From Alphaproteobacteria bacterium (GTDB lineage: Bacteria; Pseudomonadota; Alphaproteobacteria; TMED109), in NCBI GenBank assembly GCA_015660425.1, contig DQLC01000063.1:1-33224 (forward strand): DNA of 33,224 nucleotides. The letters run 5' to 3'. The translations under genes and the position numbers were made by a program. Positions 1-33,224 of the stretch are shown here, one piece after another. The notes under the pieces are model-generated. The model was not told the DNA's origin. It ran no database searches and saw only the letters and a program-made list of their open reading frames with translations. Position 1 is the first letter of the stretch. The number at the start of each line of letters is the position of its first letter.

Positions 1-115
1 AGGAAGAAAAGCAATTTTTATAAGAGTAGAACTAACATTAGAAACTAAATTGATATTTACTGCTGAAGGAATTTGGCAAAAAATAAATAGAGAGAAAGGT
101 ATTCCTAAATCATGA
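1..115 (+). CDS. 3' end of a probable PaaI-like hotdog thioesterase (partial)
   Basis: An open frame enters from the left edge and ends at TGA 113-115, giving about 37 C-terminal residues. The segment GRKAIFIRVEL...FTAEGIWQKI resembles the last beta-strands of PaaI/YigI-type hotdog acyl-CoA thioesterases, where a strand ending in a Trp closes the fold. Such enzymes hydrolyse acyl-CoA or aryl-CoA thioesters in the cytoplasm. Its stop overlaps the start of the following GST gene (ATGA at 112-115), so the two are almost certainly translationally coupled in one operon. Only the tail is visible, so the family call rests on a short stretch and could be wrong; that a coding region ends here is much firmer. 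Confidence 0.5.
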   Translation, partial: GRKAIFIRVELTLETKLIFTAEGIWQKINREKGIPKS

Positions 116-720
116 AAATATTTTATACTGTAACATCACCTATAGCTAGAAAATGTAGAATTATTTCAAGAGAACTAGGTCTAATGGACCAAATGGAAGA
201 AGTTATTACTACTACAAGGTCTGAAGACGCCTTAATTATGGATCATAACCCTAATGGAATGGTTCCTACCTTAGAAACAAATGAAGGTTTTAAGATAGTT
301 GAATCAATGGCTATCTGTAATTATTTAGAAAAACAAAGTACTAGTAAAGAATTCATTCCACAAGATGAAAAAAGCTATTGGCAAATATATGCTTTAGATA
401 CAATAGCATCGCAAACTCTAGAATCTATAGTGTCAAGAGCACGAGAAAAATTATACAAACCAGCAGAATTTCATTTTCCTGCTGGGATTAAGCACGAACA
501 AAGAAGATCTACAAGAACATTTGATCTTTTGGAAAAACAATCAAATGCTTTCAGCAACACATTTAATAAGCTTCATGTTACTATTGGTCTAGCTTGCCTT
601 GTTCTAGACAATGTATTTCCTGATGAAAAATGGAAAGAAAATAGAAAAAATTTAGTAGAAATATATGAAAACTTTAAGGAAAGAGAATCTTTCTTAGATA
701 CAGTAAATAAGACTTCTTAA
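112..720 (+). CDS. Glutathione S-transferase family protein
   Basis: A 202-residue protein with the GST layout: a thioredoxin-like N-terminal domain (about residues 1-75) and an all-helical C-terminal domain. Visible marks are SPIARKCR after the first strand (S9 region, where the catalytic Ser/Cys usually lies), the cis-proline in GMVPTL (P52) and the glutathione gamma-glutamyl-binding pair E64-S65 in IVESMAICNYL. It resembles bacterial YibF/GstB-like cytoplasmic GSTs that conjugate or remove glutathione from small electrophiles. Its start overlaps the stop of the upstream thioesterase-like gene by 4 nt, and a short-chain dehydrogenase follows 13 nt downstream, so it belongs to a tight operon with a second GST-fold gene. 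Substrate is not deducible. Confidence 0.85.
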   Translation: MKIFYTVTSPIARKCRIISRELGLMDQMEEVITTTRSEDALIMDHNPNGMVPTLETNEGFKIVESMAICNYLEKQSTSKEFIPQDEKSYWQIYALDTIASQTLESIVSRAREKLYKPAEFHFPAGIKHEQRRSTRTFDLLEKQSNAFSNTFNKLHVTIGLACLVLDNVFPDEKWKENRKNLVEIYENFKERESFLDTVNKTS

Positions 721-733
721 TGGAGAAAATTAA

Positions 734-1459
734 ATGTCTGATAAAGGAAAAATTTGTTTAATAGCTGGAGTAGGCCCTGGTACAGGAACAGCAAGTGTAA
801 AAAAATTTTCTGAAAATGGTTATAAAGTTATAATGCTCGCGAGAAATAGTGATTTTATAAATAGCCTACAAAAAGAAACACCTAATTCATATGCATACAA
901 ATGCGATGTATCCAATATGACTGAAATTTCTGAGACTTGTTCTAAAGTTATATCGGATATTGGTAATCCTAATATATTCATTCATAATGCAGTTGCTGGC
1001 GTTGCTGATGGCGGGTTAGCAGGAAGTTTTCTAAGCGATAACCCTGAAAGACTTGATAGAAACTTTAATGTTAACACAAAATCTTTATTATACTTTGCAA
1101 GAGCCTTAGCTCCAAATATGATAGAAAATAAATTAGGCTCTATAATTGTTACAGGAAACACATCTGCTTTAAGAGGAAAACCAGATTTTATATATTTTGC
1201 ACCTACTAAGGCCGCTCAAAGAATATTAGCACAATCATTAGCAAGAGAATTAGGGCCTAAAGGTGTGCATGTGGCCTATGTATTAGTAGATGCTGCAATT
1301 GATACACCTAGAACAAGGCCAATCTTTGCCGGAGACAAAGAAGATAGTTATTTTTGCAAACCCACAGATATAGCTAATGAAATATTCCATGTTGCTCATC
1401 AAGCAAGATCTGCTTGGTCTTTTGATGTAGAACTAAGACCGGACATAGAAAAATGGTAA
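734..1459 (+). CDS. SDR-family oxidoreductase lacking the catalytic tyrosine
   Basis: A 241-residue Rossmann-fold protein of the short-chain dehydrogenase/reductase type. The nucleotide-binding turn reads AGVGPGTG (11-18), an atypical version of TGxxxGIG; CDV at 58-60 and HNAVAG at 84-89 match the adenine-ring and NNAG positions. The active-site region GNTSALRG (141-148) keeps a hydroxyl residue, but the YxxxK motif is FAPTK, with Phe155 where Tyr is expected and Lys159 kept; a Tyr lies one residue earlier (Y154). Groups of SDRs with this altered motif are known, and whether they are dehydrogenases is unclear. An SD-like GGAGA at 722-726 precedes the start. The gene sits between two GST-fold genes and overlaps the next one by 7 nt (ATGGTAA), so the three products probably act together. 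Confidence 0.85.
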   Translation: MSDKGKICLIAGVGPGTGTASVKKFSENGYKVIMLARNSDFINSLQKETPNSYAYKCDVSNMTEISETCSKVISDIGNPNIFIHNAVAGVADGGLAGSFLSDNPERLDRNFNVNTKSLLYFARALAPNMIENKLGSIIVTGNTSALRGKPDFIYFAPTKAAQRILAQSLARELGPKGVHVAYVLVDAAIDTPRTRPIFAGDKEDSYFCKPTDIANEIFHVAHQARSAWSFDVELRPDIEKW

Positions 1460-2271
1460 AAACTACTAAACCTTTATTAAGAATATTTTGTTACTTACCA
1501 ACACCTAGAATTTGGAAGTCTACAATTGCAGCTAGATTTTTAGATATAAATATTGAGCTTAGAGGAACAAAGCCAACTGAAATAAAGGATTGGTTATGGG
1601 ATTTTGATGCAAGGCCATTAACTAAAGAAGATAAAGTGAAACTAGCAGATAAGACCACAAAAGGCAGAACTGGCTTTTCTATTAAGCTTTACAAAACAGC
1701 TAGTTTTTTGGCTACTCAACCTTATGGAACAATCCCAGCTGCATTTAGTCCTGATGGTAAAATTGGTATATTCGAGTCCAATAGTATAATGCGATTAGTT
1801 GTAAGACTTAAAACTAAAAATAATACTTTATATGGTTCAACTCCTTATGAAAGTTCTCGAATAGATGGATTTCTTGATGCTTCACTTATTTTTGCACGAT
1901 CTTCACAAAAATATTTATTATCTATTAACAATAATTCAGTAAACAAAACTATAAGAAATGAAGCTAAAGAAGCTTATATTTCATACATGACAGGTATTGA
2001 GAATGCTCTTCGTGAAAATAAAAAAAATGGTTTTATAACTTCCAAAAATATTACGTTAGCCGATATATGCTTTTTTTGTGAATTCTCATTATTTTATAGA
2101 GAAATTATTCCCTTAAATAACCCTAAAAATGGAATAAATTCTATAATTAACGAATTAGGACCAAAATCTTTTAATCTTTCCATTAAACATTTCAAAAAAC
2201 TTAAAAAGCATCCTTATTTCAAAATTGATGCTAATAAATACCTAAGTGATATAGAAAAAAAATTAACTTAA
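1453..2271 (+). CDS. GST-fold protein with an enlarged N-terminal domain
   Basis: A 272-residue protein with weak but recognisable GST architecture. The N-terminal part starts LLRIFCYLPTPRIWKSTIAARFL, contains a roughly 40-residue insertion rich in charged residues (about 42-88), and then shows the cis-Pro/E-S signature TIPAAF (P95) ... IFESNSIMRL (E108-S109). The C-terminal half is helical, with the typical ITLADICFF helix start. The layout recalls the GST domain of fungal/eukaryotic elongation factor 1-gamma and related bacterial GSTs. It is translationally coupled to the upstream SDR (7-nt overlap) and its 3' end overlaps the convergent SDR gene by 9 bp. Two GST-fold proteins around an SDR suggest one glutathione-dependent pathway; the substrate is unknown. 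Confidence 0.75.
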   Translation: MVKTTKPLLRIFCYLPTPRIWKSTIAARFLDINIELRGTKPTEIKDWLWDFDARPLTKEDKVKLADKTTKGRTGFSIKLYKTASFLATQPYGTIPAAFSPDGKIGIFESNSIMRLVVRLKTKNNTLYGSTPYESSRIDGFLDASLIFARSSQKYLLSINNNSVNKTIRNEAKEAYISYMTGIENALRENKKNGFITSKNITLADICFFCEFSLFYREIIPLNNPKNGINSIINELGPKSFNLSIKHFKKLKKHPYFKIDANKYLSDIEKKLT

Positions 2272-3060
2272 ATCATGTCCTGCAGAGGCAACTAAACCTC
2301 CATCGCATGTAATAACTTCTCCTATTGTATATGCTCCTGCTCTCGAAGATAAAAATATGGCTAGACCCGCTATATCTTCTGGCGTTCCTATTCGTCCTCT
2401 TGGATTTTTTTGTTCTAATTCTGTATAATTAAATTCTACTGCTGAACCTAACATCTTGCTTGGAAACGGACCAGGAGCAATTGCATTTACATTAATATGT
2501 TTTTTTACTAATTCTGCTGCTAGTACCCGTGTCATATGATGTACGGCAGATTTCGCTGCACTATAGGAAAAGTTTTTAAATTCAGGATTATTAATTCCAT
2601 CAATTGATCCTATATTAATTATTCTTGATGGATCTTCTTTATTTGCAGATTTACATAGCAAAGGTAATAAATTTTGCGTAAGAAAAAACATAGATTTAAC
2701 ACATAGGTCCATAACTTTATCCCAACCTATTTCAGGAAAATCTTCAATAGGAGCAGCCCAAGCTGCTCCTGCATTATTTATTAAAATATCGAGATGATCT
2801 TCACTATTTTTTATTTCATTACCTAGCTTCTTTACCCCTTCAATAGAAGAAATATCAGATTCTATTCCAATACATTGAGAATCATATAGTTTTGTTAATC
2901 GCTTAGCTGTCTTTTTCACAATATCTTTTGATCTTGCAGAAATATATACTTTGGCTCCATTGGCACAAAAGCCAGCAGCAATCATTTCACCTATTCCTCT
3001 AGAACCACCAGTCACTAAGACTACTTTACCTTCAACTGAAAATAAATTATTGATTAACAT
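2263..3060 (-). CDS. Short-chain dehydrogenase/reductase, RhlG/FabG-like
   Basis: A 265-residue classical SDR with every hallmark: TGGSRGIG (17-24) for NAD(P) binding, SDI (68-70), NNAG (95-98), catalytic Ser152 in NIGSIDGI, and YSAAK (Y166, K170). The C-terminal segment INVNAIAPGPFPSKM closely resembles RhlG-type beta-ketoacyl reductases and other FabG-like enzymes that reduce 3-oxoacyl groups or secondary ketones with NADPH in the cytosol. It stands alone on the minus strand, convergent with the GST/SDR operon (9-bp overlap of coding ends) and divergent from the Liv importer. The physiological substrate cannot be read from sequence; unlike the SDR at 734 its active site is intact. Confidence 0.9.
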   Translation of the reverse strand: MLINNLFSVEGKVVLVTGGSRGIGEMIAAGFCANGAKVYISARSKDIVKKTAKRLTKLYDSQCIGIESDISSIEGVKKLGNEIKNSEDHLDILINNAGAAWAAPIEDFPEIGWDKVMDLCVKSMFFLTQNLLPLLCKSANKEDPSRIINIGSIDGINNPEFKNFSYSAAKSAVHHMTRVLAAELVKKHINVNAIAPGPFPSKMLGSAVEFNYTELEQKNPRGRIGTPEDIAGLAIFLSSRAGAYTIGEVITCDGGLVASAGHDLS

Positions 3061-3094
3061 AGTAAAAAATCCTTAAAAAAATTAATAATAAGTA

Positions 3095-3122
3095 TTGAAC
3101 TTTAGATTAGCCAATGTAGTAT
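3095..3122 (+). promoter_or_regulatory. Putative sigma70-type promoter of the Liv importer operon
   Basis: TTGAAC (3095-3100) and TAGTAT (3117-3122) are separated by 16 bp and lie in the divergent spacer about 40 nt upstream of the first importer gene. The resulting leader would carry the strong Shine-Dalgarno GAGGGAGGA at 3145-3153. In AT-rich DNA such matches arise easily, so this is a candidate only. Confidence 0.35.
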
Positions 3123-3161
3123 GAGCCTCTAAGTTTTTAATTATGAGGGAGGAAATTCAAA

Positions 3162-4424
3162 ATGTTAACTAATTTTATAAAAATATTATTACTGTCTATT
3201 ACTTTAATATCTTATGCCTCTATTACTAAAGCAGAAGATACCATTAAAATAGCAGTTATTGAACCGATGTCAGGACCAGTAGCTTCAATTGGACTAGATC
3301 TGATAGAAGGTTTAGAATTTCATGCAGATAGAATTAATAAAGCCGGTGGTGTTTTAGGTGGGAAACATATTGAAATAATTGCTTATGATAATGCCATGAT
3401 GGCCGAAAAAACAATTCAACAGTTAAGAAAAGTAATTGACCAGGGTATTAGATATGTATCGCAAGGTGTTGGATCTAATCATGCATTAAATATTATAAAA
3501 ACGTTAGGAAAACATAATAAAAGAAACCCAGGCAAGGAAATTTTATTTCTTAATCACTCAGCTGTGACTACCTCCTTCACAAACGAATTATGCAATTTTT
3601 ATCATTTTAGATTTGATGCCAACGTAGATATGAAAGTAGCTGCATTAATATCACAAATGAATAAAGACCCTAGTATTAAAAAAGTTTACTTATTAAATCA
3701 AAATTATGCCTACGGGCAATCTTTTCAGGCAGCAGCTAGAAGATTACTTCCTGAAAGAGCTCCTCAAATTGAAATCGTAGGGGATGAATTAATAGTACCG
3801 TTTGGAAAAATTTTAGACTTTAATCCTTATGTAGCTAAAATTACTGCTAGTGGAGCAGATACAGTTCTTACAGGGAACTGGGGGGCTGATGCTGCTCGTT
3901 TGATAACAGCTACTGCAAATTCTCAATTAAAAGTTAATTTTTATACTATATATGCAGGGATACCTGCTGCTATGAATTCTATGGGAGTAAAAATTTCAAC
4001 ATTTAATCCAATTATTCAAGTTACTGAGTCACACGAAAATGATGCAAGTCAACCAGATTGGCTAAAAAAAATAGAGGCTGATTATACAGCTTATTCAAAT
4101 AAAAGTCCTTATGCAGATAGACAAAGATTTATGATGGATATGTTCGCTGAAGCAATTGAAAAAGCAGGATCTGCTGACCCAACAGCAGTTGGTTTTGCTC
4201 TAGAGGGAATGACTACAAAAGGCCCTCATGGAGAAGCTTATATGAGAGCTGAAGATCATCAAATGCATTTTGATATGGTTATAAGTCATATATCAGAAGA
4301 TGTTGAAAAAACATTTACATACAATGGTGAAGACTATGGCATGGCTTATGTTACCGATGGTTGGGTAGATGCAAAAAATATAACCTTACCTACGACTTGT
4401 AAGATGAAAAGACCAAAGAGTTAA
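3162..4424 (+). CDS. Liv/HAAT-type ABC transporter periplasmic substrate-binding protein
   Basis: A 420-residue periplasmic binding protein. Residues 1-24 form a signal peptide (Lys-poor n-region, hydrophobic core LLLSITLISYA, cleavage probably after TKA). The mature start IKIAVIEPMSGPVASIG is the classic opening of type-I periplasmic binding proteins of the LivK/HAAT class, followed by AGGVLGGKHIEIIAYDN and LLNQNYAYGQSF typical of lobe II. A strong Shine-Dalgarno (3145-3153) precedes ATG 3162. It heads a five-gene importer operon. The family binds branched-chain amino acids, amides, urea or aromatic acids; the binding-site residues do not settle which. The facing feruloyl-CoA synthase-like gene makes an aryl acid a reasonable guess, but this is inference. 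Confidence 0.88.
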   Translation: MLTNFIKILLLSITLISYASITKAEDTIKIAVIEPMSGPVASIGLDLIEGLEFHADRINKAGGVLGGKHIEIIAYDNAMMAEKTIQQLRKVIDQGIRYVSQGVGSNHALNIIKTLGKHNKRNPGKEILFLNHSAVTTSFTNELCNFYHFRFDANVDMKVAALISQMNKDPSIKKVYLLNQNYAYGQSFQAAARRLLPERAPQIEIVGDELIVPFGKILDFNPYVAKITASGADTVLTGNWGADAARLITATANSQLKVNFYTIYAGIPAAMNSMGVKISTFNPIIQVTESHENDASQPDWLKKIEADYTAYSNKSPYADRQRFMMDMFAEAIEKAGSADPTAVGFALEGMTTKGPHGEAYMRAEDHQMHFDMVISHISEDVEKTFTYNGEDYGMAYVTDGWVDAKNITLPTTCKMKRPKS

Positions 4425-4450
4425 TATTACTATATATTTAGGATAAAACA

Positions 4451-5398
4451 TTGGACGTAATTTTATTTACAGCCTTCAATGGCTTACTATATGGTATGTT
4501 ACTTTTTATGCTATCAAGTGGCTTAACCTTAATTTTTGGCATGATGGGTGTACTAAACTTTGCTCATGCCTCCTTCTTTATGTTAGGTGCTTATTTTGCC
4601 TATCAAATAAGCAAATATATTGGCTTTGTACCAGCATTATTTATAGCACCATTAATTATAGGTTTTCTTGGTGCTATGGTGGAAAAATACGCATTAAGAA
4701 GAGTTCATAAATTTGGACATGTAGCCGAACTTTTATTTACTTTTGGATTGTTCTATATAATAGAAGAATTAGTCCAAATGATATGGGGTAAGGTTCCCGT
4801 TGGATATCATGTTCCTGAATATTTGGACTTTACTTTATTTTCTATGAGTGGCATGGGATATCAAGCATATGCGATGTTCACATTAATAATATCAATAGCA
4901 ATGTTTGTAGCTCTCTTCAGTGTATTAACTAAAACACGAGCAGGTCTTATAATTCAAGCTGCGTTGACACATCCGCATATAGTAGCATCTTTAGGACATA
5001 ATGTCCCAAAAGTATTTATGTTAGTTTTTGGGTTAGGCTGTGCATTAGCCGGCCTTGCAGGAGTGCTAGCAGGCAATACTTTAGGAACAGAACCTTCTAT
5101 GGCGTTTTCCCTTGGACCAATAGTATTTGTTGTAATAGTAGTAGGTGGTCTAGGGTCTCTTAAAGGGGCGCTAGTTGCCTCCATTTTAATAGGCATACTG
5201 CAAACTACCGCAATTTCTCTTGATCTTTCTATTAATAACTTTATTGAACTTATAGGTTTTACTGTAGATATAGAAAGCTTGTGGCACATACTGATTGACC
5301 TTACAATTTCGCAGATAGCACCTATTTTACCTTATTTAGTACTTGTGCTCATGTTAATTATTCGTCCAAGAGGACTATTTGGCAATAGGGACGTCTAA
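4451..5398 (+). CDS. livH: Liv-type ABC transporter permease, LivH-like
   Basis: A 315-residue inner-membrane permease with about eight hydrophobic segments. The N-terminal stretch NGLLYGMLLFMLSSGLTLIFGMMGVLNFAHASFFMLGAY is diagnostic for LivH (the LNFAHG-type loop), and the C-terminal region contains VIVVGGLGSLKGALVASILIG, the coupling-helix region that contacts the ATPase. The start is TTG at 4451, supported by AGGA at 4440-4443 with a 7-nt spacer; no in-frame ATG lies nearby upstream. It follows the binding-protein gene by 26 nt and overlaps the LivM-like gene (TAATG at 5396-5400). With LivM it forms the translocation pore of the importer. Confidence 0.93.
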   Translation: MDVILFTAFNGLLYGMLLFMLSSGLTLIFGMMGVLNFAHASFFMLGAYFAYQISKYIGFVPALFIAPLIIGFLGAMVEKYALRRVHKFGHVAELLFTFGLFYIIEELVQMIWGKVPVGYHVPEYLDFTLFSMSGMGYQAYAMFTLIISIAMFVALFSVLTKTRAGLIIQAALTHPHIVASLGHNVPKVFMLVFGLGCALAGLAGVLAGNTLGTEPSMAFSLGPIVFVVIVVGGLGSLKGALVASILIGILQTTAISLDLSINNFIELIGFTVDIESLWHILIDLTISQIAPILPYLVLVLMLIIRPRGLFGNRDV

Positions 5399-6666
5399 TG
5401 GTAAGTATTTTTAAATCATTTTCCACGTGGATTATAATTGCAATTATTGCTGCAGCATTACCAATAGTTTTTGACTCCTCTTTTGCTTTAACTTTATTAT
5501 CCAAAATGGGCGTATTGATTATATTTACTGTTGCTTACAATATGCTGCTAGGACAAGGTGGTATGTTATCATTTGGTCATGCCATTTATTTTGGCCTTGC
5601 CGGTTATGCCTCTATTCATATTTTAAATGGTATTGGCGAAGAAACCCTACCTTACTTTCCAACAGTATTGTTTCCTTTAATAGGGGCCATTGTTGGCTTA
5701 TTTTTTGGTTCTATAGTTGGATATGTTTCCACTAGAAGAGCTGGAACTGCCTTTGCTATGATATCGTTAGGTTTTTGTGAAATGGTAACAGCCATGACAC
5801 TTATATTTGTACTCTTTTTTAACGGTGAAGATGGTATTCAAACGGATAGAATGGTTGGGCCAGAACCTTTTGGAATAACATTTGGTCCTCAAATTGAAAT
5901 TTATTATTTAATATTATTTTGGTGTTTAGTTGCAGTAGCACTTATGTACATCATTACTAAAACACCATTTGGAAGAATGAGCAATGCGGTTAGAGAAAAT
6001 CCAGAGCGGGCTGCTTTCATCGGATACAGTGTAAGAAGAGTTAGATGGCAAGCATTTGCCTTATCTTCAATGTTTGCAGGGGCTGCAGGAAGTCTTCATG
6101 CTCTTAATTACGAACATATAGGCTTTGAATCTGTCAGTATTATTCAATCTGGGGCCGTATTATTTATGGCTTTTATAGGGGGTGCCGGGCATTTTCTGGG
6201 ACCAATTGTAGGAGCTATAGGACTTACCTATTTGGATTCTACATTAGCTGATGTTACAGAAGCTTGGCTTCTTTATCTAGGACTAACTTTTTCTGGAATA
6301 GTTATGTTTGCCCCAGGAGGACTAGCTGGATTAATTGTTATGCATGGTCCAATAGCTAGAACTGATAAAAATCTACTTATTAGTTTAATTAAGCCCTATT
6401 TATTAGCAATTGGAAGTGTAATAACGGGATTGATTGGTTTAATAGGAATAATAGAGATGTTATATTTTCGGTCTTTAATATCTAAAGGCGAAGGTGAAAT
6501 TATAATATTTTGGAGAGAATTTAATGCTAATGGCATTACATCTTGGTTATTATTTATAGGATTAATTTTAATAGGAATATTTTTATCTAAAAAAACTTTT
6601 CCTATGGCAAAAGATAGTTGGGACAATGCCATATCTGTCGTAAAGACGGAGATTTCTCATGAGTAA
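5398..6666 (+). CDS. livM: Liv-type ABC transporter permease, LivM-like, with C-terminal membrane extension
   Basis: A 422-residue inner-membrane protein. The core contains YNMLLGQGGMLSFGHAIYFGLAGYAS, the LivM signature, TPFGRMSNAVRENPERAAFIGY (the cytoplasmic coupling region) and FIGGAGHFLGPIVGA. After the usual LivM end (near residue 320, GGLAGLIV) about 100 further residues follow, holding two more hydrophobic segments (about 335-357 and 385-400) and a soluble tail. Typical LivM proteins end much earlier; longer forms occur in some HAAT subfamilies. It overlaps livH at the start and the LivG-like gene by 8 nt at its end, so the five genes form one operon. Confidence 0.92.
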   Translation: MVSIFKSFSTWIIIAIIAAALPIVFDSSFALTLLSKMGVLIIFTVAYNMLLGQGGMLSFGHAIYFGLAGYASIHILNGIGEETLPYFPTVLFPLIGAIVGLFFGSIVGYVSTRRAGTAFAMISLGFCEMVTAMTLIFVLFFNGEDGIQTDRMVGPEPFGITFGPQIEIYYLILFWCLVAVALMYIITKTPFGRMSNAVRENPERAAFIGYSVRRVRWQAFALSSMFAGAAGSLHALNYEHIGFESVSIIQSGAVLFMAFIGGAGHFLGPIVGAIGLTYLDSTLADVTEAWLLYLGLTFSGIVMFAPGGLAGLIVMHGPIARTDKNLLISLIKPYLLAIGSVITGLIGLIGIIEMLYFRSLISKGEGEIIIFWREFNANGITSWLLFIGLILIGIFLSKKTFPMAKDSWDNAISVVKTEISHE

Positions 6667-7408
6667 TGCCCTACAATTAACTAATGTCTCAAAATCTTTT
6701 GGGCAAGCTAAAATAATTCAAAACCTTAATTTAGATATTCAGAAAAACGAAAGGCACGCAATTATTGGACCGAATGGAGCAGGAAAGTCTACCCTATTCC
6801 ATTTAATATCGGGCCACCATAAATTAACCTCTGGAAAAATTACTTTATATGGAAAAGAAATTAATAATCTAGAACCTCATGAAATTAATAGAAAAGGACT
6901 TGCAAGAAGTTTTCAAGTTACAAATATCTTTCCTAAAATGTCTGTATATGAAAATATTCGTTGCGGAATATTATGGTCTATGGGTTTCAAATATTCTATA
7001 ATTAGATTAGTTAATAGAGATAAAGAGCTAAATAAAAAAACAAATTCGCTGTTAGAAGAAATTAATTTACAACATTGTGCTCATATACCTGCTGGACTTT
7101 TGAGCTATGCAGACCAACGCGCACTAGAAATTGGAATTACTATTGCTGGTGGTGCTGATACACTAATGCTTGATGAACCCACTGCTGGAATGTCAAATTC
7201 TGAAACCGAAAGAGCTGTAAAATTAATAAAACAAGTATCAGAGAATAAAACTTTAGTTGTAGTTGAGCACGATATGGGAGTAGTTTTTGACTTAGCCGAT
7301 AGGATATCAGTTTTAGTTTATGGCGAAATTATTGCAACTGATACACCAAAAAAAATTAGAGACAATAAAGCCGTTCAGGAAGCTTATCTTGGAACAGAGG
7401 ATCATTAA
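6659..7408 (+). CDS. livG: Liv-type ABC transporter ATPase, LivG-like
   Basis: A 249-residue ABC ATPase with intact motifs: Walker A GPNGAGKST (37-45), a Q-loop in ARSFQVTNIFP, an ABC signature in the form LLSYADQRALEIG, Walker B TLMLDEPTAGMS and the H-loop VVVEHDMGVVFDLADRI. The LSYADQR-type signature and VEHDM are characteristic of LivG. It energises import at the cytoplasmic face of the LivH/LivM pore as a heterodimer with the LivF-like ATPase downstream, whose Walker A is unusual; this subunit keeps all catalytic residues. The start overlaps the livM end by 8 nt and the next gene begins 3 nt after its stop. Confidence 0.95.
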   Translation: MSNALQLTNVSKSFGQAKIIQNLNLDIQKNERHAIIGPNGAGKSTLFHLISGHHKLTSGKITLYGKEINNLEPHEINRKGLARSFQVTNIFPKMSVYENIRCGILWSMGFKYSIIRLVNRDKELNKKTNSLLEEINLQHCAHIPAGLLSYADQRALEIGITIAGGADTLMLDEPTAGMSNSETERAVKLIKQVSENKTLVVVEHDMGVVFDLADRISVLVYGEIIATDTPKKIRDNKAVQEAYLGTEDH

Positions 7409-7411
7409 ATA

Positions 7412-8107
7412 ATGTTAAAGATTTCAGACTTACATGCCTATTATGGAAAATCACATATCCTCAGAGGGGTTAATATAAATATTGGTAAAGGGGAAATTAT
7501 TGCCTTACTTGGAAGAAATGGGGTAGGAAGATCTACTCTAGTGAAATCTATCATGGGTTTAGTTCCTATTACAGGATCAATTATTTATAAAAATAATGAA
7601 ATACTTGGAAATACTACCCATAATATTGCTTTAAAAGGCATAGGATATGTTCCAGAAAATAGAGATGTATTTCCCACCTTAACTGTTAGGGAAAATTTAT
7701 TATTAGGTGTCAAAGATAAAAATGCTAAAGCGGAATGGACTATAGAAGAAATGTTTTCTTTATTTCCAAATTTAAAGGAAAGAGCAGATGTAAGTGCTTC
7801 AGCCATTTCTGGAGGAGAACAACAAATGCTTACCATATGTAGGTGTTTAATGGGAAACCCTGAATTTATGATGATAGATGAGCCTACAGAGGGATTATCT
7901 CCGCATATGACAAAGACAGTTTCGGAATTACTAAAAAAAATTGCAAGTAAAGGTGTTTCAATACTTTTAGTAGAACAAAAACTTACAGTTTGTTTAAAAT
8001 TAGCCAGTAAAGTATATTTAATGGGGCATGGAGAAATAGTTTTTGAAGGTACACCTGAAGAACTTAACAAAAATGATACTATAAGAAAAGAATGGTTAGA
8101 AGTTTAA
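7412..8107 (+). CDS. livF: Liv-type ABC transporter ATPase, LivF-like, with Arg in Walker A
   Basis: A 231-residue ABC ATPase of the LivF type: IGYVPENRDVFPTLTVRENLLLG, signature AISGGEQQ, Walker B FMMIDEPTEGLSP and an H-position replaced by Gln in LLVEQKL, all normal for LivF. The Walker A is GRNGVGRST (34-42): the phosphate-binding Lys is Arg40 (codon AGA). A Lys-to-Arg change usually weakens ATP hydrolysis, but Arg at this place is, as I recall, seen in some LivF subfamilies, so the protein may still work. The stop codon (8105-8107) directly abuts the stop of the convergent ligase gene at 8108, leaving no room for an intergenic terminator. Confidence 0.93.
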   Translation: MLKISDLHAYYGKSHILRGVNINIGKGEIIALLGRNGVGRSTLVKSIMGLVPITGSIIYKNNEILGNTTHNIALKGIGYVPENRDVFPTLTVRENLLLGVKDKNAKAEWTIEEMFSLFPNLKERADVSASAISGGEQQMLTICRCLMGNPEFMMIDEPTEGLSPHMTKTVSELLKKIASKGVSILLVEQKLTVCLKLASKVYLMGHGEIVFEGTPEELNKNDTIRKEWLEV

Positions 8108-9922
8108 TTATATTACAATGACTTCTTCATCATTACTTGAATCATCATACAATTTATTTACTAAATTTTCTCTTGCTGCCAAAGCGGAAGACTGATTGAC
8201 ATAACCTTTATCTGTTATTTCATTATTATCAAAAGATGGAGGAGTGCTCAGAAGAATAAGTTTTTTAATTTTAGTACTAGACCCTGGAAAATTCTTATTA
8301 TGTACCATTATTCTTTTCTTAATCTCTTCCTTTAATAATGGATGTTCTAAAATTTCATGAGTTTCTATTTCTTGATCTATAAATTTTTTACAAGCCTCCA
8401 TATTGGGCCACGCAAGAAACCCTAAATAATTTTTATCATGACCTGTTACCAAGCCATCTTGAAATAATGGTGCACATGAATTAACAACTGCTAAACGAAG
8501 ACTTCCTACATCTACCCATGTGCCGGTAAGAAGTTTAAAATTTTCAACTACTCTTCCGTCAAAATCTATCCCTCTGCTGGGGTCACTAGGATCTACTAAC
8601 CTTCCTGCATCACCAATTAAATAAAAACCTTCTTCATCAAAAGCTTTTTCTGTTAAATCATCTCTTTTTAAATATCCAGGGGTAACATTAGGCCCTTTTA
8701 CCCTTAACTCCATTTTATTACCTACAGGAACCATTTTAATTTCCATGCCTGGGACTGGTAACCCTATGTTCCCTGGTTTATCAATTTTAAAATAAGTAGA
8801 TGTCGCTAATGGTGCTGTTTCAGTTGCTCCCCAACCGCATAAAAGTTCTATCTCTCTCCCTGTTGTTTTTTTTGCTAAATCTCTAATTCCATACCACACT
8901 TCTTCAGGTAATGAAGCTCCACCATAGGCTATATACATTAAGTTTTTAAAAAATGTTTTTCGTAATGTTAAATCTATTTTTAAATGTTCTAAGAGCAATG
9001 CTAATCCAGCAGGTACTGACCCATAATAAGTTGGAGAAATTTTTTTTAAATTATCTACTGTAGTTGAAAAAAGTGCAGGAACCGGTTTACCTCCATCAAT
9101 ATACATCGTTCCACCAGTCCAAAATACTCCATTAAAAGAATGATTTCCTCCCATAGTATGATTCCAAGGTAACCAATCTAATACAATAGTTTTTCCCAAT
9201 TCGTGAGGTCTTACTTGTTGTGCTTGTTGCATATTTACACACAACATTTTTTGTGTATTAATCACTCCTTTTGGCATGCCAGTAGAGCCAGAAGTAAATA
9301 AATACTTAGCTACATATTCCGAGGTAACAGAATTATATACTTCTTCTACTTTCTCTCCTGGAACAATAGTTAATATATCTTTAAATAATTCCATTTTATA
9401 CCTAGCAACAGGATTTATTGAGCAGACTACTGTAATATTATCTAAAGGGAGTTGTTGTAGTGCCTTTTCAAACATTACTCCATCTTCTACAAAAATTAAG
9501 CCAGGGTTTACTAATTCAAAACAATGTTTTAATTTTGCATAATCACTACTCATTAAAGAATAAGCAATAGATATTGGAGCTACAGGTACTCCAGAACATA
9601 AACCAGCAACATTTAATAATGCATGATTTATACTATTTCCAGATAAAATCATAATAGCTTTATTTTGATTTAAACCTTTGTCTATTAAGTATTGAGATAT
9701 ACTATTTATAGATTGTAAGGCATTTTTATAAGATAGTTTTCTCCATCCTCCATCATCTCTTTCTGCTAACCAAATATTTTCTGGAAATTGCTCGCAAGTT
9801 TTTCTGAACTTGTTACCCACATTAACTTCAGATTTTTCAAGTTTTAATGGAGATCTTAAGATTAAAGTTCCATCATCCCTTGTTTCTACATCAATTTCTT
9901 GAGGAGGAAATGTTAATTTCAT
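8108..9922 (-). CDS. Feruloyl-CoA synthase-like acyl-CoA ligase
   Basis: A 604-residue AMP-forming ligase. The P-loop-like motif YLFTSGSTGMPKGV (207-220) and the A5-type GWGATETAP are clear; the final catalytic Lys is expected at K572 in EITDKGYVNQ. The block VLDWLPWNHTMGGNH (247-261) with the following GGTMYIDGGKP and ISPTYYGSVPAG is the signature of the feruloyl-CoA synthase subfamily (Fcs, about 600 residues), and length and order agree throughout. The family activates hydroxycinnamates such as ferulate or p-coumarate to CoA thioesters using ATP; marine relatives may use other aryl or acyl acids. It is probably co-transcribed with the flavoprotein gene 33 nt upstream on the same strand, and faces the Liv importer. 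Confidence 0.85.
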   Translation of the reverse strand: MKLTFPPQEIDVETRDDGTLILRSPLKLEKSEVNVGNKFRKTCEQFPENIWLAERDDGGWRKLSYKNALQSINSISQYLIDKGLNQNKAIMILSGNSINHALLNVAGLCSGVPVAPISIAYSLMSSDYAKLKHCFELVNPGLIFVEDGVMFEKALQQLPLDNITVVCSINPVARYKMELFKDILTIVPGEKVEEVYNSVTSEYVAKYLFTSGSTGMPKGVINTQKMLCVNMQQAQQVRPHELGKTIVLDWLPWNHTMGGNHSFNGVFWTGGTMYIDGGKPVPALFSTTVDNLKKISPTYYGSVPAGLALLLEHLKIDLTLRKTFFKNLMYIAYGGASLPEEVWYGIRDLAKKTTGREIELLCGWGATETAPLATSTYFKIDKPGNIGLPVPGMEIKMVPVGNKMELRVKGPNVTPGYLKRDDLTEKAFDEEGFYLIGDAGRLVDPSDPSRGIDFDGRVVENFKLLTGTWVDVGSLRLAVVNSCAPLFQDGLVTGHDKNYLGFLAWPNMEACKKFIDQEIETHEILEHPLLKEEIKKRIMVHNKNFPGSSTKIKKLILLSTPPSFDNNEITDKGYVNQSSALAARENLVNKLYDDSSNDEEVIVI

Positions 9923-9955
9923 AAATATTTAACTCCAAAAATTAATCTACTATTT

Positions 9956-10930
9956 CTAAGCAGCATTATTTAATATTTTGTCTCTAGCTTCTTCATATTC
10001 ATTCTTTAAACGATCCACTAGTCCCGCAGTGGAAAGCACATCTTTAATTGCACTAATACCTTGACCACATCCCCAAATATCTTTCCAAGCTTTTTTCTTT
10101 TCCATACCCTCAGGACCAAAATCCATTTTACTTGGATCACTAGTAGGTAAATTATCTGGATCAAAACCTGCATTAGCTAAAGAGGGTTTTAAATAATTTC
10201 CATGAACGCCTGTAATTAAATTTGTATAAACTATATCATCAGCTGCATATTTAGTAATTGCATTTTTATATCCATCATTAGCATTAGCTTCCTTTGTTGC
10301 AATAAATGCAGAGCCAATATAACCAAAATCTGCGCCCGCAGCTTGAGCCGCAAGAACGGCACTACCAGTAGCTATTGAACCTGATAAAGCTAAAGGACCT
10401 TTAAACCATTCTCTAATTTCTTGAATTAATGCAAATGGAGAAGTAACTCCAGCATGTCCACCAGCACCGGCAGCAACAGCCACAAGACCGTCGGCACCTT
10501 TTTCTATTGCTTTATGAGCAAAACGATTATTAATCACATCATGTAAAACTATACCGCCATAACTATGGATAGCCTCATTTAACTCAGGTCTAGCACCTAA
10601 AGAAGTAATAATAACTGGAACTTTATATTTTACACACATTTCTAAATCGTTATCTAATCGTGCGTTAGATTTATGTACAATTTGATTAACAGCATAAGGA
10701 GCTACAGGCACACTAGGGTTTTTCAATTTGTATGACTCTAATTCTTCCGTAATTTGTGCTAACCAATCATCTAATAACTCTTTGGGGCGTGCATTTAATG
10801 CTGGAAATGATCCTAAAACACCCGCTTTACATTGCGCTATAACTAAATCTGGATTAGATATAATAAATAAAGGAGCTCCAATCACTGGTACGGAAAAATT
10901 ATTTTTATTAAGTATGGATGGTAACGTCAT
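9956..10930 (-). CDS. Nitronate monooxygenase-like FMN protein (NMO/2-nitropropane dioxygenase family)
   Basis: A 324-residue TIM-barrel flavoprotein. Matching motifs are VIGAPLFIISNPDLVIAQ at the N terminus, GAGGHAG (155-161, with His159 at the position of the catalytic His), LSGSIATG (182-189) and GADFGYIGSAFIAT (199-212), which bind the FMN phosphate. The family oxidises alkyl nitronates, but many members are NADH:quinone reductases or enoyl-ACP reductases (FabK), and the label should be read as family only. It is the first gene of a two-gene minus-strand unit with the feruloyl-CoA synthase-like ligase and is divergent from the glycerol kinase gene. Its role beside an aryl-CoA ligase is unknown. 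Confidence 0.85.
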   Translation of the reverse strand: MTLPSILNKNNFSVPVIGAPLFIISNPDLVIAQCKAGVLGSFPALNARPKELLDDWLAQITEELESYKLKNPSVPVAPYAVNQIVHKSNARLDNDLEMCVKYKVPVIITSLGARPELNEAIHSYGGIVLHDVINNRFAHKAIEKGADGLVAVAAGAGGHAGVTSPFALIQEIREWFKGPLALSGSIATGSAVLAAQAAGADFGYIGSAFIATKEANANDGYKNAITKYAADDIVYTNLITGVHGNYLKPSLANAGFDPDNLPTSDPSKMDFGPEGMEKKKAWKDIWGCGQGISAIKDVLSTAGLVDRLKNEYEEARDKILNNAA

Positions 10931-10976
10931 TCTAGTAATCCCAAATTTTAAATTTATGTCTAATTATTTTTTTAAA

Positions 10977-10982
10977 TATAAT
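10977..10982 (+). promoter_or_regulatory. Candidate -10 element for the glycerol kinase operon
   Basis: A perfect TATAAT lies 33 nt before ATG 11015 in the divergent spacer. No good -35 is found at 17 bp upstream (TTATGT at 10954-10959 at best), so the call is weak in this AT-rich setting. Confidence 0.25.
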
Positions 10983-11014
10983 ATATAGTATTTTACATAA
11001 AAGTAAGGTTTTTT

Positions 11015-12493
11015 ATGCAGAAAGCTATTATAGCCATAGATCAGGGAACATCATCTTCAAGAGCTGTTTTATTTGATACAGAATTTTCAATTATACATAT
11101 TGAGCAAGAAAATATAGATACTCTATATCCTGTAAATGGTTGGGTAGAACAAGATGCAAATGAAATATGGGATAAAACCTTATCCGTTACTAAAAAAATT
11201 ATTTCGTATGCAAAATCAAAAAATATTAATGTCGTATCAATTGGAATAACTAATCAAAGAGAAACTATAGTTGCATGGAATAAAACAAATGGAGAGGTCT
11301 TATATAATGCTATAATTTGGCAAGATCGGAGAACAAAAGATAAATGTTCAGAACTTATTAAAGACGGATTAAGCAGCACAATAAGCAGTAAAACAGGGTT
11401 ACTATTAGACCCTTATTTTTCTGCAACTAAAATATCTTGGATATTAGATAATATAGATAATGCAAAGCAATTATCCTTAAGTGGTAAACTTGCCGTAGGA
11501 ACAGTAGAAACTTATTTATTATATAAATTAACGCAAGGAGCAAGTTTTTATACAGATGCAACGAATGCATCACGCACAAGTTTATATAATATTCATGAAA
11601 ATAAATGGGATAATGAATTATTAGAAATTTTTAAAATTCCACCAACTATCTTACCTCAAGTAAAAGATAATATATTTGAATTCGGAACAACAAGTAAGAA
11701 TATCATCGATGAAAGTATTCCTATTCACGCGATGATAGGAGATCAACAATCCGCTGCCGTAGGTCAAAATTGTATTAAGTCTGGAGATATCAAAGCTACA
11801 TTTGGAACAGGGTGTTTTATCCTTTTAAATACTGGAGATAAACCATTAATAAGTAAAAATAAGCTTCTTAGTACTATAGCTTATAAAATTAATAATAATA
11901 CTTGCTATGCTCTTGAAGGATCAATTTTTGTGTCTGGCGCATCTATGAAATGGCTAAAAGATGAACTCGGAATTATTCAAAATGTTAAAGATAGCCAATC
12001 TATAGCAGCAAGTATTAAAGATACTAATGGTGTCTATTTTGTACCTGCATTTACAGGATTAGGAGCTCCCCACTGGAGACCTGACGCGAGAGGCACTATA
12101 GTTGGATTAACAGGTTCATCAGGAAAAGCTGAAATAGTTAGAGCTGCATTAGAAGCTGTAGCTTATCAAAGTGTTGATTTATTTGATGCAATGGCATCTG
12201 ATGGACAAAAGCCAAATATTGTAAGAGTAGATGGGGCAATGAGTACTAATGATTGGTTAATGCAATTTTTATCAAGTATCAGCAAAATCAAAATTGAAAA
12301 ATCATATAATGCTGAAATAACCTCTCAAGGAGCAGCAATACTAGCATCTATAGGTGCAGGATTACTCTCATCAATAGAAGAGTCTGAAAAATTTTGGAAA
12401 TTAAATAAAAATTTTAGTCCTAAAATGAAAACTAAAGAAATAAAAAATTATAGAAATGGTTGGGACAAAGCAATAAAAAGAACTATAATGTAA
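11015..12493 (+). CDS. glpK: Glycerol kinase
   Basis: A 492-residue FGGY kinase that matches GlpK in length and motifs: IDQGTSSSRAVLFD (8-21) for phosphate binding, NQRET (80-84), IWQDRRT (101-107), LDPYFSATKI (131-140) with the glycerol-contacting Tyr134, and GDQQSA (242-247) with catalytic base Asp243. FGTGCFILLNTG and PAFTGLGAPHW complete the set. The enzyme phosphorylates glycerol to sn-glycerol 3-phosphate in the cytoplasm using ATP. No glpF, glpD or glpR gene accompanies it; instead it heads a seven-gene co-directional run of hydrolases and reductases, the next gene starting 30 nt downstream. Whether it still prefers glycerol or a related polyol there is open, but the binding residues look standard. 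Confidence 0.93.
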   Translation: MQKAIIAIDQGTSSSRAVLFDTEFSIIHIEQENIDTLYPVNGWVEQDANEIWDKTLSVTKKIISYAKSKNINVVSIGITNQRETIVAWNKTNGEVLYNAIIWQDRRTKDKCSELIKDGLSSTISSKTGLLLDPYFSATKISWILDNIDNAKQLSLSGKLAVGTVETYLLYKLTQGASFYTDATNASRTSLYNIHENKWDNELLEIFKIPPTILPQVKDNIFEFGTTSKNIIDESIPIHAMIGDQQSAAVGQNCIKSGDIKATFGTGCFILLNTGDKPLISKNKLLSTIAYKINNNTCYALEGSIFVSGASMKWLKDELGIIQNVKDSQSIAASIKDTNGVYFVPAFTGLGAPHWRPDARGTIVGLTGSSGKAEIVRAALEAVAYQSVDLFDAMASDGQKPNIVRVDGAMSTNDWLMQFLSSISKIKIEKSYNAEITSQGAAILASIGAGLLSSIEESEKFWKLNKNFSPKMKTKEIKNYRNGWDKAIKRTIM

Positions 12494-12523
12494 AACTAAT
12501 TTTGTAGATTGGAACTATTACAT

Positions 12524-14230
12524 ATGTATGATTTAATTATTAAAAACGGCACTATAATTGATGGAACAGGTTCCCCTAGGGAACTATCAGATATAGCTGT
12601 TACAAATGGAAAAATATGTGAAATAGGAAAAATATCTAGTAACGCTAAAAGAACTATAAATGCAGAAAACAAACTTGTAACTCCTGGATGGGTAGATATT
12701 CATACGCATTATGATGGCCAAGCTACTTGGGACCCTTACCTAACACCATCTTCTTGGCACGGCGTAACCACTTGTGTATTTGGTAATTGTGGCGTGGGTT
12801 TTGCTCCTGTTAAAAAAGGAAGTGAAAATTATTTAATAAATCTAATGGAAGGTGTAGAAGACATTCCAGAATCAGTTTTATCAGAAGGTATAGATTTTTC
12901 TTGGGAAACATTTCCAGAATATTTAAATGCATTAGAGAGTTCAAATAGAATTATGGATATTGGAACGCAGGTTCCTCATGCCGCCCTTCGTTTTTTTGTT
13001 ATGGGTGAAGATGGAGCACATCACTTAAATAGACCAAATGAAAAACAAATTTCAATTATGACAAGCGTATTAGAAGAAGCGCTTTTAGCTGGGGCCTTAG
13101 GTATTTCTACTTCAAGAACCACTAAACATAAATCTGCAAATGGAAACCTTATACCTAGCTTAAGCGCAGATGATAAAGAACTAGCTGGAATAGCTGAAGG
13201 TTTAAAAAAAGCAAAGACAGGCCTATTACAATGTAATTCTGATATGGGGCCAGGGGAAATGGAATTACTAATTCAAGCTTCTAAACATTCTGGCCAACCT
13301 TTATCCGTTCTGCTGATACAATATAATGATTTTCCTGAAAGGTGGAGAGATACATTAAACCATATTTCAGAGGCTAATAAAAATGGGATTATCACTACAG
13401 GCCAAGTTGGAAGTCGCCCTATTGGCGTACTAATGGGTTTTAACACTAGTGTAAACCCATTTTCTAATCATGAGGCATGGAAAAAAATTGGACATTTATC
13501 TGCTAAAGAAAGAAATACAATAATAAAGAATAATATAGATATACGTAATAGTTTGATTAATGATATACCAAAAAATGCTCATACTAAATGGATTGAACAA
13601 ACCTTTTCTCGAACATACTTGTTAAAAGAACCTCTAAATTATGAACCTACAAAAGAAATGAGTATAATTTCCCTTGCTTCAGACTTAAGTAAAAGCCCTT
13701 GGGAAATAATTCTTAATCATTTCACATCATCAGAAAATGATGAATTTCTTATGCATACCTTTGAAAATTATTCACACAACAATTTAGATGTTATAGCCGA
13801 AATGCTAGAATCGGAACATACTATTTGTGGGGTAGGAGATGCAGGTGCACATGTAGCAACAATTTGTGATGCAAGTTATCCGACATTTATGGTCCCCTTC
13901 TGGTCTCGTGATAGAAAAAGAGGCAAACTATTAAACTTAGAATACCTCGTATCTAAACAAACTTTAAAAACAGCACAAACCTATGGTCTTAAAGATAGAG
14001 GTGCTTTACTGCCTGGAATGCGTGCCGATATTAATATTATAGATTATGACAATATAGGTCTAACCAAACCAAGTTTAAGCTATGATTTACCTGCGGGTGG
14101 AAAAAGGTTAATCCAAAAATCTAATGGTTACAATCATACTTTTGTAAAGGGCATAGAAGTCTCACATAATGGCGAATTTACTAGAGAACTTCCAGGAAAA
14201 CTTATTAGAGGCAATCAAACTATTAATTAA
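12524..14230 (+). CDS. D-aminoacylase-like amidohydrolase (N-acyl-D-amino-acid deacylase family)
   Basis: A 568-residue amidohydrolase. I chose ATG 12524 (protein begins MYDLIIKNGTIIDGTG, the standard family start) over the in-frame TTG 12509; GGA at 12511-12513 can serve as ribosome site. Metal-site motifs HTHYD (60-64, H60 and H62), GNCG with Cys89 (the bridging Cys of D-aminoacylases), and GVGDAGAHV with the catalytic Asp are present. The two further histidines of true D-aminoacylase (in THMR and SHHK-type segments) are not seen: the corresponding stretches read LLQCNSDMG and SVLLIQYND. The protein therefore belongs to a divergent branch whose substrate, an N-acyl amino acid or cyclic amide, is unknown. 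It lies in the glpK-headed operon, 15 nt before the crotonase gene. Confidence 0.85.
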   Translation: MYDLIIKNGTIIDGTGSPRELSDIAVTNGKICEIGKISSNAKRTINAENKLVTPGWVDIHTHYDGQATWDPYLTPSSWHGVTTCVFGNCGVGFAPVKKGSENYLINLMEGVEDIPESVLSEGIDFSWETFPEYLNALESSNRIMDIGTQVPHAALRFFVMGEDGAHHLNRPNEKQISIMTSVLEEALLAGALGISTSRTTKHKSANGNLIPSLSADDKELAGIAEGLKKAKTGLLQCNSDMGPGEMELLIQASKHSGQPLSVLLIQYNDFPERWRDTLNHISEANKNGIITTGQVGSRPIGVLMGFNTSVNPFSNHEAWKKIGHLSAKERNTIIKNNIDIRNSLINDIPKNAHTKWIEQTFSRTYLLKEPLNYEPTKEMSIISLASDLSKSPWEIILNHFTSSENDEFLMHTFENYSHNNLDVIAEMLESEHTICGVGDAGAHVATICDASYPTFMVPFWSRDRKRGKLLNLEYLVSKQTLKTAQTYGLKDRGALLPGMRADINIIDYDNIGLTKPSLSYDLPAGGKRLIQKSNGYNHTFVKGIEVSHNGEFTRELPGKLIRGNQTIN

Positions 14231-14245
14231 AATAAAGGATAAAAA

Positions 14246-15037
14246 ATGAGTAATGACTTAATTGTAAATAAAGAAAATTCTGTTTTAAAGATAACCTTTA
14301 ACCGTCCAGAAAGAAGAAATGCTTTAAGTCAGGATATGTTAAACGATTTTTATTATGAGTTAATAAAGGTAGAGAATGATAGCTCTATAAGAGCGGTCGT
14401 TATTACTGGTGCTGGAAATGCATTCTGCGCCGGAGGTGATCTTAAAGATATGGCAGAAAGAAATAATGAAAAAGAAACAACACAAGAAAAAACTAACAAT
14501 CTAAGACATATGATGGAAACATCTAGAATTCTCCATGAAATGCCAACGCCTACAATTGCTGTGTTACCTGGCGCTGCTGCAGGAGCTGGTTTATCAATTG
14601 CACTAGCATGCGATATAAGAATAGCTAGTGAAAATGCTAAGATTACTACAGCTTTTGCAAAAGCTGGATTTCCTGGAGATTTTGGAGGAACATTCTTTTT
14701 AACACAAATGGTAGGAACTGCAAAAGCAAGAGAATTATATTATTTATCAACCATCTTAACAGCAATTGAAGCCAAGGAGTTAGGAATTATTAATAGAGTT
14801 GCCTCAGAAGATGATTTAGAAAGTGTCGCTAATGAAATTATTGAACAAATAGCAACTGGTCCATCAACAGCGTTGCGTTATATGAAGCATAACCTGAATC
14901 TTGCTGAAAAAGGGAATTTAAGTGTATCTCTAGATAGTGAGGCTTTATATCAAACATTATGTAGAGATACGGAGGATCATCAAAATGCTGCAAAATCATT
15001 TGTCGCTAAAGAAAAACCTGTTTTTACAGGAAGATAA
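14246..15037 (+). CDS. Enoyl-CoA hydratase/isomerase (crotonase) family protein, PaaG/isomerase-like active site
   Basis: A 263-residue crotonase-fold protein. ITFNRPERRNALS (16-28), the oxyanion-hole strand GNAFCAGGDLKDM (57-69) and the second oxyanion segment GAAAGAGLSIALACD (109-123) are typical. The two Glu residues used for hydration (Glu144/Glu164 of rat hydratase) are not seen; the later loop reads GFPGDFGGT with Asp145, as in Delta3-Delta2-enoyl-CoA isomerases and PaaG. An isomerase or ring-modifying role on an acyl-CoA is thus likelier than plain hydration; this is inference from motif comparison. AAAGGA at 14233-14238 is the ribosome site. It sits between an amidohydrolase and a HAD hydrolase in the glpK-headed run. 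Confidence 0.88.
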   Translation: MSNDLIVNKENSVLKITFNRPERRNALSQDMLNDFYYELIKVENDSSIRAVVITGAGNAFCAGGDLKDMAERNNEKETTQEKTNNLRHMMETSRILHEMPTPTIAVLPGAAAGAGLSIALACDIRIASENAKITTAFAKAGFPGDFGGTFFLTQMVGTAKARELYYLSTILTAIEAKELGIINRVASEDDLESVANEIIEQIATGPSTALRYMKHNLNLAEKGNLSVSLDSEALYQTLCRDTEDHQNAAKSFVAKEKPVFTGR

Positions 15038-15084
15038 ATGATATATATATTAGTTATTGATAATTATTATAAAGGATAAAAAGA

Positions 15085-15801
15085 ATGCCAATTAATGATA
15101 TTAAGGCACTAACATTTGACACTGGCGGCACAATTTTAGATTGGCATACAGGGTTTAAAAATGCTTTTGAGAAAGCTGGTAAAGAACATAATATTGATAA
15201 AGATTGGAGTAGTATTACGAACGAACTTAGAAGAAAATCTCTTAAATCTGTTTTAAATTTAGGGGAACATACAAAACCTGAATATAACTTTGATGATGGT
15301 CATAGACTAGGCTTAGAACAAGTAATTTCTGAATTTAATTTGTCAGCATTCACAGAACAAAATATTCAAGATATTTCTTATCATGCGCCACATAATTTTA
15401 TAGTTTGGGATGATTTTCCAGATGCTTTACCTAAATTAAAAAAGAAATTTTTATGTATATCCTTTACCCTCTTAAGTTTTAAATTAATTATAGATACTGC
15501 AAGAAAAAACAATCTATCATGGGATGCAGTTTTTTCTTGTGAAGGGATAGGAAAATACAAAATACTTCCTGAAGCCTATGAAACAGCTGCAAAATGGCTT
15601 CAACTAGAGCCAAGCGAATGTGGAATGGTTGCCTGTCATAATTTTGACCTAGATGCTGCTCGATCAGTAGGATTTAAAACTATTTTTGTAAAACGTCCCC
15701 TTGAATGGGGATCTGAAGGACCGCCTGACCCTTCTCCTAATAACCACCATGATATAATAGTCGATAGCTTTACTGATTTAGTAGAGGTTTTAGAATGTTA
15801 A
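15085..15801 (+). CDS. HAD-superfamily hydrolase, haloacid dehalogenase type II-like
   Basis: A 238-residue HAD protein. Motif I is LTFDTGGTILDW (Asp12 nucleophile), as in L-2-haloacid dehalogenases (FDaYGT). The LSN-type motif II has become ISFTLLSF, so the usual Asn is absent. Motif III Lys lies in GKYKILPEAY, and motif IV is ACHNFDLDAARSVGFKTIFVKRPLEWG, the form typical of type II dehalogenases. The fold and subfamily are clear but dehalogenase activity is not proved; many such proteins are phosphatases or of unknown activity. A good ribosome site AAAGGATAA precedes the start at 15085; the stop overlaps the next gene by 7 nt, so the MDR reductase is coupled to it. Confidence 0.88.
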   Translation: MPINDIKALTFDTGGTILDWHTGFKNAFEKAGKEHNIDKDWSSITNELRRKSLKSVLNLGEHTKPEYNFDDGHRLGLEQVISEFNLSAFTEQNIQDISYHAPHNFIVWDDFPDALPKLKKKFLCISFTLLSFKLIIDTARKNNLSWDAVFSCEGIGKYKILPEAYETAAKWLQLEPSECGMVACHNFDLDAARSVGFKTIFVKRPLEWGSEGPPDPSPNNHHDIIVDSFTDLVEVLEC

Positions 15802-16808
15802 ATATTAGTACTTTAAAAAATCAACAAATATATTTAAAGAGCTCTCCCATGGATAAATTATTAGAAGAACACTTTGAAATAAAAATTTCTAACGTAGAAA
15901 ATTTAAATAATGATCAAATATTAGTTGAAATAATATATATATCTATTGATGCAGCTAATAGAGCTTGGATGCAAGGACGTACTTATAGAAGCCAAGTTCT
16001 TCCAGGTGATGTAATGGGTGGATACGCATTAGGAAAAGTAATTTTCTCAAATAATAAAAATTTTAATGTGGGGGATTATGTTGAAGGAGACTTAGGGTGG
16101 CAAAATTATGCCATAAAAAATGAAAATGAATTAATTAAAACAACTATAAAGTCTTCTGAAAACCTTCATATGAGTGTTCTAGGAATAACTGGAAGAACAG
16201 CGTATTTTGGATTAGAACTAGCAAACCTGAAAGAAGGTGAAACGGTCTTAATATCGGCTGCTGCAGGAGCAGTAGGAAATGTTGCCGGTCAAATAGCAAA
16301 AATTAAAGGCTGTAAGGTGATCGGTATTACTAGTTCTGAAGATAAAGCTAAATGGTTAATTGATGAGCTAGGTTTTGATGGAGTAGTAAACTATAAAAAT
16401 AATAATTTTGTTAAAGATTTAAGGTCTCTATGTCCAGAAAAAGTAGATGTATATTTTGACAATGTAGGAGGTCCTATATTTGAATCCGCCTTATTTGCTA
16501 TGAACAACTATGGACGAATTATTTGCTGTGGAGCTGTCTCACAATATGATCAAGCAGCCCCACAAAATGGTCCAAGAGGTGTTCCAGGATTAATAGTTAC
16601 TAAAAGGCTTACATTAAAAGGATTCATAGTCATGGACTTTAATCAAAAAGAAGAAGAAGAAGCAGAAAATACTCTTTTAGGTTGGGTAAATGAAAAAAAA
16701 ATAAAACCAGCAGAAGACATAATGATCGGGTTAGAAAATACCCCAAAAGCACTAATTGGACTTTTAAATGGAGATAATAAAGGAAAAAGATTAGTTAAAA
16801 TTAAATAA
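15795..16808 (+). CDS. Zinc-free MDR reductase, CurA/leukotriene-B4-dehydrogenase-like
   Basis: A 337-residue NADP-dependent medium-chain reductase. DVMGGYALGKV marks the catalytic domain and ISAAAGAVGNVAGQIAK (about 153-169) the Rossmann turn (AAGAVG form) of the PTGR/CurA group. VDVYFDNVGGPIFE and INCCGAVSQY-like segments (here IICCGAVSQYDQ) are highly typical. No zinc-binding Cys cluster is present. The family reduces the C=C bond of alpha,beta-unsaturated ketones, aldehydes or, rarely, CoA esters in the cytosol with NADPH. It overlaps the HAD gene by 7 nt and is followed after 13 nt by an amidohydrolase-2 gene, consistent with one operon. Confidence 0.9.
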   Translation: MLNISTLKNQQIYLKSSPMDKLLEEHFEIKISNVENLNNDQILVEIIYISIDAANRAWMQGRTYRSQVLPGDVMGGYALGKVIFSNNKNFNVGDYVEGDLGWQNYAIKNENELIKTTIKSSENLHMSVLGITGRTAYFGLELANLKEGETVLISAAAGAVGNVAGQIAKIKGCKVIGITSSEDKAKWLIDELGFDGVVNYKNNNFVKDLRSLCPEKVDVYFDNVGGPIFESALFAMNNYGRIICCGAVSQYDQAAPQNGPRGVPGLIVTKRLTLKGFIVMDFNQKEEEEAENTLLGWVNEKKIKPAEDIMIGLENTPKALIGLLNGDNKGKRLVKIK

Positions 16809-16821
16809 TAAAGGGAAAACG

Positions 16822-17835
16822 ATGAGCATAAATGAAGAATGGTTATTAACAAATAAAGAAGAGGCTTTAGAGCCAGATTTACCAATATGTGACCCGCATC
16901 ATCATTTATGGGCCTTTAAAAAAGGTTCTGTTGAACCCACCTATTTGTTACCAGAAATACTTAATGATACTAATTCTGGTCATAACATAATTTCCACAGT
17001 TTTTATTGAATGTGGAGCAATGTATAATCCTGAACATTCTATTGTAGAACAAGTAATTAATGAAACTGAATTTGTTAATGGAATAGCTGCTATGAGTAAT
17101 TCTGGATCATACGGAAATACTAAAATAGCAGCAGGAATAGTGGGAAGTGCACCATTATTAATTGGAGATAAAGTCGCAAATATATTAGATAAACACTTAA
17201 GTATTGCTCCGAATAGATTTAAAGGCATTAGATCACAAGCTGCAATGCATCCTGATGGTACTATTCCAGTTAGTAGGGCTAGACCTATAGAAGGAGTCTA
17301 TATTAATGATATGTTTCAACAAGGTTTCTCACATTTAGAATCTCGAAATTTATCATTTGAAGCTTGGTGCTATCACCCTCAATTGCCACAATTAATACAA
17401 TTAGCTAAAAAGTTTCCTAATACATCAATAATTCTTAATCATTTTGGAGGTCCTTTAGGTGTAGGTTCATTTACTAATAAAGAAGATGAAACCTATGATT
17501 TTTGGGAAAAACAAATCATAGAACTATCTAAATGTGATAATGTTATAGCTAAACTTGGAGGAATAGCTATGGAAATAAATGGGTTCAATTGGCACAATAA
17601 ACCTTCACCTCCTACTGGAGATCAACTAATAAATAGAACAAAAAGATATTATGATAAAACGTTAGAACTTTTTGGCATCGATAGATGTATGTTTGAATCA
17701 AATTTTCCAGTAGATAAAGTTAGCTGTAGTTATGTAAATTTATGGAATGGATTTAAAACACTTACGAAAAATTATTCTTCAAGTGAAAGAGCTAAACTAT
17801 TTCATGATAATGCAACTAAAACTTATAAGTTATAA
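16822..17835 (+). CDS. Amidohydrolase-2 (TIM-barrel metal-dependent hydrolase)
   Basis: A 337-residue protein. The start of the barrel carries PICDPHHHLWAF (about 20-31), giving the HxH metal ligands; later ILNHFGGPLG supplies a third His, and RCMFESNFPVDK gives the C-terminal Ser/Asn/Asp pattern typical of this family. Members hydrolyse lactones (L-rhamnonolactone, 4-sulfomuconolactone, 2-pyrone-4,6-dicarboxylate) or decarboxylate aromatic acids; the segment SNFPVDK with a preceding Glu is common in uncharacterised environmental members. The ribosome site AAAGGGAAAA is just before ATG 16822. It is bracketed by two MDR reductases, 13 and 10 nt away, suggesting action on an intermediate of the same pathway. 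Substrate unknown. Confidence 0.87.
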   Translation: MSINEEWLLTNKEEALEPDLPICDPHHHLWAFKKGSVEPTYLLPEILNDTNSGHNIISTVFIECGAMYNPEHSIVEQVINETEFVNGIAAMSNSGSYGNTKIAAGIVGSAPLLIGDKVANILDKHLSIAPNRFKGIRSQAAMHPDGTIPVSRARPIEGVYINDMFQQGFSHLESRNLSFEAWCYHPQLPQLIQLAKKFPNTSIILNHFGGPLGVGSFTNKEDETYDFWEKQIIELSKCDNVIAKLGGIAMEINGFNWHNKPSPPTGDQLINRTKRYYDKTLELFGIDRCMFESNFPVDKVSCSYVNLWNGFKTLTKNYSSSERAKLFHDNATKTYKL

Positions 17836-17845
17836 ATGTTAGTTT

Positions 17846-18823
17846 ATGACTAAAACTAAATATAATGCAATAATATGTAATAATTTTGGTGCTATTGATG
17901 ATTTAAAATATTCATTATTTACTTGCATCCCATTAAAGAAAAACCAGGTAAGGATTGAAGTAAAAGCTTGCGGAATAAATTTTCCAGATAAGCTAATGGT
18001 TGAAGGAAAATATCAGTTAAAACCCTCCTTACCCTTTATTCCAGGAATGGAACTATCTGGTATCGTCTCTGAATCTTATGATAAAAAATATCCTGTAGGC
18101 ACAAAAGTAATATGTCAAATGAGATTTGGTGCTTATTCTGAAGAAGTAATAGCGAACATTGATGATGTTAAAATATTTCCTAAAGATTTTTCTTATGAAG
18201 AAGCAGCGGGATTTAGTATTGCCGCCCAAACAGCATATGTTTCTCTGGTTGAAAGAGCCAATGTTATGGAAGGACAGACTGTACTTGTATTAGGAGCAAC
18301 TGGAGGAGTAGGATTAGCAGCTATTCAACTAGCTAATGTAATAGGAGCAAAAGTAATCGCTATATGTAGCACTAAAATAAAACAAGAAGCCGCTATAAAA
18401 GCGGGGGCAAAATATGCGCTTGGGTATGAAAATATGATTAATGAAGTGAAAGAAATAACAAAACAAGAAGGAGTAGATGTTATATACGACCCTATCGGTG
18501 GAGAATATTTTTTGAAATCATTAAAAATAATTAAATGGGGAGGTAAAGTATTAATTGTAGGTTTTGCAAGTGGCTCCATCCCTTCTCTTCCAATAAATAT
18601 TGCTCTTATAAAAGGTATTTCTGTACTTGGAGTTCGTGCTGGAGAATATTTTAGAAAATATCCAAGTTTAAAAAAAACTGCAATGATAAAATTATTAGAT
18701 ATTGCAAATAAAGGTTTAATTACTCCAATAATTTATGATTCTATGAATCTACGAGATGCCATCAAAGCTCTTAAAAAAATAGAAAATAGAGAAGTTATTG
18801 GACGATTAATTCTAAAGCCTTAA
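17846..18823 (+). CDS. Zinc-free MDR oxidoreductase, NADPH:quinone reductase-like
   Basis: A 325-residue QOR-type reductase. VKACGINFPDKLMVEGKY (about 32-49) and LPFIPGMELSGIV (residues about 55-67) are characteristic of the N-terminal GroES-like domain; VLVLGATGGVGLAAIQLANV (about 147-166) is the nucleotide-binding turn; VDVIYDPIGGEYFLKSL is the family marker. Zinc ligands are absent. Members reduce quinones or act on acyl-CoA and unsaturated carbonyl compounds with NADPH. It closes the glpK-headed operon, starting 10 nt after the amidohydrolase gene, and ends 6 nt from the stop of the convergent RraA-like gene. It is a different subfamily from the reductase at 15795, so the two are not a recent duplication. 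Confidence 0.9.
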   Translation: MTKTKYNAIICNNFGAIDDLKYSLFTCIPLKKNQVRIEVKACGINFPDKLMVEGKYQLKPSLPFIPGMELSGIVSESYDKKYPVGTKVICQMRFGAYSEEVIANIDDVKIFPKDFSYEEAAGFSIAAQTAYVSLVERANVMEGQTVLVLGATGGVGLAAIQLANVIGAKVIAICSTKIKQEAAIKAGAKYALGYENMINEVKEITKQEGVDVIYDPIGGEYFLKSLKIIKWGGKVLIVGFASGSIPSLPINIALIKGISVLGVRAGEYFRKYPSLKKTAMIKLLDIANKGLITPIIYDSMNLRDAIKALKKIENREVIGRLILKP

Positions 18824-18829
18824 AAAATA

Positions 18830-19519
18830 CTAATGAATTTCTTCAGCATCTTTCATTGCAGATAATAATTTATTAAAATTAAAATCTGGCGAACGAGCTG
18901 CCTCTAATATAACAGCTTCTTTATTCATTTGTTTTTCAATAATGCCAGGTAATTGTTTAACTACTTCCTTTGGTACAATGACTGCTCCATGCTTATCAAA
19001 ATGAATAATATCAGAGTCATTTGCTTTCATTCCATATATATAAACCTCAGTTGAATATTCTAAAACTTGTGTGTAAGCGTGGCTTGGACCAATAGACCCG
19101 ACTAATGCAGAAAAACCATTAGCCCATTGATCTAGATCTCTTATGACACCATTAGTAATTAAACCTTTAACACCAAGTCCTAAATGAATTGCACTATTCA
19201 CTTCTCCCCAAAAAGCACCAAACCCTTCAGGGTCATCTTTGTCTTCTATCAATACTACAGAAGGTTTAGGCTTATCCGCTATATATTTATAATATGCAGT
19301 TCTAATTTCTTTTGCATTAGTATGCTGTTTATTTTTTCCACTAATTTTAGCTGTTTTTACATATGCACATACAGAGCCATTAATACCGACGGGAACTAAG
19401 GGTTTAGTTGTAAAACCAATAGACCTTCTATCCGGAGAGGCTATATCTAAAGCATTACAAATAGTTGGGGTGTCCCAAGCTTGCAATTTAATTAAATCAC
19501 TAACTAGTAGTTCTGTCAT
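18830..19519 (-). CDS. RraA-like protein / HMG-type aldolase family
   Basis: A 229-residue protein. ATG 19519 is preferred over the in-frame TTG at 19534 because GAAGG (19532-19528) lies 8 nt upstream of the ATG. The segment FGAFWGEVNSAIHLGLGVKGLITNGVIRDLDQ (about 100-131) is the RraA/4-hydroxy-4-methyl-2-oxoglutarate aldolase core, with GE (105-106) and the R127-D128 pair that holds Mg2+ and substrate in the aldolases. This favours a pyruvate-releasing aldolase or decarboxylase over a pure RNase E regulator, which the fold is also known for. It is alone on the minus strand, divergent from the PQQ dehydrogenase, and its upstream region has a terminator-like hairpin on its own strand. Confidence 0.85.
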   Translation of the reverse strand: MTELLVSDLIKLQAWDTPTICNALDIASPDRRSIGFTTKPLVPVGINGSVCAYVKTAKISGKNKQHTNAKEIRTAYYKYIADKPKPSVVLIEDKDDPEGFGAFWGEVNSAIHLGLGVKGLITNGVIRDLDQWANGFSALVGSIGPSHAYTQVLEYSTEVYIYGMKANDSDIIHFDKHGAVIVPKEVVKQLPGIIEKQMNKEAVILEAARSPDFNFNKLLSAMKDAEEIH

Positions 19520-19527
19520 AATATAAA

Positions 19528-19532
19528 CCTTC
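19528..19532 (-). promoter_or_regulatory. Ribosome binding site deciding the RraA-like start
   Basis: GAAGG on the minus strand, 8 nt before ATG 19519. It lies inside the longer frame that would begin at TTG 19534, which argues for the ATG as the true start. Confidence 0.6.
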
Positions 19533-19579
19533 AAATATTTAAAAAATACAATAATGATAACTATATACGAAAAATTATT

Positions 19580-19609
19580 AAAAAAAAGAAGGTAATTTCT
19601 TATCTTCTT
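19580..19609 (-). terminator. Terminator-like hairpin in the leader of the RraA-like gene
   Basis: On the minus strand, arms at 19609-19600 (AAGAAGATAA) and 19595-19586 (TTACCTTCTT) form a 10-bp stem (one G-U type pair depending on strand) around a 4-nt loop, and are followed by six T (complement of A 19585-19580). The shape is that of a Rho-independent terminator read leftward. It lies upstream, not downstream, of the minus-strand gene, so it may be a leader attenuator or may stop transcription entering from the right. Not folded by software. Confidence 0.45.
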
Positions 19610-19645
19610 AATGATTAAAAAATAGTGATTATATTTTAATCATTA
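19609..19645. repeat. 12-bp perfect inverted repeat in the RraA/PQQ-dehydrogenase divergent spacer
   Basis: TAATGATTAAAA (19609-19620) and TTTTAATCATTA (19634-19645) are perfect reverse complements around a 13-nt spacer. It shares its left end with the adjacent terminator-like hairpin. Both neighbouring genes point away from it, so it is not their terminator; an operator for a dimeric regulator or a structured leader is more likely. The remaining spacer up to 19726 is AT-rich with no promoter I can defend. Confidence 0.6.
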
Positions 19646-19728
19646 CAACTACAATAAACACACAAATTTTATCTTTAAAAAATATTATGATATGCTCAAA
19701 TAAATGTTTATTACAAAACAAAAAACAA

Positions 19729-19734
19729 AGGAGG
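19729..19734 (+). promoter_or_regulatory. Strong Shine-Dalgarno of the PQQ dehydrogenase gene
   Basis: AGGAGG with flanking AAAGGAGGGG (19727-19736) is the best ribosome site in the window. It ends 6 nt before ATG 19741, fixing that ATG as the start rather than the in-frame ATG at 19687, and it predicts high translation. Confidence 0.8.
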
Positions 19735-19740
19735 GGAAAC

Positions 19741-21438
19741 ATGAATAAATATATAACAAAGTTATTTATATTAATGTTTTTAGTTATTTTTAATATAAAT
19801 TTATCTAATGCACAAAGTTTAGTTACTGATGAAATGTTAATAACGGCACAGGAAGATCCTAACAATTGGTTAATGGCTCCAGGAAATTATACTGGAAATA
19901 GATACAGTAAACTTGGTCAAATAAATCATTCAAATGTATCTAAGTTAGTACCAAAATGGATTTTTTCTTTAGGAACTCTAGACGCTCAAAATACTACTCC
20001 AGTTATTCATAATGGAGTTATGTATGTTACAGCATCACATGGTAAAACTTTTGCGTTAAATGCGGAAAATGGCCAAGAAATATGGAGATATAGTCACCAG
20101 TTGCCAGAAGGAGTGGCAGGTAAAATGTGCTGTGATATAGGTAATAGAGGTGTTGCCTTATACGGGAATAAAGTTTTTGTAGCAACTCCAGATGCACATG
20201 TAGTAGCCCTTAATAAAGATGATGGTAGTGTTATTTGGGATGAAACCATTGGAGACTGGGAAAAAGCATATACTATGACTGTTGCCCCTTTAATTGTTAA
20301 AGGAAATGTTATAGTAGGTATGTCAGGTGCAGAATATCCTACAAGACTATATATAGAAGCACTAAATAGTGACACAGGAAAACAGGCTTGGAGAACATAT
20401 ACTATTCCTGGACCCGGTGAGCCAGGTCATGATAGCTGGGGATCTGCAAGAGCTGCTGAATTTGGTGGTGCGTCTGCTTGGATAACTGGTTCATATGACC
20501 CTGAATTAGATATACTTTATTGGGGAACAGGAAATCCTAATCCAGATTGGGATGGTGTTGTAAGACCAGGTGATAATCTATATTCAAATTCTACATTAGC
20601 TTTAAACCCAGACACAGGTGAAATAAAATTTTACTTTCAATACACCCCTGCAGATGTCTGGGACTATGATGGAAATAATGAACCTATATTAGTTGATTAT
20701 GGAAATGAAAAAGTTTGGCTTCATGGGGACAGAAATGGATATTTATATAAAATTGATAGAACCAATGGCCAATTTAGATATGGTAAAGAAATCTCTAAAG
20801 TAAATTGGAATACGGGCTTTACATATGATGGTCGTCCAATATGGAATATGGATAAAGTTCCAACATATGAGTACGAGGCAAAAAATATTTGCCCAGCCTC
20901 AGAAGGAGGAAAATGGTGGAATCCTATGACAGTTAATCCTGAAACTGGGTGGGTATTTATTCCAAGTAGAGAAATTTGTGTTGACATTAAAAGTGCACCA
21001 CTTGGAGAAGGCTTAAATCCAGATGAAATAACTGAAGGCAAACCTTATTGGGGAATTGGTACAATAGGTTGGAATACAGGTTATGGACAATTAGTTGCTT
21101 TTGATGGAAGAACTGGTGAAAAAAAATGGGTTGTAAAAGATAGATCTCCGTTTACTAGTGGATTACTTAGCACTAGAGGAGGACTATTATTTGCTGGTAC
21201 GCCTGAAGGTGAGTTTAGAGCTTATCATCAAGAAACTGGCGAAGAGCTTTGGTCATTCCAAACTGGCTCAGGAATATTTGGAAGCCCATCTACATACACA
21301 ATAAATGGTAAACAATTTATTGCAGTACCATCTGGATTTGGTGGCTGGACTGGTTGGGCACATTTTGGTGAAGGAGGAGCTCCTTGGCTAAAAGATAGTC
21401 GCAAAGGCGGAATAATTATCGGCTTTGGATTACAATAA
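19741..21438 (+). CDS. PQQ-dependent alcohol dehydrogenase, lanthanide-type
   Basis: A 565-residue periplasmic quinoprotein. Residues 1-24 form a signal peptide ending in SNA. The eight-bladed propeller carries W-motifs such as ALNAENGQEIW and AYHQETGEELW. Key residues: vicinal Cys130-Cys131 over the PQQ ring, metal ligands Glu198 (SGAEYP) and Asn265 (GTGNPNPDW), catalytic Asp308 and, two residues on, Asp310 (VWDYDGNNE). This extra Asp is the known mark of lanthanide-dependent enzymes (XoxF, ExaF, PedH); calcium enzymes have Ala or Ser there. Substrates in the family are methanol, ethanol and other primary alcohols. A strong ribosome site suggests heavy expression. A cytochrome c gene follows across a terminator hairpin; no PQQ synthesis or xoxJ gene is present here. 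Confidence 0.93.
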   Translation: MNKYITKLFILMFLVIFNINLSNAQSLVTDEMLITAQEDPNNWLMAPGNYTGNRYSKLGQINHSNVSKLVPKWIFSLGTLDAQNTTPVIHNGVMYVTASHGKTFALNAENGQEIWRYSHQLPEGVAGKMCCDIGNRGVALYGNKVFVATPDAHVVALNKDDGSVIWDETIGDWEKAYTMTVAPLIVKGNVIVGMSGAEYPTRLYIEALNSDTGKQAWRTYTIPGPGEPGHDSWGSARAAEFGGASAWITGSYDPELDILYWGTGNPNPDWDGVVRPGDNLYSNSTLALNPDTGEIKFYFQYTPADVWDYDGNNEPILVDYGNEKVWLHGDRNGYLYKIDRTNGQFRYGKEISKVNWNTGFTYDGRPIWNMDKVPTYEYEAKNICPASEGGKWWNPMTVNPETGWVFIPSREICVDIKSAPLGEGLNPDEITEGKPYWGIGTIGWNTGYGQLVAFDGRTGEKKWVVKDRSPFTSGLLSTRGGLLFAGTPEGEFRAYHQETGEELWSFQTGSGIFGSPSTYTINGKQFIAVPSGFGGWTGWAHFGEGGAPWLKDSRKGGIIIGFGLQ

Positions 21439-21451
21439 AAACATAAAGTTT

Positions 21452-21490
21452 GGACAATATATGATTTTTTTTCATATATTGTCCTATTTT
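21452..21490 (+). terminator. Hairpin terminator between PQQ dehydrogenase and cytochrome c genes
   Basis: A perfect 13-bp stem, GGACAATATATGA (21452-21464) with TCATATATTGTCC (21472-21484), closes a seven-T loop and is followed by TATTTT. It lies 13 nt after the dehydrogenase stop. The downstream T-tract is short, so it could be a partial terminator or an mRNA-stabilising 3' structure that lowers expression of the following gene. Confidence 0.7.
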
Positions 21491-21514
21491 ATAATATCAT
21501 AATAGGGTCATACA

Positions 21515-21937
21515 TTGACTAAAATTTTCTTATATAAACTTTCTATTAATATTATTTTACTAATTTTTTTATTTATTATATCTTTTAATAACTCTATAGC
21601 TGGAGCTGGAAGTAAAGAAATAGAAGACATACAAATTGATAAAAATCCTCTTACTTTAAATGAAGATAATATATTTAAAGGTAAAAAACTCTGGAGGAAA
21701 ACTGGGTGTTATAGCTGTCATGGAGGAAATGCTGAAGGAGGAGTAGGCCCTAGCCTTCAAGATGATATATGGGTTTATAAACCAAACGATAAAATGCTCT
21801 TTAAAACTATAGCAAAAGGTAGAAGTGGTACAGTTATGGTAGCATGGGAATCAGAACTCTCACAAACTGAAATATGGGAAATTATTATATTCATAAGATC
21901 TCTTTATACAGGAGATAAAAGCAAAATAATTTGGTAA
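21515..21937 (+). CDS. Class I cytochrome c, probable electron acceptor of the alcohol dehydrogenase
   Basis: A 140-residue exported protein. A long hydrophobic N-terminal segment (about 10-30, ending NSIAGAG) is a signal peptide. The single haem site is CYSCH (65-69), followed by GGVGPSLQDDIW and the probable axial Met108 in GTVMVAW; WEIIIFIRSLY is the C-terminal helix of class I cytochromes. The start is TTG 21515, with AGGG at 21502-21505 as ribosome site. Its place just after the quinoprotein gene fits the XoxG/cytochrome cL role of taking electrons from PQQ in the periplasm. It is smaller than typical XoxG, and the pairing is inferred from context. Confidence 0.85.
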   Translation: MTKIFLYKLSINIILLIFLFIISFNNSIAGAGSKEIEDIQIDKNPLTLNEDNIFKGKKLWRKTGCYSCHGGNAEGGVGPSLQDDIWVYKPNDKMLFKTIAKGRSGTVMVAWESELSQTEIWEIIIFIRSLYTGDKSKIIW

Positions 21938-21963
21938 TAATTTAAAATATGAAATCATAATTT

Positions 21964-23118
21964 ATGAAAATTAAAATAATTGGAAGTGGTATTACAGGTG
22001 TAACTACTGCATATTATTTATCTAAAAACAATCATCAAGTAACAATATTAGATGAAAGAAGATATCCTGGCATGGCAACTTCTTATGCTAATGGCTGTCA
22101 AATAAGCGCCTCTAATTCTGAAACATGGAATAGTTGGAGTAACGTTAAAAAAGCAAGCAAATGGCTATTTAAAAAAGATGCCCCTCTGTTAATTTCACTA
22201 AAACCAAGCTTAAGCAAATATAGTTGGTTTCTAAAATTTATTAATTCAATACCATCTCGAAACATAAATACATTAGAGACCTGTAAAATGGCTATAAATT
22301 CCAATAAACTATATCAAGAAATAGCTCAGGATGAAAATATTGAATATGATGTTGTTAAAAAAGGAATACTACATATTTATAAAAATAAAAATGAATTAAA
22401 CTTAGCAAGAAAAATTAATCTCATTTATAAAAATGCTGGCTTAGAAAGATGGGAAGTAAATAAAAATGAAATAAAAAATATTGAACCAAAGATTTATGGA
22501 AAAAATATTATTGGGGGGTTTTATAATACATTTGATTATACTGGAGATATCCATAAATTTTGTATTCAACTAAGTAGTGTATTAAGAAATAAATATAATG
22601 TTACCTTTAAAAAACAACATGTTACAAATATTAAAAAAGAACTTTTAGATACAGACTTAATAATTATTTGTGCAGGTATAGGCTCTAAAAAACTAGCCCA
22701 TGGTATTGGAGAAAACTTATCTATTTATCCTGTAAAGGGGTATAGTATTACTATTAATAATCCTGGTGAACCAGCGCCTTGGACCAGTCTTTTAGATGAC
22801 GAAGAAAAAATTGTTACTGCAAGATTAGGTGCTAATAGACTAAGAATTGCTGGAACAGCAGAATTTACTGGATATAATACAGACATAAAATGGGAAAGAA
22901 TTAGACCTCTAATAAAATGGGCAGAATATAATTTTCCAAATATAAATACCGAAGATATAAAACCATGGGCTGGACTTAGGCCTATGACTCCAAATATGAT
23001 GCCTATAGTAAAAAGAAGTAAATACTTAAATAATGTTTATTATAATACTGGTCATGGTCATTTAGGATGGACATTAAGTGCTTTTACAGGAAAAAAAATT
23101 AGTGATTTATTACTTTAG
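21964..23118 (+). CDS. FAD-dependent oxidoreductase, D-amino-acid dehydrogenase (DadA)-like
   Basis: A 384-residue DAO-family flavoprotein. IIGSGITGVTTAYYLSK (5-21) is the dinucleotide-binding turn, followed by TILDERRYPGMATSYANGCQIS, the DadA-type FAD-binding segment (usually ExxxxxxxxxSxANGG). The end, GHGHLGWTLSAFTGKKISDLL, matches the DadA C terminus. It is shorter than E. coli DadA (about 430 residues) but lacks no visible motif. DadA enzymes oxidise D-amino acids to 2-oxo acids and pass electrons to the quinone pool at the inner membrane. Start ATG 21964 has no strong ribosome site. It lies between the cytochrome gene (26 nt) and the TPP riboswitch; a ThiO-like glycine oxidase is an alternative, less supported by the motifs. 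Confidence 0.85.
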   Translation: MKIKIIGSGITGVTTAYYLSKNNHQVTILDERRYPGMATSYANGCQISASNSETWNSWSNVKKASKWLFKKDAPLLISLKPSLSKYSWFLKFINSIPSRNINTLETCKMAINSNKLYQEIAQDENIEYDVVKKGILHIYKNKNELNLARKINLIYKNAGLERWEVNKNEIKNIEPKIYGKNIIGGFYNTFDYTGDIHKFCIQLSSVLRNKYNVTFKKQHVTNIKKELLDTDLIIICAGIGSKKLAHGIGENLSIYPVKGYSITINNPGEPAPWTSLLDDEEKIVTARLGANRLRIAGTAEFTGYNTDIKWERIRPLIKWAEYNFPNINTEDIKPWAGLRPMTPNMMPIVKRSKYLNNVYYNTGHGHLGWTLSAFTGKKISDLLL

Positions 23119-23120
23119 AC

Positions 23121-23148
23121 TTCACAAAATTTATTATAGATATATAGT
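23121..23148 (+). promoter_or_regulatory. Putative promoter of the thiYZX operon
   Basis: TTCACA (23121-23126) and TATAGT (23143-23148) are 16 bp apart. The predicted transcription start, about 7 nt after the -10, falls at 23155, exactly where the TPP aptamer begins. The match between promoter and aptamer start is the main support. Confidence 0.45.
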
Positions 23149-23154
23149 AAATTT

Positions 23155-23226
23155 ATCAGGGGTGCCTAAATAACGGCTGAGATATATACCCTTTGAACCT
23201 GTTGGTTAGGACCAACGTAGGGAGAG
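23155..23226 (+). ncRNA. TPP riboswitch (THI element)
   Basis: The conserved THI-box segments occur in order: CAGGGGTGCC (23157-23166), GGCTGAGA (23175-23182), ACCCTTTGAACCTG (about 23188-23201) and the closing GGACCAACGTAGGGA (23209-23223). This is the TPP-binding aptamer. P1 would pair TATC (23153-23156) with GAGA (23224-23227) with one mismatch. ATG 23231 of thiY comes only 4 nt later and the purine-rich GGGAGAGAAAG is both aptamer 3' side and ribosome site, so translation block by occlusion on TPP binding is the likely mode; no separate terminator hairpin fits in between. Confidence 0.95.
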
Positions 23227-23230
23227 AAAG

Positions 23231-24172
23231 ATGAAAAAATACGCTGCTTACATATGTATAATAATTGCTTTATTATGTAATAATGCAATTGCAAATAACA
23301 AAATTACATTGCTATTAGATTGGTTTATCAATCCAGATCATGGACCGGTTATTATTGCTAATGAAAAAGGAATATTTAAAGAAGCAGGGCTAGAAGTTGA
23401 AATTATTGCTCCGGCAAACCCTGCTGACCCTCCTAAATTAGTTGCAGCTGGTAAAGCAGACATTGCAATTTCTTATCAACCCCAATTACATCTGCACGTT
23501 CACGAAGGTTTACCATTAGTTAGGATTGGCACTTTAGTAGCCACTCCATTAAATTGTCTATTAGTTCTAAAAGATGGCCCCATAAAACAACTATCTGATT
23601 TAAAAAATAAAAAAATAGGCTATTCTATCTCAGGAATGGAACAAGCTTTATTAAGCGCTATACTTAATAAAGCAAATATTAAAAAAGATGAAGTTGAATA
23701 TATTAACGTTAATTGGTCTCTATCCCCTGCTCTTATGAGCAAACAAGTAGATGCTGTAATAGGTGCTTTTAGAAACTTTGAATTAAACCAAATGGAAATT
23801 GAAGGAGTCGCAGGTAAATGTTTTTATATAGAAGAAGAAGGTGTTCCTCCATATGATGAATTAATATTTATAGTAAACAACCAGAATATTAATAAAGAAA
23901 TACTTATAAAGTTCTTAAGATCTATTGAAAAAGCTACCCAATACATCATTAATCACCCTGAAGAAAGTTGGAAAATTTTTGCTAATTCTTCTAAAGAATT
24001 GGATAATGAATTAAATAAAAGAGCATGGTTTGATACCATACCTAGATTTGCATTAAGGCCAGCTGCACTGGACAAAGGTAGATATAATAGATTTGAAGAC
24101 TTTCTTTATAATGAAGGTCTAATTAATAAAAAATTATCTCATGAAAAAATAGCAATAGAAATATATGAATAA
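23231..24172 (+). CDS. thiY: Thiamine-pyrimidine ABC transporter substrate-binding protein, ThiY-like
   Basis: A 313-residue NMT1/THI5-fold binding protein. A signal peptide (1-21, ending AIA) is followed by ITLLLDWFINPDHGPVIIANEKGIF, the hallmark of ThiY/HMP-binding proteins, and by NPADPPKLVAAGKADIAISYQPQ. The family binds pyrimidine precursors of thiamine (formylaminopyrimidine in Bacillus). RibY-type riboflavin proteins look alike, but the TPP riboswitch directly upstream settles the pathway. The gene starts 4 nt after the aptamer and opens the thiY-thiZ-thiX operon; the ATPase gene begins 5 nt after its stop. Its product scavenges precursor in the periplasm and its synthesis should fall when TPP is plentiful. 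Confidence 0.93.
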   Translation: MKKYAAYICIIIALLCNNAIANNKITLLLDWFINPDHGPVIIANEKGIFKEAGLEVEIIAPANPADPPKLVAAGKADIAISYQPQLHLHVHEGLPLVRIGTLVATPLNCLLVLKDGPIKQLSDLKNKKIGYSISGMEQALLSAILNKANIKKDEVEYINVNWSLSPALMSKQVDAVIGAFRNFELNQMEIEGVAGKCFYIEEEGVPPYDELIFIVNNQNINKEILIKFLRSIEKATQYIINHPEESWKIFANSSKELDNELNKRAWFDTIPRFALRPAALDKGRYNRFEDFLYNEGLINKKLSHEKIAIEIYE

Positions 24173-24177
24173 ATAAA

Positions 24178-24903
24178 ATGATAAAAAGTTCATCTTTTTC
24201 TTTACATGGAAGTCTTTGGGCAAACAAAGATAAACTTTTTTCTAATTTAAAATTAAATATAAAATTTAACAAATGGACTATAATTATTGGACAATCTGGT
24301 GCTGGTAAGTCTACTCTTTTAAAAATTATTGCCAATCTAAATATACCAGACACCTTTACTAATAATATTTATAAAAATACTAATATAGATCTATCTTTTT
24401 CCTGGATGGCCCAAAATGATTTATTACTTCCTTGGTTAAATGTTATTGAAAACGTAACACTAGGACAAAAATTAAGAAGAGAAAAAATAAACCTCAATAA
24501 AGCTAATATTCTATTAGAGAAAGTAGGTTTAATAAATGTTGCAAATCATTTACCCTCAACATTGTCTGGTGGAATGAGGCAAAGAGTAGCATTAGCAAGA
24601 ACTTTAATGGAAGATAATGATATTATATTAATGGATGAACCTTTCTCTGCCTTAGACACGATGACCAGATCTAAAATTCAAAAACTTACATGGTCATTGC
24701 TTAAAGAGAAAACTGTAATAATGGTTACTCATGAGCCTTTAGAAGCCTTATTATTAAGTGATAATCTATACTATATACATAATAAACAATTAAAACCTAT
24801 TAAGCTGCCTAAAACAAAGCCATTAAGAAAAATTAATAGTGAAAATGTGCTCTACTGTCATGAATATATTCTTAAACTTTTAAAAAAATCCTATACATTA
24901 TGA
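24178..24903 (+). CDS. thiZ: Thiamine-pyrimidine ABC transporter ATPase, ThiZ-like
   Basis: A 241-residue ABC ATPase with Walker A GQSGAGKST (38-46), the Q-loop in FSWMAQNDLLLPWLNV, signature LSGGMRQRVALARTLM, Walker B IILMDEPFSALD and H-loop VTHEPLEAL. The short Q-loop with NDLLLPW is typical of SsuB/TauB/ThiZ-type ATPases. It powers the importer from the cytoplasmic side. The stop overlaps the permease start by 4 nt (ATGA at 24900-24903), so both are coupled, and the gene lies under control of the upstream TPP riboswitch. Confidence 0.92.
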   Translation: MIKSSSFSLHGSLWANKDKLFSNLKLNIKFNKWTIIIGQSGAGKSTLLKIIANLNIPDTFTNNIYKNTNIDLSFSWMAQNDLLLPWLNVIENVTLGQKLRREKINLNKANILLEKVGLINVANHLPSTLSGGMRQRVALARTLMEDNDIILMDEPFSALDTMTRSKIQKLTWSLLKEKTVIMVTHEPLEALLLSDNLYYIHNKQLKPIKLPKTKPLRKINSENVLYCHEYILKLLKKSYTL

Positions 24904-25652
24904 AGACATTTATTAAATTTTTATTCAGCTTTGTAATTTTTATAGTAACCTGGTGGATTATACAATATTTAACAAAAACTCCTTCTTATATTTTACCTAG
25001 CCCATATATCGTATTGTTATCTATCATGAATAATCTAGACTTACTTATATACCACTCATTCATTACATTTTATGAAATTTTAATAGGATTTTTATTAGGA
25101 ATAATATTTGGAATGTATACAGGAATTTTATTTATTATTTCAAAAAGCACCAGAAGATGGCTACTTCCTTTTATTATATTAACGCAAGCAATACCTATAT
25201 TTGCTATAGCACCAATATTAACTTTATGGGTAGGATATGGTATTTGGTCAAAGATAATCATGACTATATTAATAATTTACTTTCCAATTACTATTTCATT
25301 TTATGATGGTTTAAAAAGGATAGACCCAATGATAGTAAACTTAGCTAAATTGATGGGTGCAAATACATTTACAATGCTATTAAAAATTAGAATACCGTTT
25401 GCTTTACCTCAATTATCCTCAGGATTAAAATTAGCAGCCGCATTTGCTCCAATGGGAGCAGTAATTGGTGAATGGGTTGGTTCTTCAAAGGGATTAGGTT
25501 ATTTAATGCTTTATGCTAGCGGAAGAGTACAAATTGATTTAATGTTTGCTTCAATAATTATTTTAGCAATTTTTACAGTAACTCTCTATAATATTGTTAC
25601 TGTTGTAACTAACCAATTAACAAAATGGGATCCAAAATCTCACTTAAATTAA
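24900..25652 (+). CDS. thiX: Thiamine-pyrimidine ABC transporter permease, ThiX-like
   Basis: A 250-residue inner-membrane permease of the SsuC/TauC/ThiX class with about six hydrophobic segments. YILPSPYIVLLSIMNN near the N terminus and the EAA-type loop IDPMIVNLAKLMGANTFTMLLKIRIPFALPQLSSGLKLA (coupling helix that docks on ThiZ) are diagnostic, as is GAVIGEWVGSSKGLGYLML. It starts inside the thiZ stop codon and is the last gene of the riboswitch-controlled operon. The aldehyde dehydrogenase 25 nt downstream may be read through from it, since no terminator is visible between them. Confidence 0.92.
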   Translation: MKTFIKFLFSFVIFIVTWWIIQYLTKTPSYILPSPYIVLLSIMNNLDLLIYHSFITFYEILIGFLLGIIFGMYTGILFIISKSTRRWLLPFIILTQAIPIFAIAPILTLWVGYGIWSKIIMTILIIYFPITISFYDGLKRIDPMIVNLAKLMGANTFTMLLKIRIPFALPQLSSGLKLAAAFAPMGAVIGEWVGSSKGLGYLMLYASGRVQIDLMFASIIILAIFTVTLYNIVTVVTNQLTKWDPKSHLN

Positions 25653-25677
25653 CTGAATTATAGTAAGGACAAAAATA

Positions 25678-27114
25678 ATGAAAAATAATAAAAAGTTTTA
25701 TATTAATGGTGAATGGGTAGATCCAATAACACCAAAAACTTTGGGTGTTATAAACCCTGCAAATGAAGAAATAGTTTCTGAAATAAGCTTAGGCTCAGAA
25801 GAAGATATAAACAAAGCTGTCGCTGCAGCAAAAAAAGCATTTAAAACATTTTCCGTAACTTCAAAAGAAGAACGTTTAGAGTTATTTGAAAAAATAATGC
25901 ATGTATATAAAAAACGTATGCCAGAATTAGCAAAGGCGATTACCAGTGAGATGGGAGCTCCAGTAAATTTAGCCAATGCAGCACAAGCTCCAGCAGGATT
26001 AGGGCATTTAAGTAAAGCATATAAAGCTCTTAAAGACTATAAATTTGAAACAGAAATTAATACAACTATAATTAGAAAAGAACCAGTTGGTGTCTGTGGA
26101 CTTATTACGCCTTGGAATTGGCCAATTAACCAAATAGCTTGCAAAGTTGGGCCTGCATTAGCAGCAGGATGTACAATGATATTAAAACCAAGTGAAGTAG
26201 CTCCTTTAAGTGCTATAATATTCTCAGAAATTTTGGATGAAGCAGGAGTTCCTGCTGGAGTATATAATATGGTTAATGGTGATGGTCCAACCGTAGGCGA
26301 AGCTATGAGCAAGCATCCAGATATAGATATGATGTCATTCACAGGGTCAACTAGAGCTGGAATTTCTGTAGCAAAAGCCTCTGCAGATTCAGTAAAAAGA
26401 GTAACACAAGAGTTAGGCGGTAAATCTGCTAATATTTTATTGCATGATGCAGATTTTAATAAAGCAGTTGCCAAAGGAGTTATGCATTGCATGAATAATT
26501 CAGGACAATCCTGTAATGCTCCAACTAGAATGTTAGTCCCAGAATCAAAAATGGATGAAGTAATTGACATTGCTAAAAATACTTTAAGTAAAATTGTAGT
26601 TGGTAATCCAGAATCGGAATCTACTACTATAGGCCCTGTTGTTAGTGAAATCCAATATAATAAAATTAAAAACCTTATTGATATAGGAATAAAAGAAGGA
26701 GCAACCTTAGTTGCAGGAGGAACTAATGCTCCGAAAGGTTATAATAAAGGTTATTATGTGGAGCCTACAATTTTTGCTAATGTTACTAATGATATGACTA
26801 TAGCAAGAGAGGAAATATTTGGACCTGTTCTAAGCATATTAGGCTATAAAGATGAAGATGATGCTATTAATATTGCTAATGAAACAATTTATGGATTATC
26901 CGGATATGTTTCTTCAGAAAATATAAAAAATGCTAAATATGTTGCCTCTAAACTTAGAACAGGCATGGTTCATATAAATAATGCACCAGGCGACCAATCT
27001 GCCGCATTTGGCGGCTACAAAATGTCTGGAAATGGACGTGAATGGGGAGAATTTGGCCTAGAGGATTTCCTAGAAATAAAGTCTATAATGGGCGCAATTC
27101 CTAAAACTGCATAA
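25678..27114 (+). CDS. Aldehyde dehydrogenase (NAD(P)+-dependent)
   Basis: A 478-residue ALDH-superfamily enzyme. TPWNWPINQI (144-153) binds the cofactor, FTGST (221-225) is the Rossmann contact, and catalytic residues are Glu245 in TQELGGKSANI and Cys279 in NSGQSCNAPTR. Length and motif order are full. It oxidises an aldehyde to the acid; the nearest described relatives are broad-range enzymes, so the substrate is open. Aldehydes made by the PQQ alcohol dehydrogenase nearby would be natural substrates once in the cytosol. It stands 25 nt after thiX and could share its transcript, although its own ribosome site AAGGA (25666-25670) is good. A long inverted repeat follows. Confidence 0.93.
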   Translation: MKNNKKFYINGEWVDPITPKTLGVINPANEEIVSEISLGSEEDINKAVAAAKKAFKTFSVTSKEERLELFEKIMHVYKKRMPELAKAITSEMGAPVNLANAAQAPAGLGHLSKAYKALKDYKFETEINTTIIRKEPVGVCGLITPWNWPINQIACKVGPALAAGCTMILKPSEVAPLSAIIFSEILDEAGVPAGVYNMVNGDGPTVGEAMSKHPDIDMMSFTGSTRAGISVAKASADSVKRVTQELGGKSANILLHDADFNKAVAKGVMHCMNNSGQSCNAPTRMLVPESKMDEVIDIAKNTLSKIVVGNPESESTTIGPVVSEIQYNKIKNLIDIGIKEGATLVAGGTNAPKGYNKGYYVEPTIFANVTNDMTIAREEIFGPVLSILGYKDEDDAINIANETIYGLSGYVSSENIKNAKYVASKLRTGMVHINNAPGDQSAAFGGYKMSGNGREWGEFGLEDFLEIKSIMGAIPKTA

Positions 27115-27121
27115 ACTAAAT

Positions 27122-27170
27122 ATAACCAAAAGAGGTGTTATACATTTATTATAAAATCTCTTTTGGTTAT
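27122..27170. terminator. Inverted repeat between convergent genes, probable bidirectional terminator
   Basis: ATAACCAAAAGAG (27122-27134) and CTCTTTTGGTTAT (27158-27170) are perfect 13-bp reverse complements around a 23-nt loop, placed between the stops of the aldehyde dehydrogenase (+) and PCu(A)C gene (-). The loop is long and the following T-runs are poor on both strands, so termination efficiency is uncertain, but the position fits a shared terminator. Confidence 0.6.
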
Positions 27171-27179
27171 TAAAATAAA

Positions 27180-27647
27180 TTAATGATCATGTTTATGTGA
27201 TGACTTTACAGAATCGATTTTAAACCTAACATCTAAATTCTCTAAACTTTTAAAAACTAGCGTAACTTCCATCATTTGCCCTTCTTCATAATCTTTATTA
27301 ATTCCAAAAAACATTAAGTGATTACCCATGGGTTTAAACTCCATAGTTTCACCAGTTTTGATTCTAATCCCTCCTACTACGGGTCTCATTTTAGCTATAT
27401 CATCTTCCATAATAACTTCATGAATCTCAATTTTTTTAACATCTTTAGAAACTAAGCCAGTTAGATAAATATCATCACTACTTATATTTTTTATTTCAAA
27501 GTAACCAACTCCATTTGTATTAGATATTTTCATCCAGAGATGCTCTACAACCATATTACTTGTTTCAAATTTATGGGTAAAAGCTGAAAAACTAAAAAAT
27601 ATAATTGATAAACATATTAAAATTTGTCTCATTTTTTTTCTCTTCAT
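27180..27647 (-). CDS. PCu(A)C-family periplasmic copper chaperone
   Basis: A 155-residue exported protein of the DUF461/PCu(A)C family. Residues 1-24 form a signal peptide (KRKKMR then a hydrophobic stretch). The copper motif H-x10-M-x21-H-x-M is present as H76, M87, H110, M112, with 22 rather than 21 residues in the middle spacer; the C terminus HKHDH may also bind metal. The family delivers Cu(I) to the CuA site of cytochrome oxidase in the periplasm. ATG 27647 begins 6 nt after the NIPSNAP gene stop; the in-frame ATG 27632 has a better ribosome site (GAAGAG) and is a possible alternative. Lying in a unit with a monooxygenase is unusual; no SCO or cytochrome oxidase gene is near. Confidence 0.85.
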   Translation of the reverse strand: MKRKKMRQILICLSIIFFSFSAFTHKFETSNMVVEHLWMKISNTNGVGYFEIKNISSDDIYLTGLVSKDVKKIEIHEVIMEDDIAKMRPVVGGIRIKTGETMEFKPMGNHLMFFGINKDYEEGQMMEVTLVFKSLENLDVRFKIDSVKSSHKHDH

Positions 27648-27653
27648 TAAGTT

Positions 27654-28292
27654 TTATTGAAGTGGTGAACAAATAGATGGCCTAAGAATTATATTTTGTT
27701 CATTTTTAACAGAATTTTCTTGATAATTATTAAAATCTCTCCAATCATCATTTGTTTCCAGGTCACTCCAAAATTTACTCATACTTTCTAAGTTAAGATG
27801 ACTCCAAATTGAAATAATTTCATTAGGGTCCTGTAACTCTGTATTCCATAGACCAATATTACTAGAATTATTTTCTATTGAACCTACTAAATCTAAAAAA
27901 TTTTTAGCCCATTTTACAGATTGTCCTATGTTTAAACTTATAATTTTTAATTCATAAATATTAGTATTATTTTTAGGTTTTTTTATTTGTGTTAAAGGTC
28001 TAAGTAACCTTACTTCCTGAGTTAAAATATTGGGGCCAACTAAAGGAACAAACTTTTTTTTCCAATCCTCTTTAGCTGCTAGTTCCGATCTTAATCTTCT
28101 CATTTCCTCAGGATCTTTATAACCCCACATATGGACATACTGATTCATCTTTCCAATTTCACTCCACCAATGCCCAATTAACTTTCCATAAGTATCTCCT
28201 CCTCTTATTTTTTGAGCAACTGTTGCACTAGCGTTTACAACATCCTTCATTTTTCCTGGCCTCGTTGTGTACATTCTAAGTTCATTAATCAT
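27654..28292 (-). CDS. NIPSNAP-family protein with two tandem domains
   Basis: A 212-residue protein with two NIPSNAP (ferredoxin-like, dimeric alpha-beta barrel) repeats: residues 1-105 start INELRMYTTRPGKMKDVV, include YGKLIGHWWSEIGKMNQYVHMWGYKD and end LLRPL; residues about 112-212 start IYELKIISLNIGQSVKW and are more diverged. The first half shows the usual Arg/Trp/Tyr pattern. Bacterial NIPSNAP proteins are mostly uncharacterised and often occur beside monooxygenases or degradation enzymes, where they may act as small oxygenases or binding proteins. It sits 20 nt after the Baeyer-Villiger monooxygenase gene with a strong ribosome site (GAGGAGA), so the two are probably co-expressed. Confidence 0.85.
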   Translation of the reverse strand: MINELRMYTTRPGKMKDVVNASATVAQKIRGGDTYGKLIGHWWSEIGKMNQYVHMWGYKDPEEMRRLRSELAAKEDWKKKFVPLVGPNILTQEVRLLRPLTQIKKPKNNTNIYELKIISLNIGQSVKWAKNFLDLVGSIENNSSNIGLWNTELQDPNEIISIWSHLNLESMSKFWSDLETNDDWRDFNNYQENSVKNEQNIILRPSICSPLQ

Positions 28293-28312
28293 AATAATAT
28301 TCTCCTCTCATT

Positions 28313-30232
28313 TTAACTAAATTGATAATCTTTCTCTTTAGGTTCCCTAGTAAAATTCCAATAATCAACTAATCTCCATGGCGAATTAGTAGTAATTCTA
28401 CCAGTTCCATTTCTCCTATACCAACTATTAACTTTATTATGAGTCCAAACCATTTTTTCATGTTGTACATCTACATCTGAATTGTACTTTTCAAAAGGTT
28501 CTTTTTTGCAATCCATGGTTTTAAAATTTTTCTCTAATAATAAATTTATACATCCTAATATGTACCGTATTTGACATTCACCATGAAAAACTATGCTACC
28601 TCCATGAGCAAGATTAGTGTTAGGTCCATACATAATAAAAAAATTTGGAAAATGTGGAACAGTTATACCTAAAAGTGCTTTTGGATTATCTTCTTTCCAA
28701 TAATCATTGAGGTTTATACCTTTTTTACCTATCACTTTAATAGGCCATATCATTTTGCTGGCATTAAAACCAGTAGCGGCAACTATACAATCAATATTAT
28801 AAGAATTATTATTTGTAGCTATACTTGTATTCATAATTTTTTTAATTTTATCAGTAACAAGTTGAACATTGTCTTTTTTAAGCATTTCAAACCAATTATT
28901 ATCCATTAACATTCTTTTGCCATATGGAGGATAATTAGGAATAACCTTATCAAGTAATTCTTTATCATCTCCAATTATTGATTCTATATGTTTTTCCATA
29001 TTTATTCTAAACCGTTCATTAGTATGATTTATAGATCTATCTGGAAATTTCCAATTAGGATCTTTACATAAAGAAGCATGAATACCATCACAAAACCCCC
29101 AAAATAATTGAAGACGATACCATCTTGAGTAGTATGGTATATTTTCCAATACCCATTTTTTCCCTTTTGATAACTTACGATGATAATTAGGATTAGCTAT
29201 TATCCAATGCGGTGTTCTCTGAAATATAATTAAATTTTTAGCAATTTTTGCTAACTCAGGTGCAACTTGCATCCCACTAGCACCAGTTCCAATTAAGGCT
29301 ATATTCTTATCTTTATAATTATATTTATGATCCCATGCCGCCGTATGAATAATTGGTTTTTTATACTTATCTATACCAGTAATATCAGGCATAGCTGGTT
29401 TATTTAACTGCCCTACTGCACTAATTACTATGTTAGATTTTAAAACAGAAGTATTACCATTATGTGTAACAGAAGTAACCCAACATTTTGCATCTTCATC
29501 ATATATTGTACTTTCTACTTTAGTATTTAATCTTATAAACCTAGCGAGATCATATTTTTTTACACAATCTTTTAAATACTTATAGATAGCATCTCTTTTT
29601 GAATAGAACTCTTCCCAGTGAAAAGATGGCTCAAAAGAATATGCATATACATGGTTAGGTGTATCAACTCCACATCCAGGGTATGTGTTTTCATACCATG
29701 TCCCACCAATTGAATCATTTTTCTCTATTATACTAAACGAAATTCCAGCTTTAAAAAGTTTAATGCCTGCTAATATGCCACATAAACCTGATCCTATAAT
29801 AATAGCATTAAGTTTAGGTTTATGTTTTTTAATATTTTCTATAAATTTATCTCTATTAGAAGAATTATTTATATCTAATTCTTCTTTCATCATTGAAACA
29901 TATTCTTTGGGAACATCCGTTCCTACTCCTACACTCATTATAATAGATAAATATTCATCTTTTATGTTATTTTTAAAATTTAAGCTATTGTTTTTATTAG
30001 AAATATTTAATAAAACTTCTATGAGTTTTTTTCTAATCATATGCGATATGTCATCAGGAACATTTACAGAATAATCAAAAGCTCCTTTAACAAAAGGTCT
30101 TATTTTATCTACGTAACTTAAATCAGATGTAAGGTAAGATAAAACTAATGTAAGAGTGGATATATCGGACTCTTTCAGTAATTCCATTAAGTCATCTGGT
30201 TTTTTAAGAGAATTGTATAAGTTTAATTCCAT
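28313..30232 (-). CDS. Flavoprotein Baeyer-Villiger monooxygenase, 4-hydroxyacetophenone monooxygenase-like
   Basis: A 639-residue class B flavin monooxygenase. The first FAD-binding turn IIGSGLCG (145-152) comes after an N-terminal extension of about 140 residues, as in 4-hydroxyacetophenone monooxygenase (about 640 residues). Further marks are GGTWYENTYPGCGVD, the NADPH turn IGTGASG (314-320), Arg in FQRTPHW (expected NADPH/peroxyflavin Arg) and the Baeyer-Villiger fingerprint FxGxxxHxxxW, present as YKKPIIHTAAWD (290-301): Tyr and Lys replace the usual Phe and Gly. The enzyme would insert oxygen beside a ketone to give an ester or lactone, using NADPH and O2. It heads a three-gene minus-strand unit with NIPSNAP and PCu(A)C genes. 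Its substrate could be an aryl or cyclic ketone. Confidence 0.88.
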   Translation of the reverse strand: MELNLYNSLKKPDDLMELLKESDISTLTLVLSYLTSDLSYVDKIRPFVKGAFDYSVNVPDDISHMIRKKLIEVLLNISNKNNSLNFKNNIKDEYLSIIMSVGVGTDVPKEYVSMMKEELDINNSSNRDKFIENIKKHKPKLNAIIIGSGLCGILAGIKLFKAGISFSIIEKNDSIGGTWYENTYPGCGVDTPNHVYAYSFEPSFHWEEFYSKRDAIYKYLKDCVKKYDLARFIRLNTKVESTIYDEDAKCWVTSVTHNGNTSVLKSNIVISAVGQLNKPAMPDITGIDKYKKPIIHTAAWDHKYNYKDKNIALIGTGASGMQVAPELAKIAKNLIIFQRTPHWIIANPNYHRKLSKGKKWVLENIPYYSRWYRLQLFWGFCDGIHASLCKDPNWKFPDRSINHTNERFRINMEKHIESIIGDDKELLDKVIPNYPPYGKRMLMDNNWFEMLKKDNVQLVTDKIKKIMNTSIATNNNSYNIDCIVAATGFNASKMIWPIKVIGKKGINLNDYWKEDNPKALLGITVPHFPNFFIMYGPNTNLAHGGSIVFHGECQIRYILGCINLLLEKNFKTMDCKKEPFEKYNSDVDVQHEKMVWTHNKVNSWYRRNGTGRITTNSPWRLVDYWNFTREPKEKDYQFS

Positions 30233-30313
30233 AGATTTCCTCTAATATTAAAATAATTACTTTAAATTAATATAATACTTTATTAAAATCATATTTTAAA
30301 TTATTAAATTAGA

Positions 30314-31543
30314 ATGAATAAAAATATTTTGGAAAATTTACCATTAAAAGGCATAAAAGTTATCGATGCCGCTAGCTTTATAGCCGCACCTTTAGTAAGT
30401 GCCCTTATGTCAGATTATGGAGCAGAGGTTATAAAAATTGAAGCACTTACTGGAGACACCTATAGAGAAGCTGTAATGGGAGGACATGTATGGCCTGAGA
30501 GTAAAATTGATTGGGCATTTATTTTAGAAAATAGAAATAAAAGAAGCTTAGCTATTAATTTAAAAACTGAATATGGGAGAATAATTTTAAAAAAATTAGT
30601 GAATGAAGCCGATGTATTTGTTACTAATTTACCAAGAAAACCCAGAGAAAAACTAGGTTTAACCTCAGAAATAATTAGAGAACTTAATCCAAAAATTATA
30701 TACGCTTCTTTAACTGGGTATGGAGAAATAGGACCGGATTCTAATAGAACAGCTCTGGATTCTACTGCTTATTTTGCAAGATCTGGCCTTATGGAATGGG
30801 CTAAAACAGATGAATCCAGAGGAATTCCTCCCTTCCCAATTCCTGGTGGAGGAGATCACCCTACAGGCTTGTCATTATTTACATCTGTTTTACTAGCTTT
30901 AATGAATAGAGAAAAAACAGGTATGGGCACTACTGTCTCCACATCTCTCTTAGCAAATGGTATTTGGTCTAATGCTATGTTAGTTCAAGCATTATTAGCG
31001 GGCCACAAGCCTATTGATACTTTTCATTGGAATAATATAAGCGCTATGCGTAATATCTATTATTTAAAGGATAAATCATTATTCTTTATGTTCTTAACAA
31101 ATGAAGAAAAGCATTGGGACCCATTTATAAAAAGTTTTAATTTAGAATATTTACATAAGGACAAAAAATTTAATACTAAAGATAATCGTCAATTAAATAA
31201 AAAACTTTTAAAATCTATTTTACAGAAAAAATTTATAGAATTGACTTATGAAGAAGTTAGAGAAAAATTTGTAGAAATTGGCATTGTTTTTACAAAAATA
31301 ATGAAAACAGCGGATACGATTAATGATCCGCAAACTAATTTAAATAATATGTTTATGAATATTCAAGGAGAATTAATTAAAGATCTTAAAGTAGTTTCTC
31401 CTCCATTAAATATAGAAAATGCTCCTAGAAAGAAAGCTACTAAAGCTCCACAATTAGGAGAACATAATAAAGAAATTTTAAAAGAATTAGGTTATACAGA
31501 AGAAGAAATTAAAGATTTGCAAAATAATAAAGTTATTTTATAA
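30314..31543 (+). CDS. CaiB/BaiF (family III) CoA-transferase
   Basis: A 409-residue formyl-CoA:oxalate/CaiB-type CoA-transferase. The N-terminal LKGIKVIDAASFIAAPLVSALMSDYGAEVIKIE (11-43) and FVTNLPRKPREKLGL match the family; the catalytic Asp is expected at D149 in NRTALDSTAYFARSGLM. The enzyme moves CoA between carboxylic acids as an intertwined dimer in the cytosol without ATP. The specific acids cannot be deduced. No strong ribosome site precedes ATG 30314. It is divergent from the Baeyer-Villiger gene and followed by an acyl-CoA ligase with a 69-nt gap carrying palindromes, giving this region a second and third way to make CoA thioesters. Confidence 0.9.
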   Translation: MNKNILENLPLKGIKVIDAASFIAAPLVSALMSDYGAEVIKIEALTGDTYREAVMGGHVWPESKIDWAFILENRNKRSLAINLKTEYGRIILKKLVNEADVFVTNLPRKPREKLGLTSEIIRELNPKIIYASLTGYGEIGPDSNRTALDSTAYFARSGLMEWAKTDESRGIPPFPIPGGGDHPTGLSLFTSVLLALMNREKTGMGTTVSTSLLANGIWSNAMLVQALLAGHKPIDTFHWNNISAMRNIYYLKDKSLFFMFLTNEEKHWDPFIKSFNLEYLHKDKKFNTKDNRQLNKKLLKSILQKKFIELTYEEVREKFVEIGIVFTKIMKTADTINDPQTNLNNMFMNIQGELIKDLKVVSPPLNIENAPRKKATKAPQLGEHNKEILKELGYTEEEIKDLQNNKVIL

Positions 31544-31564
31544 ATATTAATATTTATTTTTTTT
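31541..31564 (+). terminator. AT-only palindrome plus T-run after the CoA-transferase gene
   Basis: TAAATATTAATATTTA (31541-31556) is a perfect 16-bp palindrome overlapping the stop codon and is followed by eight T. The hairpin would contain only A-U pairs, so it is a weak terminator at best. Confidence 0.35.
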
Positions 31565-31578
31565 AATTATTAATTATG

Positions 31579-31595
31579 ATCAATAGTCTATTGAT
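31579..31595. repeat. 17-bp near-perfect dyad upstream of the acyl-CoA ligase
   Basis: ATCAATAG (31579-31586) and CTATTGAT (31588-31595) are perfect reverse complements around a single T, 17 nt before the ligase start at 31613. With a 1-nt centre it cannot fold into a hairpin well, so it looks like a binding site for a dimeric regulator rather than an RNA structure. Confidence 0.5.
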
Positions 31596-31612
31596 TGATA
31601 TGGAGATATAAA

Positions 31613-33178
31613 TTGTATTTAACGCAAGCACTTAAAAGAGCCGCTCAAATAAATGGTAACGAGTTAGCAACCCAAGATAATAATAGAATACGAACGTGGT
31701 CAGAATCTCTTGAGAGAATAGGTAAACTTGCTGGTGCTATGCAAAAATTAGGCTTTAAGGATAATGATAGATCAGCCATTTTGTCACTAAATAGTGATCG
31801 TTATTTTGAAGCTTTATATGCTGCTATTTGGGCAGGAGGAATTTTTGTTCCGATCAATACAAGATTAGCTCCTCCAGAAATAGCATTTTGGCTACAAGAC
31901 AGTGAAAGCTCTATATTATTTGTGGATAAAAACTTTTCAGAAGTTATAGAAGAATTATTCCAAGCAGGAAAAATACCTTCTATTAAAGAAATAATTTACA
32001 TGTCTGATGATAATTGCCCAGCTAATATGCAAAATTATGAAACCATATTAAATGAAAATGATAAAATAGATGATACATTAAGATGTTATGATGATATAGC
32101 GGGTCTTTTTTATACAGGCGGGACTACAGGTAGATCAAAAGGAGTAATGTTAAGCCACACTAATCTTGTTTCTAATTCTTTTAATACAATTACAGGCTTA
32201 ACTATTCCTAATAATGCACGATGGATACATGCTGCACCCATGTTTCATATAGCAGATGTAACTGGAGTAATTGCCATAACACATATCGCTGGTAAGCATT
32301 ATTTTATTCCTGGATTTTCTCCCGAAGCAGTATTAAATGGCATACAAGATTATTCTATAACAGATACTCTATTAGTGCCTACTATGATTAATATGTTAGT
32401 GCACCACCCAGATGTTACTAAATATAATTTATCTAGCTTGAGACAACTTACATATGGAGCATCACCTATGCCAGAATCTGTAATCATTAAAGCTATGGAA
32501 GTTATACCTAAGTGTAATTTTGTTCATGCCTATGGAATGACAGAATGCTCTCCATTACTTACAATGGCAGGACCAGATTGTCATGTATTTAAAGGACCAA
32601 AAGCCAATCTATTTAAATCTACTGGAGTTGCAGCTGCAGGAGTAGAAATTAAAATCATAGATGAAAATGATAACGAATTACCTCGAGGAGTAGTTGGTGA
32701 AATTGCAGCTAGAGGATCTAATATTATGCTTGGTTATTGGAGACAAAAAGAACTAAGTGATAAAGCTTTACGTAACGGCTGGATGCATACTGGCGATGGC
32801 GGATATATGAATAAAAATGGTTATGTTTATATTGTTGATAGAGTAAAAGATATGATTATTTCCGGTGGAGAAAATATTTATTCTGCTGAAGTAGAAAATG
32901 CAATATACCAACTTGATGGCGTAATCGAATGTGCAGTAATAGGTATACCTAATAAAGAATGGGGTGAAGCTGTTCATGCAATAGTAAGGAAAGACTCTAA
33001 TAATAATATTAATGAAAATGATGTTATTACACATAGTAAAAACCTTATAGCTGGTTTTAAATGTCCTAAATCTGTCTCATTTAGAGATGATCCAATGCCA
33101 CTTTCAGGTGCAGGTAAAATACTAAAAAGAAATTTACGTGAACCTTTTTGGAAAGGTCATGAAAAACAAGTTAGTTAG
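31613..33178 (+). CDS. AMP-forming acyl-CoA ligase, FadD-like
   Basis: A 521-residue ANL-superfamily ligase. I place the start at TTG 31613 (protein MYLTQALKRAAQ, a common start in this group) because GGAG at 31602-31605 lies 7 nt upstream; an in-frame TTG at 31595 is unsupported and falls in the dyad. The P-loop motif is LFYTGGTTGRSKGVMLSH, the adenine contact YGMTECSP, the hinge region DGGYMNKNGYVYIVDRVKDMI and the C-terminal GAGKILKRNLRE carries the catalytic Lys. It activates a medium/long-chain or other carboxylic acid to its CoA ester with ATP. The family is different from the feruloyl-CoA synthase-like ligase at 8108. It follows the CoA-transferase and precedes another gene start by 14 nt. 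Confidence 0.9.
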   Translation: MYLTQALKRAAQINGNELATQDNNRIRTWSESLERIGKLAGAMQKLGFKDNDRSAILSLNSDRYFEALYAAIWAGGIFVPINTRLAPPEIAFWLQDSESSILFVDKNFSEVIEELFQAGKIPSIKEIIYMSDDNCPANMQNYETILNENDKIDDTLRCYDDIAGLFYTGGTTGRSKGVMLSHTNLVSNSFNTITGLTIPNNARWIHAAPMFHIADVTGVIAITHIAGKHYFIPGFSPEAVLNGIQDYSITDTLLVPTMINMLVHHPDVTKYNLSSLRQLTYGASPMPESVIIKAMEVIPKCNFVHAYGMTECSPLLTMAGPDCHVFKGPKANLFKSTGVAAAGVEIKIIDENDNELPRGVVGEIAARGSNIMLGYWRQKELSDKALRNGWMHTGDGGYMNKNGYVYIVDRVKDMIISGGENIYSAEVENAIYQLDGVIECAVIGIPNKEWGEAVHAIVRKDSNNNINENDVITHSKNLIAGFKCPKSVSFRDDPMPLSGAGKILKRNLREPFWKGHEKQVS

Positions 33179-33192
33179 AGAAAAGATTTTAA

Positions 33193-33224
33193 ATGAATAA
33201 CATTATAACTACTATTGATAACAA
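33193..33224 (+). CDS. First codons of a gene running off the right edge (partial)
   Basis: ATG 33193, 14 nt after the ligase stop and preceded by the purine-rich GAGAAAAG, opens a frame read as MNNIITTIDN up to the window end. Such a start beside an acyl-CoA ligase would suit an enoyl-CoA hydratase or similar gene, but ten residues cannot show this. Confidence 0.4.
   Translation, partial: MNNIITTIDN

Follow-up and report, generated by a model that had tools for sequence, protein, structure and literature searches.

A short-chain dehydrogenase lacking the catalytic Ser and Tyr and an EF1B-gamma-like glutathione transferase-fold protein form a recurrent gene pair in a marine bacterium and other bacteria

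SDRb, a protein of the short-chain dehydrogenase/reductase (SDR) fold, and GSTc, a protein of the glutathione transferase (GST) fold, are a lasting pair across different bacteria. They were found in the window, i.e., the whole 33,224-nt stretch of DNA analyzed here, which comes from a marine bacterium whose own genome (G000) is 62% complete. We propose, at a probability of roughly 0.5, that the two proteins form a conserved module of CoA-thioester catabolism, combining a glutathione-dependent step with a non-classical NADP(H) step; the pair probably helps break down a compound. No paper on the SDRb-GSTc pair was found among the literature matches listed.

A sequence-only reading of this DNA had described two GST-fold genes enclosing an SDR gene with tight junctions, and these open reading frames were confirmed (Table 1). 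The gap between GSTa and SDRb is 13 nt, and SDRb and GSTc overlap by 7 nt. The partial gene upstream had been taken for the tail of a probable thioesterase; comparison of its translation with the intact gene of locus L026, a member of Pfam PF03061, identified it as the C-terminal end of a 4HBT-fold protein. Its stop codon (113-115) overlaps the GSTa ATG, and the two genes share 4 nt. At the other end, SDR4 and GSTc overlap tail to tail by 9 nt, and SDR4 at 70-89% identity was seen in the window's lineage only.

Table 1. Positions of the genes and gene segments discussed in the text.
Feature	Position	Strand	Description
4HBT-fold thioesterase gene, C-terminal end	2..115	+	Gene cut by the window edge
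GSTa	112..720	+	202 aa, YibF-like glutathione transferase; TSPIARK motif (Ser9) near the N-terminus
SDRb	734..1459	+	241 aa, SDR-fold protein; 3h7a is the nearest solved relative; N114-N142-F155-K159 at the tetrad positions
SDRb codons 142-159	1157..1210	+	Asn142 and Phe155 replace the classical Ser and Tyr; Lys159 retained
GSTc	1453..2271	+	272 aa, EF1B-gamma-like GST-fold protein
GSTc insert, residues 41-82	1573..1698	+	Follows strand 2 and precedes the next GST helix; from AF2 secondary structure and alignment
GSTc residues 95-109	1735..1779	+	Pro95 and Glu108-Ser109 in 47/47 rows
SDR4	2263..3060	-	Classical SDR, convergent with GSTc
Acyl-CoA ligase ("feruloyl-CoA synthase-like")	8108-9922	-	NF009232, 794 bits vs. 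cut-off 777

A single contig carries the trio in five of the seven searched genomes of the window's genus, and also in two genomes of other genera (G007 and G009); this three-gene conservation exceeds chance. The trio is split over two contigs in G002, with an in-frame TAG within the SDRb match. In G005 (96% complete) the SDRb match is just 55%, the GSTa match covers 111 residues, and a search for GSTc found none. GSTa is the least conserved of the three: no homologs were detected at 1e-8 in loci beyond the window's close relatives, and as a tblastn bait it gave matches in 6 of 80 GSTc loci. Neighborhood conservation, which the sequence-only reading had suggested checking, was indeed found, as the SDRb-GSTc pair and not as the trio.

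Co-occurrence was assessed in 385 genomes sampled evenly across the class. GSTc (E<=1e-30) was present in 16 of them and the SDRb clade (E<=1e-55) in at least 37, a count that is possibly low because seven candidates per genome were scored. Both genes were found in 15 of the 16 GSTc genomes (1.5 expected; hypergeometric 4e-16), and when counted by genus the overlap was 12/12 (1.1 expected; 1.6e-14), both probabilities ignoring shared ancestry and genome size. The 16th genome, G015, carries beside GSTc an SDRb match that is 65% identical and covers residues 134-241; stop codons fall inside two of the matches, that of SDRb in G373 and that of GSTc in G117. The two genes are apart in nine of the 16 GSTc genomes. 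Of the 37 genomes with SDRb, 22 have it without GSTc; glutathione is thus not necessarily part of the SDRb reaction.

In a wider scan, the best 80 of 304 GSTc stretches were used as loci. In 49 of them, SDRb (at least 45% identity) and GSTc are no more than 5 kb apart, and in 42 no more than 300 bp; with the Bradyrhizobium loci left out, the former count was 29/60. In the remaining 31 loci, some of them short contigs, the 5-kb range contains no member of the SDRb clade. Where the locus title is Binatia or Binatota, the best SDR is 35-39% identical and about 3 kb from GSTc, and in L184 and L143 another SDR, 27-28% identical to SDRb, adjoins GSTc. Three gene arrangements were seen among 48 SDRb-GSTc pairs, and the 7-nt overlap recurs in 11 of these, Reyranella included (starts were set by rule). 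Gene fusion was considered and rejected: 18 of the 48 pairs share a common frame, yet they are separate open reading frames with a stop between.

SDRb matches Pfam adh_short, and its structural model (pLDDT 88) has a FabG-like fold, with Z of 28-29 among the matches listed. Of the classical SDR features, the Rossmann fold with its glycine motif (G12/14/16/18) is present, and the Ser and Tyr of the tetrad are absent, replaced by Asn142 and Phe155 in 28/28 alignment rows. Ala36, Arg37, Asn114, Lys159 and the four glycines are likewise found in all 28 rows. In a wider set of 34 rows Phe155 and Lys159 remain invariant, and Asn114 and Asn142 are kept in at least 90%. The best PDB profile match is 3h7a (1.3e-39), which shares the C-terminal SAW-x-F-x-x-E-x-RP motif and also has Phe at the Tyr position (FASAK). 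"Short chain dehydrogenase" is its sole name, and the match supplies neither a partner nor a function for SDRb.

No Pfam or NCBIfam model matched GSTc at E<=0.001; its GST identity comes from weak PDB hits, Pfam hits of homologs and the predicted fold (AF2 model, pLDDT 90.3). By sequence profile, the best solved match in the PDB is the GST domain of EF1B-gamma (3.8e-13). The first row in Foldseek was 5jpo and in VIA 5dqs (Z 20.7, rmsd 2.8 over 206 aligned positions, tied with rows as low as Z 19.8), whose GST domain aligns with GSTc residues 5-271. GSTc shares the fold of this N-terminal domain, but it is a stand-alone bacterial protein in which the EF1-gamma C-terminal domain was not found (Pfam scan of the 272 aa), and identity in the structural alignments is 19-22%. 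It also carries a conserved insert of about 40 residues, with Trp47, Trp49, Asp50 and Ala53 invariant in 47/47 rows; the model is less sure of residues 71-80 within it (pLDDT 65). Tyr14, Pro95, Glu108 and Ser109 are likewise present in all 47 rows, and position 17 is Asn, Thr or Ser in 43, 3 and 1 of them. We take Pro95 and Glu108-Ser109 to be positions typical of a glutathione site.

GSTa matches Pfam GST_N_2 (1.1e-13) and, over its full length, the NCBIfam YibF model NF007682 (3.1e-19, 69.3 bits), although it misses the cut-off of 181. YibF-type PDB chains also match it full-length, and Ser9 lies within TSPIARK or TSPLARK in 5/5 sequences. It is best regarded as a relative of YibF, not an equivalog, and as a lineage-specific neighbor of the pair. 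Grouping with housekeeping families such as YibF had been named in the sequence-only reading as evidence against its proposed pathway; GSTa does group in this way, but GSTc belongs to a separate GST family and is not of a housekeeping type.

Neighboring genes were counted with baits within 9 kb of GSTc in the 80 loci. Baits for ECH (27), NMO/FabK-like proteins (26), ligase (23), thiolase (22), acyl-CoA dehydrogenase (20) and HCCA-isomerase-like proteins (15) matched most often, followed by CoA-transferase III and MR_MLE (9 each) and a second GST, GST230 (8). Loci L183 and L184 are annotated examples of GSTc among acyl-CoA genes. Among these acyl-CoA neighbors a single syntenic Bradyrhizobium cluster predominates (20/80 loci). 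The neighbors differ from the genes of the window, and a fixed neighbor set is lacking across the 80 loci. The window's ligase, previously called feruloyl-CoA synthase-like, does pass NF009232, but this is a broad acyl-CoA synthetase subfamily model, and the gene lies within 9 kb in six loci, all of the window's lineage. A shared transporter was also considered; for the binding protein of the window and its two permeases, no homolog was detected at 1e-8 in loci outside the lineage, so this idea was dropped. In the Bradyrhizobium locus L121, a Peripla_BP_6 gene follows SDRb. The glutathione-synthetase family PF02955 was matched at 3e-68 in the genome of the host itself; eight of its nine nearest relatives gave 1e-64 or better, and G006 a weak match. 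The same family also matches control genomes such as Bacillus subtilis and archaea, which are not known to contain glutathione.

We suggest the following working model. In the window, the operon would comprise the pair together with an enolase-superfamily enzyme, the thioesterase and the YibF-like GST as an accessory. GSTc would bind glutathione in its predicted G-site (Pro95, Glu108-Ser109), with Tyr14 as a possible thiol activator, given that Asn mostly occupies the usual Ser/Cys position. It would add glutathione to an electrophilic intermediate, for which an enone, an enoyl-CoA or an epoxide is a candidate, or isomerize it via a glutathione adduct. SDRb would then bind NADP(H) and transfer hydride without the classical Ser/Tyr acid-base pair; the simplest reaction would be reduction of an activated C=C bond, or alternatively it may act on the glutathione adduct. 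Glutathione use, the preference for NADP(H), the direction, the reaction and the substrate are all parts of the model that we infer.

The sequence-only reading had likened the cluster to the beta-aryl-ether system of Sphingobium SYK-6, in which case SDRb would oxidize a C-alpha alcohol and GSTa and GSTc would cleave the ether and remove glutathione. The broad classes agree, i.e., an SDR with GST-fold proteins and presumed glutathione chemistry, and an acyl-CoA ligase gene lies 6 kb off. However, with profile E-values scaled to the size of the PDB library, neither GST showed significant similarity to LigF, LigG or LigE (7, 1.4e4 and 2.4e4 for GSTc; 0.17, 5.6 and 7.9e3 for GSTa). One pairwise BLASTP comparison between GSTc and LigF yielded E 0.012 (22% over 116 columns), as expected for two distant GSTs. 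The three Lig proteins, whose chains are in the library, were absent from the PDB results for GSTa (23 rows, E<=0.001) and GSTc (36 rows, E<=10); they were also absent among the matches listed in fold searches, which is no proof by itself. SDRb matches LigD at a general SDR level (4.6e-7 vs. 1.3e-39 for 3h7a); the absence of LigD among the best 60 of 375 matches for SDRb was not used as evidence. PMC4858972 gives the Lig dehydrogenase tetrad (that of LigL) as N-S-Y-K and Asp36, where strand 2 ends, as the residue for NAD+ selectivity of LigL. SDRb has N-N-F-K and Arg37 at these positions; the sequence-only reading had noted an active site unlike that of LigD-type enzymes. In place of the LigG-type Cys15 there is Ser9 in GSTa and Asn/Thr/Ser at position 17 of GSTc, equivalence being judged by motif. 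In other loci, different acyl-CoA genes surround the pair. Beta-aryl-ether cleavage is consequently very improbable; of the undescribed glutathione-dependent pathway first envisaged, a coherent conserved module with glutathione-type enzymes stands, and the kinship with Lig does not.

A route of the isoprene or styrene type (IsoGHIJ, StyGHIJ) resembles the pair in gene classes: a GST would open an epoxide with glutathione and the SDR would oxidize the hydroxyl of the conjugate, followed by CoA-transferase III and a second GST. As described in PMC10057887, iso clusters combine the SDR IsoH, an active NAD+ dehydrogenase, with the GSTs IsoI/IsoJ and a CoA-transferase-III-like IsoG. The last two gene types occur near some GSTc loci, as counted above, and both lie divergently beside the pair in L039 (G027, genus g7). 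Against this route, SDRb lacks the catalytic Ser and Tyr, and no diiron monooxygenase (Phenol_Hydrox, PF02332) was found in any of 19 genomes searched from the window's family (G000-G018; G000 is 62% complete); we consider the route improbable. GSTs are often detoxifying enzymes, and the proteins could be general detoxification or redox factors with broad reactions and an undefined substrate that merely lie in catabolic regions. The YibF-like GSTa and the variable neighbors fit this reading, but GSTc, although patchy (16/385), is linked to a single SDR clade across differing gene orders, and we consider this reading possible but rather unlikely. SDRb may also be catalytically dead. The GST domain of EF1B-gamma, the nearest match of GSTc, serves as a protein-binding module; together with the invariant Asn and Phe and the translational overlap in some lineages, this is consistent with SDRb binding NADP(H) non-catalytically, as a partner or sensor in a complex with GSTc. 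Retention of Asn114, Lys159 and the glycine motif in SDRb (28/28), and of the glutathione-site residues in GSTc (47/47), speaks against such a role, which we consider improbable.

To our knowledge, there are few systems in which carbon catabolism depends on glutathione, namely those for lignin ethers, isoprene and styrene. If the catabolic module is real, it could tentatively represent an undescribed, widespread step in which a Tyr-less SDR with non-classical NADPH chemistry receives a glutathione adduct from an EF1B-gamma-like GST with a new insert. Bacteria ranging from marine plankton to Bradyrhizobium would then share a route for degrading a recalcitrant CoA-activated compound. The resemblance of GSTc to EF1B-gamma may bear on the origin of that eukaryotic domain. 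The pair occurs in the cultured genera Bradyrhizobium, Reyranella and Variovorax, so its function is testable by knockouts in growable strains.

The three tandem open reading frames near the start of the window (table below) encode a YibF-like GST (GSTa), an SDR-fold protein (SDRb) and a GST-fold protein resembling EF1B-gamma (GSTc); the GST-SDR-GST arrangement recognized in the sequence-only reading was confirmed. Just upstream, a 4HBT thioesterase gene overlaps the start of GSTa with its end. The operon order in relatives is MR_MLE (enolase superfamily), 4HBT thioesterase, GSTa, SDRb and GSTc, with junctions nearly fixed in three genus members and in G007 (-1, 14 to 27, -7, and -9 nt). Junctions in the window are -4, 13, -7, and -9 nt, the final -9 nt lying between GSTc and a convergent classical SDR gene (SDR4). 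The trio was found on a single contig in five of the seven genus genomes searched, and also in G007 and G009, both from other genera. It is divided between two contigs in G002, with an in-frame TAG within the SDRb match, and G005, of the same genus, lacks GSTc.

Coordinates of the tandem genes in the window
Gene	Position	Strand	Remark
GSTa	112-720	+	first ORF of the tandem three
SDRb	734-1459	+	second ORF of the tandem three
GSTc	1453-2271	+	third ORF of the tandem three

GSTa matched NF007682 at 3e-19, below the model cut-off, and aligned full-length with YibF-type PDB chains. SDRb is an SDR and, in a PDB profile search, came out far closer to 3h7a (1.3e-39) than to any other solved structure. 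No Pfam or NCBIfam match to GSTc was detected at E<=0.001; its best profile match was the GST domain of human EF1-gamma (3.8e-13). The predicted GSTc model (mean pLDDT 90.3) also best matches this domain, which took ranks 1-4 in Foldseek and gave Z 20.7 over 206 residues (rmsd 2.8) with VIA, a ranking tied with other GSTs down to Z 19.8. An insert was predicted at residues 41-82; W47, W49, D50, and A53 are unchanged in all 47 sequences.

It had been suggested from sequence that the cluster encodes a distant pathway of similar logic to the LigD/LigE/LigF/LigG system for cleavage of lignin beta-aryl ethers. This link was not borne out. Against a PDB library that includes LigD, LigE, LigF, and LigG chains, neither the GSTc profile (best 7) nor the GSTa profile (best 0.17) significantly matched LigE, LigF, or LigG, and the SDRb profile matched LigD (4.6e-7) only as a distant SDR; a single BLASTP of GSTc against LigF gave 0.012. 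The active sites differ as well. Lig dehydrogenases have Ser and Tyr at the catalytic positions and LigL has Asp36, as given in PMC4858972, whereas these positions are occupied by N142, F155, and R37 in 28 SDRb sequences. The same sequences all retain N114 and K159. When the set is widened to 34, two of them SDRs from another clade, F155 and K159 show no exception, and N114 and N142 hold in 90% or more. As a rule, Arg at the position of R37 favours NADP(H). Other-clade SDRs adjoining GSTc at two loci (L184, 8810-9520; L143, 8219-8956), 27-28% identical to SDRb, likewise carry Phe at the Tyr position. In GSTc, Y14, P95, E108, and S109 are invariant across 47 sequences; the usual Ser/Cys position, assigned by motif, holds Asn in 43, Thr in three, and Ser in one, in contrast to the catalytic cysteine of LigG. 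From this residue pattern, GSTc likely binds glutathione, and its chemistry would not be of the LigG cysteine type.

The real find is the conserved SDR-GST pair, SDRb with GSTc, which is not described among the literature matches listed. GSTc was detected at 1e-50 or better in 18 of 97 relatives searched (weak matches in two more, at 1.9e-5 and 5.8e-4, were left out of the count). Each of the 18 also carries an SDRb match of at least 50% identity, which in G015 spans just part of the protein; a match of this level occurs in seven genomes without GSTc. In an even sample of 385 genomes across the class, 16 encode GSTc (E<=1e-30) and 37 encode SDRb (E<=1e-55); the second figure may be low because only seven SDR candidates were scored per genome. 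The two overlap in 15 genomes versus 1.5 expected, by statistics that ignore ancestry. The genes lie within 5 kb in seven of the 16 (the window's own genome G000 and G012, G015, G018, G254, G373, and G389) and apart in nine; in G373 the match to SDRb is interrupted by a stop codon, as is the match to GSTc in G117.

A scan of named genomes yielded 304 stretches encoding GSTc relatives, of which the best 80 were retained, so that the set leans toward close relatives. By record title these include Bradyrhizobium (20), Reyranella, Vineibacter, Chelatococcus, Methylibium, Panacagrimonas, marine Alpha- and Gammaproteobacteria, Deltaproteobacteria, and Binatia/Binatota. One GSTc locus (L172) is in a MAG titled Klebsiella pneumoniae, a record that looks mislabelled. 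SDRb (at least 45% identity) lies within 5 kb of GSTc in 49 of the 80 loci, and in 29 of the 60 that remain once Bradyrhizobium is set aside. At the Binatia/Binatota loci no SDR match is better than 35-39% identity, and this lies about 3 kb from GSTc. Both genes are full-length in 48 pairs, 46 of them from the 80 loci and two from L183 and L185. GSTc comes first in 25 of these, SDRb in 19, and in four the genes occupy opposite strands. This company, kept despite altered gene order, argues for a shared function of SDRb and GSTc. In two marine relatives (L145 and L162, the latter checked with Pfam), MR_MLE and SDRb stand together on the strand opposite GSTc, so marine lineages may have a third partner in this enolase-superfamily gene.

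Acyl-CoA breakdown is a theme common to the neighbouring clusters, but their gene content is not fixed, and the substrate may therefore differ from one to another. The plasmid cluster of Bradyrhizobium sp. 186 comprises HCCA isomerase, ligase, SDR, two acyl-CoA dehydrogenases, thiolase, a nitronate monooxygenase family member, enoyl-CoA hydratase, GSTc, and an SDR of another clade than SDRb. Variovorax boronicumulans has GSTc, HCCA isomerase, SDRb, Zn-dehydrogenase, and enoyl-CoA hydratase, and in G027 (genus g7, L039) the pair diverges from genes for ketopantoate-reductase-like, second GST, and CoA-transferase III-like proteins. At least one further glutathione-type enzyme lies within 9 kb of GSTc in 24 of 80 loci (baits GSTa, GST230, and HCCA-isomerase); a single syntenic Bradyrhizobium cluster accounts for many of the neighbour counts. 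In a MAG titled Deltaproteobacteria (L147), an AurF-type N-oxygenase gene (9872-11053) lies directly 3' of the SDRb-GSTc pair. On rhizobial plasmids (L186 and L188), genes close to the SDRb relatives include those for enoyl-CoA hydratase and molybdopterin oxidoreductase; no GST is annotated within the stretch inspected. The same three genes are consecutive in Reyranella (L115, 12014-15860), where GSTc precedes them by about 2.2 kb. This company hints at a pathway of SDRb's own.

The rest of the window (3162-33178) is a dense catabolic region with genes for a branched-chain-type ABC importer, acyl-CoA ligases, FabK/NMO-like flavoprotein, enoyl-CoA hydratase, amidohydrolases, FMO-like monooxygenase, and CoA-transferase-III-like and D-amino-acid-dehydrogenase-like proteins. 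At 19687-21937, a PQQ-dependent methanol/ethanol-family dehydrogenase scoring above the TIGR03075 cut-off precedes a MoxG-like cytochrome c, whose score is below cut-off; the dehydrogenase contains a WDYD stretch, a mark of lanthanide-dependent (XoxF/PedH-type) enzymes. An NMT1/THI5-like binding protein, an ABC ATPase, and a probable permease at 23231-25652 probably form an uptake system of unsure substrate.

The pathway logic of the iso/sty systems is the nearest analogue of the pair, likened by logic and not by IsoH sequence; unlike in those systems, a search of 19 genomes of the window's family found no diiron monooxygenase. Glutathione use by the pair is suggested by the G-site residues and by a strong glutathione-synthetase-family match in the window's genome, a family that, as controls show, is not confined to glutathione producers. 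The pairing and residue patterns are observed, and the reaction, its direction, and its substrate we infer. In the favoured proposal, GSTc would carry out a glutathione-dependent step on an electrophilic intermediate, and SDRb a non-classical NADP(H) step.
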